Assembly (NCBI GenBank): GCA_036172665.1
Contig: CM069877.1
Location: 28,049,001 to 28,113,000 of the forward strand
Reading direction: 5' to 3'
Length of the DNA: 64,000 nt
Source of the DNA: Prosopocoilus inquinatus
Lineage: Eukaryota > Arthropoda > Insecta > Coleoptera > Lucanidae
Positions within the stretch are counted from its first letter, which is position 1; the number at the start of each line of letters is the position of its first letter. A model generated the notes under the pieces. It did not search any database and had not been told where the DNA came from. It saw only the letters and a program-made list of their open reading frames with translations. Positions 1 through 64,000 of the stretch are shown in pieces. Made by a program: the position numbers and the translations under genes.

Positions 1-46
1 AGGTATATTTTACACCTGAAATGTGAGAAAAGCCCAGAACTGATAG

Positions 47-424
47 CAAGAGAGTAGTAAGAAGAACGAGTCGCCTGCAAAAAAACGGAAACCACTTGCC
101 GAAAGAACAATTCCACAGCCTACAATTCTTGTACAGCAGGCGGCATTACAAGCACAGCCTACAGTTCCTGTAGAGCAGGCAACATTAGAAGCACAGCCTA
201 CTTTGAAAAGTTTTAAGAAAAATTGCTTATTTTATAGCAATCCGGAAACATTTAATTTTTTTATGAGGCTAGAAACTGTATTCCAACAGTATTTTGAATT
301 TCTTAAAAATAGAAACATGAAACATGAAAAATGTAATAATATAAAAGACAGTGAATCTATTTTAAATTGCCGATTAAAAATGAAAATAAAAAGATTCATT
401 ACATTTATGGAATCACAGTTATAA
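47..424 (+). pseudogene. Unidentified open frame with basic patch and 13-residue repeats
   Basis: A frame is open from a stop at 44-46 to a TAA at 422-424, about 125 codons. It has no upstream ATG, so it could be a last exon or a transposon fragment. It opens with a lysine-rich, nuclear-localisation-like patch (AKKRK). Then come about two copies of a 13-residue unit built on QPT, matching the 39-bp DNA repeat at 114-201. The C-terminal half is rich in Phe, Asn and Lys. I do not recognise the family. The length and the in-phase repeat favour former coding sequence, but it could be chance. Confidence 0.25.
114..201 (+). repeat. 39-bp tandem repeat, about 2.2 copies
   Basis: The word CACAGCCTAC recurs at 114, 153 and 192, an exact 39-bp period. 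Because 39 is a multiple of three, the repeat keeps the overlapping open frame intact. Confidence 0.75.
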
Positions 425-886
425 TACAATATAAATATTATTAGATATGTATGTCGATGGTATTTGCTGTAAATTATATAATTATTTTTATTATATAAGT
501 GTTTTAGTGTCTACGTATTAGCATAACTACGATTTTACACGCAAACAAAACCGTTAGCCTACGCAATTAGTAGAACGACAACAGAAGTAGAAACAAAGTT
601 CCACTCAAGTAGACTAGAACTAAAGGCAATAAGAAGTCCTAGAAAAATGTTTTAATGACATGTTAACGATCAAGATCAGGCCTGGGCATAAAATACGAGA
701 AGAGCCACGTTGTAGTATCTCCCACTATTCTATAGTCGTCAATGAAACGTCAATAAGAATTAGCCAGCCTGCCAGCCGATCGTGTACCAACAGAAGTTAT
801 AAAACGTGTGGCTCTCGTGAAATACAAACATGAACCAAAATTATGAATTTAAGTACCTGTGTTAAACTGTTATAAACAGTACAGGT
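425..886. other. No gene seen
   Basis: AT-rich sequence between two short coding-like fragments. I see no gene, RNA or clear repeat. Confidence 0.4.
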
Positions 887-1120
887 AATGCAGAATGTAT
901 TATTTGCGGTAAACTGTTGAGCGTAAAACGATATAATATTGCTCGTCACTACAACATTTTCCATAAAGAATATTATCTACATAAGTTTTGTATATCGTTG
1001 GTTGTTGAAACTGAAGCAACTGAGCGTCAAGCGGGAACTGGCACTGCCTGTGCGATGGTAGAAGGAGAATATACCCCGATATATTCCCCTCGCATGATTA
1101 GGCCTGATCAAGATAATTAA
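887..1120 (+). pseudogene. BED-like zinc-finger fragment of a transposase-type protein
   Basis: The frame starts at 887 without an ATG. It shows a C-x2-C pair (CIICGK) followed, about 15 residues later, by an RHY...H segment. This is the C2H2/BED-like pattern found at the N terminus of many hAT-derived proteins, where it binds DNA. The frame ends at 1120 after about 78 codons, and nothing transposase-like follows. It is most likely a truncated element or an isolated relic. The zinc-ligand pattern is visible; assignment to hAT is inference. Confidence 0.35.
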
Positions 1121-1426
1121 AACCAAAGAGGACGAAATATTGCTTTTCCAGGTATGATACAGCATCAGAAGAAAACCGACATTTTGAAGAAAGCGCCAAA
1201 AGAACAAACCCTACAAGAAAGAGATTAGACCAAATATTATGTTCTAAAAGATGAATTGTTATTCAAGAAGAGAAAAATTCGAAGAAGGCGTAATGACAGA
1301 ACTGACTTACGCGACCGGAATATATCGTAAACCGTCTGAATTGCACAAGCGAGCAAGAAAATTGATTATAGAAAATCAATGTAAAAAGAAATACTAAAAT
1401 CGACCGAAACATAAATATTGACGTAG

Positions 1427-1465
1427 CACAGTGCGCCGAATGATAGGCGTAAATGGACAAAAATC
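1427..1465 (+). repeat. Transib-1 left terminus, RSS-like with 23-bp spacer
   Basis: Heptamer CACAGTG at 1427-1433, then 23 bp, then ACAAAAATC at 1457-1465. The vertebrate recombination-signal nonamer consensus is ACAAAAACC, so 8 of 9 positions match. The heptamer matches exactly. Confidence 0.85.
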
Positions 1466-1913
1466 TTAATTCGCTTTTATTTAATTTTTTTGGTTTTGGA
1501 TTTATATTGCGGAGAGTTGCAGTAATTAAAAATAGAATAATATCACTGGAATATATACAGGGCGTTCAGTTAATGTTTTAAAATCCAATTTTCTTCAGTT
1601 ACAGAAATAATCAAATCCAAATTTTCTTTAAGATAACTATTGAGTAATTAAATGTGAATAACTGAACAAAAATTTGTTTAAACAACAACTATACAATAAA
1701 CATTAAAGAGAATTGTCGAAAATATCATCATCAATTTAACTAATATTTCCGGTAATGAAAACAACTTTAATTATCTCTAGGATTAATGAACAAAAATCAG
1801 ACTTATGCAAATAATCAAATTAAATCAATATTAGAGATTAATGATAATAATTTGAAATTAAATAAAATTAAATTATTATAAATAATGTGGAAAAATTCTA
1901 AATTGTACAAGTT

Positions 1914-3960
1914 TTATTCAGATTCAACGGAGCTTGACGATTCATCATAATTTTCGAAGTTCACGGCTAATGTACCTTCTGTAGAGAAATTTTCTGATTT
2001 CATCAGGTAGGGTTGTATTTCAGTATTTGGATTGTGAGATCTTTTCAAAACTGGGTTTCTTAATTGTGCTATTAAAGGATCGGATCTCAGCAAAAGTAAT
2101 GTTAATAAGTTTGCATTCGTGTTTATCCGTGAGGATTTCCTCGTGTGAGATAGACGATGTTTCCGGAATTCTTTATGACTTGCCTCCAAAGCCTCTTCTG
2201 AAAGTTGGCCAATAGGTAAATCAAAAAACGAAATGATGTCTGCACCATGAGCAAGTAGTTTGTGAACACTACTACGCATATAATACCAGTCGTAATCCTT
2301 TAAGTAGAGGTCTTTCGTTTCTTCTTAAATTTTAGTGAATTTGGATAAATTAATTTTAATCCCAGATGCAATAACTCTTAAAATTATGGAAAAATTCTCA
2401 ATTAGTTTTTCATTAACCCCAGTAATTTCTGCGGTTAATTTTGCATTTGCAAAAAATCTCCTGGCAGTGTTTCCATCGTTGGTGGATCCAAATCCAGGTT
2501 TGGGTTTATCAACAATGAGGCCCATTTTTTCCTTAAAAGCAATTTGAATTTTTCTTTTCCTGTTTTCAAAAACTTCTTTATTATCGGAACCACGTACTTG
2601 CCAAGTTTTTAACGGTAGTCTGTGTGCTATATGTAATAAGCACTCGAAACACCTTGTCCAGGAATGAAGAGGAGACAAGCCGAAACTTCTTCTTTGGGTA
2701 TTTTATTACCTATTGTACCCATGTTCATCTCATTTGGAGTAGCACCGCAAATGTAACATTTTGATGCTCCCTTAGTTCCCGATACAATATTACATACACT
2801 ACCGTCGATCATGGTGAATAACATGTCAAAAGAAACATGAATTTTGTATTCTGATTTGGAAGAGGAGTAGCTTGTAAGTGCGCTTATCAGTGTATTCATA
2901 GCGCTTTCTTCGCTTAATACAAGTTTGGCATCTTCTTTTATAAATGTAAATTTTATGGGTCTACAATACAATATTGAAGAAGGATGGGGGTTTTTCCAAT
3001 ACTCATCAGCGGTATTATTATCAACCAATTTAAGGGGACAAAAAGTTATGAAAAACAAGAATTCGTCTGTTTTTTCCGAGTCGGAGTCAGAAAACGTTTG
3101 TTTATATGTACTGTGTCCTGAGCTCCCGTCAAATTCCCATTTACATATTAAGGTTGTACTTGTATTTCGCTCTATATTAGCAATTTCAACAATACTGTCG
3201 GCAGTCCTATTTAGTAGCTGTTGGAGGTCGACAGTCGCCATTGTATCCGTAATTTCCACAGGTACTGGAAGAAATTGTTTTCTTATTTGTTTCAAGGCGT
3301 ATAAGCTGGGAAAAAAAAATTGTGTACTGCGTTCACTGTCGCTCTCAGATACTCGTATTTCTTTTCTGATAAATCCAAATCAAAATACAAAGCCAAAGCT
3401 TGTTGCGGTGACAAAGAGTTGGTATAATTACTATTTACTGCGCCTATAGTGGACACACGTGCTGAAATATCCGCTGCATATTTTAATTCTTCAGTTGTCC
3501 TAGATGCAACAAGATCCTCCACTCTACGTTTCTTAGTTTTTGTAGACGTTGCGTTAAATGGTTTTTGAGGTCTCCCTCGATTCGGCCCAGGAACTTCCAT
3601 AGGTCTTACTTTATTAATCAAGCTCAACAAATTTTTTGGTAAATTAAATTGGCTTTCCAAGAAAATATGGTGTCGTTTTGTGAATAAAATTCGATTTCGG
3701 GAACATTGCCTCCAGAATCTACAATAGGTCAAAAATTCAGGTCAAAATAAACACAGGCTTGAGATAATTCTTTGTTTTCACTGTTCGGACAATCGGATAT
3801 ATTTAAAAGGTTTAATATGTGCCCTCTGATTGCATCGACTTTGATGTTTCCTTGACAGGAAATCCACTTGTCAAAAATTTGTCCATTCGTGATATTGTGG
3901 GATATTGTTGCTAAAACAAACTTTTTTCGTTGAATTAGCAGGTAGTAGCAGGAGAAATTC
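1914..3960 (-). pseudogene. Transib transposase (RAG1-related), broken copy 1
   Basis: Transib transposases carry out DDE cut-and-paste transposition and are the family from which the RAG1 recombinase core is thought to derive. On the minus strand the pieces run in order. Around 3960-3735 is an N-terminal part without a visible ATG. At 3732-3292 is a GRPxKPF region. At 3295-2627 is the core, with WEFDGSSGHS (first catalytic Asp context), MIDGSVC (second Asp context) and zinc-binding CYICGATPNEM. At 2678-2325 is the GNTARRFF block, and 2279-1914 is the C terminus ending ESE then TAA. Breaks are a stop near 3735, a 1-nt shift in a homopolymer near 3305, a shift near 2660 and a TAA at about 2323. 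Family certain; inactivity very likely. Confidence 0.9.
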
Positions 3961-4393
3961 TTGTTTTTGTAAAATATATGGACGAAGGAATAAAATTTAG
4001 AAAAAAATTTCGATACATTTTTTTTACGTATTTTTGTAATATTCGATCAAACTTTACTTTTAATTCTTGCAATAACATAATTTTTATTTGCAGTTCTAAT
4101 GTTAAAACATCCTCCTAAATTCGTTTGAAATTATACATACCTGTAATAGAAGACTCCATTATTAGGCTCAACAGTCAAAATTATTAAAAATTTTTTTTTC
4201 CAGTGGATTATGAAAGTTCATTCACAAAATCTCAAATGTCATTGTAGCATGCAGCCGTTAAACTTTCAAAAACAATATCATAGATAGTTACGTAAAACAA
4301 AGTAATCAAGGAGATAGTGATTTTATTTAGCTTTTAGATACTTACTAGTAAATATTAAAATCTTTTTGTCTCTTAAAAAAATGTTGCATTTTC

Positions 4394-4422
4394 GATTTTT
4401 GTCCTCAGCTCGACGCACTGTG
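4394..4422 (-). repeat. Transib-1 right terminus, RSS-like with 13-bp spacer
   Basis: Read on the minus strand: heptamer CACAGTG (4422-4416), 13 bp, then ACAAAAATC (4402-4394). The nonamer-like word is identical to the one at the left end but sits 10 bp closer to the heptamer. Confidence 0.85.
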
Positions 4423-4427
4423 CGTCG

Positions 4428-4955
4428 GTGACATTGTATTTGTTAAAACTAATACTACAGACAGAGGAACATCACCTAACCTTCAAGAAATGAAGTATCG
4501 AAGACTGGTTTCCGGTTTCTACTACTGCCGACGCGATATTTCGTTCTTCATTGCAACAATACTTCACAAACCAGCTCTGCTGATGTCTGCTGCCTGCTGC
4601 TGATGCTGATGGTCTTGAGAATGCTTCTCGTTAATCATCGAGACTGAATAGGTACGTCCCTTGTCGTGGTATTTATAGTGGTCCGAGGTGGCAGTGGGTT
4701 GGATCAGAGGGCAGGAATTGGTTTGTTGGGGCGTAATGGATCGTTAATGAGATTTTACAGGGTATTATGAAGATAAAAGTCAGTACCATAGTAGGTTGTT
4801 GGAATGCTAGAAAATTTCTATAGATTGACAGATTTTATAATTGAAGGAATGAGATGAAGGCACCTACGGCGAACCTAGTGATCCATAGTGATCTAGCACA
4901 CTAACGTTCATGTTCAGAAACACAATTGCTGACAAACAATTTTTTTTAGTCGATG
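4428..4955. other. No gene seen
   Basis: Unique-looking sequence between Transib-1 and the Ginger element. It holds a short CTGCTGATG-type run near 4575-4610 but no supported feature. Confidence 0.4.
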
Positions 4956-4959
4956 TATA

Positions 4960-7855
4960 TGTTACGGGTAATGTTGATAAACGGAATAATAACATTATAT
5001 ACCGGGTAATGACCTTAACACCCTATTGCGATGGTTATTAACATTATTTACCGGGAAATATCGTTAATAACCCTTGTAATAGGGTGTTAACGTCATTCTT
5101 CGGACAATTACAAGGGGTTATTAATATAAACACGGTTCGGATATTATCGGTACTATCCGGGTGGAAATGGTCGCCAAGAATGGGGATGTTGTATTGTTCA
5201 CGTTGTTGTGTATCGGTGAAAGTGCTAGAGAAAAAATATCCGAGTCTGTTAAAACAAGCGAACAACGAACTTGTATTGACTGTAAATCCGTTTCTAATTA
5301 AAACGGACGTTGGCGATATGCGCAAAAGATTTGATGAAGCTATATCATCTTTGATAAGTAAAAAGCGCGAAGATAATAAAGCATTTTTAAGCGTCACAGA
5401 GTATAATGACCGCAATGTGGACGTTACCTGGATCAAAGAAATCAGTGAAAGATTATAGGATGATCAAAAAATATGACGTTTTGATGATTAGTGGCAAAGA
5501 ACGATTAATAAAACCTGTAGTAGATAACTCAGCACCTGTCCTTTATTACGAAGAGTTATTTGACATAATTCATTCCACAGAATGGTTGCCGAACTAAAGA
5601 CCAAGTATTGTAATATAACAACAAAAACAATAATGGCGTGTTTAGGACTTTGTGTTCATTGTCAGAAAAAATCATCGAATCCGAAAAGAGGTCTAGAACC
5701 AAACCTATTTTACACTCTACTTTTAATTCGCGGGTACAAGTGGATCTAATTTACATGCAGTCTGAGACCTATCACGATTACCGTTTTATATTGGTTTATC
5801 AAGAAATCACTTGACAAAAATTGTAGTTCTTAGAGCATTGAAAAGTAAAAGGGCGGGTTTTCAAATCTACAACTAAACAGTTTTTCTTCATGAAATCAAT
5901 TCAATGGATGAAATCATCAACAATGTCTGCCACTAACACCCTGTATCTAAATTTCATACTTTCAATTTTAATGTCAATTTCAGCTTCACCACAAACTGGA
6001 GTAACCTCGCCAGTAACTGTTTGGATGTGGTATACTTTAGCTTCCACTTTGGTAAAAGATCTGTTCTTATAATGGACACATTCGGTCCCGTATCAATCGT
6101 GAATTGGAAAGATCTTTTCCCAATCTGTCCATCTGCTATTAAACTGTTTTCATTGTTTCTTATCCTGGAAATGGAGACAATCCTGGGGCTGTCCAGAGAA
6201 TCAGTCAGCTTGCGCCCCTTCGGAAGAAGTAGCAGCTAATTTCTTAGATATTTATACAACGTTTGGAGCACCGGCCATTTTACTTCACAATATGTGGGGT
6301 GATGTTAAAATCGTGCATGGAAAGCCGAGACACAGCCAAAGTCGAGATATTGAAGAAATGTTGACTGCTTGGGTTGCAGAAAATCACTGCAAAGACCGGC
6401 CGCCTGGTTTAAAATTCATACAGTTTCAAAAAAATCGTGCATTTCATGCTGGTAAGCATCCCCTTTTTTAAATAAATGAATAAAAGAGGGAAACAGTAAC
6501 AGAAGGACAGAAAAGATCTTGTCACTTCAGTCCCCGAAAGTGACAGGATTTTTTTGTCCTCCTGTTTCCGTCTTTGAATTAATTTATTTAATCAACACTA
6601 TCAAATTCCTTCCTTATACTTTTCATCAATTCATTTTTTAGGAATTGGCAGATCTCCTTATGAAGTAATGTTCGGCTATCTAGCAAGAGTAGGCTTAGCA
6701 TCAGTTGGCATTCCTTACGATGAAATTGTGAACTTAAACAAAGAAGAAGATGTTGAGGCCGCTTTAAACCAACCAATAGATCACAACGAGGATGTAGTAT
6801 CCCAAAATGATGTGCCGATCTTTGTAAATGAAACTGCAAACGACAATGATGAAGCTTTCCGAGAAACAGAAGATAACAGATTAATTGAGGATCAATTTGG
6901 TGAGTTATTTCCTTGAATTAGAAATGGCATCCGAATGAAGTGTTTTTAGGTTCTCAGAGTACATTGACATGTGAGACATGTTCCATTTCTTTACCTCAGG
7001 CTATAGCTCAGAGCGAGGACCGAATTTGTCTAAACTGTAAGAATCAAGCGAACATTGTTAAAGAAAGACAGCTGTCCAAGGAATGTTTGGAAAAACAAGC
7101 AAAAAAGATGATGAAGTTATCTAATGCAAAATTTCATCCAGTTGAAGAAGGAACAACAGTGCGTGTTCCTATACCTGATGTGGATAGAGCACGTGGATCA
7201 CCGCGTAACGTGTTAGCAGTAGTATTTAAGATTGAAGATAACATGTATAAGCTTTGTTAGTATAATATTTAAAAACCAACATACTGTCCACTTAAATACT
7301 TTTCGCTATTCTTGGAAAATAGAAAGTTTAAATTAAATTAAACTTTTTAGGTACGGAGAGTGGCATGTTGAAACACAAATATACCAGATCTCAGTTTAAT
7401 CCATGCAAAGAAAAATTGCTGAAAGAGCAAAAACTATTACAGCCAGTCCATGACCGAGAAATAAGTCTAAGAGAGGCAGCTGCCGGCGGCAGTATCTCAG
7501 GTTCACAGGGATACCAACGCTGCCAGTGTAAAACCAAACGTAAAAATAAAAAATGTGCTTCTAGGTCAGCTAGAAGATTATGCAATTCCAAATGTCACGG
7601 AAGTTTATCTTGTGATAATAGAACTGATTAATAAATAAACCAATAAGTTTGTTTTTCCGTTTCAACATTTTCATAATAATAAATAAATTGAATATTGAAT
7701 AAAAAAATATTGAATAAAAAAATTAACATTGTCCTTCACTATTGGGAATTGTCGTTAAAATCCGAATAATAACGTTAATTCCCATAAGAATCAGTCAATA
7801 ATGATATCACCCGGTTAATAACATGATTACCCTCTTAACGTCATTTCCCGTAACA
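4960..7855 (+). mobile_element. Ginger-type DNA transposon with 4-bp TATA duplication
   Basis: The termini are TGTTACGGG (from 4960) and CCCGTAACA (to 7855), flanked on both sides by TATA (4956-4959, 7856-7859). Ginger elements are known for TGTNR termini and 4-bp duplications and encode a Gypsy-like integrase, all seen here. The first ~150 bp repeats a CCGGGTAATG/AACACCCT-type motif, and the last ~100 bp has similar sequence in reverse, probably transposase-binding sites. Length is 2896 bp. Confidence 0.88.
5084..7631 (+). pseudogene. Ginger/KRBA2-like DDE integrase, four exons, catalytic core damaged
   Basis: Homologous in layout to the host protein KRBA2 and to Ginger integrases. Exon 1 holds an N-terminal domain and an H2C2-like zinc finger (5640-5680, LCVHCQ). 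It also holds an integrase start (VDLIYMQS, near 5740). Downstream is a stretch in which the words around the expected second Asp (after ILLH, ~6285) and third Glu (after HSQS, ~6345) are missing, apparently deletions. Three introns fit GT-AG and keep frame: 6452-6641, 6900-6949 and 7256-7350. The last exon ends in the cysteine-rich tail (RCQCK, CNSKCHGSLSC) typical of the family. Frameshifts lie near 5440 and 5815. It cannot encode an active integrase. Confidence 0.85.
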
Positions 7856-7973
7856 TATACAGGCCCACAGGAACATACCTTCAGATTTTGTAAGGGTATG
7901 TGGCCTTTTTTGGAGAGTAGGTAATCTGTTTTAGGTAGGTAGTTTCCTTTTTGGATAAATAAATGGATTTGAT

Positions 7974-8275
7974 GTTATGCTTTGACAGCAAGCATGGCCG
8001 CCTTGCATGGGGGACTCATTAGGAGCCAATCCCGCTTCAATTTGTCTATCCTACTGCAATGTTAGGTCAACAAGCGATAGTAAGATGTCGCTATTTTATA
8101 TGTTCATCGTTCTTACATCGCATTTGCGAATAAATTGTGCAAGTCGTTTTTGGTCTGCAGTGGGAATGTCGAGCTACGTTTCTGCTGAAGAAGCCCCAAG
8201 CAGGGCTGAAACAGCTGTCCAGAGGCTGCTCGAGGTTCTCACTGCAATCAAAAACGATTTGCACAAAATTTTTTT
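7974..8275 (+). mobile_element. Retrozyme-like repeat, copy A
   Basis: About 300 bp closely matching copies near 38.3 kb and 56.3 kb, from TGCTTTGACAGCAAGCATGG to the T-rich end after GCACAAAA. It contains one full hammerhead ribozyme near its 3' end (8156-8246) and no coding frame shared among copies. Metazoan retrozymes are small non-autonomous retroelements with type I hammerheads, thought to be mobilised by Penelope-like elements. The 5' end appears truncated in the same way as one of the other units. Confidence 0.75.
8156..8246 (+). ncRNA. Type I hammerhead ribozyme A
   Basis: Core CTGAAGA (8185-8191); stem II AGCCC/GGGCT (8192-8196 with 8203-8207) closing a 6-nt loop; GAAA (8208-8211); self-complementary stem III ACAG/CTGT without a loop; cleavage expected after C8219 (GTC). 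Stem I pairs next to the core and again distally: TGCAGTGGGAA (8156-8166) with TTCTCACTGCA (8236-8246), 11 bp with one G-U pair. All core nucleotides fit the hammerhead consensus. A loopless stem III suggests cleavage as a dimer. Confidence 0.85.
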
Positions 8276-8502
8276 ATTAAATTTTTCATTTGGCAATATT
8301 CTAGTATTCTTTTCCCATTATTATCTCTTGTTGTTTCTCCGTATTATCCCAGTCCTGTTGAATATGTACTGTTAAAATCTCCCATTACAAATATGTTCCC
8401 CTTCCCAAAAAATATCTTTGATCTCCGTTTTTCCGTCATCACTAGGCTCACAATCACATAACATTATTGTGATATTACTCTGTTCTGTAATTCTCAATTT
8501 TA

Positions 8503-9602
8503 CGTGGGCTGCTGGAAAAATTTCTGGAAACGGTATGAAAAAACGCATATGAAATTTGGTAAACGGTAGCATTGTTTTTCGAAGTATTCGCCTTTGACGT
8601 CAATACACTTTTGCATACGCTCGAACCAATTTCTAAAGCACGTTTTCCACTCTAAAGATGGTACCTCAGAAACCAGTGTCCGGAATGTTTCAACCGCTGC
8701 TTCAGCCGACGAAAATCGCTCACCACGCATTTTATTTTTGATATTTGGGAACAAAAAGAAATCTTTAGGTGATAAATTAGGTGAATATGGACAATGAGTC
8801 ATTAATTCAACATTTTTGTTGGACAAAAAATCAACTGTTTGACGGGCTGAGTGAGAGCTGTTGTTGTCATGATGGAGAATAATTCGTCGATTTCGATTGT
8901 TTCTTCTTATTTGATCGATGACTTCCGGCAAACAAATTGTAGTATACCAATCAGCATTCACGGTTTTTCGATACTCTAAAGCCACGGTTGCTACATGTCC
9001 AGTTAAACCAAAGAAACACACCACTGCGTGAACTGACAACTTTTGTTGGTTTTGGTTCATTTTGAAATACCTAAACGGTAGATTGTTGTTTACTTTCTGG
9101 CTCGTACGAATAGATCCACGTTTCGTCACCAGTAACGATGTTATAAACTAAATTTGAACGACCTCCATTGAATTTCTTGAGCATTTCTTCGCACCATTTG
9201 ACACGACCCTGCTTTTACGCTTCTGTTAAATTGTGTGGGATCCAACGACTGCAAAGCTTTCATACGTTCAAATGATCATGCAAAATCTGGTGTATTGCTT
9301 TCATGTCAATGCGTAAGGATGCTTGAATCTCACGGTATGTCACATGTCGATCTCGCTCAAGCATTTCACGCACAGCATCTACATTAGTGGCAACAACAGA
9401 TATTGATGGACGACCTTCAGAAATTCGTTACTGATGAGGTACGTCCACGTTGGAATTCGGCAAACCAATTATAAACACTGCTCTTTGATGGTGCTTCATC
9501 TCCAAAAGCCAAATGAAGCCGATCGAGGCACTGTTTCGGCGTTAGACCACATTTGAAATCGTAAAAAATCATAGCACGAAAATTTTCACGCGAGATTTCC
9601 AT
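8503..9602 (-). pseudogene. mariner (DD34D) transposase, frameshifted
   Basis: Starts MEISREN at 9602. The first 61 residues form the helix-turn-helix end that binds the inverted repeats. The frame then breaks near 9417 and through 9380-9130, where the TGDETWIYSYEPE motif with the first catalytic Asp can still be read near 9125. The open stretch 9129-8500 carries HHDNNSSH (second Asp) and SPNLSPKDFF. The last Asp lies 35 residues after the second, so it is DD34D. It ends with the family motif GEYFEKQ near 8560 but reads through into the left terminus instead of stopping. At least two frameshifts and a stop make it inactive. Confidence 0.88.
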
Positions 9603-9774
9603 GTTTACATAAAATTACTTTTTCTCAAATGCTGTACCAACAAAACTAGTTCACTTGGATAGGAACTGTCAATAGAATTATAGGCAAAAAAGTCAAATTT
9701 TTCAGATATGATTGTTGATAAACGCTAACAATTCTAGACGTACTAGATTCCAGAAAATTTTCCAGCAGCCCATG
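8503..9774 (-). mobile_element. mariner transposon, 1.27 kb, TA target
   Basis: Inverted ends GGGCTGCTGGAAAA (left, from 8503 with a leading CGT) and its reverse complement (to 9774) match over about 28 bp, flanked by TA at 8501-8502 and 9775-9776. The length and the single transposase on the minus strand fit a full-length mariner. Confidence 0.9.
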
Positions 9775-9811
9775 TATTATTAATATTCTTCAGAGAAAGC
9801 ATCTCGTTTAT

Positions 9812-10488
9812 TTATATTTTTGTTAGTGTTTGGTTTATTACACATCCCACTCGTGCTGCTGCTATCTTATTATTTTCTATTCCACTGTAAATTAATATAC
9901 AGATAAAACAACTCCAAGTAGGCACAGAATTTAAATCGGCCTGCATCGGCTCTACATATGCGCGCAAGCTATAAGGCTGCCTCGTGAGTGCTCGGGTGTG
10001 AACCTTTTGCTTTACATTTCCCCAAAAATAAAAATCCATAACGGTTAGGTCTGGACTCCTTGGCGGCCACGACTGTGGCCCAAACAACAAAATCAACTAC
10101 TTAAATAACTTCTAATTAAAATGGTCAAATGTGACCCACATCCATTTTTGTTGAAAATAATTTTGCCTTTTTTCCAAACTTATATCTTCGAGTTAATTGA
10201 ACAAATAATTTTGCAGTACATCCATATAAGAAAATTGATTTCGTCGTATAAAATAGCGCACTAAACATTAATTTTTCTTGAGTATTGTGATCTACAATTT
10301 ATTCTAAAATTTGGATTTACGTCCGACCAGTAGTGACTATTTTGAGAAATAACTGATCCATTTATTGTAAATGTTGCTTCATCCGAAAAAAATATGTATT
10401 TAATAAAATGTCTATCACTTAAAATTTTGTCGCCAAGCCATAAACAAAAATCTAAACGTTTTCCTTCATTTTCTTCTACTGTGTGCAC
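9812..10488 (-). pseudogene. Mariner-like transposase fossil, second family
   Basis: Two separated minus-strand pieces. 10488-10261 holds FFSDEATFTINGSV (first Asp context) and YWSDVNP; 10096-9812 holds WPPRSPDLTVMDFYFWG (third Asp context). These motifs match the DD41D-type transposase at 16563-17648 in order and wording, so this is a diverged, decayed relative. The middle (10260-10097) has lost recognisable coding sequence and no inverted ends were found. Confidence 0.7.
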
Positions 10489-10489
10489 A

Positions 10490-13170
10490 AATTAGTTAGT
10501 TACTTTTCCCTTTATTCCGGACAACTCGTATTTTAGTTTAAAATCATGTTACCTTTTCGTTTCTCTTGACCACTTGTTTCTCTTGACAACTTGTTTATTT
10601 ACTTTTTTTCACTCCTGACTAAGCTATAAATCTCGGTTCGAGATTAAAAAAACTTTGTACTTACAAATTGTTTTCGTCGTGCATGTAATTTCACCATCTT
10701 GGTTTTTGCTACGTATAAAATCTAACAATTGACGTGATTAGTGTATTGTGCCGGAATAGTAAACACTCACCTGAATTACTTTTTGATGATATACATTTAA
10801 TTTATTATTAATTACGTTTCTTCTTCTGATGATGGAATTGACGCTTATGGTTACGGCGGACTGATAATGCGCTCTGCGCTTGCCGTACGTTGACCTTGAT
10901 ATTTTTGTGGATGTCTCTGGTTATAAGTTACAGCACACTATCATCATCACTCAACCTTTAGCGCTTATGGGACCAAGAGTGTGATGATTAGTTTTGCAAG
11001 CCCCCTACTTAGTTCAGGAACAGACCCGGCCGACACCTATCTCAATCCCACTCGCGCTCGTCTCACTTTGAATGTTAATAGCCGATAACGTGAGTTTTTG
11101 CAATGGTTTTAAAATCAATTAGTGAAAAACAATGCAATTGAATGTAATGGCCAACACCTACATTGTATCACACTACATTAGAAAACCAAACGCCAACTTC
11201 ATCTTAGACAAAGAAAAGATGTGGCAAGAATAACTCAAAAGTAACATTTTGATGTAAATCGCAATTATTATAGTAGGTACTCTGGTAAGTATAGATTAAT
11301 ATTGTTTTTGAATTTAATTCTAGCAACAAACGTCCAAGAACTTATGCAGCCGACACTATAATCGAAAAGTATGCCCATAAAAGATTGAAACTTCTGCTGT
11401 AACCACTGTGTTTTCAACTCAATTGATAAAATATATGCAGGGGTATTGTAAGGCCATATTATGATAAACATGTAAATGACGGTAAAGGAGTTGTAAAACA
11501 GTTGCATCAACTTATGAAATGAAGCCTTAGGTACAGTTGCTCCAGAAATACAGGCAAACTGCATGTAAAACAAAGAAGTTTAGTTTGACGGAAAAAAATT
11601 TTCGGAGAAGGGTTTCAGATAGAAATGGGAAGAACTTCCAAATAATATAAATCCGAGCTTCAGTTATTTCCGATTACACCAGAAGTCGAGATTGCCAACA
11701 ACTTTTGTAAAATCATGGCTTAGTACAATTAAAAATTTTAAAAATATCACGTTAGGTATCTTGCAGCAAGCTTTAAAATGGATTATAGAGAGGCTCTCAA
11801 GCATCCTCTGTTTGTACTAATATCTACTTTATACACATTACTGTCATATAGATCGGCAATGAAAGAAAAAAAATAAAAACGCATTAATCAAAACGGATAC
11901 GAGTGTCTGGAAGTGCAAGTGAAGTGATATCAGGAAAGGCAGATACCTGTCTTCAAAAGACAAAGTGACATTAAAGCAGTGTTAACAGAAAAGAACTTCT
12001 CCAGAGGGTTAGCAGTATCCTAAAGAAAACTAGGTGATGGATTTGTGTAACTTCGTTGATGGATGGACAAAAAAAAGTTTCGAGATTGAAAAACAAAATG
12101 CCGAAAAAGACCATTGTTTAGTCTTGCAACAAACATAAAATTCAAATTAAAAAAACTCTCTAAAATTACCCAACCCAACCTAAAATTAAAAAAATAATTA
12201 GGGACAGTGTAATTACTCAAAACTTTCGTTGAGGTTATGTTAATAGGAAGTGTTGTTGAGACAAACAAAATTACTTACCTGGCAAGGGAATGTATCGTGA
12301 CACTTAAATTTATCTATCTTAAATTTAATAAACTATACTTACATGTTCATTCGAGCACATAAATGTTTAAAAAGTTTGTAAACACTTTTTCGTTTTTTAA
12401 CGGTTGACGTTTTATAGTGAATATAGTGAGTACCAACGGAAATTTTGTAAACCTCGACCACTGTATTTTCTAGTCCGAGCAAAAATTTCCAAAACCAATG
12501 TGCGTGGCAGGATTTAAAAAAAAAATCAAAATTCATGTTTCCAAAAACAAAAACCTTTATTAGAAAATAAAAAAAATAGTATAAATAATCTTACGAATTA
12601 AATTATATACAAGAAAAATAATAATATTTTTTAGAAGTTTGAGTTTACAGCTATTATAAGCAACCACCTAATTGTCAATCTTTTTTTTATCACTTAATAT
12701 TTTTTCTTTACAACCTTCATAAACAATACCATATCTGCAATAGAAATAATAAAATAATCAAATTTTAATGTACAGATAAGAACGAATTAAATAAAACTCT
12801 TTTTCTTTACTTTACGTTTACAATGTACTCATTGTGACACCAAAAACTATGAAATGGAAATAATTATCGGGGAACCTTTGTTTTCTAGATATACCAGTAT
12901 TTGCTGAAGGTATCAAATTTTATCCATCAATAACCAAGACTGTGACCTAAAGAAGATAAGATGCTTTCTCGGAGCATACATTACCTAAGACCACTCGACG
13001 CGAGGTACTTATTTAATACGAATCGCACTCGAACAACACGTTTTGAGTCTAAACATTCCGTAGTCATATGTCATAACCAGTTTCCGAGTTCTGTTTGACT
13101 GAAGGGGACTCGGAAAATCTAATGTAATCAAAACTGAGTTGCAACTAATTTATCGTATTTTTATCGAAAA
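10490..13170. other. No gene seen
   Basis: About 2.7 kb of AT-rich sequence. Short open frames here (for example minus 11573-11268 and 12268-12020) show no recognisable motif or codon bias. I see no RNA gene or bounded element. Confidence 0.4.
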
Positions 13171-13178
13171 GTTTAAGT

Positions 13179-13240
13179 AGCGACATCCTGCGATCGCTTT
13201 TTGACCTGACATTGCATTAGAATTAACGAATTGAATTCAA
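13179..13240 (-). repeat. Retrozyme fragment, minus strand
   Basis: Reads AGCGACATCCTGCGATCGC then TTTTTGACCTGACATTGCA, a near match to the retrozyme body (compare 56214-56275 on the same strand). No ribozyme part is present. Confidence 0.6.
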
Positions 13241-14061
13241 TCTTTTTTTGTTTTATCGTTAGATAGATAGGTAGATGGGTAGATAGATTTGTAGCAATGG
13301 GTACAGTTACAATCGTCAGAAATGCAACATATTATAATTAAAATAAGACATAAAATTGTTAATGTGTTATAGAAATAAACAATACTCTATGGCTGAGTTG
13401 CACCAACCTTGATTAACGTTAACACAGATTAACTAATCTGAGTTAGCGACTTTTCAGTTGCACCGACCTTAATTTGCCCTAATCTATGATTAACAAACTT
13501 GAGTTAGTTGATTCGGCAAGTAACGACCTGCAATTTCAGCCTCAATTAACGTTAACACAGATTAACTAATCTGAATTAGAGACTTTCGAGTTGCACCGAC
13601 CGTAGTTTGGCCTAATCTTAATTAGTAAATCTGAATTAGTTAATTCGTGATTATTGTTCGATTAGCGTGTCTAACATGAGTTAAAAGGATTTATTATAAA
13701 TTTCTGAAGCATACAAGAGCGTTAATCACGAATTCTTCCAAACGATTACGACCGAAAATGTATTAAAAATGGATAATAAACTATTATTATATTATTGGAA
13801 CAAGCAGCGGTGGTTTGTTTAACACGAAGAAATTATTAGTTGAACTAACATAATTTGAAAACAATACAAATTTCTCCTTAAAAATTAAAAAATTACGTAA
13901 ATTCATAAAATATACAGGGTGTTATAAAAAAACCTAGACAAAGTTTGGCAGATGATAGTGTAGTTCAAAACAAGAAAAAAATTCTAAGAATCTCATATCC
14001 AGTACACAATACAGAGTGTCCATGCTATATGTTCACTCTTCTAGAATTTTAATTTCTTACA

Positions 14062-14340
14062 TAAAATTTGGGACAAATAAATTAAATAAAAATTTTCTGA
14101 CGTAGCACTGGCCACCGTACGACTTCCGGTTTCACCGAAAATTAAATCAACTTTCTTATTCTAATTTTTACATATTTAGAATATACCGGTCATTATGAAT
14201 CCGAATACGTGTGACTTGGCAATTTTTGTTTCCACGACAACGAAATTATTTTGTTTTTTTTTTTTTCAAAGTTATAAATCAAGTATTTTCGTTCTAATGC
14301 GATCAAGTAATTCTAGAAAGCCATTCCATTGAGGAGGCGG
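14062..14340 (+). repeat. Dispersed repeat, copy 1 of 2
   Basis: Runs from ACATAAAATTTGGGA through TGGCCACCGTACGACTT to GAAAGCCATTCC; the same order of words recurs at 46250-46530. No coding sequence and no clear ends. Confidence 0.65.
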
Positions 14341-14613
14341 TTGGCTAGTTACTAACATTGCCCGTGGCGACTGTGACCGACTTACAGATGTTTATAACTC
14401 TTTCGGCATTCAATTTAAACCCGGAAAACGCAGAAAATCCAATTCCAAGGAGCCGGTCAGAATCCGAACACTCTGACACATGAAAATTGTTTTTCTCACA
14501 TAGAATCCAAACATACCAGGAAACGATTGAAACCCACGCCTAATAGTTTGGTCAAGCGTTCAAAAACCAACAAAAATAAATGCTGAGAAGTATATTAACA
14601 GAATATATGAGAA

Positions 14614-14711
14614 AAATAAAAGACTTTAGAAACAAGCAGCTTTATCAAAAGCAAACAACCAGTTTAGAATACGTCAAGATATTTTCAGCTTGTTTCTAAA
14701 GTCTTTTATTT
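14614..14711. repeat. 24-bp inverted repeat (hairpin)
   Basis: The arm at 14614-14637 (AAATAAAAGACTTTAG and on) is the reverse complement of 14688-14711, with a 50-nt loop between them. Confidence 0.7.
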
Positions 14712-16106
14712 GTCACATCATTTAATTAATTACCAAAGAGCAAGAACATGAAATTATACTCAACTAAAAACTTATTTCATTCTTTATGTTAACTAAAAGT
14801 GAAAGTAAATCATTATGAAAACTGGAGGGCATATCACAATACTATGGCTAGCTTAAATCACATAGTTCATTGTCATTTATAGTTTCTGCGGCTAGAGATG
14901 CTTCTCACCCTTATCAAAAATTGTGGAGACACCATTTAAGCGTTAGTACAAATTAGGCAAGTTTTACCCTACAAATTTCACGACAGTTTTTAACGATCAA
15001 TAAAGTACTTACTTCAGCTACAAAATGCTGTTTTAATTAAGACAGAACTAAAATTTTTTAAAATTCTAAACATTGACGGTATATTTTTATATTTATTTAA
15101 GCTTACATTAGTTAAGTACATTAATACTAATAATAAACAATATTATAATTCATCGAACAAGAGTTAACTGCTATTATGAATTTCATTTAAAATAACGAAG
15201 TTGGTTTAACGTTCCCTTTTTAAAAGAAAAGCCGCAAGTGAGTTGTATATAAATTGACTATCGAATAAAACGAACACTGGATAATGACAAACCATAACAG
15301 TAACGTCATACTTACTCGTGACACGTCATCTATACTAATGACGTTTCACTTTAATCGGAAATCACCTAATTCAAGTTAAATATACGTTGGTGCAACAGCG
15401 TTTGTTTTAACATGAATTATATTTTAATCACGGATTAACAAACACAAATTAATGCATAAATTTCAGCTGTCAGTCATCATATGTCAGTCAGCAACTCAGC
15501 CAAAAGCGTTTATTAACGTATTGGGATGTACTGGAACATACAAATTATGTCTTCTTCTGAAGAAAGAGATTCTTACGGTTGATCCTCGGATTCAGATTAT
15601 ACCAAGACCGAAAATTTCAAAAAAAAAGGACTAACCCGTTATTGATTTACGCTGATGTAGATTTTAAGATGCGTTAAAGATTTTCAAAAGAAGAAACGAA
15701 AGCGAGGAATCCTACAGTGCTTATATTTTTTTCTTAGGGACCCCCTTAGCACTAAAATATGAAATGTTTCATCAAAATATCGACATTATGCTACTTTTAC
15801 ATGACATTTTTTTTGTGGTGTGATTTCCGTTTTTATTTGTGAAGGAATCCAAACACGCCTTTGCTGAACTTAGGTCGAGAAACACTGCATTAGAGCTTAC
15901 AACAAATAGAAATTTTCCAATATCAGCAATTACTCTGTTACTGATTACTTTGCGATTTTTTGCTACTAAAAGTTTTCAGCAAGTTTTAGCGGATCATATT
16001 AATATCTTCAGGACATATTAACAGACACATGCGAAGGTTGCGGACCTTCAGCTCAGTAGGATATTTCCACAAAGCAAATTGATGCAAATTCCAGAGAATT
16101 TATATA

Positions 16107-18042
16107 CAGCGTGGAAACTAAGTAGCGGATAAAATCCATATCTCCGTTAATATTTGTAATAAAGCAAAAATCTAAAAGGGGTATAGCGATTCAAATTACA
16201 GCGCATAAGAAGAAGTATATTTTGAGATATTTTCGTGAATTTTTTTAAGTTATGACGTCATCAAGATTTTTTTTTAATGACAACCTATATTTTTTATTTT
16301 TGATTTCGGTGGGTTTTTTTAACCTACTTTCAACAGTATAAAATTTTGAATCGATTACATAACAAAAAATTCAAGAAAAACGGCCATAAAAGTTTAATTG
16401 TAAAGTTGAAGAAATTAACAGAATATCTAGTTAGCTAGGTGTAAAACAAACAAAATTTGTTTGATTGACAAGAACTTGTAAATACCTATCACAATAAAGT
16501 GAGTATTTTTATTCCCTGTGTATAGTAGGAGTTACACTAATTATTAAAAACCTTTTACCAAAATGGTGTTGCTGACTGAAAAACAAAGAATTGAAGTTCT
16601 AATGATGATTGGGTATGGCGATCGAATTAGAACTCATCAAGAGGTGTGTCGACTTTTTATAGACAAATATCCTGATCAGCAAATAAGTCAATCCACAGTC
16701 AGCAGAATAGAAAATAAATTTCGAAATTACGGTATTGTGAAAGACCTTCCAAAAACTGGCCACCCTAAGACAAAATTAATTGACGATGTGCAGCTTGATA
16801 TTTTACTAGAAATAGAAAATAATCCGCATTCGACTAGTCGAGACATTGCTTTAGAGCACAACCTGAGCCATACCTCGGTACTGAAACTTTTAAAAATGCA
16901 AAAGTTTCATCCGTATAAAGTAAAATTAGTCCATGAGTTAGCAGAAACTGACTATGATCATAGACAAGAATTTTGTGAAGAAATGTTGGAAATTTGCAAT
17001 CGTGATCCAATGTTCTCGCAGCGTATATTTTTTTCTGATGAGGCAAGTTTTACTTTACATGGAACTGTTAACAGACATAATTGTCGATATTGGTCTAGGG
17101 AAAATCCCCACTGGATGCAAGAAGCTCATACTCAACATCCCCAGAAGCTCAACATATGGACAGGTATTGTCGGTGACAGAATTTTAGGTCAATTCTTTAT
17201 CGAAGGTAATTCAACTGGTGAGAAATATCTACACTTCTTACAATTCGAATTAGTACCTGCATTGGCGATATTATTTCCTAATGAAAATGACTGTGACGTA
17301 CCAAACAATAACATTTGGATGCAACACGGTGCTCCGCCACACTACGCAGTTGATGTGCGACGTTATTTGGACGAGATGTTCCCAGGTAGATGGATAGGAA
17401 GAAGAGGTCCAATGGAATGGCCAGCTAGATCCCCTGATCTAACGCCATTAGACTTTTTTCTATGGGGGTACTTATAAAGCAAGGTGTATAAAAATAGACC
17501 TAACAACTTAGACGATCTTAAAGAAAGAATTCGAGAGGAGTGTAGGTTAATAACACCTCAAACTATTCAAAATGTAATAAATGAATTTTATGAGCGTCTT
17601 GGGTATTGTCAGTTGGTGCATGGTCGTCAGTTTGAACATTTATTATGATTTCAATGACTGTCAAAATCAAATTTTGTTTATTTACACCTTAATTTTGTTT
17701 CGTTTTAAACCTAGCTAACTAGATGTTCTGTTTATTTCTTCAACTTTACAATTAAACTTTTATGGCCGTTTTTCTTGAATTTTTTGTTATGTAATCGATC
17801 CAAAATTTTATACTGTTGAAAGTAGGTTAAAAAAACCCACCGAAATAAAAAATAAAAAATACAGGTTGTCATTTAAAAAAATCTTGATGACGTCATAACT
17901 CAAAAAAAATTCACGAAAATATCTCAAAATATACTTCTTCTTATGCGCTGTAATTTGAATCGCTATACCCCTTTTAGATTTTTGCTCTATTACAAATATT
18001 AACGGAGTTATGGGTTTTATCCGCTACTTAGTTTCCACGCTG
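16107..18042 (+). mobile_element. DD41D mariner-like element with ~333-bp inverted ends
   Basis: CAGCGTGGAAACTAAGTAGC at 16107 and its reverse complement ending at 18042 begin near-identical inverted repeats that extend inward to about 16440 and 17711. TATA flanks both sides, fitting a TA duplication. The arms cover a third of the 1936-bp element, much longer than the ~30-bp ends of the mariner at 8503. Confidence 0.88.
16563..17648 (+). pseudogene. DD41D (rosa-like) mariner transposase, one stop and Asp-to-His
   Basis: Nearly intact: 304 codons to a TAA at 17475-17477, then the same frame continues to TGA at 17646-17648, about 361 codons in all. Residues 1-120 are the DNA-binding helix-turn-helix half. 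The first catalytic Asp is D159 (FFSDEASF). The second site reads MQHGAPPH, with His at 255 where the family has Asp. The third is D297 (SPDLTPLDFF). The gap of 41 residues between sites two and three is typical of the DD41D (rosa) group. The single stop replaces a codon in WGYL-SKVY. The two lesions imply recent death; it may be readable as a source family with few changes. Confidence 0.9.
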
Positions 18043-18790
18043 TATATGGCCTAGACATCAATGAAAATTAACAAAATTATTGATGTATTTCATCAAGTAT
18101 GACGATTTCCCAAAGACACATCTAAGTACAAACTTGATATAAACGAACTGGATAAATGGCCAATCGTAATGCTAAACGCCACAGTTTCGATATCGTGTTA
18201 GTGACGTTGCAAATCAACTAATTCATTAAAAAATATGTCGGTGCAACAGAGTTTGTTTTAACATTAATTAAATTTTAATCACGGATTAACTAACATGGAT
18301 TAAGGCATTTAATTTCAGATGTCGGTGCAACTCAGCATAGGAGTCTAAAATAAAGAAATACAAATAAAATTATTGTATAGATAAAATAACGTGTAAATAA
18401 GAATAAGTGTATAAATAAAATTAGTGTAAATAGGTACGTAAGTAACAATTAAGTAATAGAAAATGATGTAAAATCAACAATTACGTAAATACGGATGCAA
18501 AAAGACCAATAAGAATTGGGATCTTAGAAAATAAAGTCAAAATAATCAAAAATAATAGTAATAATCATCAGAGTGATACAAGTAATAAGCAAAATATCAG
18601 AAATTTTAAAATGACAAAAGTAAATCTTTCCTAATAGCATGCCCTATATTTTTTGATTCTAAATTGTTCATTTAATAAAGTACAGTTGTGTTCCAAAAAA
18701 TGTAGTACAGAATTTGTACTGTGTAAACTTATACAGTGCTTTTTCTTTAACTGTGGCCATAGGGATTTACTTGGGGAAAACGTATCGTAT

Positions 18791-18925
18791 TGTGGCGCGC
18801 CACCCGGCTTAGCTCAAGGCGTCAAGAAGTCGGTTCGTTATGCGTCATTGGCTGCCACGCCACCGGGATCTACATCGAACAGACTAGACTTTTCCGGCGA
18901 TGGAACAAACTCGAATCTTCCAGCG
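18791..18925 (+). repeat. Gypsy 5' LTR, first part
   Basis: Positions 1-135 of the LTR, ending in CAGCG, the target sequence duplicated by the Transib insertion. The remaining 214 bp lie at 25036-25249. Confidence 0.92.
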
Positions 18926-20441
18926 CACAGTGTGTCATTTCTCGGATCTAGCGGTACAAAATTCAAATTAAGGACATCTGCATGATTAATGTCAAACAGG
19001 TTCTGTCATGTAGATAAAACCCTACTGTTTTCGGAAAATATAAAATTTTGGAGTATAGATTACTTGCTACCGGGCTGAATTATTTAAAATAATTCAAATG
19101 TAAGACGGTTAAAATCTAAGTAGTTTTATTAGCATTGTTTGAATCTCTGTGTTTGAAACACCCTGTGACAATAGTGGGTTTTGTCAGGTTTAGTGTTTTT
19201 ATGGTACATTTCTGAGATGGAGGCAAAAATTTCAAATGAAAATAAAAATTGTAAGTAGTCTTGCTGAATTTTATTAATATGTAGTGTAACTTCTAAATGA
19301 ATTTTCATTTTACCAAGATGTATAAAAAAAGTTTCAAAAAGTTTCAAATCAATTCAACTAAATTATAATAATACATTATTTTTCTTATAAGAACAATTAA
19401 AAATTAGCTGCGTAAACTTGCGTATCTCAATGATTCTGATTTTTATTTGCAAATGCGCACAAAATTACAAACAATATGCTGTTTGAAATATGGGAGACGT
19501 GTAAGGGTAAGGATTATTTAGAAACAATTTCGAATTGGATTATTCAGTTTAATAACATTAATCAACCAACTGACGGTGACATGCACAAATTAAAAAATAT
19601 TGTCAAATGTTTTTGTTGCAACGTGGCGAAGAGATGGAAGTTAGCGTCAAGAAATAAGCATACATTCGCAATTCAAAATAAAGGCTGGCTTGAGAGGAAT
19701 ATCGAGTCACCTCTTAGGCAACAGTTAATACCTTCAACGCCAAATAGTGGGCATGTAACACCCTCTCCTAAAGTAGGGCGCCCAATAAAACCTTTCGAAG
19801 AATGTACTAAAAGAGTGAAAAACAGAAAAGCTGCACAGCTTCTTAAAATAAAATCGCCGCAAGAAATTTTATTGGCAGCAGAAATTACAATGAGATCGGA
19901 AGGAAAGAGAGATGCAGCTAATATATTTAAGGAAATATCAGCATCTTCACCAACAAGAGCAACAAAATTAAAACATGCCAGGCAAAGTTCAACATCACAA
20001 AGTCAGCAAATGTCTCCAGAAAAGGCACTTTCTGTTATGGTAAACAATAATTTGACAACACAACAATATAAAAACATTAGAAAAGAATGCAAGCAATTTG
20101 GATCGTCTACCTTTCCTTCGTATAATTTAGTTAAACAAGCAAAACTACTTTGCTATCCACCTAAAGAGATCATCTTGATCACAGATACTTCTGCTGAAGT
20201 AAATTTACAAGATTTATTAACTTTAACTGCACAACGCTTAGTTATTGTACAAAAAGATGTTCTTTTATCTCTCTCAGAAGCTGAACATAACACATTAACA
20301 TTAATATGCAAATGGGGTTGTGACGGAAGTTCATCGCAAAGCCGCTATAAACAAAAACTGGTGTCAGAGAGTAGTGATGAAGCTGTATTCTCCATAGCAT
20401 TTGTACCATTACGTCTAATAACACATACCAGTAACAAACAA

Positions 20442-22487
20442 TAATAATAATAATAATAATATCTTTTTATTTCGTTCCTGTACATATTACATATATTAGA
20501 CATTAGAAAAAAAATTAATAACACAAGAGCGAAATAACTCAAGGTGGTGTTCAGAAACACTCTATAAATAGAGATACTGATCTTCCACACGACCTTGGCT
20601 AAAACAAATCTAATAGTATGCGCTGTAAATTGGGTGAAACAATAGATAAAGATAATATTGGGTTAAGCAATTTACCTATAAACATGAATAATAAACATGA
20701 ATAATAAACATGAATAATAAGCGTGTACATATCAATGTATTATCTACTACCACCTTGGTGAAGACTTTTTGTTTGTTCTTGTAGAAGTCGCTTACGAATA
20801 TGAAATTTAAACGTGGATGGCGAAAGTTGCTTAAAAATAACATTAAGGGCATTATACTGTTTCGCTACATTGTATGTAAAACTTCGTTCAAAGAGCGCCG
20901 TTTTATGAACTGGTGGTGTAAGAAGATTTCTAAATCGGACATGCACATTGTGAACATCGGTCCGAAATGTTATTTTATTATATAAATATTGTGGCGTTTT
21001 TGTAGTTATAATTTTGTGATACAAGGTGAGATAATGCAGTGTGCGCCGATTCGCCATATTCAACCACTTAAGATCTTGCAATTTGTGTGATACATGCTGT
21101 CCTTTTCTTATGCCATAAGTCAACCTAATACAACAATTTTGTATTAATTGAATTCTACGAGAAGAAACAGAATCCAAGCAGAGATGAAAGACTATATCGG
21201 CGAAATTAAACTGTGATAAAACTAATGTATCTGACAGTAAAATTTTAACTTTTAAATTCAAAAAGGATCTGCAACCGTATAACAGTTTTAGCATTCCATA
21301 AGATTTACGAATACAAAAGTTAACATGTTCCTTAAATCTAAGATTATAATCCAAATAAAGGCCAAGGTTATATTTGCTGTCAACCAGAGGAAGACTTGTA
21401 TTATTTATGTGCACTTTTAAATTTTGAGCAATTTCACTTCTGTTTTTAGACCTGTCAAACAGCATTACTGCAGACTTCTCTGGATTTATTTTAAGTGAAT
21501 GTTGTTCAGCAACATTGATAAGAGCATTTAAGTCTTCATTGAGTATATTACAAGCATTTTTAACACCATCAATACTGAAAGAAAGGTACAGTTGCGTGTC
21601 ATCAGCATAATTGTGCAGTTTGCAATGAGTTAATGATGAGCTGAAATTAGATATATACAGTGCAAATAATAATGGACCGATTATCGATCCCTGTGGTACA
21701 CCAAACTGTAATTGACGTAATTGAGATTGGCTACTCTGTAGTTTGACAAACTGAAAGCGATTTGCTAAATAACTTTTAATTAATTCCACCGCAGATGATG
21801 CAAATCCTATGTAAATGAGAACAGCGAAAAGGACATCGTGGTTGATGGTGTCAAACGCCTTTGAGAAATCAAGTAATATTAAAACAGATATTTTAGATGA
21901 ATCAGCAGCAGTAAGTAAATCATCTATTATGTGAAGAAGTGCTGTAGAGCAACTGTGCCCATGCCTGAATCCAGATTGATTTTTTGGAAATAAGTCATAC
22001 ATATTTAAATATTCGCGAATTTGTTTGTCCATTATCTTTTCAAGTATCTTCGACATTGTTGGTAATATACTTATCGGTCTTAAGTCTTTCAGACTGGCTG
22101 GATGATTTACTTTTGGAGTTGGTAGCACACAAGAAATTTTCCAGTTAGCGGGAAAAACGTTTTCACGTAAGCAATAGTTGATTAAATGTGTTAAATAAGG
22201 CAATATAGTTGGACAACATAGATCAAGCATTTTCAAGTTAATGTTGTCAATTCCAGTTGCCTGTGAAGTTAAACTGTTGAGTATTTTATATATAAAATCC
22301 TCTGTAACCTCCTGAAATTTGAAACGATCAACAACGTGCGGGTGTGTAGAGTCGTTATAAAACTTCACTAAATCTTGATCTACATTGATCATACCATGTG
22401 CATGTATGCCATCAACAAAGTAGTTGTTAATTTCATCTGCAGTGCCTAATTCTTCAGGGTGACATATATTATTCGCTTTTTTACCAA
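20442..22487 (-). mobile_element. 5'-truncated non-LTR retrotransposon
   Basis: Inserted in reverse orientation inside the Transib gene. Its 3' end, at the left, is an ATT-repeat tail (20442-20462); its 5' end is cut off within the coding region near 22485. The Transib frame reads straight across the two edges, which fixes the boundaries within about 3 bp; a CAA at both edges may be a tiny target duplication. The 3' UTR is about 280 bp. Confidence 0.88.
20740..22484 (-). CDS. Non-LTR reverse transcriptase (CR1/Jockey-like), N-truncated
   Basis: Copies element RNA at a nicked target site. The open frame begins at 22566, but its first ~27 residues are read from the antisense of the flanking Transib gene; true element sequence starts near 22484. 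Counting from 22566, reverse transcriptase motifs are NQSGFRHGHS (196-205), LDFSKAFDT (232-240), GVPQGS (289-294) and the catalytic YADD (320-323), followed by the thumb and a C-terminal region to the TAG at 20740. The apurinic endonuclease and ORF1 are missing through 5' truncation. The frame has no internal stop, so it arrived recently. It belongs to the broad Jockey/CR1 group by motif style; the exact clade is not settled. Confidence 0.9.
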
Positions 22488-23559
22488 GATACCATAATAT
22501 GGAAGAACCAAAGACCTTCTTCGACAAGATTTTGCAGAGTAATAAAGTTTGCGTATAAGAAGGCAACAGAAGACGTGATAAACGAAAAAACTAAGGTTTT
22601 ACAAGAAAAGATAAACAAGTTAACGTCAACATTAGTAAAAATTGAAGAAAGGGAATTTATAATACAGTATAAAATGTTACTTTCAATGATCGATGGTAAA
22701 GTTTGCAGTGCACTTTCGCGATTCCAGTCTTCTCAATTATGTTACATATGCGGAGCATCGCCGAAAGAAATGAACACTATTAAAGAACTGACGAAAAAAA
22801 AGCCCATAGAAAGTATGTACGAGTTTGGTATTTCTCTGCTCCACTCTTGGATTAGAGCCTTCGAATTTATACTCCACCTCTCCTAGAAATTAGGAATAAA
22901 GAAATGGCAAGCTAGGAGTGAGGATGATAAGCAATGCGTAAAGCGGAGAAAGACAAAAATTCAGGACAAGTTACGAGAGGAATTGGGATTACTTGTCGAT
23001 ATTCCAAAGCAATCTGCCGGCAACACAAACGATGGTAACACAGCTCGAAGGTTCTTCGGTAATCCGGCATTGACAGCGACCATAACTGGTATTGACGCAG
23101 ACTTAATACATCATTTAAAAATAATTTTGCAAACTTTGTCTAGTGGCTTCCAAATCAATTCTGATAAATTTTATGAATATGCCATGGAAACCAAGGAAAT
23201 ATATCTATCCCAATATTGGTGGTATTATATGCCCGCAAGCATCCACAAAATCTTGATGCATGGAAAGGAAATTATTTCTTCTTGTATATTGCCTCTTGGG
23301 GAATTAGCTGAAGATCGCGCAATAAAGACTACAGAAATTTCCGGGAAAATTATTCCCGAAAAATATCACGAAAGGCAACGAATGAAGACGTATTACACAG
23401 ATTTTTATTAACATCTGACCCTGTTCTATCAAGTCAAAAGATACCCACACCTAAGACATCTCAAGAATTTCATCATGACACTTTACAACTTCTAGAATGC
23501 CCTGAGATAGGGTTCCAATCTGAATTAGAATCTTCTTCAGAAGACTCCGACTAATGCAG

Positions 23560-24336
23560 ACAGTTTTTAACAAAATTTATTCCTGCATTTTTACAATTTC
23601 ATAATAATGGTCAACAAATGAAGTGGACCTCAAACAATGTCAATGAATTGACTTCTATACACTATTTTTTCTTGATAGGCGGAAAAATATAGATTGACGT
23701 AACGTGTTACATAATTAACTACCGACCAAAAATTTCAGAGTTGACCCCAATTGTTACTAACTAGTTGCTGTTATAATAAAACTAAAAAAAGAACACAAAT
23801 AACTGACTAATATAAGAGTCATATTCATTTACAACTTCGTGTCTTTCGCCTATCAAGAAAAAATTGACCTGATCTGATTCAAAAAAGATTTTAATAAAAG
23901 TATGCAATAAATTATCACCATATCTCCACAGTTTGTCGAAAACTGACAAAGCCCGATAAATTCTCAAAGAATATTATATTACATTATACTTACACTTATC
24001 TGTCCTCAAGTTCAGGCATTTGATAGATAATCGTTTGACATCATTAACACGTTTAGAAAACTTATGGTTTATGTGGAGCATTTATTTAAAATTTGTTCGC
24101 AATTAAATTTTTTTTAATTTAATTACGTAAGCTGCAGTTATTTTATTTATTTACTTCATCGTTTAATCTATGTTTAATGCAAGTCAGATAATTTAGTTAA
24201 TTTATTTGTTCCATATGGATTAATATACTTGAATTTTTTTTATTCTATTGGAAATACATTTTTTATTTTAAATCGTACATAAAGATAAAATTATGTTTAT
24301 TACTGTGTTTTGAATTTTACTATTTTTTTTATACAC
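23560..24336 (+). other. Transib-2 3' untranslated region
   Basis: Non-coding tail of the second Transib, AT-rich with no supported gene. The element's 3' region continues after the nested MITE to 25030. Confidence 0.6.
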
Positions 24337-24960
24337 AGTGTAACAGAATCACAGGCCGCTAGTTCACATATTCTACAAATAAAAATAAAGGAAAAAGTTT
24401 ATATTATACACTATTAAGTTTCTTATTTGAATTTTTACGAAGTAGTTTATTCTAGAAACGTTTCAGAAAAAAACTTCTATACAGAGTATACGCGGAAAAC
24501 TGTATCGATAGCTAGAAAATCGTTTTCTAGAGACGAATTTAACTAGACATTCTGAATGTAATGCAGTGGTAAAAAGCTCATATTCTCGTGAAAAATAAAA
24601 ACAATTAAAAATCTCAAAAATAGTCATTTTTTTTCGATACTGCCATAAAATCAAGCGAAAAAGGTCCTCAAACTTTCCTAATTTAAGTTACTTCATGAAG
24701 TTTCAAATAAAAACTTAGCTATTGCAGACATATCTCTAAACCCTGATAGTCATTTGTTTTTCCGAAATTATCGTTAAATTGGACAGGAAAGGTCCTGAAA
24801 CTTTTCTAATATAAGTTACTTCGTAAAAATTCAGATAAGAAAGTTAACTGTTGTTACGGCTGTCATGAACACCCTGTACACATATTTATAGAAACTTTTT
24901 TCTTTATTTTGAAGCTGTAGAATACATCCCTGGAGTAGCGGTCTATATTTTTGTTACACT
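24337..24960. mobile_element. Small inverted-repeat element nested in Transib-2
   Basis: Begins AGTGTAACAGAATC...GGCCGCTA and ends TAGCGGTC...TTGTTACACT, inverted over about 25 bp. No coding sequence. A clear target duplication was not found. Confidence 0.6.
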
Positions 24961-25035
24961 CGAAATTTTAGAAAGTGAGATGCGCCGTTTTAAATTAAGT
25001 ACCGCTAGATTTAGCAAATAACACACTGTGCAGCG

Positions 25036-25249
25036 TAGAGAATTCGAGACGGCCGCAAAGGATATAAAATCGCCCGGAGTTGACTCACCAGGCAGTCGAA
25101 TTCGAACAGCGATCGTCGAAGTTAGATTTTAGTGTGAAAATAAATTGTTACAAATAAATTAGTTTTTAAGCTTTATTAAATTACGGTTAAGTTTTTATCG
25201 AGTGTTTTATTCGTTTAAATAAATAAATTTAAACCCTAGAAACGTAACA
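25036..25249 (+). repeat. Gypsy 5' LTR, second part
   Basis: Matches the 3' LTR from TAGAGAATTCGAGACGG to CGTAACA. It holds GGATATAAAA near 25059-25068, a TATA-like promoter signal about 70 bp before the region where the element transcript would begin. Confidence 0.88.
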
Positions 25250-25250
25250 G

Positions 25251-25268
25251 TGGTGTCGGTGTGCGGGT
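25251..25268 (+). promoter_or_regulatory. Candidate primer-binding site
   Basis: TGGTGTCGGTGTGCGGG starts one base after the 5' LTR; TGG complements the CCA end of a tRNA. I do not assign the tRNA species. Confidence 0.6.
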
Positions 25269-25346
25269 TTGTGCAAATAAATAAACAATTTAAAGTAAAT
25301 TAAATTAAATCAGATTATTAAATAAGTACAGTATCGGAAAAAAACA

Positions 25347-26207
25347 ATGGCTACGAGAAAAGTGTTGTTGAAAGACTTAAAAGTGGCCGAATTAAAAACC
25401 GAATTGGAAGAACGAGAGTTAGAAACCGGTGGTTTGAAAGGCGCACTTCAACAGCGTCTCCGATGCGATTTGTTGACAGCTGGTGAAGATCCAGAGACGT
25501 TCCTTTTCGAAATTTCGTGTGGTCCCGCCGATTTTAATAAATTCTTGAAGGACGAATTTCGAGAACAATCCAGAAATTTGGACGAGAAGTTTCAAGAACA
25601 GTCTGGAAATTTCAAGGACGAACTTCGAGAACAATCCAGAAATTTGGACGAGAAGTTTCTAGAACAATCTGGAAAATTCAAGGACGAACTTCGAGAACAA
25701 TCCAGAAATTTGGACGAGAAATTTCAAGAACAGTCTGGAAATTTACAGAAGCTTCGAGAACAATCCAGAAATTTAGAGGAGAAGCTTCCAGAACAATCTG
25801 GAAATTTCGACAAATTACAAAATAAATTGTTGGAACAATCTAGAGACTTAGACGAGAAATTTCTAGAGCAATCCAGAAATTTCGACGAGAAACTTCTAGA
25901 ACAGTCCGGAAATTTGAAGGGTGAATTTCTAGAACAGACGAAAGGACTCGAAGATAAACTAGTGGTAAAAATATCGGAAGAAACAAGAAACCTGCAAGAA
26001 AATGTGGAAGAAATAATATTCCAGCAGGATAACAAAATCAAAAATCTGGAACAAATCATGGTGGTGTTACCACCGCCGAGGATGTTCGCCGCATTGTGGA
26101 ACAGGTCTTCAAGCAGAAGAAGCCGCTGGTGTGGCCAGGAAGAAGGACATGTTCGCAGGCGATGTCCAAAGCCCAGACAGGATCCAAGGAAGCCACAGTT
26201 AAACTAA
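25347..26207 (+). CDS. Gypsy Gag-like protein with SAP domain and coiled-coil repeats
   Basis: 286 codons from ATG 25347. Residues ~8-45 look like a SAP motif (KDLKVAELKTELEERELE...GLKGALQQRL), a small DNA/RNA-binding helix pair. Residues ~65-200 are tandem copies of REQSRNLDEKFQEQSGNF-type units, strongly alpha-helical. The tail has a degraded zinc knuckle (WCGQEEGH...RRRC) with its first Cys displaced. In retroelements Gag packages the RNA; here the usual long capsid region seems to be missing or replaced by the repeats, so the protein may be internally deleted. It overlaps pol (from 26096) in the -1 frame, the usual Gypsy frameshift layout. Confidence 0.75.
   Translation: MATRKVLLKDLKVAELKTELEERELETGGLKGALQQRLRCDLLTAGEDPETFLFEISCGPADFNKFLKDEFREQSRNLDEKFQEQSGNFKDELREQSRNLDEKFLEQSGKFKDELREQSRNLDEKFQEQSGNLQKLREQSRNLEEKLPEQSGNFDKLQNKLLEQSRDLDEKFLEQSRNFDEKLLEQSGNLKGEFLEQTKGLEDKLVVKISEETRNLQENVEEIIFQQDNKIKNLEQIMVVLPPPRMFAALWNRSSSRRSRWCGQEEGHVRRRCPKPRQDPRKPQLN
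25550..25945 (+). repeat. In-frame 33/66-bp coding repeats in gag
   Basis: GAACAATCCAGAAATTT-type units recur about every 33 bp, with alternate units more alike (66-bp period), across residues ~65-200 of Gag. Lengths are multiples of three. Confidence 0.85.
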
Positions 26208-29200
26208 GCCGGGTCGGTGCAGAGGGGCAAACGTCGACCCGTATTCAAAGGCCCCCAAAGACGAAAGCCAAACAAGTAATATCCCTACGGCAGTTAACCA
26301 GCAGTGTCTTCGTGGATGTTACCATTGATGACATTCCTCACACCATGTTGTTGGATACGGGTGCGACGAAGACCATCCTAAGACCCGACGTCATCAAGTC
26401 ATCTGGACGCACCGAGCCGACCAAGTGGAGACTAAAAACTGCAACTGGAACATCAGCAACTGTCCACGGTGAAGTAGAGGTTATCATCACCATTGGATCA
26501 ACTCCAATAAAACACCGTGCACTGGTAGCGGATATAGAGGACGAGGCAATTTTGGGCATGGACGTCATGTGTGCCCACGGATTTCAATTGGACTTAAAGC
26601 GTGGCGTAATGGTGGTCAATAATGAGGAGTTGGTTCTACATCAACGAGGAGACGTGGCCGCTCGAGTAGTCCTCGCTGAAGACGTATTACCCAGCAGGAC
26701 TGAGGTTATCGTCGACGCAAAATTGAACGGTGTTTTTCAAGATGGGCAAGTCATTATGGTTGAACCTAATACTGATGATCAGAAGATTGGAAGAGGAGTC
26801 CTCGTTGGGAAAATGTTGTTGACGGCGAAGGAGGAAGTACCTGTCCGCCTGATGAACGTCAATTGTTTCTCCGTCAATATCAAGAAAGGAACCATCTTGG
26901 GAAGCTGCACCATGGTGTCCTCCATCTCCCGCCACCTTGAAGCAAACGTGCCAAAAGCGAAAGTCCCAAGGAAATTATGGGAAATGGTTATGTCAACAGC
27001 CCAGGAATTGACTCCAGACCAGAAGACAAAAGCAAAGAATCTGATCGGCCGCTATCAAGATGTATTTGAGGTAGAAAATGGATCCAAGGGAAGAACTGAT
27101 GTCGTGAAACACAAAATAGAGACTGGAGAAGAAAGACCTATCCGTCAAGCTCCAAGGCGATTACCGTTGGCGAAGCGTGAGGAAGCGGAACGCATTATTC
27201 GCGAGATGGAAAAGGATAATGTGATAGAACCATCAAGCAGCCCGTGGGCGTCACCAGTAGTGCTTGTGAAGAAGAAGGATGGGTCCACCAGGTTCTGTGT
27301 AGACTACCGGTTACTCAACAATGTCACCAAGAAGGACAGCTATCCCCTGCCACGGATTGATGATACCCTGGACACCCTGGCCGGCTCAAAGATCTTCTCT
27401 ACTTTGGACTTAAAGAGTGGATATTGGCAAGTGGAGCTGGCGCCTGAAGATCGAGAAAAGACGGCGTTTTCCATTGGTATGGGTCTGTGGCAGTTCACAG
27501 TGATGCCATTCGGGTTATGTAATGCCCCAGCGACATTCGAGAGGTTAATGGAGACGGTTCTGAAAGGTCTGTCCTGGACAACGTGCATGGTGTACCTTGA
27601 CGACATAATCGTCGTGGGAAAGACGTTCGACGACCACCTAAGGAACCTGGAAGGAGTGTTCCAGCGGCTTCGCGGAGCTGGACTAAAGCTTAGCCTCAAG
27701 AAGTGTCTCCTGTTCCAGAAGGAAGTGAATTACCTGGGGCACATTGTTAATGGAAATGGAATCGCCGTGAACCCTGTGAAGATTCAGGTGGTGAAAGACT
27801 GGCCAACTCCCAGAAATAAGGAGTTTCCTTGGCCTGTGCACTTACTATCGGCGCTACGTTCCTGGATTTGCAGACATTGCTAAGCCATTGACAAAACTCA
27901 CTGAAGAAGGTCGTCCATTTGAATGGGACCAACAGTGTCAAATTGGCTTTGAACAACTAAAGCAGTACTTGATTAGTGCTCCTATTCTGAGTTATCCTCT
28001 CCCGGAAGGAAAATTCGTCGTGGACACAGATGCTAGCAACGTTGGGATTGGTGGCGTACTCTCCCAGATACAAGAGGGGCAAGAGAAGGTGATCGGCTAC
28101 TTCAGTAAAGTCCTATCAAAGCCGGAACGAAACTATTGCGTCACAAGAAGGGAATTGCTAGCCGTCGTAAAAATGATAGAACATTTCTACAAGTACTTGT
28201 ATGGTAGACGCTTCCTCCTGAGGACCGACCATGCCGCTCTAAAATGGCTTCTCCGTTTCAAGAACCCAGAAGGGCAAGTTGCACGATGGATCGAAGGACT
28301 TCAGGAGTACGATTTTGAAATTCAGCATCGGGCAGGAACGAGCCATCGAAATGCCGATGCTTTGTCGAGAAGACCCTGTGCCGAAGACTGTAAGCACTGT
28401 AGTCGTTTGGACGAGAAAGTAGCCACGACTGCGAGGACAGCCATTGTTGACGACAAATGGCAAGGCGAAGAACAGCGAACAGACCAGGAGAACGACCCGG
28501 ATTTGAAATTAGTGCTAGAGTGGAAAAGCAGGGACGCGAGGCCTACCTGGGAAGAGGTAGCACCATGTGCACCATCCGTAAAATCATACTGGGCGCAGTG
28601 GCACTCCATAGTGTTGGATCGTGGTCTTCTGAGACGAAGCATAGAGAATCAGGAAGGCATGGAACAGAAGACACAGTTACTGATCCCCAAGAATAGGATG
28701 CCAGAAGTTCTGAGGGAACTTCACGATGGAACTTCGGGAGGGCATCTGGGAGTTAAGAAGACTATGGAGAAGGTGCGCGAAAGATTTTACTGGGTGAACT
28801 GCAAGGAAGACGTGAAGGATTGGTGCAGAATGTGCAGTCTGCGCAGCCAGTAACGGTCCCCACAGGCGGGGTAAGGCCCCCATGAGACAGTACAACGTTG
28901 GAAGTCCTTTTGAGAGAGTTGCCATCGATGTAGCCGGTCCGTTTCCAGAAACGAATGGTGGAAACAAGTACATCGTCGTGGTAATGGACTACTTTAGCAA
29001 GTGGGTTGAAGCTTACGCCCTACCTAACCAAGAGGCAGTCACTATTGCGGGAGTCCTTGTCAGGGAATGGATCAGTCGGTATGGTGCACCTATGGAACTG
29101 CATTCAGACCAAGGAAGGAACTTTGAATCGGCCTTGTTCAAAAACGTGTGTACTCTGCTCGGCGTACGAAAAACTAGAACAACTGCACTCCACCCACAGT

Positions 29201-29758
29201 CGGACGGAATGGTGGAAAGGTTCAATAGAACCATCAACCGACATTTGTCCAAGGTCGTTTCCGATCATCAGAGGGACTGGGATACGTACATCCCCCTGTT
29301 TCTAATGGCATACCGCTCATCTGTTCATGAGACAACAGGGGAGACTCCCGCGAAAGTGGTATTCGGGCGAGAGCCGAGACTGCCCTGCGACCTGAAGTTT
29401 GGTGTGAAGCCTGGCGAAGTCTCTGCCGACGAAGATTACGTGTGCAAATTACACAGGAAAATGGATGATATCCACAACCAAGTGCGTCACAATATACAGA
29501 CGGCCAGCGATCGGATGAAGGAGCACTATGACATCAACGCTCAACACGGGGGATACCAACCTGGAGCACTGGTCTGGCTTTATAACCCCCCAAAGACGTC
29601 GAGGCCTCTCCCCAAAACTGCAGACCTCTTGGGAAGGTCCTTACAAAGTGATGAAACGGATCAACGACGTCGTTTACCGAATCAAGAAGGTCCCCCCATG
29701 GCAAACCCAAAGTAATCCACTTCAACCGGATAGCCCCTTACCATGGAGAAGCAGATGA
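26096..29758 (+). pseudogene. Gypsy pol: protease, reverse transcriptase, RNase H, integrase
   Basis: Order and motifs: aspartic protease (LLDTGATKTIL, ~26345); reverse transcriptase with FCVDYRLLN, MPFGLCNAP and catalytic YLDD (~27594-27605); RNase H (VVDTDASNVGIGG ~28018, and DHAALKW); integrase zinc region (GGHLGVKK ... CRMC); integrase core with the Asp of AIDVAGP, the Asp of HSDQGRNFE and the Glu of GMVERFNR; then a GPY/F module (WEGPYKV, ~29625). Frames change near 27830, 28838, 29615 and 29695, at least four indels, some in homopolymers. All catalytic residues I can see remain, so decay is recent. The frame runs on without a natural stop into the next feature. Confidence 0.92.
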
Positions 29759-30572
29759 AGGGACAGTACAAAGGGCGCAAGTTTCCGAAGTGAACTTCGA
29801 AACCTTCATGTCTCATCACGCCGAAGGAAGCAAGGCACGGTTTGGAGTGACCACGGAGAAGCAACAAGATCTCTTTAAAGTGCCACTGGAGTACAGTCTG
29901 GCCCACTGCGTAGCAGAAGACCTGAAAATGTCCAAAGGAATCGCTCAGGTGTTTAGGAAGAAATTTGGCCAAATCGAGGAGCTACGAAGATAGCATCCCG
30001 TGGTAGGCAAGAGCTTGCAGATCATTGATTCGACGGCAGATCGGAGGCGCCACGTGCATTATTTAGTCACTAAGAAGACATCAAGCGGTAAACCTGACTA
30101 TCAAAGTATGTGGAGAGCCCTATATAGCCTGAGGAGACAGCTAATAGAGAACCATCAGATGAAGTTAGCCATCCCCAAATTGGGCTGCGGATTGGACGGA
30201 CTAGAGTGGAGAGTAATTCGAAGCATGCTGGAAGTCATCTTCCACAGAACGGGAATTGAAGTCCTAGTCTGCAGCCACCACCCACAGGCAACAGTCAGCA
30301 ACAGCAAAACCGTAGACTGCTACTTCTTCCAGACGGAGAGTTGCAAGAATGGGCCAGCATGTACATTCCGACACCCTCCTTCAAGACTATCACCAGTAAC
30401 ATTTCGAGACGAAACGTTTTTAAGAAGGGGGCAGTGTGGCGCGCCACCCGGCTTAGCTCAAGGCGTCAAGAAGTCGGTTCGTTATGCGTCATTGGCTGCC
30501 ACGCCACCGGGGTCTACATCGAACAGACTAGACTTTTCCGGCGATGGAACAAACTCGAATCTTCCAGCGTAG
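29759..30572 (+). pseudogene. Macrodomain (TARG1/OARD1-like) plus CCCH zinc finger at the Gypsy pol 3' end
   Basis: The frame follows on from the integrase C terminus through a linker and enters a macrodomain (~29870-30280). Macrodomains of the TARG1/OARD1 class remove ADP-ribose from proteins. Shared motifs are SLAHCVAEDLKM, GIAQVFRKKFG, YLVTKK and IPKLGCGLDGLEW. The Lys of TKK and the Asp of GCGLD correspond to the two catalytic residues of human TARG1 (Lys84, Asp125). A CCCH finger follows: Cys codons at 30318, 30342 and 30360 and a His codon at 30372, spacing C-x7-C-x5-C-x3-H. One TAG at 29991-29993 interrupts it. The frame ends at TAG 30570-30572, inside the 3' LTR. It takes the place of env. 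Domain identity is strong by eye; function in the element is inferred. Confidence 0.85.
30423..30434 (+). promoter_or_regulatory. Polypurine tract
   Basis: AGAAGGGGGCAG directly before the 3' LTR, the expected plus-strand primer site. It lies inside the coding frame of the macrodomain/CCCH product. Confidence 0.7.
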
Positions 30573-30783
30573 AGAATTCGAGACGGCCGCAAAGGATATA
30601 AAATCGGCCCAAGTTGACTCACCAGGCAGTCGAATTCGAACAGCGATCGTCGAAGTTAGATTTTAGTGTGAAAATAAATTGTTGCAAATAAATTAGTTTT
30701 TAAGCTTTATTAAATTACGGTTAAGTTTTTATCGAGTGTTTTATTCGTTTAAATAAATAAATTTAAACCCTAGAAACGTAACA
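30435..30783 (+). repeat. Gypsy 3' LTR
   Basis: 349 bp, TG...CA ends, intact. It begins with a GGCGCGCC palindrome and includes the GGATATAAAA promoter signal and AATAAATAAA-type polyadenylation words. Followed by target duplicate GTAT. Confidence 0.92.
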
Positions 30784-31562
30784 GTATTAACTTTTGTTCT
30801 GCCAAAGATTTTAGTCAAATTTATTTTTTAATAATAGATCACACAATTTATTACAAACTACACATTAGCAGAATAATTTGTGCTTTGTTAGTTTCAATAT
30901 TTTAAGATTAAAAGTTCACATTAATAAGAGTAATAAATATTAACCCAGTAGGCCAAAGTCAAAATGTAACTAACGTCAGCGCTACCTAAATATTGCAATA
31001 TTTTCATTTAAAATTACTAAAAACAGGCATTTATTTAAATAACATAATTCGACAATTAACGGAAACCAAACAAATTTCGACTATTTCTTCAACGCAACGG
31101 AGTAAACAGACATTTTTGTTACAGTTGTGTTCTGATGTGGACAGCACAACGACAAATTAATTTTTAACGTTGACCTACTCGATTGATTTGTTCTTTAATA
31201 ATTTCAACTTTTAGTCGTAAAATAATTAAATCAATGACACACCTGTTATTCTGGTAGTGTGTATTTTGTAATAAATTGTATAATTAATTATTAAAAACTG
31301 AAATTTGTCCAAAGCCTTTGGCAGAACAAAAGTTTACAGGAGGCAAAATTTTTGTCATGTAAATCCCTATGGCCACAATTAAAAAAAAACACTGTATGTG
31401 CATTCATGAAATTCAAAAAATTGTTGTACAGGTTTTGTTACATATACGGTATCTGGCAATAATATTATTGTAAGTAAAAAGTTTTTAATGTTAAACCGGA
31501 CAGAATTATAATTGGAAAAGCACTCAACGTTTCACTATCGATTGATAGCTTCGTAAGGGATC

Positions 31563-31696
31563 TTATTCTCGAATCAAGGAGAGAACGTGACGTCAAAATG
31601 ACGTAGGCTTTGTATAAAACTATGTAACTCGTAAGAGAATTATGTCATTTTGACGTCACATTCTCTTGTGAGAGAATTCCCTCAATTCGAGAATAA
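31563..31696. repeat. Palindromic MITE with TGACGTCA-like arms
   Basis: TTATTCTCGAATC at the left and GATTCGAGAATAA-like sequence at the right are inverted; the arms also share AGAGAACGTGACGTCAAAATG in reverse complement. About 134 bp with a short central AT spacer. Confidence 0.75.
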
Positions 31697-31699
31697 AGC

Positions 31700-32079
31700 T
31701 CCTGGAGTGAAAAAATTAAATAAACAAGTTGTCAAGAGCCAACTTTATACAGGGTGTTTTTTTACTGTATGCAAATATTTAAACCTGCAATATATCACCA
31801 TAAATGGCAACGATTGAACGCCTCTTCAATTATGACCTGCAGCCGAAGTAGGCCAGGGTCAGTACGTTACTTGATCTTGAGCACGAACGACATAAATCAG
31901 CCGCTCCGATCAGCTGATCAGTCAAAACATTTACAATTTAAATTAACTTCACTGCAAGTAATTTAAGTTTAAGTATTTTAAATTGAAATCTAGTGCAATT
32001 CAAGAAACTGCGGTTCGTAATTGCCGAACAAATTGTAATTTCTCATTCCATATTATTTTTAATTAGTGATGTAAGTGCC
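31700..32079. other. No gene seen
   Basis: Contains an ACAGGGTGTTTTTTTACTG word near 31750 typical of insect MITE ends, but no partner end was found. Confidence 0.35.
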
Positions 32080-32250
32080 TTAAATGACACCGGATCATGA
32101 AAGTGGTCACATTAAAAATGACGGTCACGTCACAATGATTGGTCATTTTAAAAATGACCCTGTGAACGATACATAACAATCATTTTAATAAACGACTGTC
32201 ATTTTTAATAGATGATCGTCATTTAAATAAATGACAGTCACAGATATATG
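32080..32250. repeat. Cluster of short TGAC/GTCA palindromic units
   Basis: AAATGAC and GTCATTT words recur in both orientations at least ten times in 170 bp (for example ATGACGGTCAC, GGTCATTTTAAAAATGACC). Likely an internal part of a foldback element; ends not resolved. Confidence 0.6.
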
Positions 32251-32309
32251 CAAATAGGCGTGTGTGCGTGTACTGCTGTTGGAAAAATACTTCACGTAAA
32301 ATAAAAATA

Positions 32310-32602
32310 TAAGGTCCTTCAGTGCTTATGACTATATCCTCACAAAAAAAAGAAACAATTTAACTATAAAACGTGAGGAAGTCATGCCAACAAGTTCAGG
32401 TACAGACACTGATGAAGAAATGAGAAAATAGAGACTAATGTTTGGGTATTAAGTCATCAATTGGTATCGAATTGTATCCGTAGCACTGAAGGACATGAAG
32501 TGAATACCGACCATCCCCAAGTTAATTCAAGCGTTTGTCGAACCCATGACCTTGCGATTGCAAGGTCGGCCTCCTTACCGCTTGGACCGTTCTGACTTTG
32601 AT
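32310..32602 (-). mobile_element. tRNA-derived SINE-like element
   Basis: Read on the minus strand from about 32602: GGTCCAAGCGGTAAGGAGG resembles an A box, CTTGCAATCGCAAG an anticodon-arm hairpin, and GGGTTCGACAAA a B box, in tRNA order and spacing. An unrelated body follows down to about 32310. The tRNA-like head with a non-tRNA body fits a SINE transcribed by RNA polymerase III. The 3' end is uncertain. Confidence 0.6.
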
Positions 32603-32609
32603 TAAATTT

Positions 32610-35600
32610 TAATAACTTTGTTTAGATAAAAAAATTTAATTTCATTTGTGAGTATGCTGTATGTTGTATGCCTTATCTATAGATTGTAAGAATTTATGAA
32701 ACTGTTTAGGTATTTATAGTGCAAATATTAAACTTATTTTCTACGAACTAAGGGGCTGTAAATTCACCCGAGTTGCTACATCTGGTCTATGTTAAATATT
32801 GATAATAACGGGGAGGAATAATTGAAATCTGTTTGTTCATTGAGTAGGTTTCCGGTATTCTTAATTCAATTAATTTCGAGGATTTCTAGCAGATCTAATT
32901 TTGGGCTTTTATTTTCAATGTGAAGTGTATCAAAATTACTTTCTATATGGTGATCATTTTCTATCAGGTGTCTTGCATACGTTGAATCCTTATTGTTTTT
33001 GTTTTTAATTAATTAATTAAGTAGTAATTTTGTTTTGAATATTTCTTAATAAACAAAATTATTATAAAAGTAATTTTATTTTGGATTGCGATTTTAAGTT
33101 GAAAATTATATTGATGCACGTTATCTGATTATTTAATTGTACTGTACTATCAAAAGTAACGAGTAAAGAATACTTTGTAACGAGTACCGTTCCAAATATT
33201 GTATAATAACGTTATCCCAATCCTCAGTTAAAACTTTTGGTCTGCCCGTAGACTTCTTTTTTCCCAGAGTAAACATAACCGTTTTATCTGACGTCTATAT
33301 CTCATTGTGATACCAACAAAAATGTCAACCTAACTCGCCTACTCTGATGAGAAAACCGGGTGAACGGCTAATAGCTGTACAACACAACACAACAATACTT
33401 TCATTTTTGTAATACATGTCCTATACCTATCTGCAATATTTTAAGATTTCCCGGGAAATTAACTTTTTTTGCCATTTTCAATTCCGGGAAATAATGGCGA
33501 GGAGTTCCCGACTTAGCGGGAATAAAAGCTTGGACGTAGTTTATTGGATTTGGCGCGATAAAATGAGATGTATGTATACTCAAGTATTAAAAAGAAGTCT
33601 CCTTCATAAAGTGTGTTAATGTTGCTAACCACTATGCCGAGCAACCATTATGCCAAGTCATCCAAATGTACTACTTGAAATTAAAAACAAAATATTCAAC
33701 ACCACAGTTTTGATTTATCTTGTATTTTATGTTGTAAGACTAAAATCAAAACAAGAATGCTTTGAATTTTTTTTTTGTATCTTCAAAAGCACTTCGGGAC
33801 ACGCTGTATACCCAGCTAACAGAGTGACGTGAGAAGGGCGTTATAATGTCGTCATTATTGTCACTAAGATGACGTCATTCTAACATCCAAAAGACGTCTG
33901 AGCGACGTCTTAAAAGTCAAGCCATATTACGGTAGATAACGTACCTTTGACACCAATTGTGACGTAAATAAACCGACATAATGACGTGATAACGACGACG
34001 AATTAACATGTTTCACCTGCACGTTGCAGCCACATTTATGTAGAGGTATTTCTTGTTCCAACGTTGCTGCATCTCCTTTATGCAAATTAACAAGTCTTAA
34101 ATAAATTGTGAGTGCAAGACATTCAATTTTTTCACAAAAGTTGAACATGACAGGAGCAGGCCGTATTCTAGTTACCTTGGGTTGCTTACATGAATGTTGA
34201 CAGATGTCAGAATCTGACAAGAAAAATATTTTGACAATTTCACACTTCTAATCTGACTATATACTGCCAAATACGAAGAAACACCTATCTGCGACCGACT
34301 CTGGCATAAATAAGGTTCTTACTACTGCAGTCAATGGTGGTGTCAATGTACTAAAATCATAAACTTGAAATTCAAAATAAACAGAACTGTTTCATCTGAC
34401 GTCTATATTTCAATGTGATACCAACAAAAATGTCACCCTAACTCGCCTTCTTTGACGAGAAAAAAGAGTAAATGATTAATGGATCGTTGAGAATTACCAC
34501 AAAACAGTCAAACAAGAAGCCACACTCTTGTCGGCTCCTTTGATGTTGAAGGTATAAATTATGTCATGTCATGGAAAGCGAAAAATACAGAATTCTTCTG
34601 CGCGCTGAATTTTTACGGCAACTCCGAGTGGCACAAAGAAATTCTCCCATTTTATGCTTTTTTAATAAGCATAAAAATTCTGCCTAATGCACAACTTAAC
34701 GGCGTCATTTTAACAGAAGTCCTAACAAAACTGACACATGCGCAAACAAATTCGAGACAAAAATACGGCGACTATCGCTTCTTGTTTGACTGATCTGTGC
34801 AGTGTTGCCAACCTTTTGAACCGAAATAACCCACAAAATCACTGACATTTCCAATTTGCTCCCACAGGCAAAAACAAAGTTCCTCACATTTTCCCCCATT
34901 GAAATCAAGACTCGTTATTCTTTTTGCAAAATTTGCAGTGTTACTGTAGGATCTCATTTAATTAAACACAACTGAAATAAAAAAACTAAATTTATTTTTT
35001 AATAAAAAAAAGGAAATTTAATTTTTAAATGTAGGTACATTTGTTTGCAGAAAAATCGAACACATCGGAAAATCAAAAGGACCAAATCAAATCAAGGTAA
35101 TTTTTTTGACATAAATCTAACTTTTTTTAGATTTCTGAAATCTTATTTTCAAATAGGTTATATTTGACAATGAAAATCCCTGTCACAATGACATCAAAAG
35201 TGACAAGTGACAATTACATTACCAGGGAAAAGAATACCTGTTATTTAGTATTGGACGCCGAATGTATTATTTACTGCTGCCATCTTTCCACGGCGCCAAT
35301 GCATTGAATTGTTTTTGAATGGGAGGGGAATGTGAGGTCTCGCTTTTCTTAGAAATTACCCTGGGCAGGACTATTACAGTTCGTACAGTTCACGGAACAC
35401 GTCATCATTTCAATCTTCAACGAAATGTATAGTTTTCAAAATGATTATTAAATGCATCTGTGTATCTATTATACCAATAAGTTTGTTCGTTTGTACTGCA
35501 CGAAGTTACACCTAGTGTAGATTGGTGTAGTTTTGCAGAGTGTCACGTGATGTGTAGTGTAGTTTCGTGTAGAAAAATTTTCAGAGACAAACGAACGCAA

Positions 35601-36995
35601 CTTTTGAAATATAAAGAATAACTTGAACTACTTAACAGCAAATTCTCAGTTTTATCCTCTAAACTTCCGTCATATTTACAGTATTATACAATTGAAAACC
35701 GAAAAGCTTTGAGGTTTGACTTTTTTGTTCGTACCTCGAACTCCGAGCAACAAAGTACAGTTCGGAGTAGTTCGGAGCGTGTTGCACCGGACTAGGGTTG
35801 TCAGTTTGGGCGATTTGTCGTCAATTGGGCTACCTTTAACGCCTGTTTTGCGACAAAAAATATATATTGGCGACGGGCGACATTTTGGACTACAATAAGA
35901 AATAATTTAGGCGATTTGGGCTACATAAACGTTGCTAAAATAAGTCAAGAATTCAGAAAGATGCTCAGGGTAATCAAATTCACAGAGTTATTTTTATTTA
36001 AATGTTGGAGAGAAACTTAACAACGCGCCGTGCAGGGTGCCGATGGCAACTCTGATTGTCAATTCAGAGTACGTTAGTTGTTAGGACGTTCAAAAACGTT
36101 AATGTATTGCCCCTATCGTTACTAACGTATAAACTCTAGAGATAAAATTCAGATGTATCTACCTATATTAAAAATAGAAGTAAAAGACGGAGTTCAATCA
36201 GACTGAAAATCAATTGACTACTCTTCCTGTCAGTTTAGGAAAAAGGCTAATATAAAGAACAAACAAAAATCGAAAGTCCCGTAGCTTTTCCGTAGCATAC
36301 TAGTGTCAAACGTAGACAAGTAAAAAATTTAAAAATCGGTTGTGTATATTAACTGCAAGGGTAGGAATCGGATAAAGTAGGCGATTTGGGCGATATCTGT
36401 TAATCTATACGTTGTTCACAAATTAAAAAAACCACCACCTGTTGCATTATGTTGGTATAAAACATAATTACCCTATAGAACATTACCAAAATAATAAGCT
36501 GGCAGAGAATTTGAAGTTTCATGTCAAAGTAATTTGTCAATTTAATTTTGCTATTAGATTATTTACATTTATATTCATTTTAGCGAGCCGTTTTAATTAA
36601 TTACAGTTTGTCTGTTATAAAATTGTTTGCGAAGGATAAGGTAAAAACCATGAATCTATCATAATTATTAAATTTAGAATCAGGGATTTTGTTCCGAACG
36701 TATAACCTTATCGTTTATTTCAAACATTGCCATTCATGTTTCCAAATTTTTAACTAGGACACTGTTGCCGGTTGTATTTTTCACAAGGCAACACCGCCAG
36801 TGGTCTTTTAATTTTTGAACAAATTATATATGGCGACTTGTACAGGGTGGCCCAACGATGCGTATTTCTTCTGTGAGGCTTATGGGAAAAAAATTAGGAA
36901 AAAATCTATAAAGAATTTTATACTAGACAATACGCGGCATATTGTAAAATTATTTTGAACTATACAGAGTGATCAGAAAAATGGTGGTTCGTGGA
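32610..36995. other. No gene seen; scattered repeat traces
   Basis: No supported gene. A ~90-bp block around 33280-33370 recurs in direct orientation at 34388-34470 (shared words TCTGACGTCTATAT and TGTGATACCAACAAAAATGT). TGACGT-rich sequence at 33829-33990 is matched in style at 39120-39240, possibly two ends of one old element. ACAGGGTG/ACAGAGTG words near 36841 and 36963 look like MITE ends without clear partners. Confidence 0.4.
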
Positions 36996-36999
36996 AACT

Positions 37000-37866
37000 T
37001 ATTTTTTTTAATGGAACACCCTGTATATTTTTAGATATTTGGATGCGCCGTAGTAAGCAGATTACAACGGTATAAAGATATATTGATTTTTATTGAATAA
37101 CTTTCATAAAATATTTTTTTTTCTTGAAGAATTAAAAAAAAATTCAGTAAGTTTGAATTTTAATTTCTGATTAATGAGATAACATAGACGGACGAAAATC
37201 TAACACGATATTTTTATTTTTAATAATTTCGTCACTAGAAATTTTCTTTTTATAAGTATTTCAATGGTCGGCGTTTTAAACTATACACCCAGTATTGATA
37301 CTTTCCTACCTAAATTCAATCATTCGAAGTCATTTTTCGATCATTTGATTCTACTTTCAAAGATCTCTAATTGAATACCTCCGCGATAGGATTTATCTTA
37401 CCAAAAATAATTTAAAAACATTGAAATACTTGTAAAAAGAAAATTTTTAGTGACGAAATTATTAAAAATAAAGATATATAACCTTATATCAGCAGAAAGC
37501 TACGTTTAAGTGCTATCTATTTCTGAAATAAAAAGTAGGCCGTTCTATTTAAAAAAAAATAAGATACCAAATGTTTCATAAGTATCAATCGCTCGGTATA
37601 ATACAAAAAGGTATCTTAATTTTGTTCACATTTTCATAAAGGCCAAAGTCCCAAAAATATCGTGTCAGATTTTCGTTCGTCTGTGTTATCTCATTAATCA
37701 GAAATTCATATTCAAACTGACTGAATTTTTGCAAAATTCTTCAAGAAGAAAAAATTATTTTATGAAAGTTATTCAATAAAATCAATTTATCTTTATACCG
37801 CTGTAATCTGTTCATTGCGGCGCATCCAAATATCTAAAAATATACAGGGTATTCCATTAAAAAAGA
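37000..37866. mobile_element. Foldback element with ~200-bp inverted arms
   Basis: TTTAATGGAACACCCTGTA at the left is inverted at the right as TACAGGGTATTCCATTAAA. The arms continue through TTTTTAGATATTTGGATGCG and TGATTAATGAGATAACA and, after a break, share a second inverted pair (TTTCGTCACTAGAAATTTTC with its complement near 37440). No coding sequence. Confidence 0.8.
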
Positions 37867-37869
37867 GAG

Positions 37870-38225
37870 CAGACCTAATGTGTTATGCTCAATAGAAAAT
37901 ACATTTTTTTTACTAAAACGTCGGGAATGATTACTTTTTAAGCTGCTTCTTTCTACACCGTTCGCGTAAACTCTTTAACTAAAATGGTGACAACAATTTT
38001 CTCTTTCTGATTTGATCAATAAAATAATCAATAAAAGTTAATGGTGTACGTTTATTTCAAAACTTTGAAATAATAGAACCGAACAGAAACGTAAAAAAAT
38101 GTTTTCAACATTTCTTGTTAGACATTACGAGATTCATGGGTGGTATATCGCAAGTACGATATGTGAAAGTTTCAAATCAATCGCTAAACAAACTGCACTG
38201 ATTTATAAACTATTCCAGTTAACAG
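37870..38225. other. No gene seen
   Basis: AT-rich spacer between the foldback element and retrozyme copy B. Confidence 0.4.
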
Positions 38226-38227
38226 AA

Positions 38228-38692
38228 AAATTTTTTGCAAATCGTTTTTGATTGCAGTGAGAACCTCGAGCAGCCTCTGGACAGCTATTAGGAGCAAATC
38301 CCGCTTCAATTTGTCTATCCTACTGCAATGTCAGGTCAAAAAGCGATAGTAAGATGTCGCTATTTTATATGTTCATCATTCTTACATCGCAATTGCGAAT
38401 AATTTGGGCAAGTCGTTTTTGGTCTGCAGTGGGAATGTCGAGCTACGTCTCTGCTGAAGAAGCCCCAAGCAGGGCTGAAACAGCTGTACAGAGGCTGCTC
38501 GAGGTTCTCACTGCAATCAAAAACGATTTACACAAAATTTTTCTAAAATCTTTCATTATGCTTTGACAGCAAGCATGGCCGCCTTGCATGGGGGACATAT
38601 TAGGAGCAAATCCCGCTTCAATTTGTCTATCCTACTGCAATGTCAGGTTAAAAAGCGATAGTAAGATGTCGCTATTTTATATGTTCATTATT
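38228..38692 (+). mobile_element. Retrozyme-like repeat, copy B: inverted head plus ~1.3 monomers
   Basis: 38228-38286 is an inverted piece of the monomer starting just before the ribozyme cleavage site. From 38287 the plus-strand monomer runs through a full hammerhead to about 38550, then a second monomer begins and breaks off at 38692. The word ATTAGGAGCAAATCCCGC at 38287 and 38599 gives a 312-bp period. Tandem monomers joined head to tail are expected if a circular RNA was reverse transcribed. Confidence 0.8.
38425..38515 (+). ncRNA. Type I hammerhead ribozyme B
   Basis: Same fold as ribozyme A: core CTGAAGA (38454-38460), stem II AGCCC/GGGCT, GAAA (38477-38480), loopless ACAG/CTGT stem III, distal stem I 38425-38435 with 38505-38515. 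The cleavage triplet is GTA, not GTC (cut expected after A38488), which still fits the NUH rule. Confidence 0.83.
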
Positions 38693-38699
38693 CCAGTTA

Positions 38700-40555
38700 A
38701 GTTATTTTTCTCTGTTCTATACATAAAGTTAATCTCCTATTCTTTTGCTGTTTCCCCACGAAGTTGTATATTTTAGCCTTTCTCCCCCTTTTCTCCATTT
38801 GTTATTTTCCCCACAAGTTGGCAACACTGGTTCCGTGGAATAACTTTGAGATGATATCGACGTGATTTCGTTGGTCGTTTCAAAATTTTCGGTAAGGCTT
38901 AAGTATTTATACATGCTGCATTAGTTACCAAATGTTAAAATTGCGCCATCTTGTGTTTATATTCACAACTGCATACGTCACTACATCCCTTAATTTAACA
39001 ATTCCATTAATTTTGGTATAATTGGCTTCAGAAATATTCAAAGTATTTATTTATACTTTTTGTTTAGTCCCAAAAATGTTTTAAAACTAATAATTTTCAA
39101 AAATAAATATAATAACATATTATCACTTTCTATTGACGTGTTAATGACGTCACTTTTACGACGTTATTAATACGTGTCGTACTATTCATCATATTGACGT
39201 CATTTTCGGGACAAATGACGTCAATGACGTAAACTAACTAGTGTTGTGAGTCGGTAATATACCACGTTACCTTACGGTAAATTTCCAATGTTACCGGCAA
39301 CGTAACGTTCATTTGTTAACGTTTGTTACCGTTGTTGTAAACATAATGCAATTTCGAGTTACACACTTGCAAAATACAAGTAAATCAATGAAAGAAATGG
39401 CCAAGGAATAAGTTGGTTAGGAAAAACGTAAATACTAAAAGAAGAAAATAAATACTTCGTGACCTAAAAATATTTTCCTTGAAACAGACAATATTTAATG
39501 GAAATACATAATATTAAGTATTGGAAACCATATTTTTTAATTAAAGACAGAAACGTAATGAGCAAAGGGAGGCCCTAAGAAAGTGAACTGCTTGAAACCA
39601 GTTTGAGACAGCGGCAGTCCGACTCGACGCGGGGGTCTAAATCGAAGCGTTAAATGTTCCGCCCGCTTATACGTGATTTTTAATCAATCAGTCTAATATC
39701 GCCACGGTAACAACGCGAATATAATTCCAGAAGCTAATAACAGCTCTTTCCTGAATTTAGAAACAACAATTTAGTTGATTTTAATTAAATAGAAACACGG
39801 CACGTCTCTGCAGTATAACAAAAATAGGGCGATATTGCCGCAATAAAAAATTACAGTTATGCAATCAACTCTTCTTGTTCAATGTGTAAAGATTTTAAGA
39901 GTAATTAGTTGACCAGTTGTACCTCGAATAGCCAGAATACGCCAGAATATATCGCCACATTGCATCATTTAGTAAGAACGCCGTAAATTATTTTCATCTG
40001 CCATTAGACAATGTGCCTGTTCAATGCATTTTTACGGCGCTACTGAAACAATGGCGTGTATTTATTCCAATCCTATCCTTATTAATTATTTTTGTGTGGG
40101 CACTTTGAAAAACTGCGAATTATGTCGACGTTTCGCTATGCATTTAACAGCTTTTCTAGAAAAATTATGAATAAACAAGTAGCCAAGGGAAACTAGAAAA
40201 AAGAAACCGTTTCCTTTGACAAATTTTTAATTTTCCTGAAGTTGTCATACACGCAGCAAAATGTCGACTTTAGCTGCGTTCGTTTTTTCAACTCTGTTCA
40301 CTCTGTTTACTCCTTTCGTACTTCTGTCTCACTTCCACTTGTATCAAAAATGAGACAAAAGCACGAAAAGCGTAAACAAGAGTTAACGGAGTTGAATAAA
40401 CGAACGCAGCTATAATACTTAGTTTTACTAATCACACAGAAATAATTATATATTTTATAACAGTTTTCGTTAAACAAAATAGTGTTTCAGTTACTGAAAT
40501 TATTGAAAGTCAAATTACAAAACTTTTTGGCACACCACACATGTTAGAATACTCA
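38700..40555. other. No gene seen; repeat traces
   Basis: Holds a TGACGTCA-rich patch (39120-39240) and a GTTACCGGTAAC-rich patch (39255-39340). The last, unlocated exon of USE1 could lie here or further left. Confidence 0.4.
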
Positions 40556-40561
40556 TAGACT

Positions 40562-40690
40562 GGCCCGATTTTTTCACCACCTGTTAAATTTATCTACCAG
40601 GTATTATCCTTAGAAACTATTATATCAATAATCGTTTCCAATGATATTACCTGGCAGATAAATTTATCAAGAGGTGAAAAAAATCAGGCC
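40562..40690. repeat. Palindromic MITE, family member 1 of 4
   Basis: GGCCCGATTTTTTCACC at the left and its inverse GGTGAAAAAAATCAGGCC at the right, with inner arms built on AGATAAATTTATC and CCAGGTA. 129 bp; sits within or just downstream of USE1. Confidence 0.82.
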
Positions 40691-40869
40691 TCAAGTACAG
40701 CACAAACTAACACAGACATTCAAGTTCCTAAATTTTCAATTTGTATCACTTTTCAAGGCAACAGCCTTTTTATATTTTGCCTTCCATTCATTTCAAAAGT
40801 TGTTTTATTTAATTCGACTTTATGACTTTAGAAGTACGAGTATATTCAAAACATAAAACAAAAACTTAC

Positions 40870-41703
40870 TTATGAAAACAACCAGAACTATTAACAGCAT
40901 GATCCACATCCAGCATTTCCAGGCTCTCCTAGAATGCTCCGTCAACCTTTCTGATTCAGCCTTGAGTTGAAAGAAATTCTTGTCTGTTAATTGACTAGAC
41001 CTACTGACAACCTAGCAACATAAAAGTATAAATGAAAATCTGCATTTTTTAAAATAAGTGGAACATCACCTCTGTATCTCTTTTTATAATTTTATTTGCC
41101 AAAGAACTCTGTTCTTTCAAGTTCTTCGTCAACGTCAACATATCTTCGGCGATTTTCTCATGCATATTTTGATGATAATTTATTACCTGCTCTAACCCAT
41201 CTGGACCCTTGACATTTGCCACATTTCTTTTTCGCATTTCTAGATCATCAAATTACGTTACGGACAATTACTGAAGTGACATACGAAAATCGGTTTGACA
41301 ACAAAAGGAATTGTTTTTACTAACCGAACAGCTCCTCCCGAGAACTGATTTCCTTGCTCTTTGCAATCGAATCACCTGAAGCAAGTTCATCTGCTGACAA
41401 CAACCCTAACTGGAATTTCAAATTGGAAATACGCCTTAAATAATCAGGAATGTGTTCGTTTGATGAAGTGGAACTGTAAATAACATGGTTATTTTTTTCT
41501 GCAATGAAAATCACCTACACACTATTATTGCACCCAGCCCTATGAAATGCTACTCACCTCTGACCCTTAACTTCTTCGAGCATCTCTTCAAGGGACATTA
41601 TGTATTTTGCGAACTTGATTTCGTCTTTGTGACTATTCTTTATTAGAAGCTCGCATTTTGCCAGCAGACGACGAAGATTTACCTCCTGCCTTGTTAAATC
41701 CAT
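40870..41703 (-). CDS. USE1: USE1, ER-Golgi SNARE; four coding exons, last one not found
   Basis: USE1 is a tail-anchored SNARE that acts in retrograde Golgi-to-ER membrane fusion. Exons on the minus strand: 41703-41558 (MDLTRQEVNLRRLLAKCE...), 41473-41325, 41239-41070, and 41011-40870. All introns are GT-AG and the phases match (2, 1, 0). The third and fourth exons carry the SNARE coiled-coil region (YHQNMHEKIAEDMLTLTKNL), then AESERLTEH and a membrane anchor (WIMLLIVLVVFI). The order and wording agree with human USE1 throughout. A donor GTAAGT at 40869 shows that one more, short exon must encode the last residues; I could not find it. The ATG at 41703 was chosen because human USE1 also starts just before its conserved LxRLLxxCE. 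Confidence 0.9.
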
Positions 41704-41709
41704 TTTAAC

Positions 41710-42035
41710 ATAAGTGGCGTCCGCAAGAATTAATTGATTGATTAGCACAAATTTTTTGAATTTTCACCGTCGTTTCAGTTGTAAATTCATCGTATAATTT
41801 TCTAATAATTTTCGCCACAGCCACACATTTAATAACACGTAGTTTACTTTTTCTGATGCAATTTACATATTTTACTTTTAATTTATTTTAAAAAAACAAC
41901 CACGTCTGTCTGTCTTTAAACACGTATCATCGTGTCAAAATGTTAATTTACGTCAGCGCCATCTAATGTGCGAATGTGTAGTTGCAGTTCCCAAGGAGTA
42001 GTGTTGCCAACTCTTTGTATTCAAATTATTCTAAT
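41710..42035. other. USE1 5' untranslated region and promoter area
   Basis: No gene. GTCAGCGCCATCTA near 41953 is the kind of short GC-rich word common near insect core promoters; this is only suggestive. Confidence 0.35.
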
Positions 42036-42039
42036 GAAT

Positions 42040-42165
42040 GCTCGATTTCTTCATCTCCAGATAAATTTATTTGCCAGGCAATATCCTCGGAAACTATTAT
42101 CTATACAGTGGTTTCAAAGAATAATATCTGGCAGATAAATTTATCAGGAGGTGAAGAAATCGGGC
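42040..42165. repeat. Palindromic MITE, family member 2 of 4
   Basis: GCTCGATTTCTTCATCTCC inverted to GGAGGTGAAGAAATCGGGC, the same inner AGATAAATTTATC arms, 126 bp. It lies about 340 bp upstream of the USE1 start codon. Confidence 0.82.
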
Positions 42166-42169
42166 ATTA

Positions 42170-43435
42170 GTAAAGCTGATGAAGTTTAATTAAATTTAGA
42201 GGAGAGAAATTAAGCGAATTCTAGTTTTAAGGAGGGAAGTGAAGTGAAGTGAAATTTCAACTTTTTTCGAAACTGGCAAGAGTGGAAATTTCTAGTTTTT
42301 TGAAATTTCTTTAGTTGTGGTTGATTCCCAACAAACAATTTAAGCTGAATAAACCCACTAAGCAAAAAGATGTAATATAAACATTGTGTGAACGTTATTT
42401 TGTTAGATGTAATGTTTACAGTTAAACGTTTTTAATGTAGAAAGTAACGTTACGCCAATAGTTCTATGTCCTAGTAAGCGATGTTGCAGAATAACGTTAT
42501 AAAAAACATGTTGACCCGACGTCTCTTTATTAACGCTGCATAAATATAAATTGCAATGTTTTATTATTGTTTACATGTAATATTATGTTTATGTTTCCTA
42601 TACTTGTTTCATGAACGTTTCTTTAGGAATGTGTCATTGACGTTCCTTTAGAAACATTGCACTACTGTTGCAATACAACACACTGTGTTTCACTTCTCAA
42701 CTGCACACCCCTGTCCTTTTTTTTATTTTATTAACGCATCGATTTTAAATTTTCGCCTTGTCTAATCATGAAAGGTTATTAAGAAAAGTTGTTTAAAATT
42801 AGGAAATAACCCCAATTCCCAAATTTGAGCGAAAATTTTTTATTTTTAATTATTTGATTAACAGCAAAATTTAGCTAGCTGAAATATACAGAACCAAAAA
42901 TATCATTATCTATATGTTATACTAAGCCTTCATCATGTGGTGTCCATTTTTCAGAGGTCTGTTATTTTGCTTTTCATGGGACAATTACAAAAGAAAATAT
43001 TCACTGTAAATGTATTATTTCAGCTTGTCTTTGAATAATTAAAAATTAAAATTTTTCGCCCAAATTTGAGAATTCGGATTATTTTCTGATTCTAAATAAC
43101 TTTTCTTTGTAACTTTTCGTGATTAAACAAGATCAAATATGTTCATTTTTTGCAATTTGCAAAAATTTAGAATCGATCCGTTAATAAATTAAAAAAGTCA
43201 GGGATTTGTAGTTGAGAAGTGAAACACAGTGGCTATCTTTAAAGCAAACCGCACATTAGCATCGCATCATTTTGCAAACTAAAAATCCGCAGCAATCACT
43301 ACCTAACATAGTTTTTGTATGTCAGTTCATTCCGTGCTGATTGGTGCAAATTTTTAGTTTAGCAGTATGAAGCAATGTAACAGATCCTAACGTCCACTTC
43401 GATAAAGCTGCTTTAACACTTGTAAACTTTAAAAT
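42170..43435. other. No gene seen
   Basis: AACGTTA/TGTTTACA-rich sequence (42360-42660) resembles 46040-46220 and may be two ends of an old element. A loosely inverted pair (42770-42850 and 43060-43140, CGAAAATTTTTTATTTTTAA-like) is present. Confidence 0.4.
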
Positions 43436-43440
43436 GTTTC

Positions 43441-43515
43441 ATTACAGCGCTACCCCTTTGCTGAGGTGCCCCCAAACTGGGTCGAAACAGCTGTCTAAGG
43501 GATCCCACTGTAATC
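43441..43515 (+). ncRNA. Degenerate hammerhead ribozyme relic
   Basis: ATTACAG...CTGTAAT and CCCTT...AAGGG pair as stem I; the core reads CTGAGGT instead of CTGANGA; stem II GCCC/GGGT; CGAAAC, then AGCTGTC. The plan is the same as the other three but position A9 of the core is T, which should abolish cleavage. The surrounding sequence is not the 312-bp retrozyme, so this comes from a different element. Confidence 0.6.
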
Positions 43516-43519
43516 GAAA

Positions 43520-44686
43520 CTATATTCATAAGAAGTAGTTGCAAAGGAATCTTACTCACATATGTATAATATTCAAATTCTCCTTATCCTGAGATCCTCT
43601 TGTAAGAAAATCCCAATGACCAAATGCAAAGATAAAGTATATCCTGTATTAAAGTATCTACATAGATTATATTTTCTAATTGTGACACAGAAGGAATCTA
43701 AAAAATACTACGCAAAGTGTTTATTAGTACAATTAATGGGTGGACATCCATATATGTAGTTACAATCAAAATAATATGTTGAAACACCAAATATAAAAAT
43801 ATAAACCGTGAAGATCATAATAATTATAAAATCTAATCCGAGCGAAATTGGTGTACCTACTTGCAGGAGTAAAGCTACGTATCAGCTGTGTCTATTTGCT
43901 GAATTGAGTTTGGTCCAAAACTTCTATGTAATCGTTGTTAATCATGCATTTGCTTCAAAAATTTGTATGGCTTCATCATGATTTTACCATGCTAAAAATT
44001 TTGTTCTTGGTGAGGTGGCAAAATTCTATAAATATAAATTAAGAAAATCATATATAAGTACATTATAATGTCAAAACTATTAAAAAAAAATCGCATTACT
44101 TACCCTTCATCAGTTTTTCAACATTTCAATTTTTCCTTATTAATATAAAAACATTTTAAACGATGTGACTGATAATCTGAAATTTATCTGTTTTACAAAT
44201 ACCTAAAATAAATAAAGCATTTTATATTTTATACGTGTGTATTGCATTCTGTATTCTATCATTAAAATGTAGCAAAGCATCACTTTCGAGGATTTATCGA
44301 AAAGCGATAGTGCAGCCTAACTGCATAGGTTTTTTTCCTTTTTCCTAAGACAATGTCACTTTCCAAATCTGAAGTGAAAGCAAATGTTTGTCTTTTTACT
44401 TAACTTTGACTTAAAAGTAAGATAAATCCAGCACAAATTTTATAGAGTAATACAATTGGCTGTATTTGTATAAATTTTCAGTTGATTTCCACTCTTTTGC
44501 TCTAAATTTAGAATTGAAAGGGCGTAGTGGATGAAAGGAATTCCCGTATTGACATCCTTACATTTAATAAATAAACTTTTTTAAATAAATTTTTAAAAGT
44601 TCATTTCTTATAACGAGCCTTCAACAAAAAAAAATACACCTCGAGTAGCCTTGGAAACAAAAGTACCGTCGCGAATTAAGAATCAG
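43520..44686. other. No gene seen
   Basis: AT-rich; the short open frame 43562-43759 has no recognisable motif. Confidence 0.4.
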
Positions 44687-44689
44687 TAA

Positions 44690-44817
44690 GGCCCGGTCTT
44701 TTCATCTCTGAGTAATTTTAACCGTTGATTAATTCCTATAGAAACAATTGTCTCCATAATTGTAACTATGGGAATAAATCAACGAATAAAGTTACTCAGA
44801 GATGAAAAGACCAGGCC
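44690..44817. repeat. Palindromic MITE, family member 3 of 4, TAA duplication
   Basis: GGCCCGGTCTTTTCATCTC inverted to GAGATGAAAAGACCAGGCC; TAA flanks both sides (44687-44689, 44818-44820). A 3-bp TAA target is typical of PIF/Harbinger. The interior differs from members 1, 2 and 4. Confidence 0.82.
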
Positions 44818-44894
44818 TAAAACTACTTTTATTGTCAAAGTAACACCATAACAAGAAACTTCATTCTGACTTTTGTTCAAAGTTGGGTTTAAAC

Positions 44895-45254
44895 TAGGGA
44901 TACCGATACCCGATAAGTATACTACCCGGGTAGTTACCCGTTACCCGATAAGTACCCGTTACCCCATAAGTACCCGGGTATCCGATAAGTACCCGATATC
45001 CGACAACTACTTGGCTATCCGATAAGTATCGATTAAGAATTTAAAAAATCAGTATAGAATTATCTGAAGTAATTGATGTTCATTCGATCAAAATGTTAAT
45101 GTAGGTCACATCAGGCAAAATGAAATGAAGACTACTTGGTTGTTCGGCAATTTCGGAATATCGGGTAACGGGTAATTATCGGGTATCAGGTAATGGGTAT
45201 TCAAAAAGAGGAACCGGTTCCATCTAAATAAACGGGTACCCGTCGTCATTCCTA
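44895..45254. mobile_element. hAT-type MITE with 8-bp duplication
   Basis: TAGGGAT... to ...ATTCCTA, 360 bp, flanked by GTTTAAAC on both sides (44887-44894, 45255-45262). The ends carry many copies of TACCCGATAAG-like words, inverted between the two ends. Eight-bp duplications are the hAT hallmark. No coding sequence. Confidence 0.87.
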
Positions 45255-45262
45255 GTTTAAAC

Positions 45263-46245
45263 CAAAATATTTTGCTTCATTTCTACCAAAAATTAGAACT
45301 CCTTTACCCAGTATTTTCTGGTCGCGATGGTACGTACCGTAGATTGAACAGTACAAGTTCTGTGGTAATCGCAAGAACTGTCAGAATACAAAATTTAGGT
45401 TATGCGATGAACCTGAATTCAAGCTATTTTCTTTTAAGTATGAAAATAGTGCTTTCAAAATTTCTTCTAGCATTGTCACTTTCACCAATAAATATGCTAA
45501 TTTGCAGATATAAAAAAAGTAGAATCTTATGCACTGAGTCGTACTCAGTGTTCCTCCCATCTTGTTCCAACCTCAAGTAATAAAATGACTTGGAGTTACT
45601 CTGAGTGCGCACTCAGTGCATGTAGTGCACGTCAGTAGAAAACGCTATCAGTTTTTGTCACATAAGAAGTCGAGATATATTTTCTATTTTTAGATTTTGC
45701 GTTTTTAACTCTAAACATTTGAAAGAGGCAGGTACAAATTCAAACTGCGACATATTGCGCACGTTAACATTCATAAACATACAATTTAATACGTAAAATA
45801 GAAGTATTAAATTAGCCCACAAACCGCTTACCTCTTTATTAAATAGATGATGTTTCATGTCCCCAAATTAAGAACAGCAACGACAATCAGCACTATCAGC
45901 AGCAATCGGAAAATAAGTCGAATAAGTTTAGTAAACTGACGGAACTAGTGAAGAGTGAAGGGAAAGCTCCGACGCCATAATATTATTGCGCACATGCGCA
46001 TTAAATAATTGTGACATCGTTGAATTTGGGTTGTTATTATAACATTTCAATAAAACGTTACTTATCATAAAAATATCATGTTCCAATAATATTATGTAAT
46101 GTTTCATGCCAAGCTGTAAAAATTACTTCGATATTTTCAATAAATGTTATTATTCTGTTATGTGGTAACATTACATTGATGTTTCATAACATTCCATGTA
46201 CCATTCGTAACATTCTATCAACATTTTGTTCAAAATGAATTTTTA
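45263..46245. other. No gene seen
   Basis: The short frames at 45272-45580 and 45858-45658 (minus) show no known motif. A palindromic CTGAGTGCGCACTCAG lies at about 45600-45616. Confidence 0.4.
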
Positions 46246-46249
46246 TATT

Positions 46250-46530
46250 TTACATAAAATTCGGGATCCAGAAATTAAATAAAAAGCTGAATTTTCTGAC
46301 GTAACATTGGCCACCGTACGACTTTTGGTTTCGCTGGAAATGACATCAACTTTCTTATTTTAAATGGAACAAGCTATATATTTTTACATACTTGGAATTT
46401 ACAGATCATTGTGAGTTTGAATATGTATCACTTGATAATTTTGGTTTCCATGATAACATTTCTTTTTGTTTTTTACTTCGTAAACCTATAAATGGTAATT
46501 CGATCTTAAGTAATTTGAGAAAGCCACTCC
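46250..46530 (+). repeat. Dispersed repeat, copy 2 of 2
   Basis: Matches 14062-14340 in order: ACATAAAATTCGGGA, TTTTCTGACGTAAC, TGGCCACCGTACGACTT, ATCAACTTTCTTATT, TACATACTTGGAAT. About 75-80 percent similar by eye, so an old repeat. Confidence 0.65.
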
Positions 46531-46534
46531 TTTG

Positions 46535-47430
46535 CATTTTGGTTTTTAACATTTTTACAGGATATGAAATTTTCATTAGGTCGTTAAGATGTTCCATCTG
46601 GAAAAAAAATAAGTTACGAGCTAATCAAAGAACCTGTGAAAAATCTTGAGTTATTAATGTCCAAATAATAGCAATTCGTTTCTACTTCTGGAGCTTGATA
46701 AAATTCATTTGAAGATATTTTGTGTACTCAGTGAACATTCCCACTCTTATTGTGAGGAACAATGTAAGGAACAACGCATCTTAATTTTTTGTAATGTATA
46801 TGTTATGTTATACCAGATCTGGTGCTCATAGCCTTCTACATATTGCATTGACCTGTTTTTTTTTTACAAAAGTAAACATAACGACTATGTATATAAAAAA
46901 AAGAAAAAATGTCTGTATAGTGGTTCGTAAATTTTGATCTGGAGTTTAGATTAATTATAAATAAGAAATTGAACTTTTTAATGTGGATAAACAGTAAATA
47001 TTAAAAAAAGTATATAATTTTTCTGTCTGTTGAGAATTATCGAAAAATTTGTAATAATTAATGAGAAGATTCAGAAAAGCAGTATAAATGTAAATGTTTC
47101 GCTATACATTTGACAGCTACTACAGGATAAACAATAAAATTAAAAAATATTTGAGAATAAATAATGAATTATTTATTCCGAATTCTGAATTATTCCATCA
47201 ATTATTATTAAAAAAAAATTGTTATTATATTTAAATTAATAATCAACTATTTATTCCTGCACGAAACGCTTATTGTGACATTTGGAATTACAAAGGTTTG
47301 ATATCTTTACATTAAAATATTGAAATTTATTAGATTTACCATCATTAGACAAAAATTATTAATAATAACTGTAATTAATTAATTTTCGCAAATTTATTAA
47401 TTTAACGTATTAACAAACATGCGATATGTT
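46535..47430. other. No gene seen
   Basis: Very AT-rich, with runs of A and T; nothing supported. Confidence 0.4.
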
Positions 47431-47439
47431 TTAAGGGAA

Positions 47440-47640
47440 GTAGGAGAAAATGCTACACATTTTAGAGTAAATACTACACTGCAGAAGCACATACTACACC
47501 TAGAGAAGTATTTACTTGGATTTGAAGTACTGTCTTTCTAAAACGAAGTAAGTGCTGCCGGAAGTTAGTAGATACTACAGCGTCGGAGTAAATACTACAT
47601 AGAAGATGCTAATACTTGAAGCATTAGTAGATACTTCATT
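47440..47640 (+). repeat. Degenerate AGTAAATACTACA repeats
   Basis: Variants of AGTA(A/G)ATACTACA recur about nine times in 200 bp on both strands at irregular spacing. Possibly the binding-site array at one end of a DNA transposon; partner end not seen. Confidence 0.5.
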
Positions 47641-47784
47641 TTTATTCATACCACCCAATGACGGTTTAACTTTGAGCCGAAGCTTAAATCCTTCACAACA
47701 ATTGTTGAAATAATCGTTGCTAAGGGTTTAAGCCTCTGCTCAAAGTTAAGCCGCCTTTGTAAAACTGGACCTAAGGTAAGTAGC

Positions 47785-48000
47785 TGCATTATAAGTTGAA
47801 TAGATGTTTCTTCAGCTTATTTTAAAGCCTTTATATGACCATTTGTCCGTTAGTCATATAACAAGCTGAAGAAACGTTACTATAGCCAATTTGGAAGCCT
47901 TTATACAACCATATACATTTGGTGGTATAACAAGCTGAATAAATGTTACTGCAGCTAGTTTGGAAACCTTTATACAAATATTTGCATTCAGTTGTATACC
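47785..48000 (+). repeat. ~70-bp tandem repeat, about three copies
   Basis: GCCTTTATA-like starts at 47827, 47897 and 47966, each followed by ATAACAAGCTGAA(G/T)AAA(C/T)GTTACT in the first two units. Period 69-70 bp. Confidence 0.75.
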
Positions 48001-48009
48001 ACTGTCGAA

Positions 48010-49120
48010 AACTTTTAAGACGAAAAGCAGTAAATCTGTTAGAATTTGAGCGTTATTGAAATAGCCCGTTTGAATTTAGAACCTTCTGCATTCGAGCCTC
48101 CCCGTTTCTCTCTCCCTCTCTTGACCAGGGGAAGAGCAGGGTCATAAAATTCATTCACGAGAGCAGGTAATCTGTTAAGCATTGAATAAGGAAATTCCAG
48201 GTAATGAGAACTGCATAATTTGTAATGTATTATGACAGTAATTATTAATAAAATTAATTCAGGTATATAGTTATATTTTGTGAAGTCATGTTTAGTTTGT
48301 TAATTGTTTTTAGTTTAATGTTAATAAAAATAATACCTACACGGGTTTTGTTATATTCTATTTTATGATTCAATTTAGATTTTCACATTTAAATTGTTAA
48401 CAAAATTGAAAGATATTAAATCAAAATGTTTTAAACTGCCATAAGTTCGGAATGTATTTAAATTTAAATTAAAGTTTGAACGTGTTATTGTTGTTGAATA
48501 ATAAATAAACGAAGGTGATCAGAAAAGGAAAATACTTTTTTATGTTTCATGTGTTGTAATTAAAAATTTCCGACGTTAATTTAGATCAAACTATTATAAA
48601 GAGTCAAACAAAACGAGTTAAATAAACCAAAATTATTTTATTATCCTATTTTTTCTGTATAAATCGAATGAGTAACCAAGTTGTTTTTATGACACATTAA
48701 TTTTTAATTGGACTTATGGCCGTTTTCATAATCAGACTTTAAGGAAGCGTTAAGTCAATTTAAGAATAGAGAAACAAATGTATTTTTTTAGGTTAAAATA
48801 ATTTTGAATTTAAAGTCCTATTATGAAATCGGACCTTACTGTTATATTAATTAATTCATGAAAACGTACGATAAAGAATATTCTTAAAAGTGATGCAAAT
48901 TTCTGTTCATGAAACCGGGAATTTAAATACAAATTGAGGAATTTAAGCATCTAATAAGAAAATGAAAATTAATACTACGTAGAATATTGTCCCTAATATT
49001 TAATCCTGTTTAAGTATCTTGCGCAGGAATGATTTTATACCTCTACATCCTATTACATTTGTAAAATGTTGGTATTCTGGAAAATTTCCGGTAATACCGT
49101 ATATTATCCCAATTTAGTGT
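48010..49120. other. No gene seen
   Basis: AT-rich sequence without a supported feature. Confidence 0.4.
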
Positions 49121-49127
49121 GTAGGTA

Positions 49128-49317
49128 CACAGAGAAAGATCAATAGTAAAAAGTAACACAAATTGTAGTTAGAATGAAGACAGAAACAAATTGTAGCAAA
49201 TATTTACTACAATTGTGCTAATATTTACTACAATTGTGCTAATATTTGCTGCAATCTGTTTCTGTCTTCTCTTTCTGACTACAATTTCTGTTACGTTTTA
49301 CTATTGATTTTTCTGTG
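49128..49317. mobile_element. TA-target MITE with ~60-bp inverted ends
   Basis: CACAGAGAAAGATCAATAG to its inverse CTATTGATTTTTCTGTG, flanked by TA (49126-49127, 49318-49319). The arms share ACAAATTGTAG and GAAGACAGAAACA in reverse complement; the centre is a tandem TTGTGCTAATATTTACTACAA. No coding. Confidence 0.8.
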
Positions 49318-49599
49318 TATAAGAAGATGCGAATTAATTGTCCTTTGGTATTGAACAATTTCTTATGTCGGAAAGTTTTGTTTAATTTCGTTGTGAAATG
49401 TAACGCAGAACACATACTACCGAAAAAGATAATCATTCCGTTGTATATTGTCATAGGACCAACGATGCCTGTTATTATTACTGAAAACCGTAACCAATAT
49501 TTATTTATTGAGCTTGCCGCCGGCCGTACCATAAAAGTAGGTCAGCCGGCTAAATGTTGTTAAGGTTCATATTTGCAAAGCACGGATATTTATACGGCC

Positions 49600-50165
49600 A
49601 GCGGTATTTCATTTCGTCTTAAAACTTTCCGACATCCCTGTACAACACAGCGAGTAGTAGTAACACAGTTTTAGCTGGTATACTTAACACAAAGAATAAC
49701 ACTGTGTTTAAAAAATACAAGAAAAGTGGAACGTTTTTTATAAAAGTGCAAAGAAATCGAAAAAACTGCGAAGCTTATTTAAGAAAGATATATGGTAATA
49801 TTTGGGAAATTTTTTATAAATTATACATTTAACATGTCATAGTGATGTAAAAGGACTACTACTAATTCTATATCACTAATGCTGGCTGTCTAGAAACTTT
49901 TATTATTAAATAAGTAATTGAAATTAACCTCCGCCCACAATAATTTTTATATCCGTAGATACGTATTACGGCAGCTAAGCTGCCATTTTCAGTACGCTAC
50001 CAACTTAAAAGCACTAAGAAATGAGTTACGGACATCTACAATAAAGCCCCCGCGGTTTCCAAACATATGAATGTCGTAAGTCAAGTTAATTGTTACTTAT
50101 TTTCTGTTCATACACAATTATTGCTGAATAATAAAGTTTAGCTTTTGTTCACGTACAATTCAGTA
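49600..50165. other. No gene seen
   Basis: AT-rich spacer; the overlapping frames at 49239-49563 have no motif and partly lie in the MITE. Confidence 0.4.
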
Positions 50166-50295
50166 GCTTTTAATAAAGTTGCATAAAGGTAAAGGTTATA
50201 GAAAGGTTGTATAAAGGCTGTATAGAGATTGTATAAAGGTTGTATAAAGACTGGATAAAAGTTGTAGAAAGGTTGTATAAAGGTTGTACAAACGC
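50166..50295 (+). repeat. 12-bp minisatellite AAAGGTTGTATA
   Basis: About ten imperfect copies of AAAGGTTGTATA (variants with GGCTG, GACTGG, TAGA). It resembles a word in the 47.8-kb tandem repeat (TTTATACAACC), so the two arrays may share an origin. Confidence 0.8.
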
Positions 50296-50299
50296 TTTT

Positions 50300-51835
50300 A
50301 TGGCCATTTTAATCAGCCTTTGCTGAATAAGTTCTCCAATTTTAGCTGTTTAAGAGTTGAGTAAACGTTTGCTTGCCATTTATACAACTTCTAATTCAGC
50401 TTCTTAAGGCTGAATAAGAAGCTTAACTTAAACAGTTTAAAATTAATTTTTTTGTAGTTTTAGGCTAAAAAAGTTTCTTTTCCAACCCTGGTTCAATTTT
50501 ATTTAATTATCAATTGATCGCTGTTTCGTTTAGTCAACATGAGCATTGACGTGAGTTTATTTTACACTTTAATCCCATCGATTAATCGCCATATTATTTT
50601 CTGTTTCATTCAATTTGACTTTATTTTGTTTTTTCATTATTAACTTATCGCCTTGTTTCGTTAATATCTCTAGATTATTTTTTGGCTCGTGACAAAACTT
50701 ATAATTTAATAATTTTCATTTTGACCTAACTTTATCATCATGCTGTATTTTTGTATATTCCTCATTTGACTTTATTTTATTTAATTTTTTAGGTAATCAA
50801 TTGATGGACCTTTGTTTTTTTCTTTTAGTCGATTTCATTTGCTTTGTTTTTTACTTTTAAATTAACTAATCAACTAATCATCTTTTTTCGTTTCCTCTTG
50901 AGTTTGATTTTATCTGACATGACTTTTTATTTTTTAATAATCAATTGATCGTCTTTTGTTTCTTCTTTTCTTAAGCTATGTTAATTGCTAGGAATTTTGC
51001 GTTGGCGTTAAAATTCTACGCGATTCTATTGGCCCAATTTAAAAGTGTATAATTTGTTTAATTAAACGAATCAATCAAATAACTATCCCGTAACGCGGAG
51101 ATGAAAAATCGCCTAGCAATGAATCCAGCTTTATACGATTTAATATTATTTTATTTTACTTTTTAATCCCGCCGCGCCGATTGATCGCCAATTTTGGCTT
51201 TGCCTTTATTTTATTTTTTAATTATTAAATTAAATTTTTGTTTCTGATGAAAGTCAGTTTTTATATTGATTTGACTTATTGAGTTTTACACGCCCTTTTC
51301 GGGACTTGATTGTATTTTTAGGAGTGTTTTGATTTTGATAATCAATTGCACGTCTTTTTTCTCTTTTATTCGAACCAATTCAAATTTATTTTTACTTTTA
51401 CTAGACCTCCATTAAACAAGAGTTAACAACTCCAAGCCCCTAAAAGACCCTTACAGATTAATCGCCCCTAGAGGTTCTTTGACCCTCTTCAAGTCATCAA
51501 TCCACAATGGATCAATACGAACCTGTTGGGACCCCTGATATAAAATGAGAATTCTTGTCTCTTAGACAAAATGTTAGGAATTAATTAAACAAAGTTTTAA
51601 AAAATTCAATTTGCTTAAAAAAGAAAGGGGATTGTTATTAAGATTTCAAATACGTATCAAAATACAAAGTGTTCGGTATAAAATATTAATATTTTAGTTT
51701 ATATCTGAGTTATGCGATGTTCATTTGTTTTCCTATAAACATCAGAAAAACTTTGAATCAGTCTATATAAGTTTTGGAATAAACACTTCTTCTTTCAAAA
51801 ATTCAAAAATAAAGAAGTTAATGGGGATCGGAATT
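50300..51835. other. No gene seen
   Basis: T-rich sequence with repeated AATCAATTGATCG/ATTTTATTTT-type words at 50500-51370, perhaps an old degenerate tandem array; no gene. Confidence 0.4.
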
Positions 51836-51839
51836 CTCG

Positions 51840-52650
51840 CGCTTTGCGGCAAATATATTTCTATCTGAACGCAACCAACGGTTACGTTCAGGTAGAAAAT
51901 TATTTGCAGCGCCGCAACACAGCGCAAAACTGTAGCGCTTTAAATTACTTGAACCGAGAGTCTGTGGTTATGAACTCATTGGTCGCATTCAGGTAGCCGC
52001 AACGCTGAAGCGTTTTTCTAAAGCGTAAGCCTGAACGGTATTTTTACGCTACATTCCAGCGCTGCATTAAGTACAATGAGTTCATAACATCCACAACAGA
52101 ATCTCGGTTCAGGTAATTTAAAGCTCTGTGGTGCAAATGAGTGTTCAATTAAAAAAACGGTCTAAATAGCCATGAATTTATTCTGAAAGTCTAGCGTAGG
52201 GTTCTTCATACGACTAGTATGAAGCGTCACTTGCGTTTCTAACCTCACTTTAACTCAAAGAAGACGTTTCAAAAATAAACGTTTATTAGCGAATAGTTAT
52301 ATTAAGTATAAATATTAGAAAAAACATTGCAGGAGCAGCTTTCGAGTTTCGTTAGTTAGGTTAACCGTCAACTTGTCAAAGTTAAAATTCAAATGACGTT
52401 AATCACGACATGCGTTCCCGACAACAAAAGCCTGCTACAGACTACTTGACCGCTTTTTTTATTGAACACTCGTTATATTTCTACCTGAACGAAACCATTG
52501 TGCTTAATGTAGAGCTGGAATGTAGCGTAAAGATACCACGCTTGACTAATGGCGGCCGTTTCAAGAAAGCGCTACAAGTAATAACGTCATCAATTCAGGC
52601 TTACGCTTTAGAAAAACGCTTCAGCGCTGCGGCCACCTGAACGTAACCAT
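51840..52650. mobile_element. Multi-palindrome element, CCTGAACG ends
   Basis: Several nested inverted repeats: the 51953-51985 arm (GAACCGAGAGTCTGTGG) with 52075-52125 in reverse, GCGTTTTTCTAAAGCG near 52009 with CGCTTTAGAAAAACGC near 52606, and TTCTA(T/C)CTGAACG near both 51860 and 52480. Likely a non-autonomous foldback DNA element, or two copies in opposite orientation. Family unknown. Confidence 0.6.
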
Positions 52651-52654
52651 TGAA

Positions 52655-53605
52655 ACTACAGACTTATTGAAACAAAGAATTTACAGCGACGTTATTTCAT
52701 CTACCTTACATTTTAATATTTGAAAATTTGAATTTTTTGTTTTTCTTCATTTTGCATTTATTAAATTAGTGCCAACAACACTGCTCATAACCTAAAATTA
52801 AATTTGAGGTAATTTACTAGTGACGATTAAAATTGATTATTATTCTCGACTGTAACTTAAGACGCATTGAAACATTGCAAGCACCCAAGGATGTTCTTAG
52901 ACACATATACCAAATTATCTCTCGATTATTATGTATTCATGAAATGGAAGATACCTAAGTACTTAAAAGTTTTGACAATAAATAAACAGACATAGATTTC
53001 TAGTGCTTTATTTTTTTATTTATGAAAAAAATGTAAATTATTCTACGATTATAATAACTGTAATCATGACCTCCCTAAAATAGCAAAGAGACACGATGCA
53101 TAATTTATAATAAACGATATCTACAATATTTCACTGACGCTGCAGTTGTTTCACCGTCCTCATAGACTAGTCCTGGTGTAAGTATTTTATTGAACTTGCT
53201 TATTGCCATAAATGAAACCAAAAGAAAAAAAGAAAAGAAAAACAAAATGTACAATATATACTAGATCACCAGTATTCAACACCAGCACTTTTAATTAATT
53301 AATTCGGCTATTTACAAAATACAATAAAGGTGAGCAAACGATATCAACCAACAATTGTACACTTTCTCCCACTCCAATGAGAAAAATTATTGAAATTAAA
53401 AGAAAACATGACATATAAACAATCATATTAGATTAGAGGCTACTTATAATAAAAATATTTATTAGAGGTACATGTGTTATGAAAGACAGAGGAACTGATA
53501 TACACGCGCAATAAATAAGCTATCCATAAACTTTAATCTTAAAAAAAAAATTCAACAAGGTGATATTGTTACTGGTGACTAAAAACATTAACGAGTGCGT
53601 ACACA
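52655..53605. other. 3' flank of the unidentified gene
   Basis: AT-rich, no open frame of note. It would hold the 3' UTR and polyadenylation site of the minus-strand gene ending at 53607. Confidence 0.4.
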
Positions 53606-53606
53606 C

Positions 53607-53750
53607 TCAGCACTCTTTCAGCAACTTTGTCCGCATTACTATCAATCCAGGACTACCACTTGTAAATCTTCTCCTTTGGTTTTTAATGGCCGCCAGGGCT
53701 TTCGAGCTGCTCGCCTCAGTTCCATCGAGGAAATTTGCTTTCGCATTTTT
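53607..53750 (-). CDS. Unidentified host gene, last coding exon
   Basis: After an acceptor (TTTACAG, 53757-53751) the frame opens KNAKANFLDGTEASSSKALA, continues with a basic stretch (NQRRRF), GSPGLIV and KLLKEC, and stops at TGA 53609-53607. 48 codons, phase 0. The composition is that of real, soluble, partly disordered protein. I do not recognise the family. It joins the next exon upstream (54065-53839) if the donor at 53838 is used. Confidence 0.6.
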   Translation of the reverse strand, partial: KNAKANFLDGTEASSSKALAAIKNQRRRFTSGSPGLIVMRTKLLKEC

Positions 53751-53838
53751 CTGTAAACACCAACAAAATTTACATAAAAATTCAAAAACGCGAACTGAAG
53801 CACGCATACTTGCTATTTTCGGTGGCTCTAAAATATAC

Positions 53839-54065
53839 ATCGTCAGGTGCGTCCATCCAGCTGATCACTTGTTTTCGACCGGAGCCCGTTCGGGTCAGGT
53901 GTGGTATCTTCGGCTTCCCATTGATTTGCGCTATATGTCTCGGCAGTGACTGGTTGGACATTAAACCTGAAGGCAACGTGGCCACGTACTGGTCAGGGGT
54001 GGATCGGTTCATCAAACTCATATCTTTGGTTAGCCTTTTTGGTGGAGGACCAGTCAGTACAGAAC
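53839..54065 (-). CDS. Unidentified host gene, penultimate exon
   Basis: Acceptor TTGTAG at 54071-54066, then SVLTGPPPKRLTKDMSLMN, later MSNQSLPRHIAQINGKPKIP and a WMDAPDD end, donor GTATAT at 53838. Phase in 1, phase out 0. A second donor (GTATGC after 53810) exists, but that join runs into an early stop, so 53839 is preferred. Pro/Lys-rich and rich in Ser and Thr, likely a regulatory or nuclear/cytoplasmic tail region. Product unknown. Confidence 0.65.
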
Positions 54066-54879
54066 CTACAATTTATTATGCATGCTTTACAAGACGCAAC
54101 TTGTTCGAAATTAATAACATAACATTGCAAAATGAAACACTTGATGAAAACTCCTATTTTAAACTTATTGAACTAGAAAGTCTTTTCTGACTCTTTGAAT
54201 CTCCTCTAGTGATATAATTTTTGTCATTAAACAAACACAAGGAATTTTAAAGAACTAAAAATCGATGTAAAGTAGATTTTTGCCAAATATTACACAACAT
54301 ATTCAGCTTTAAACAAGCTTTACTGTATCTAATATAGTACCTAATATAACACACCGATGATTGAAGACGTTTAGAATTTAGCCAATAGAGGTTTCATGAA
54401 GAGCAACAAAGAACATACGATTCGCAATATTTCTGTTTCTTCTAATTTGTTACAGTTATTTTTAGAGACGCCTTGTATAGTGTATTCACCGGAGTCAAGT
54501 CTTTTTTATATCGACCGATAAGAAAATTTCCCTGGCATTTAAGGCGCGCGGGATTCACAGGCGAAACGAATCGAGCTGGGAATGTAAACATTCACGATCG
54601 TAATTACCCCGGATTGTACCTCGTTAAAATTTAGATTCTTTTTTCAATATGGGATTTTCTGTATATTTTCGCTCCGGATGGCTGTACTTTTTTGCATCAT
54701 TCTAAGATGTTTTTTTTGTTATCCTTTCTCGCTCGAATTTCAAATGCTTCTCTTACCTCTGACGTTTAATCTCATACGTTGAAACATTAGGTCACATTTC
54801 GCCGGATTGGCTAATCGTTCTCGATCTCTCTTTCTTTATGTTTGTTTCTCTTCTCCTCGCACTCCGAATCGAAATAGCG

Positions 54880-56035
54880 ACACTCCATTCCTTATTAAGA
54901 TTTCGGGTAAACAACTGGTGCCTTGCGTGTATTTTTGATGTGTGTGTGAAATATTTCCCATGGGGGAGGAATATACCTCACAACATTTGGCCGTCTCTGA
55001 CCGGTTGATCCCAAAATAAGCAGCGTGTTCACGCGCTGATCTCCGCCTGGTGATTAACACGTTCCCCAGGTGAGTTACCTTTGTCGTCCGCTAATTTGAT
55101 TCGTGTTTTTACGTTCCTTCGTGTTTCTCTCTTTTAGGCTTTTTCTATTGGGCCACGTTACTTGGCGTTTTGTCTCTAGATCCCTTGCTGTGCACTATCT
55201 CGTAGGGTGAAACTTCACCGCTGGGCATTTTGCCGAGGTGAACGTGTTCCAAGCCCTTCGAATGTCTCCCACAGAGGGATACGGCCATCAAATTCCTATT
55301 TACCGTCCGACGCTGGACAAAAGTTGTTCCGTGGAGACATTCCCTTCAGAGCAGAGATTTGCCGCCCTTGTCGATGTGACGAATGCTGATAAAGGTCGGA
55401 CCGAGTCCTTTTATTTAACTCGTTATTTTTTTTCCTTTTCCCTTGTTGCGTTTATTTTTTTTTGCAATTAATCCGTTAAGCCGTAAGTGCTGGCCAGGAT
55501 GAATAAACCACTGGTGCTTTGTGTCTATTTTTGATGTGTTTGTAGAATATTTCCCAAGGGGGAGAAATATATTTCATGGCCTTTGGCCGTCTTTGACTGG
55601 TTGATCCCAAAATAAGCACAGCGTGTTCACGCGCTTATCCCAGTCTAGTGGTTAACACGTTCACCAGGTGAGTTATCGCTGTCGCCCGCTAATTTGATTT
55701 GTGTTTTACGTTCCTTAGTGTTTCTCTCCTTTAGGCGTTTTGCCTCCATGCTGCGTACTGTACACTATCTCGTGAGGTGAAACTTCACCGCTGGGCGTTT
55801 CGCCGTGGTAAATGTGTTCCAGGGCCCACAGAGGGCTACGGCCATCGAGTTTCTACTTACCTTCCGACGCTGGACAAAAGCAGTTCCGAGGAGACATTCC
55901 CTTCAGAGCAGAGATTTGCCGCCCTTGCCGAAACTGCTGATAAAGGTCGCAACAGGTCCTTTTATTTACCCTGTTCATTTTTTTCTCCCTTGTTGCGATT
56001 ATTTCTTTTGTATTGAGCCGTAAGTGAATGGATGA
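54880..56035 (+). repeat. Tandem duplication of a ~0.6-kb GC-richer block
   Basis: Two copies (about 54895-55490 and 55500-56030) share GGTTGATCCCAAAATAAGC (55002, 55599), GTGTTCACGCGCT, GTGAAACTTCACCGCTGGGC and GAGACATTCCCTTCAGAGC (55335, 55891). The frames are not conserved between copies, so it is not protein coding. GC-richer than its surroundings. I could not assign it to a known element. Confidence 0.8.
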
Positions 56036-56209
56036 ATCTTTTTACGTAATAATTTTCTTAAAATATTTAATCCCTTCAGGACTTCTTTGACTAGTTATTA
56101 GTTTTGGTAACTTTGAATTTTGTAATGGCATTAAAAAAACCTTCGGATCCGAATTTAAATTTTGTCAAAGATTTGAGCTGGGAGTTCCACTTTAATAATT
56201 TTCAGATAA

Positions 56210-56655
56210 AATAGCGACATCTTACTATCGCTTTTTGACCTGACATTGCAGTAGGATAGACAAATTGAAGCGGGATTTGCTCCTAATAACCTCGAGGTTT
56301 TCACTGCAATCGAGAACGATTTGCACAAAAATTTTTCTAAAAACTTTCATTATGCTTTGACAGCAAGCATGGCCGCCTTGCATGAGGGACTTATTAGGAG
56401 CAAATCCCGCTTCAATTTGTCTATCCTACTGCAATGTCAGATCAAAAAGTGATAGTAAGATGTCGCTATTTTATCTCTTCATCATTCTTACATCGCAATT
56501 GCGAATAAATTGGGCAAGTCGTTTTTGGTCTGCGGTGGGAATGTCGAGCTACGTCTCTGCTGAAGAAGCCCCAAGCAGGGCTGAAACAGCTGTCCAGAGG
56601 CTGCTCGAGGTTTTCACTGCAATCGAGAACGATTTGCACAAATTTTTTTTTAATA
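56210..56655 (+). mobile_element. Retrozyme-like repeat, copy C: inverted head plus full monomer
   Basis: 56210-56287 is a minus-strand piece of the monomer body. A plus-strand unit then starts inside ribozyme stem I (CTCGAGG at 56291), runs through the body and a complete hammerhead, and repeats CTCGAGG at 56604, a 313-bp period. The same head-to-head inverted start occurs in copy B but at a different breakpoint. Confidence 0.8.
56531..56621 (+). ncRNA. Type I hammerhead ribozyme C
   Basis: Core CTGAAGA (56560-56566), stem II AGCCC/GGGCT, GAAA (56583-56586), loopless stem III, GTC cleavage after C56594. Distal stem I TGCGGTGGGAA (56531-56541) pairs with TTTTCACTGCA (56611-56621) using three G-U pairs. 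Both arms differ from copy A yet still pair, a sign of selection or of an active source family. Confidence 0.85.
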
Positions 56656-56845
56656 ATTTTCCTTGATATTTGCGACAAGTTTTAAGTTAAGGTCTTCAGC
56701 CCGTTTACTTCCTTTACGGTTGGTGTACACGCCTGCCACTTTTTGTTATAAACATTTACTAAAATTTTAATTGTTGTTAGCGATTAAGTATTGTGTTGAT
56801 TGTACATTTCCTTTTGTTTGTATAAATAAAACCTCGTTGAAATAT

Positions 56846-58073
56846 CAGGATGTTCGGAAGAAAATGTTTTTTTTCTAATTTAGAATGCTTGTATTAAACG
56901 AAATATATTAATTTTGATTTAACTGTGCAATTCTCATTGTCATTAGTGATCCTTTGCCATCATTCTGCCAGCATTTGTATTCCTCGATGATACCAGAAAA
57001 GTTCTCTAGAGTCAAGAAATTCTTGATATGCCGTATCGACTTCATAATATTCATTAAAATTTCTGTCTTTGAGAAAATGTTTCATCGAACAAAACATATG
57101 GTAATCCGAAGGAGCAATGTCGGGACTTTATGCAGAAAGAAGAAAAATAGTCCATCCAAACTCTAAGTTTTTAGTGAGACCTAATTGTATTATGCGGTTT
57201 TGCATTAATCCTGGTGGTGGATCACGTGATTTGTACTTACTAATGCAAGATACCCTAAACGTAAAATTTCGTATACTTTGGTAAGTTGAGCACAACAGAC
57301 TGCAGCATTAACTGTACGGACACTTGAAACAAGTTCAAAATGGATCACTCCAAAGATATTCCACCAAATACTGAACATTATTTATCTTCCAAAACGATGT
57401 TAACGACTGAAAAAGACACTTGTCGAAGATTAAGCCACTGCTTATACCAGCAGGAATTCTTAAAAGAATCTATATTTCTTCATAAATCATGATTTGTCAC
57501 AGAAAACGATTCTGGCGGAAGTCTGGAGTAATTTTGTACAAATGTTTAACGTGTTTAGGTTGAGATTCATTTATGTGAAATTTTTGTAGAACGTTTAATA
57601 ATCGTACTATGACTCTTAAGTGGCACCAAATAGTTGAATTGAATGCACTCAACTCGTCTGACAATCGATATGTTGTAGTAACCGTATTTTCTTTAATTGC
57701 AAAAAAAAAATGGTTAATCTTTAAAGCGCAACCCGAGGTACGACTCCTTCGAAGAGTAAAATCGCCATTTCTAAATTTTGTAAATTCATGGGCATGTCTT
57801 AACATTAAGAGACTCTTTGTCTTCTTCTCACAGATATTCTAAGCCACTTGTGCAGCCACTTTCCTTCTTAAACTCGTATATAACAATAGGTTCAACAATT
57901 CTTCGTTTTTTGATTATTCTTCGTAAGAACACACAATTAAGTACGGGTTAACATTTGCGTAGTATATTTTTAGAGAAGTATACTCTTAAATTTGCAAATA
58001 AAAAATTATATCTTGCTACCTACGGAATAAGTATTAGTTGATAAAAAAAAAAAAAATTTTCCGAACAACCTAA
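56846..58073 (-). mobile_element. Degenerate mariner element
   Basis: The ends read (T)AGG(A/T)TGTTCGGAA...TTCCGAACAACCTA with T/A-rich sequence just inside, 1.23 kb, the usual mariner length. The transposase remnant inside is on the minus strand. Confidence 0.7.
56945..57840 (-). pseudogene. Mariner transposase fossil
   Basis: On the minus strand, 57805-57497 reads FRNGDFTL (end of the helix-turn-helix region), then TTYRLSDELSAFNSTIWCHL and LYKITPDFRQNRFL, motifs of the mariner DNA-binding half. Further on, 57110-56950 has sequence resembling the C-terminal end (H-FLKDRNFNEYYE and a WY motif) across stops and shifts. The catalytic centre cannot be read with confidence. Old and inactive. Confidence 0.65.
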
Positions 58074-58079
58074 TATTTT

Positions 58080-59975
58080 GAACGTAACCACGTTTTCTTG
58101 ATTTTCCCCGCGATTCCCTAAAAATTAAGTGGCGCCCTTTTTACTAAAATTTCCGTGTTTGCTTGAGAAACCCACAATCGTCCCATTAGAGCTGCCGGCG
58201 GCACTGAAAACATCCATCCCAGTGCTAAACTTTGTTACTTGACCAGCAAGTAGGTGACAACATGCAAAAATATGCTACTTTCTTTATGAATTGTTAGACC
58301 AAACACTGCGGATGTGCTTCCCAACCTTATGGAGACAACCAATCGCGCACGTATGCGACTTGTCGCTCTTCATGAAACCACCGTTGACTAAAGTGAAAGA
58401 TTTCAATCAGTATACCAAAATAACAATCAAATAATTTCGTCAGTATAATAAAGCATACGGAAATAACAAGGCTATATTTTAGTCTTAGCAGACGAAGAGT
58501 CTGCAGAATGCAAAATAATTTTTAACATACCGCGATTTCTGCCAACAGAATTAAAATTTTATGGAAATACTTTTGATTAAAATTTGCAATATTTCGTTAA
58601 AATATAATATCTGCAAGGAGATCAAAAACGAAAATACTTTGTTGCAACATCTATGAATGTATGTATGTATCTATGAATTGGTGGGGGTACTGGTCTTGCA
58701 AATAATGACTGATTTTATTATTATGTCACTGAAAAAGTTGTTGCTTCTTTTCCTTTTGATCAAAAGTTTTAAAACCGTTAATGCCATAGGACACCGAAAA
58801 AAGATCATACACTTACCATCATCCCAATCCAAGTCGGAATAGAAGCCAACAGAAATACATACACAATTAATTTTTAATGTTACATTACTTACAAAAACAG
58901 AGAAAATTGAATCCAGACAATCGAATAATCCAAATTTAAATTGATCTAGGGGTGATTTATCTAAACATTTATTTTTCTAATATTTATAAAATAAATGTTA
59001 AATAAAATTATATAAAAATGCTAACTAGTATAAATTATGGTACAAATTGACAGTCGAAGGCAAAAAATAGAAGAAAGTTACAGTTTCCTGCAATTTTTAT
59101 TTTTTCCATACGGTACGGTTTAAACACGACTACACAAATGACGCTTAAAAATTTTGAGTTTTCAAATTTGTTGACTCGAAGCTTTTTAAAAATTTGCAAA
59201 ATCGTTTTTAAAAAGTACCTTTTCGAAGAAATAAAAATTAAGGAAAACTAGAATTGTCTACAATTTTTTGCTTTCGACCGGATTTACGTTAATTATTAAC
59301 AACTATTTCTTTTTTGGAAAATAAAGCAAGAGTGAAGAACAGATAAAATCAACAGATTTACATATTGATGGAACAAATGCCACGTTTTCGATTTGTGAAT
59401 ACGACATGTGATTTATACACTGTGTCCACATTTCGATGCTCACCATTGGCATCTCGGTTATTAGAAGACATAGAGCAACGGTTAAATGGGGAATGTTTTA
59501 CAGAATGTTCGCAACAAATCTCATTTCAAATTCACCATAACTTTTTTAAATTTTAAGATCATTTAAGAAAATCAAAATTTGACGATTTCAAAATTCCTCA
59601 ATAACTCGATAACACCTGATGTGACCTCTTCTAAACTTTTACATTGTTCAGATACTTTTTTAAGACAAAGTTTTTGACGCAAACAGACCCCTCCGATTGT
59701 CATTTGTTTTCAAGTTATTAGGGCTAACTTTTGTTTTTCATATGGCACCCATATTAGGTTTTCGATTAGTTAGATAGTCTCTAAAAAGAGCTTTTCAACG
59801 ATGTATAACATACCCGAAAAATCTTTATTTTTAGGGGAGATATTAACAAAATCATAAACTAATCCCTTGTGAAAATCTTCCATATAAAGTATACGCATTG
59901 GGCGATTTCATTCTGAAATGTTGTCGACAATACATTTGACAAAGTTGGCAACTCTGCCGACAGGCCCATGCGTAA
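58080..59975. other. No gene seen
   Basis: Intronic, AT-rich. The open frame 58657-58842 is hydrophobic but lacks any supporting motif. Nothing else supported. Confidence 0.4.
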
Positions 59976-59981
59976 AGACTG

Positions 59982-60592
59982 TGGTGTCGGAGTCGGAGTA
60001 GGAGTCGTGGAGTTTGAGTCAGAAGCAATTATTGCGTTACCGGAGTCCGAGTTGGAGTCGATAAAACTATACGGACTCCTGTGATTGTTTATACATTGAG
60101 TTATTAAATTAGATTAACTCTTGCTGTGCAATTTAGCTCGACAGATTTATATTGTTTTATTTATTGAAATCTCGGTTATTCCTTAAAATCTTCAGCTGCG
60201 ATTTTTCCATGTTCCCTATTCGGTCAGCCGTCTCTCTTTATCAATTTTTGGCAAGCCAGTATTTTCGTATGCACGAATCGTTAGAAATTAACATTCGTTA
60301 AAAATTACATAGCAAGATTTGATCTAAATAATTTACTAACGCTCTGTATAACCTGAAAAGGGACAGTATTTTTTCGTTCTGTAAACCTTCAGCCCAAGGT
60401 CTTAAGGGCGAGGTTTGCGTGTAGTTTTTTAACCCATTTTTTAATGCTACTTATTTTTAAAATAAAAATGCGTACCGGTAAAAAACGTTAATTTTCTGTA
60501 TTGATTCATAGAGAGTCTGAGTGAGAGTCGGAATCGAATAAGGGTTGGAATCAGATCGGAGACGGAGTCGGAGCCGATTCCGCAGCCCTGGT
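59982..60592. repeat. GGAGTCGG-repeat element
   Basis: GGTGTCGGAGTCGGAGTAGG near 59988 and GGAGACGGAGTCGGAGCCG near 60560 are arrays of GGAGTC(G/C)-type units; the right end closes with GATTCCGCAGCCCTG. A non-autonomous hAT-like element is likely, but no 8-bp duplication could be confirmed. Confidence 0.5.
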
Positions 60593-60743
60593 TACGATAG
60601 AAACTATAGTTTTACTATTACTATTTAAACTATAGTAGACATATAGTTTTTAAGTTCTACACAGTATCTCTCAAAAAAAGTGTCCATCCTTTATAAGCCG
60701 TCATTAATCGAAAGTATGAATTCGATTGCAGGAAAAGTATTGT

Positions 60744-60923
60744 AAAGTTGAGCGTCCACTATGTCGATGGAGCGGAGCGGCGCAGCCCCCAAACGAAATG
60801 TATGTAAATCATTTGAAAAGGGTGTTCATTAGGACGGTAACGCGGAGCGTATGATTTACGTAGAATTCGTTTTGGAGCCACACCACGCCGCTCCGCTTCA
60901 CCAATCTAATGGATGCTCAGCTT
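60744..60923. mobile_element. 180-bp MITE, TA-flanked
   Basis: AAGTTGAGCGTCCA...GGAGCGGAGCGGCG at the left; CGCCGCTCCGCTTCACC...GGATGCTCAGCTT at the right, inverted over about 38 bp, flanked by TA (60742-60743, 60924-60925). Confidence 0.78.
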
Positions 60924-60929
60924 TAGGCT

Positions 60930-62560
60930 TCTATAGTTGCCAGAAAATTTTTATAGTTTGAAAACATCCATTATTTTTCCAAAATTTATGTTAAAGAAAT
61001 AATTTTAACGAATTCTTGTTTAGCACCATTTTAAATTTTTGGAAAATATGAGAATCTGCACACGCAAGCAAATCCTCACTCCCGTAATGGTAAAAGATAG
61101 CTGTCACTGGAAAATTTTAGAGTCGGATTGGTTAAGAGTAACTGATGTATAAAGGACGGACATCATTTTTGAGACATCCATTGTACTCTCGCCCAATTCC
61201 AATTCATGTCGCGAAAAGTTAACGTGTCGGTAAGTGACGTAACATCGCTAGTTCCCTCAAATGCTTTTTTGATTGCCACAACAGTAGTGAAAAGTTAGCG
61301 CGAGAACTCGCCGGGGCAGTCTTTAAAAAGTAAAAAGTAGATTTCTAGCGACGCAAATCTTTAATTTTAACGATGTTCAATTAGAATCGGACCCATTATC
61401 TGTTTAAAAATCACAGATTAAATAAATTGTGACGTATTGTTGCTTTCTGTGAATTCAAATAAGGGAATTTAATGGCGAGATGCAAAATGACATTCATTAT
61501 GATAACCTAACTTCTGTCTCGATATTTGACAATTGTACAAAACACAATGATATGAAAATTAAATAGTGTGTAAATGACTTCCATCAACTTGTAACATACT
61601 GTCTAAGCTATGTTATCTTATGTTTGACATTTCATGGTCATCCTGAACAGCATAAAACACCTCATTTAATTCTGCAAAGTTTGGTTTCTTTTTCTTGTCT
61701 ATAGACAACAAAAGAGCATAACAGAATACATGTTTAGTAAGCTGTGTTTAAGAATACATAATCGAGCGCTGAGGAAGATATATTGACTCATTTGTATATC
61801 CTGCTATGAACTGATTAAAAGTATTTTTAGACGTTTTAAAATCGCTTAAAAATGTCTAAACAAAACATTATGTTTGGTGTAAGTAGGTACCTAACATTGA
61901 AGTAAAAAAGTTGCAATTGTTTCATTCCGAGTTCTATTTATTTTATTTATAACAATAAAAGCTGATTTATTGAAACGTCTCGTATTGTAATGAAACGCAA
62001 TCTCAAAGATTTGTATAAGAAAGTGATTACGTAGTGCAGTTTCTAAACACATCTAACTCTACATTACATGGCAGAGTGACAGAGCGATTTTTCTTTTTTA
62101 ATTTCTCATCTAATGCGATGCCAATGGGGTTGTAAAAATGTCGCTAAAGTTACGGTTTTCTAGGAAGTCGGTCGGCTGAAACTGACTGCGACCGATGTAC
62201 GCTCTTAACTAAAAACAATGAAAATCGAGCGAAGTTTAGGAAACCATTCTTACTTAATTTTTCGCTGTTGGTTAAGCCTCGGTTTCCTAGGATTATGGTG
62301 CCGTAATATAGCGGCCGTAATGTGACGGTGAACGACGTTATGTAGAGTGAAAAATGACGTACGTTGACGTAAATTAAGCAAGAAAACGCGACGATGTGTA
62401 TTTATTTTATATATTGCATAATAGTCCATTTCGATTTGAGGTACTAACATATTTAGAAAATGAGGAGTCACCAAAAAAGGATGCCAAACGTTTAAAAAAC
62501 CTTTTCCCGTTTTTTTATGACGATGACATTTCAGCCCGACCGACTCTCCTAGGACACCCC
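60930..62560. other. No gene seen
   Basis: Intronic, AT-rich, without a supported feature. Confidence 0.4.
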
Positions 62561-62566
62561 AGCTAA

Positions 62567-62695
62567 TGCCCGATTTTTTCATCTCCTGATAAATTTATCT
62601 GTCAGGTATTATCCTTGGAAACCATTGTATCGGTGATAGTTTCCGAGGATACTACCTGGCAGATAAATTTATCCGTAGGAGAAGAAATCGAGCCT
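62567..62695. repeat. Palindromic MITE, family member 4 of 4
   Basis: GCCCGATTTTTTCATCTCC inverted to GGAGAAGAAATCGAGCC, inner arms AGATAAATTTATC and CAGGTA(T/G). 129 bp, interior like members 1 and 2. Confidence 0.82.
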
Positions 62696-62917
62696 CAAAC
62701 ATGCATACAAGCGACTGAGATCAGAACAGCGACAATTGACGGTCTACGCAACACATCAGCGTCAATGTAGCCTAGATTGGAAGGAATTTTTACAACCCTC
62801 TTGGCATTGCTGGCTGTATATTATGCTGATTGAACGCGCTCTACAAAATCACAGTCGGCTACATGAGAAATTTAAAAATCACTCTCTACTGTCATCTGAA
62901 AATTGTTTGATCACGTG

Positions 62918-63640
62918 TAGTGTCCGACCGAATATTCAGTTTCGGTTTCGTGGTTCGGTCAAAGTTTCGGTTTCGGCCAAAAAACAGCCGAACCTTCGGC
63001 TACAACCGAAACTACATTTATTTTCTTTTTTCTGCTTTAAATGCATATTAATCTCAAACTTGATTAATTTTTGGATATCAAATAAAATAATACTCAGTTT
63101 TAACAGTGTAAATGTCAATTTTGACAGTGAATTAAAGCTGTATTAACTCATATTTGACCGCATATTTGAAATGTGACCGATTCCAATTCAAAAAACTGAT
63201 TCAAAATTCCCCAGTTTGAAAAGGCAGATCGTAATATTAACGCAATCTTTACCATAAATTTCAAATTAATCAAGTGTGAATTTGCTTTACAGGACGTGAA
63301 ATCTCTAAAATACCAAAGTTTTTGATTCTGACCTAAATTCAATTTTAATAAGATACACATTTGAATTTTGTCTATGAGCCATAGCTGGAAAAAAAATCTC
63401 TCTTGACTTTTGTAAAATATGATGATGAAAATTTTAAATTGTTTTTGTTTCTGTCTTACAATATGATTTTATTTAATTTCAGTTATTAATAAATAAAACT
63501 ATTAATTTAGACTTTAGTAAAACTATCTCTAACTACTTTCGAATAAGATTCGGTTTCGGTTTCTGTTTCGGCCGAAACTGAGACATTGGCCGAAATTCGG
63601 TTTCGGTTTCGGCGAGAAAATAGGTTTCGGTCAGACACTA
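62918..63640. mobile_element. hAT-type MITE with 8-bp ATCACGTG duplication
   Basis: TAGTGTCCGACCGAA (from 62918) and TTTCGGTCAGACACTA (to 63640) are inverted ends. ATCACGTG flanks both sides (62910-62917, 63641-63648). Subterminal arrays of TTCGGTTTCGG-type words at both ends. 723 bp, no coding. Confidence 0.9.
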
Positions 63641-63734
63641 ATCACGTGATATATTCAGTTTTTAAAATTTATTAATAATACTAAAATACGTAAGTTATCT
63701 TTAAATTTAAACAAATAGCGAAATAAATACTTAC

Positions 63735-64000
63735 TGTCTATTCCATTGTATTCGTCATACGATCGTTTCTTAAGCGAAGGTGACATACTATTCAATGGAA
63801 TCTTATCAGCCTCAGGTTTATTGGGAACACGTTCGTATAACAAACTACCATCAGGTGCTTTGGGAGGTTTGGGAAAGGCTACGCGTTCAGGTTTGGGCAG
63901 GTCCTCTTTGTCGGTTAGGATCAGCCATTGGGGGACAACACTTCCGGGATTTCCCAACTTCGTCGCTATACTAGTAACACTGCCTCTGTTTCGTTTACGA
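63735..64000 (-). CDS. Unidentified host gene, exon running off the window edge
   Basis: Open on the minus strand from the window edge to donor GTAAGT at 63734 (88 codons visible). It reads RKRNRGSVTSIATKLG, then PQWLILTDKEDLPKPERVA, a KPPKAPDGSLLYERVP stretch and SLKKRSYDEYNGID. Lys/Pro-rich and probably disordered; it could be a cytoplasmic tail or a nuclear regulatory region. No family recognised. The exon ends in phase 1, compatible with 54065. It extends beyond 64000. Confidence 0.65.

Follow-up and report, generated by a model that had tools for sequence, protein, structure and literature searches.

Does the pol region of a retrotransposon in the beetle Prosopocoilus inquinatus (Lucanidae) end in a domain of host type, and what might such a domain do for the element? 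The question arose from an earlier note on a 64,000-nucleotide stretch of genomic DNA, referred to here in full as the window. From the letters alone, the note had placed a TARG1-like macrodomain and a CCCH zinc finger behind the integrase of a Gypsy element. We examined the window copy, other copies in the same genome, and relatives in other insects.

Layout and damage of the window copy

Pfam searches carried out piece by piece gave the pol domain order protease, reverse transcriptase (RT), RNase H, and integrase with a GPY/F end (WEGPYKV segment). The 5.75-kb element, located at 25031-30783 of the window on the + strand, is by its sequence a Ty3/Gypsy LTR retrotransposon (Table 1). Re-reading of the translations placed SLAHCVAEDLKM, YLVTKK, GCGLDGLEW, and the CCCH finger where the note had put them. 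Its account of the reading frame stood in part: the linker, macrodomain, and finger do follow the GPY/F end, but the frame changes twice at the end of the integrase, not once. The frame described as otherwise continuous is interrupted within the macrodomain by an in-frame TAG.

Table 1. Features of the element in the window (positions are those of the window)
Feature	Position	Strand	Evidence or remark
5' LTR remnant (last ~219 bp)	25031..25249	+	98.2% identity to 3' LTR (217/221, including two bases past the LTR)
gag N-terminal frame	25326..26207	+	SAP domain and coiled-coil; shorter than in other copies
SAP domain in gag	25368-25466	+	PF02037, 28.9 bits, cut-off 23.9
gag coiled-coil of 33-nt repeat units	about 25530-25969	+	repeat search
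Aspartic protease and reverse transcriptase	26033..27883	+	PF13650, E 1.7e-10; PF00078, E 2e-37
RNase H and integrase zinc-binding domain	27795..28853	+	PF17917, E 1.4e-33; PF17921, E 2.1e-17
Integrase core	28816..29715	+	PF00665, E 5.9e-13
Integrase C-terminal (GPY/F) segment, in a different frame in the window copy	29519..29758	+	81-83% identity over 36 aa, five other elements
Linker and N-terminal half of TARG1-type macrodomain (match 29853-29984)	29655..29990	+	PDB 2lgr, E 7.1e-9
In-frame TAG breaking the macrodomain of the window copy	29991..29993	+	read from translation
C-terminal half of macrodomain (match 30045-30269), CCCH finger, and tail into 3' LTR	29994..30572	+	PDB 4j5r, E 3.2e-15
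Lys codon, equivalent of TARG1 K84	30072..30074	+	Lys in 21/21 copies (window included), 122/122 relatives
Asp codon, equivalent of TARG1 D125	30195..30197	+	Asp in 20/21 copies (window included), 121/122 relatives
C-x7-C-x5-C-x3-H zinc finger	30318..30374	+	PF00642, above cut-off
Polypurine tract within the reading frame (peptide LRRGQC)	30422..30434	+	read from sequence
3' LTR (TGT...ACA)	30435..30783	+	paired LTRs of other copies

The gag and pol of the window copy are spread over several frames, and, measured from the gag start to RT, this copy falls short of the others by roughly 0.5-0.9 kb. Because of these frames, the TAG, the shortening, and the cut 5' LTR, this copy is unable to make the protein. 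At 30435-30572 the sequence is both coding and LTR, and the coding frame stops within the 3' LTR. The match pattern of the 33-nt repeats in gag varied from copy to copy, and the SAP domain was annotated in many Aromia relatives too. Abutting the element just 3' of the LTR is a stretch (30789-31334) that, with its inverted repeats (outer arms of 41 nt at 83%, inner arms of 111 nt at 77%), resembles a small DNA transposon or MITE.

Copies in the beetle genome

A DNA search with 29700-30572 against the beetle's own genome (650 Mb, 173 contigs), in which the best 40 of 2,206 candidates were scored, revealed at least 40 near-full places at 98-100% identity, including the window, and one partial place at 93%. 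In protein searches with two relatives, all 150 places scored, the best of 1,361 and 1,382 candidates, matched the module, and in one of these searches all 150 were free of internal stops within the match. Of the 39 other near-full copies, 20 were read at length; these were the most window-like ones, a choice that favours intact copies, and in 19 of them an open frame ran from the integrase end through the macrodomain and finger into the 3' LTR. The intact copies for which the earlier note had proposed a search are thus present. In 17 of the 19, the open frame began at least 300 nt upstream. Copy L025 had a stop within the module, and in L019 Val replaced the catalytic Asp in an open frame.

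L010 and L021, and likewise L026 and L027, had identical flanking sequence over the 10-14 bases compared. Each pair is therefore probably one insertion, leaving at most 18 independent insertions among the 20; L012 and L024 had a downstream flank in common. The two same-flank pairs lie on contigs C6 and C15, so that C15 may be an alternative haplotype or a duplicate of part of C6. Just downstream of copy L020, its oriented stretch 7977-8501 held further module pieces at 91-96% identity, which indicates that copies cluster or nest.

The start of the 5' LTR was complete in 15 copies, in which the LTR pairs were 93.8-100% identical. Target-site duplications of 4 bp lay beside the TGT...ACA ends in 13 of these 15 and were mismatched in L022 and L012. 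In some copies the module formed part of a frame of about 1,500 or 1,980 aa. The recurrent open copies, LTR pairs, duplications, and long frames indicate that the polyprotein has the module as its C-terminal end and that the module is mobilised together with the element, which is young, multicopy, and recently mobile. The stop codon falls in the LTR, and coding tails differ by subfamily.

Two other explanations were rejected. A host gene lying next to the element was ruled out, as the module recurs at many places between integrase and 3' LTR. A conserved in-frame TGA serving as a read-through signal was ruled out by translating ten short stretches; the in-frame TGA of many places simply ends the coding frame, as a normal stop codon, in subfamilies whose coding tails enter differing LTRs. 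The earlier note had named three outcomes that would count against it, namely lack of a macrodomain match, copies of the family lacking the region, and insertion junctions flanking the region itself; none of these was found.

Identity, relatives, and ancestry of the module

The translations of 29655-29990 and 29994-30569 both matched human C6orf130/OARD1 in a phmmer search against the PDB (2lgr, E 7.1e-9, and 4j5r, E 3.2e-15, respectively), which upholds the claim of a TARG1-like macrodomain for both halves. The profile search proposed in the note gave a divided result, since Pfam returned no macro model for either macrodomain piece, even with E values up to 1 allowed. The pattern published for TARG1, TKx(30,35)Px[IL]GxGxD (PMC6397177), occurred once across the six frames of the window, at 30069-30197, inside the macrodomain. 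Both catalytic residues, with the roles that PMC6397177 describes for Lys (K84) and Asp (D125), were present as the note had said (window codons 30072 and 30195), and the residue equivalent to TARG1 S35, read from alignments, was Ala in the window family. The PDB matches together with the TARG1 pattern ruled out a chance match as the source of the macrodomain signal. A predicted model of the relative P0002 had a macro fold closest to TARG1, with block mean pLDDT below 60 for the finger and for the integrase part. By sequence and predicted fold, the domain is classified as TARG1-type.

The zf-CCCH profile suggested in the note also matched, the window finger scoring 21.1 bits with PF00642 (cut-off 20.5). 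All four ligands (C, C, C, H) were retained in 21 of 21 genome copies, including the window. The best PDB resemblance of the window finger was to the fingers of CPSF30 (CPSF4; E 2.1e-4), and its family suggests that it is of the RNA-binding type.

A protein search with the module alone matched 159 proteins, 120 of them listed; those listed belonged mostly to Aromia moschata and Molorchus minor, with 54-57% identity, and 116 of the 120 also had the integrase C-terminal model. With two from another search, 122 relatives were analysed; most of the 122, being copies from the single species Aromia moschata, are not independent. Each of the four finger ligands was kept in 121 or 122 of these 122 relatives, the C-x7-C-x5-C-x3-H spacing after the macrodomain in 118, and an RRGQC-like peptide, anywhere in the protein, in 103. 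Few of these relatives (5 of 122) fit the strict TARG1 pattern, since most have another residue in place of the first Gly in the GxGxD loop (117 relatives: Ala in 99, Ser in 18); with Ala or Ser allowed there, the number rises to 120. Binding or catalysis may differ in these Ala/Ser-loop lineages. Across eight diverged elements the Lys, the Asp, and a His did not vary, nor did the loop's later Gly and Asp. The element domains constitute a natural series of TARG1 variants.

In another protein search, the 120 proteins listed out of 228 included shorter relatives from Brassicogethes, Callosobruchus, Acanthoscelides, Leptinotarsa, Pyrocoelia, Aquatica, and Macrosteles; no OARD1 gene of a beetle host was among those listed. 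Lineages were checked for four species; Pyrocoelia and Aquatica are fireflies. The shorter Leptinotarsa protein had the integrase C-terminal model, and the linker of the leafhopper Macrosteles protein was similar to that of the element. P0131, P0132, and P0135, from Leptinotarsa and Macrosteles, bear the public name ADP-ribose glycohydrolase OARD1-like, and P0135 has the integrase C-terminal model. From their sequences, the public OARD1-like proteins of Leptinotarsa appear to be pieces of this element type, and those of Macrosteles probably are; annotators should be warned that proteins so named may be retrotransposon pieces.

Identity of the window family to other elements lay at 71-88% across RT, RNase H, and integrase, at 45-62% in the protease, and at 48-75% in the module; the comparison covered five other elements for the integrase and the module and three for the RT and the protease. 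The module thus evolves at about the rate of the protease and probably predates the split of these elements. Selection was assessed on 29 sequences: the window copy, the 20 other copies examined above, and ten short stretches chosen by hand, minus two same-flank duplicates. Against an expected nonsynonymous to synonymous ratio of 2.53:1, variants common to at least two copies numbered 6:10 (p 0.0046) and singletons 42:29 (p 0.016), p values that ignore CpG effects and the relatedness of copies. By these codon counts, the variation of the module shows selection against amino-acid change.

A 43-row tree of macrodomains was obtained from 83 rows by removing four fragmentary and 36 further rows; the viral-contig rows L039, L045, and L046 were left out. 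Fifteen element rows and two Macrosteles rows formed one group (99/97), which two aphid proteins adjoined (95/90). A single clade of the 15 element rows without Macrosteles was not the best tree and was not rejected (p-AU 0.263). In this tree, of a kind that the note had proposed, the element domains grouped with animal OARD1 proteins: animal OARD1s, unnamed metagenome rows, and the element were split from three bacterial rows and one viral-contig row (100/96), the branching order within the animal OARD1/element group not being resolved. By that split, a viral or bacterial origin of the macrodomain was rejected; against this, the long-branched L039, L045, and L046 fell, without resolution, within the element and insect group in a quick tree of all 83 rows. 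The element row P0119 lay outside the other element rows in the quick tree, likewise without resolution. One capture of an insect OARD1 gene is the likeliest origin suggested by these sequences.

TARG1-like macrodomains were also seen on eight IMG/VR viral contigs (L039-L046) and on contigs of Ruminococcus and other bacterial MAGs (L047-L054); a first scan of viral contigs with the window piece found no relative. The OARD1-like aphid proteins P0190 and P0231, to which the element domains were most closely related in the 43-row tree, may be host genes or may belong to another element.

Possible roles and comparison with known systems

We favour, with some reserve, the reading that macrodomain and finger act together as a predicted ADP-ribose eraser of the element. 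TARG1 cleaves off ADP-ribose that is attached to Glu/Asp or to DNA thymidine, and it requires its Lys for the rescue of DarT toxicity (PMC8501950). By the TARG1 reaction, the Lys of the element domain would attack ribose C1'' and the Asp would resolve the lysyl-ADP-ribose intermediate, removing ADP-ribose that host PARPs may place on the element's integrase, Gag, cDNA, or RNA, while the CCCH finger would keep the macrodomain on element RNA. Because the module adjoins the integrase and carries the finger, action in the particle or pre-integration complex is suggested, in which PARPs would find substrates in the ends of the cDNA and in single-stranded DNA. The conservation of both catalytic residues favours an enzyme rather than a mere binder.

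Chromoviruses carry a chromodomain after the GPY/F end of integrase. The main rival to the eraser is, similarly, a reader fused to integrase, which would bind ADP-ribosylated chromatin or DNA breaks and steer integration there. The module directly follows the GPY/F end, its predicted fold is that of an ADP-ribose-binding domain, and L019 lacks the catalytic Asp yet keeps an open frame. However, reading alone needs neither of the catalytic residues that are kept in 121-122 of 122 relatives, and the CCCH finger points to RNA; we regard the reader as unlikely. The fixed finger spacing (118 of 122 relatives) and the resemblance to CPSF30 would also suit a structural or regulatory module whose finger would help, for example, to package RNA or process the polyprotein, with the macrodomain as a spacer or RNA-binding fold. 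A spacer, however, would not hold Lys, Asp, His, and the later loop Gly and Asp invariant across eight diverged elements, and a role of this kind seems improbable. That the module is a decayed passenger, a host OARD1 exon gained by chance and without a role, is hardly credible: it accords with the broken window copy but is already contradicted by the 19 of 20 other copies that are open, the best 150 scored places without a stop inside the match, relatives in several insect families, and selection against amino-acid change.

The eraser reading admits a wider scenario, which we offer tentatively and hold to be somewhat doubtful. A beetle-wide Gypsy lineage would carry a fixed eraser, derived from insect OARD1, that frees cDNA, RNA, and integrase of PARP-made ADP-ribose in the pre-integration complex as a counter-defence. 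Macrodomains of several RNA viruses counter host PARPs. If the scenario of counter-defence by reversal of nucleic-acid ADP-ribosylation is true, it would follow that insects turn ADP-ribosylation against retrotransposons. If an ADP-ribosyl hydrolase is retained across beetle families, ADP-ribosylation probably presses on insect retrotransposition, which is testable with one small domain.

Unlike TARG1/OARD1/C6orf130, the element domain belongs to the C-terminal end of a retrotransposon polyprotein, in which it is linked to the integrase and to a CCCH finger; among the 122 relatives, 117 have Ala or Ser in place of the first Gly of GxGxD, and the activity of the element domain is a prediction. 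DarG contains a macrodomain that acts as a bacterial antitoxin; in the tree, which had no row named DarG, three bacterial rows and a viral-contig row were split from the animal proteins (100/96). A macro domain in an animal retroelement has a precedent in some fish epsilon-like endogenous retroviruses, which have extra macro-domain ORFs (PMC4977317, citing Basta et al. 2009). These belong to the Retroviridae and carry the domain as an additional ORF, and the account of them in PMC4977317, as far as it goes, gives no type for the macro domain and mentions no integrase fusion or CCCH finger. Extra ORFs are also captured by bdelloid LTR elements (PMC5408684). Orchid Ty3/Gypsy elements carry an AlkB m6A RNA demethylase with conserved cofactor-binding residues (PMC9289625) and are, like the present element, Gypsy elements with a gained host-type eraser of a mark, although the enzyme is a different one, encoded by an additional ORF, in plants, and active in vitro.

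Gypsy elements with captured erasers are therefore already known. No report of TARG1 or a macrodomain-CCCH module in Gypsy pol was found among the matches listed in the open-licence literature, outside which most subscription journals lie, in agreement with the earlier note, which knew of no standard Gypsy module of this kind. The arrangement itself is like that of chromoviruses in that an extra domain is fused after the integrase C-terminus; the chromodomain is a reader of histone marks, and its fold is unrelated to that of the macrodomain.
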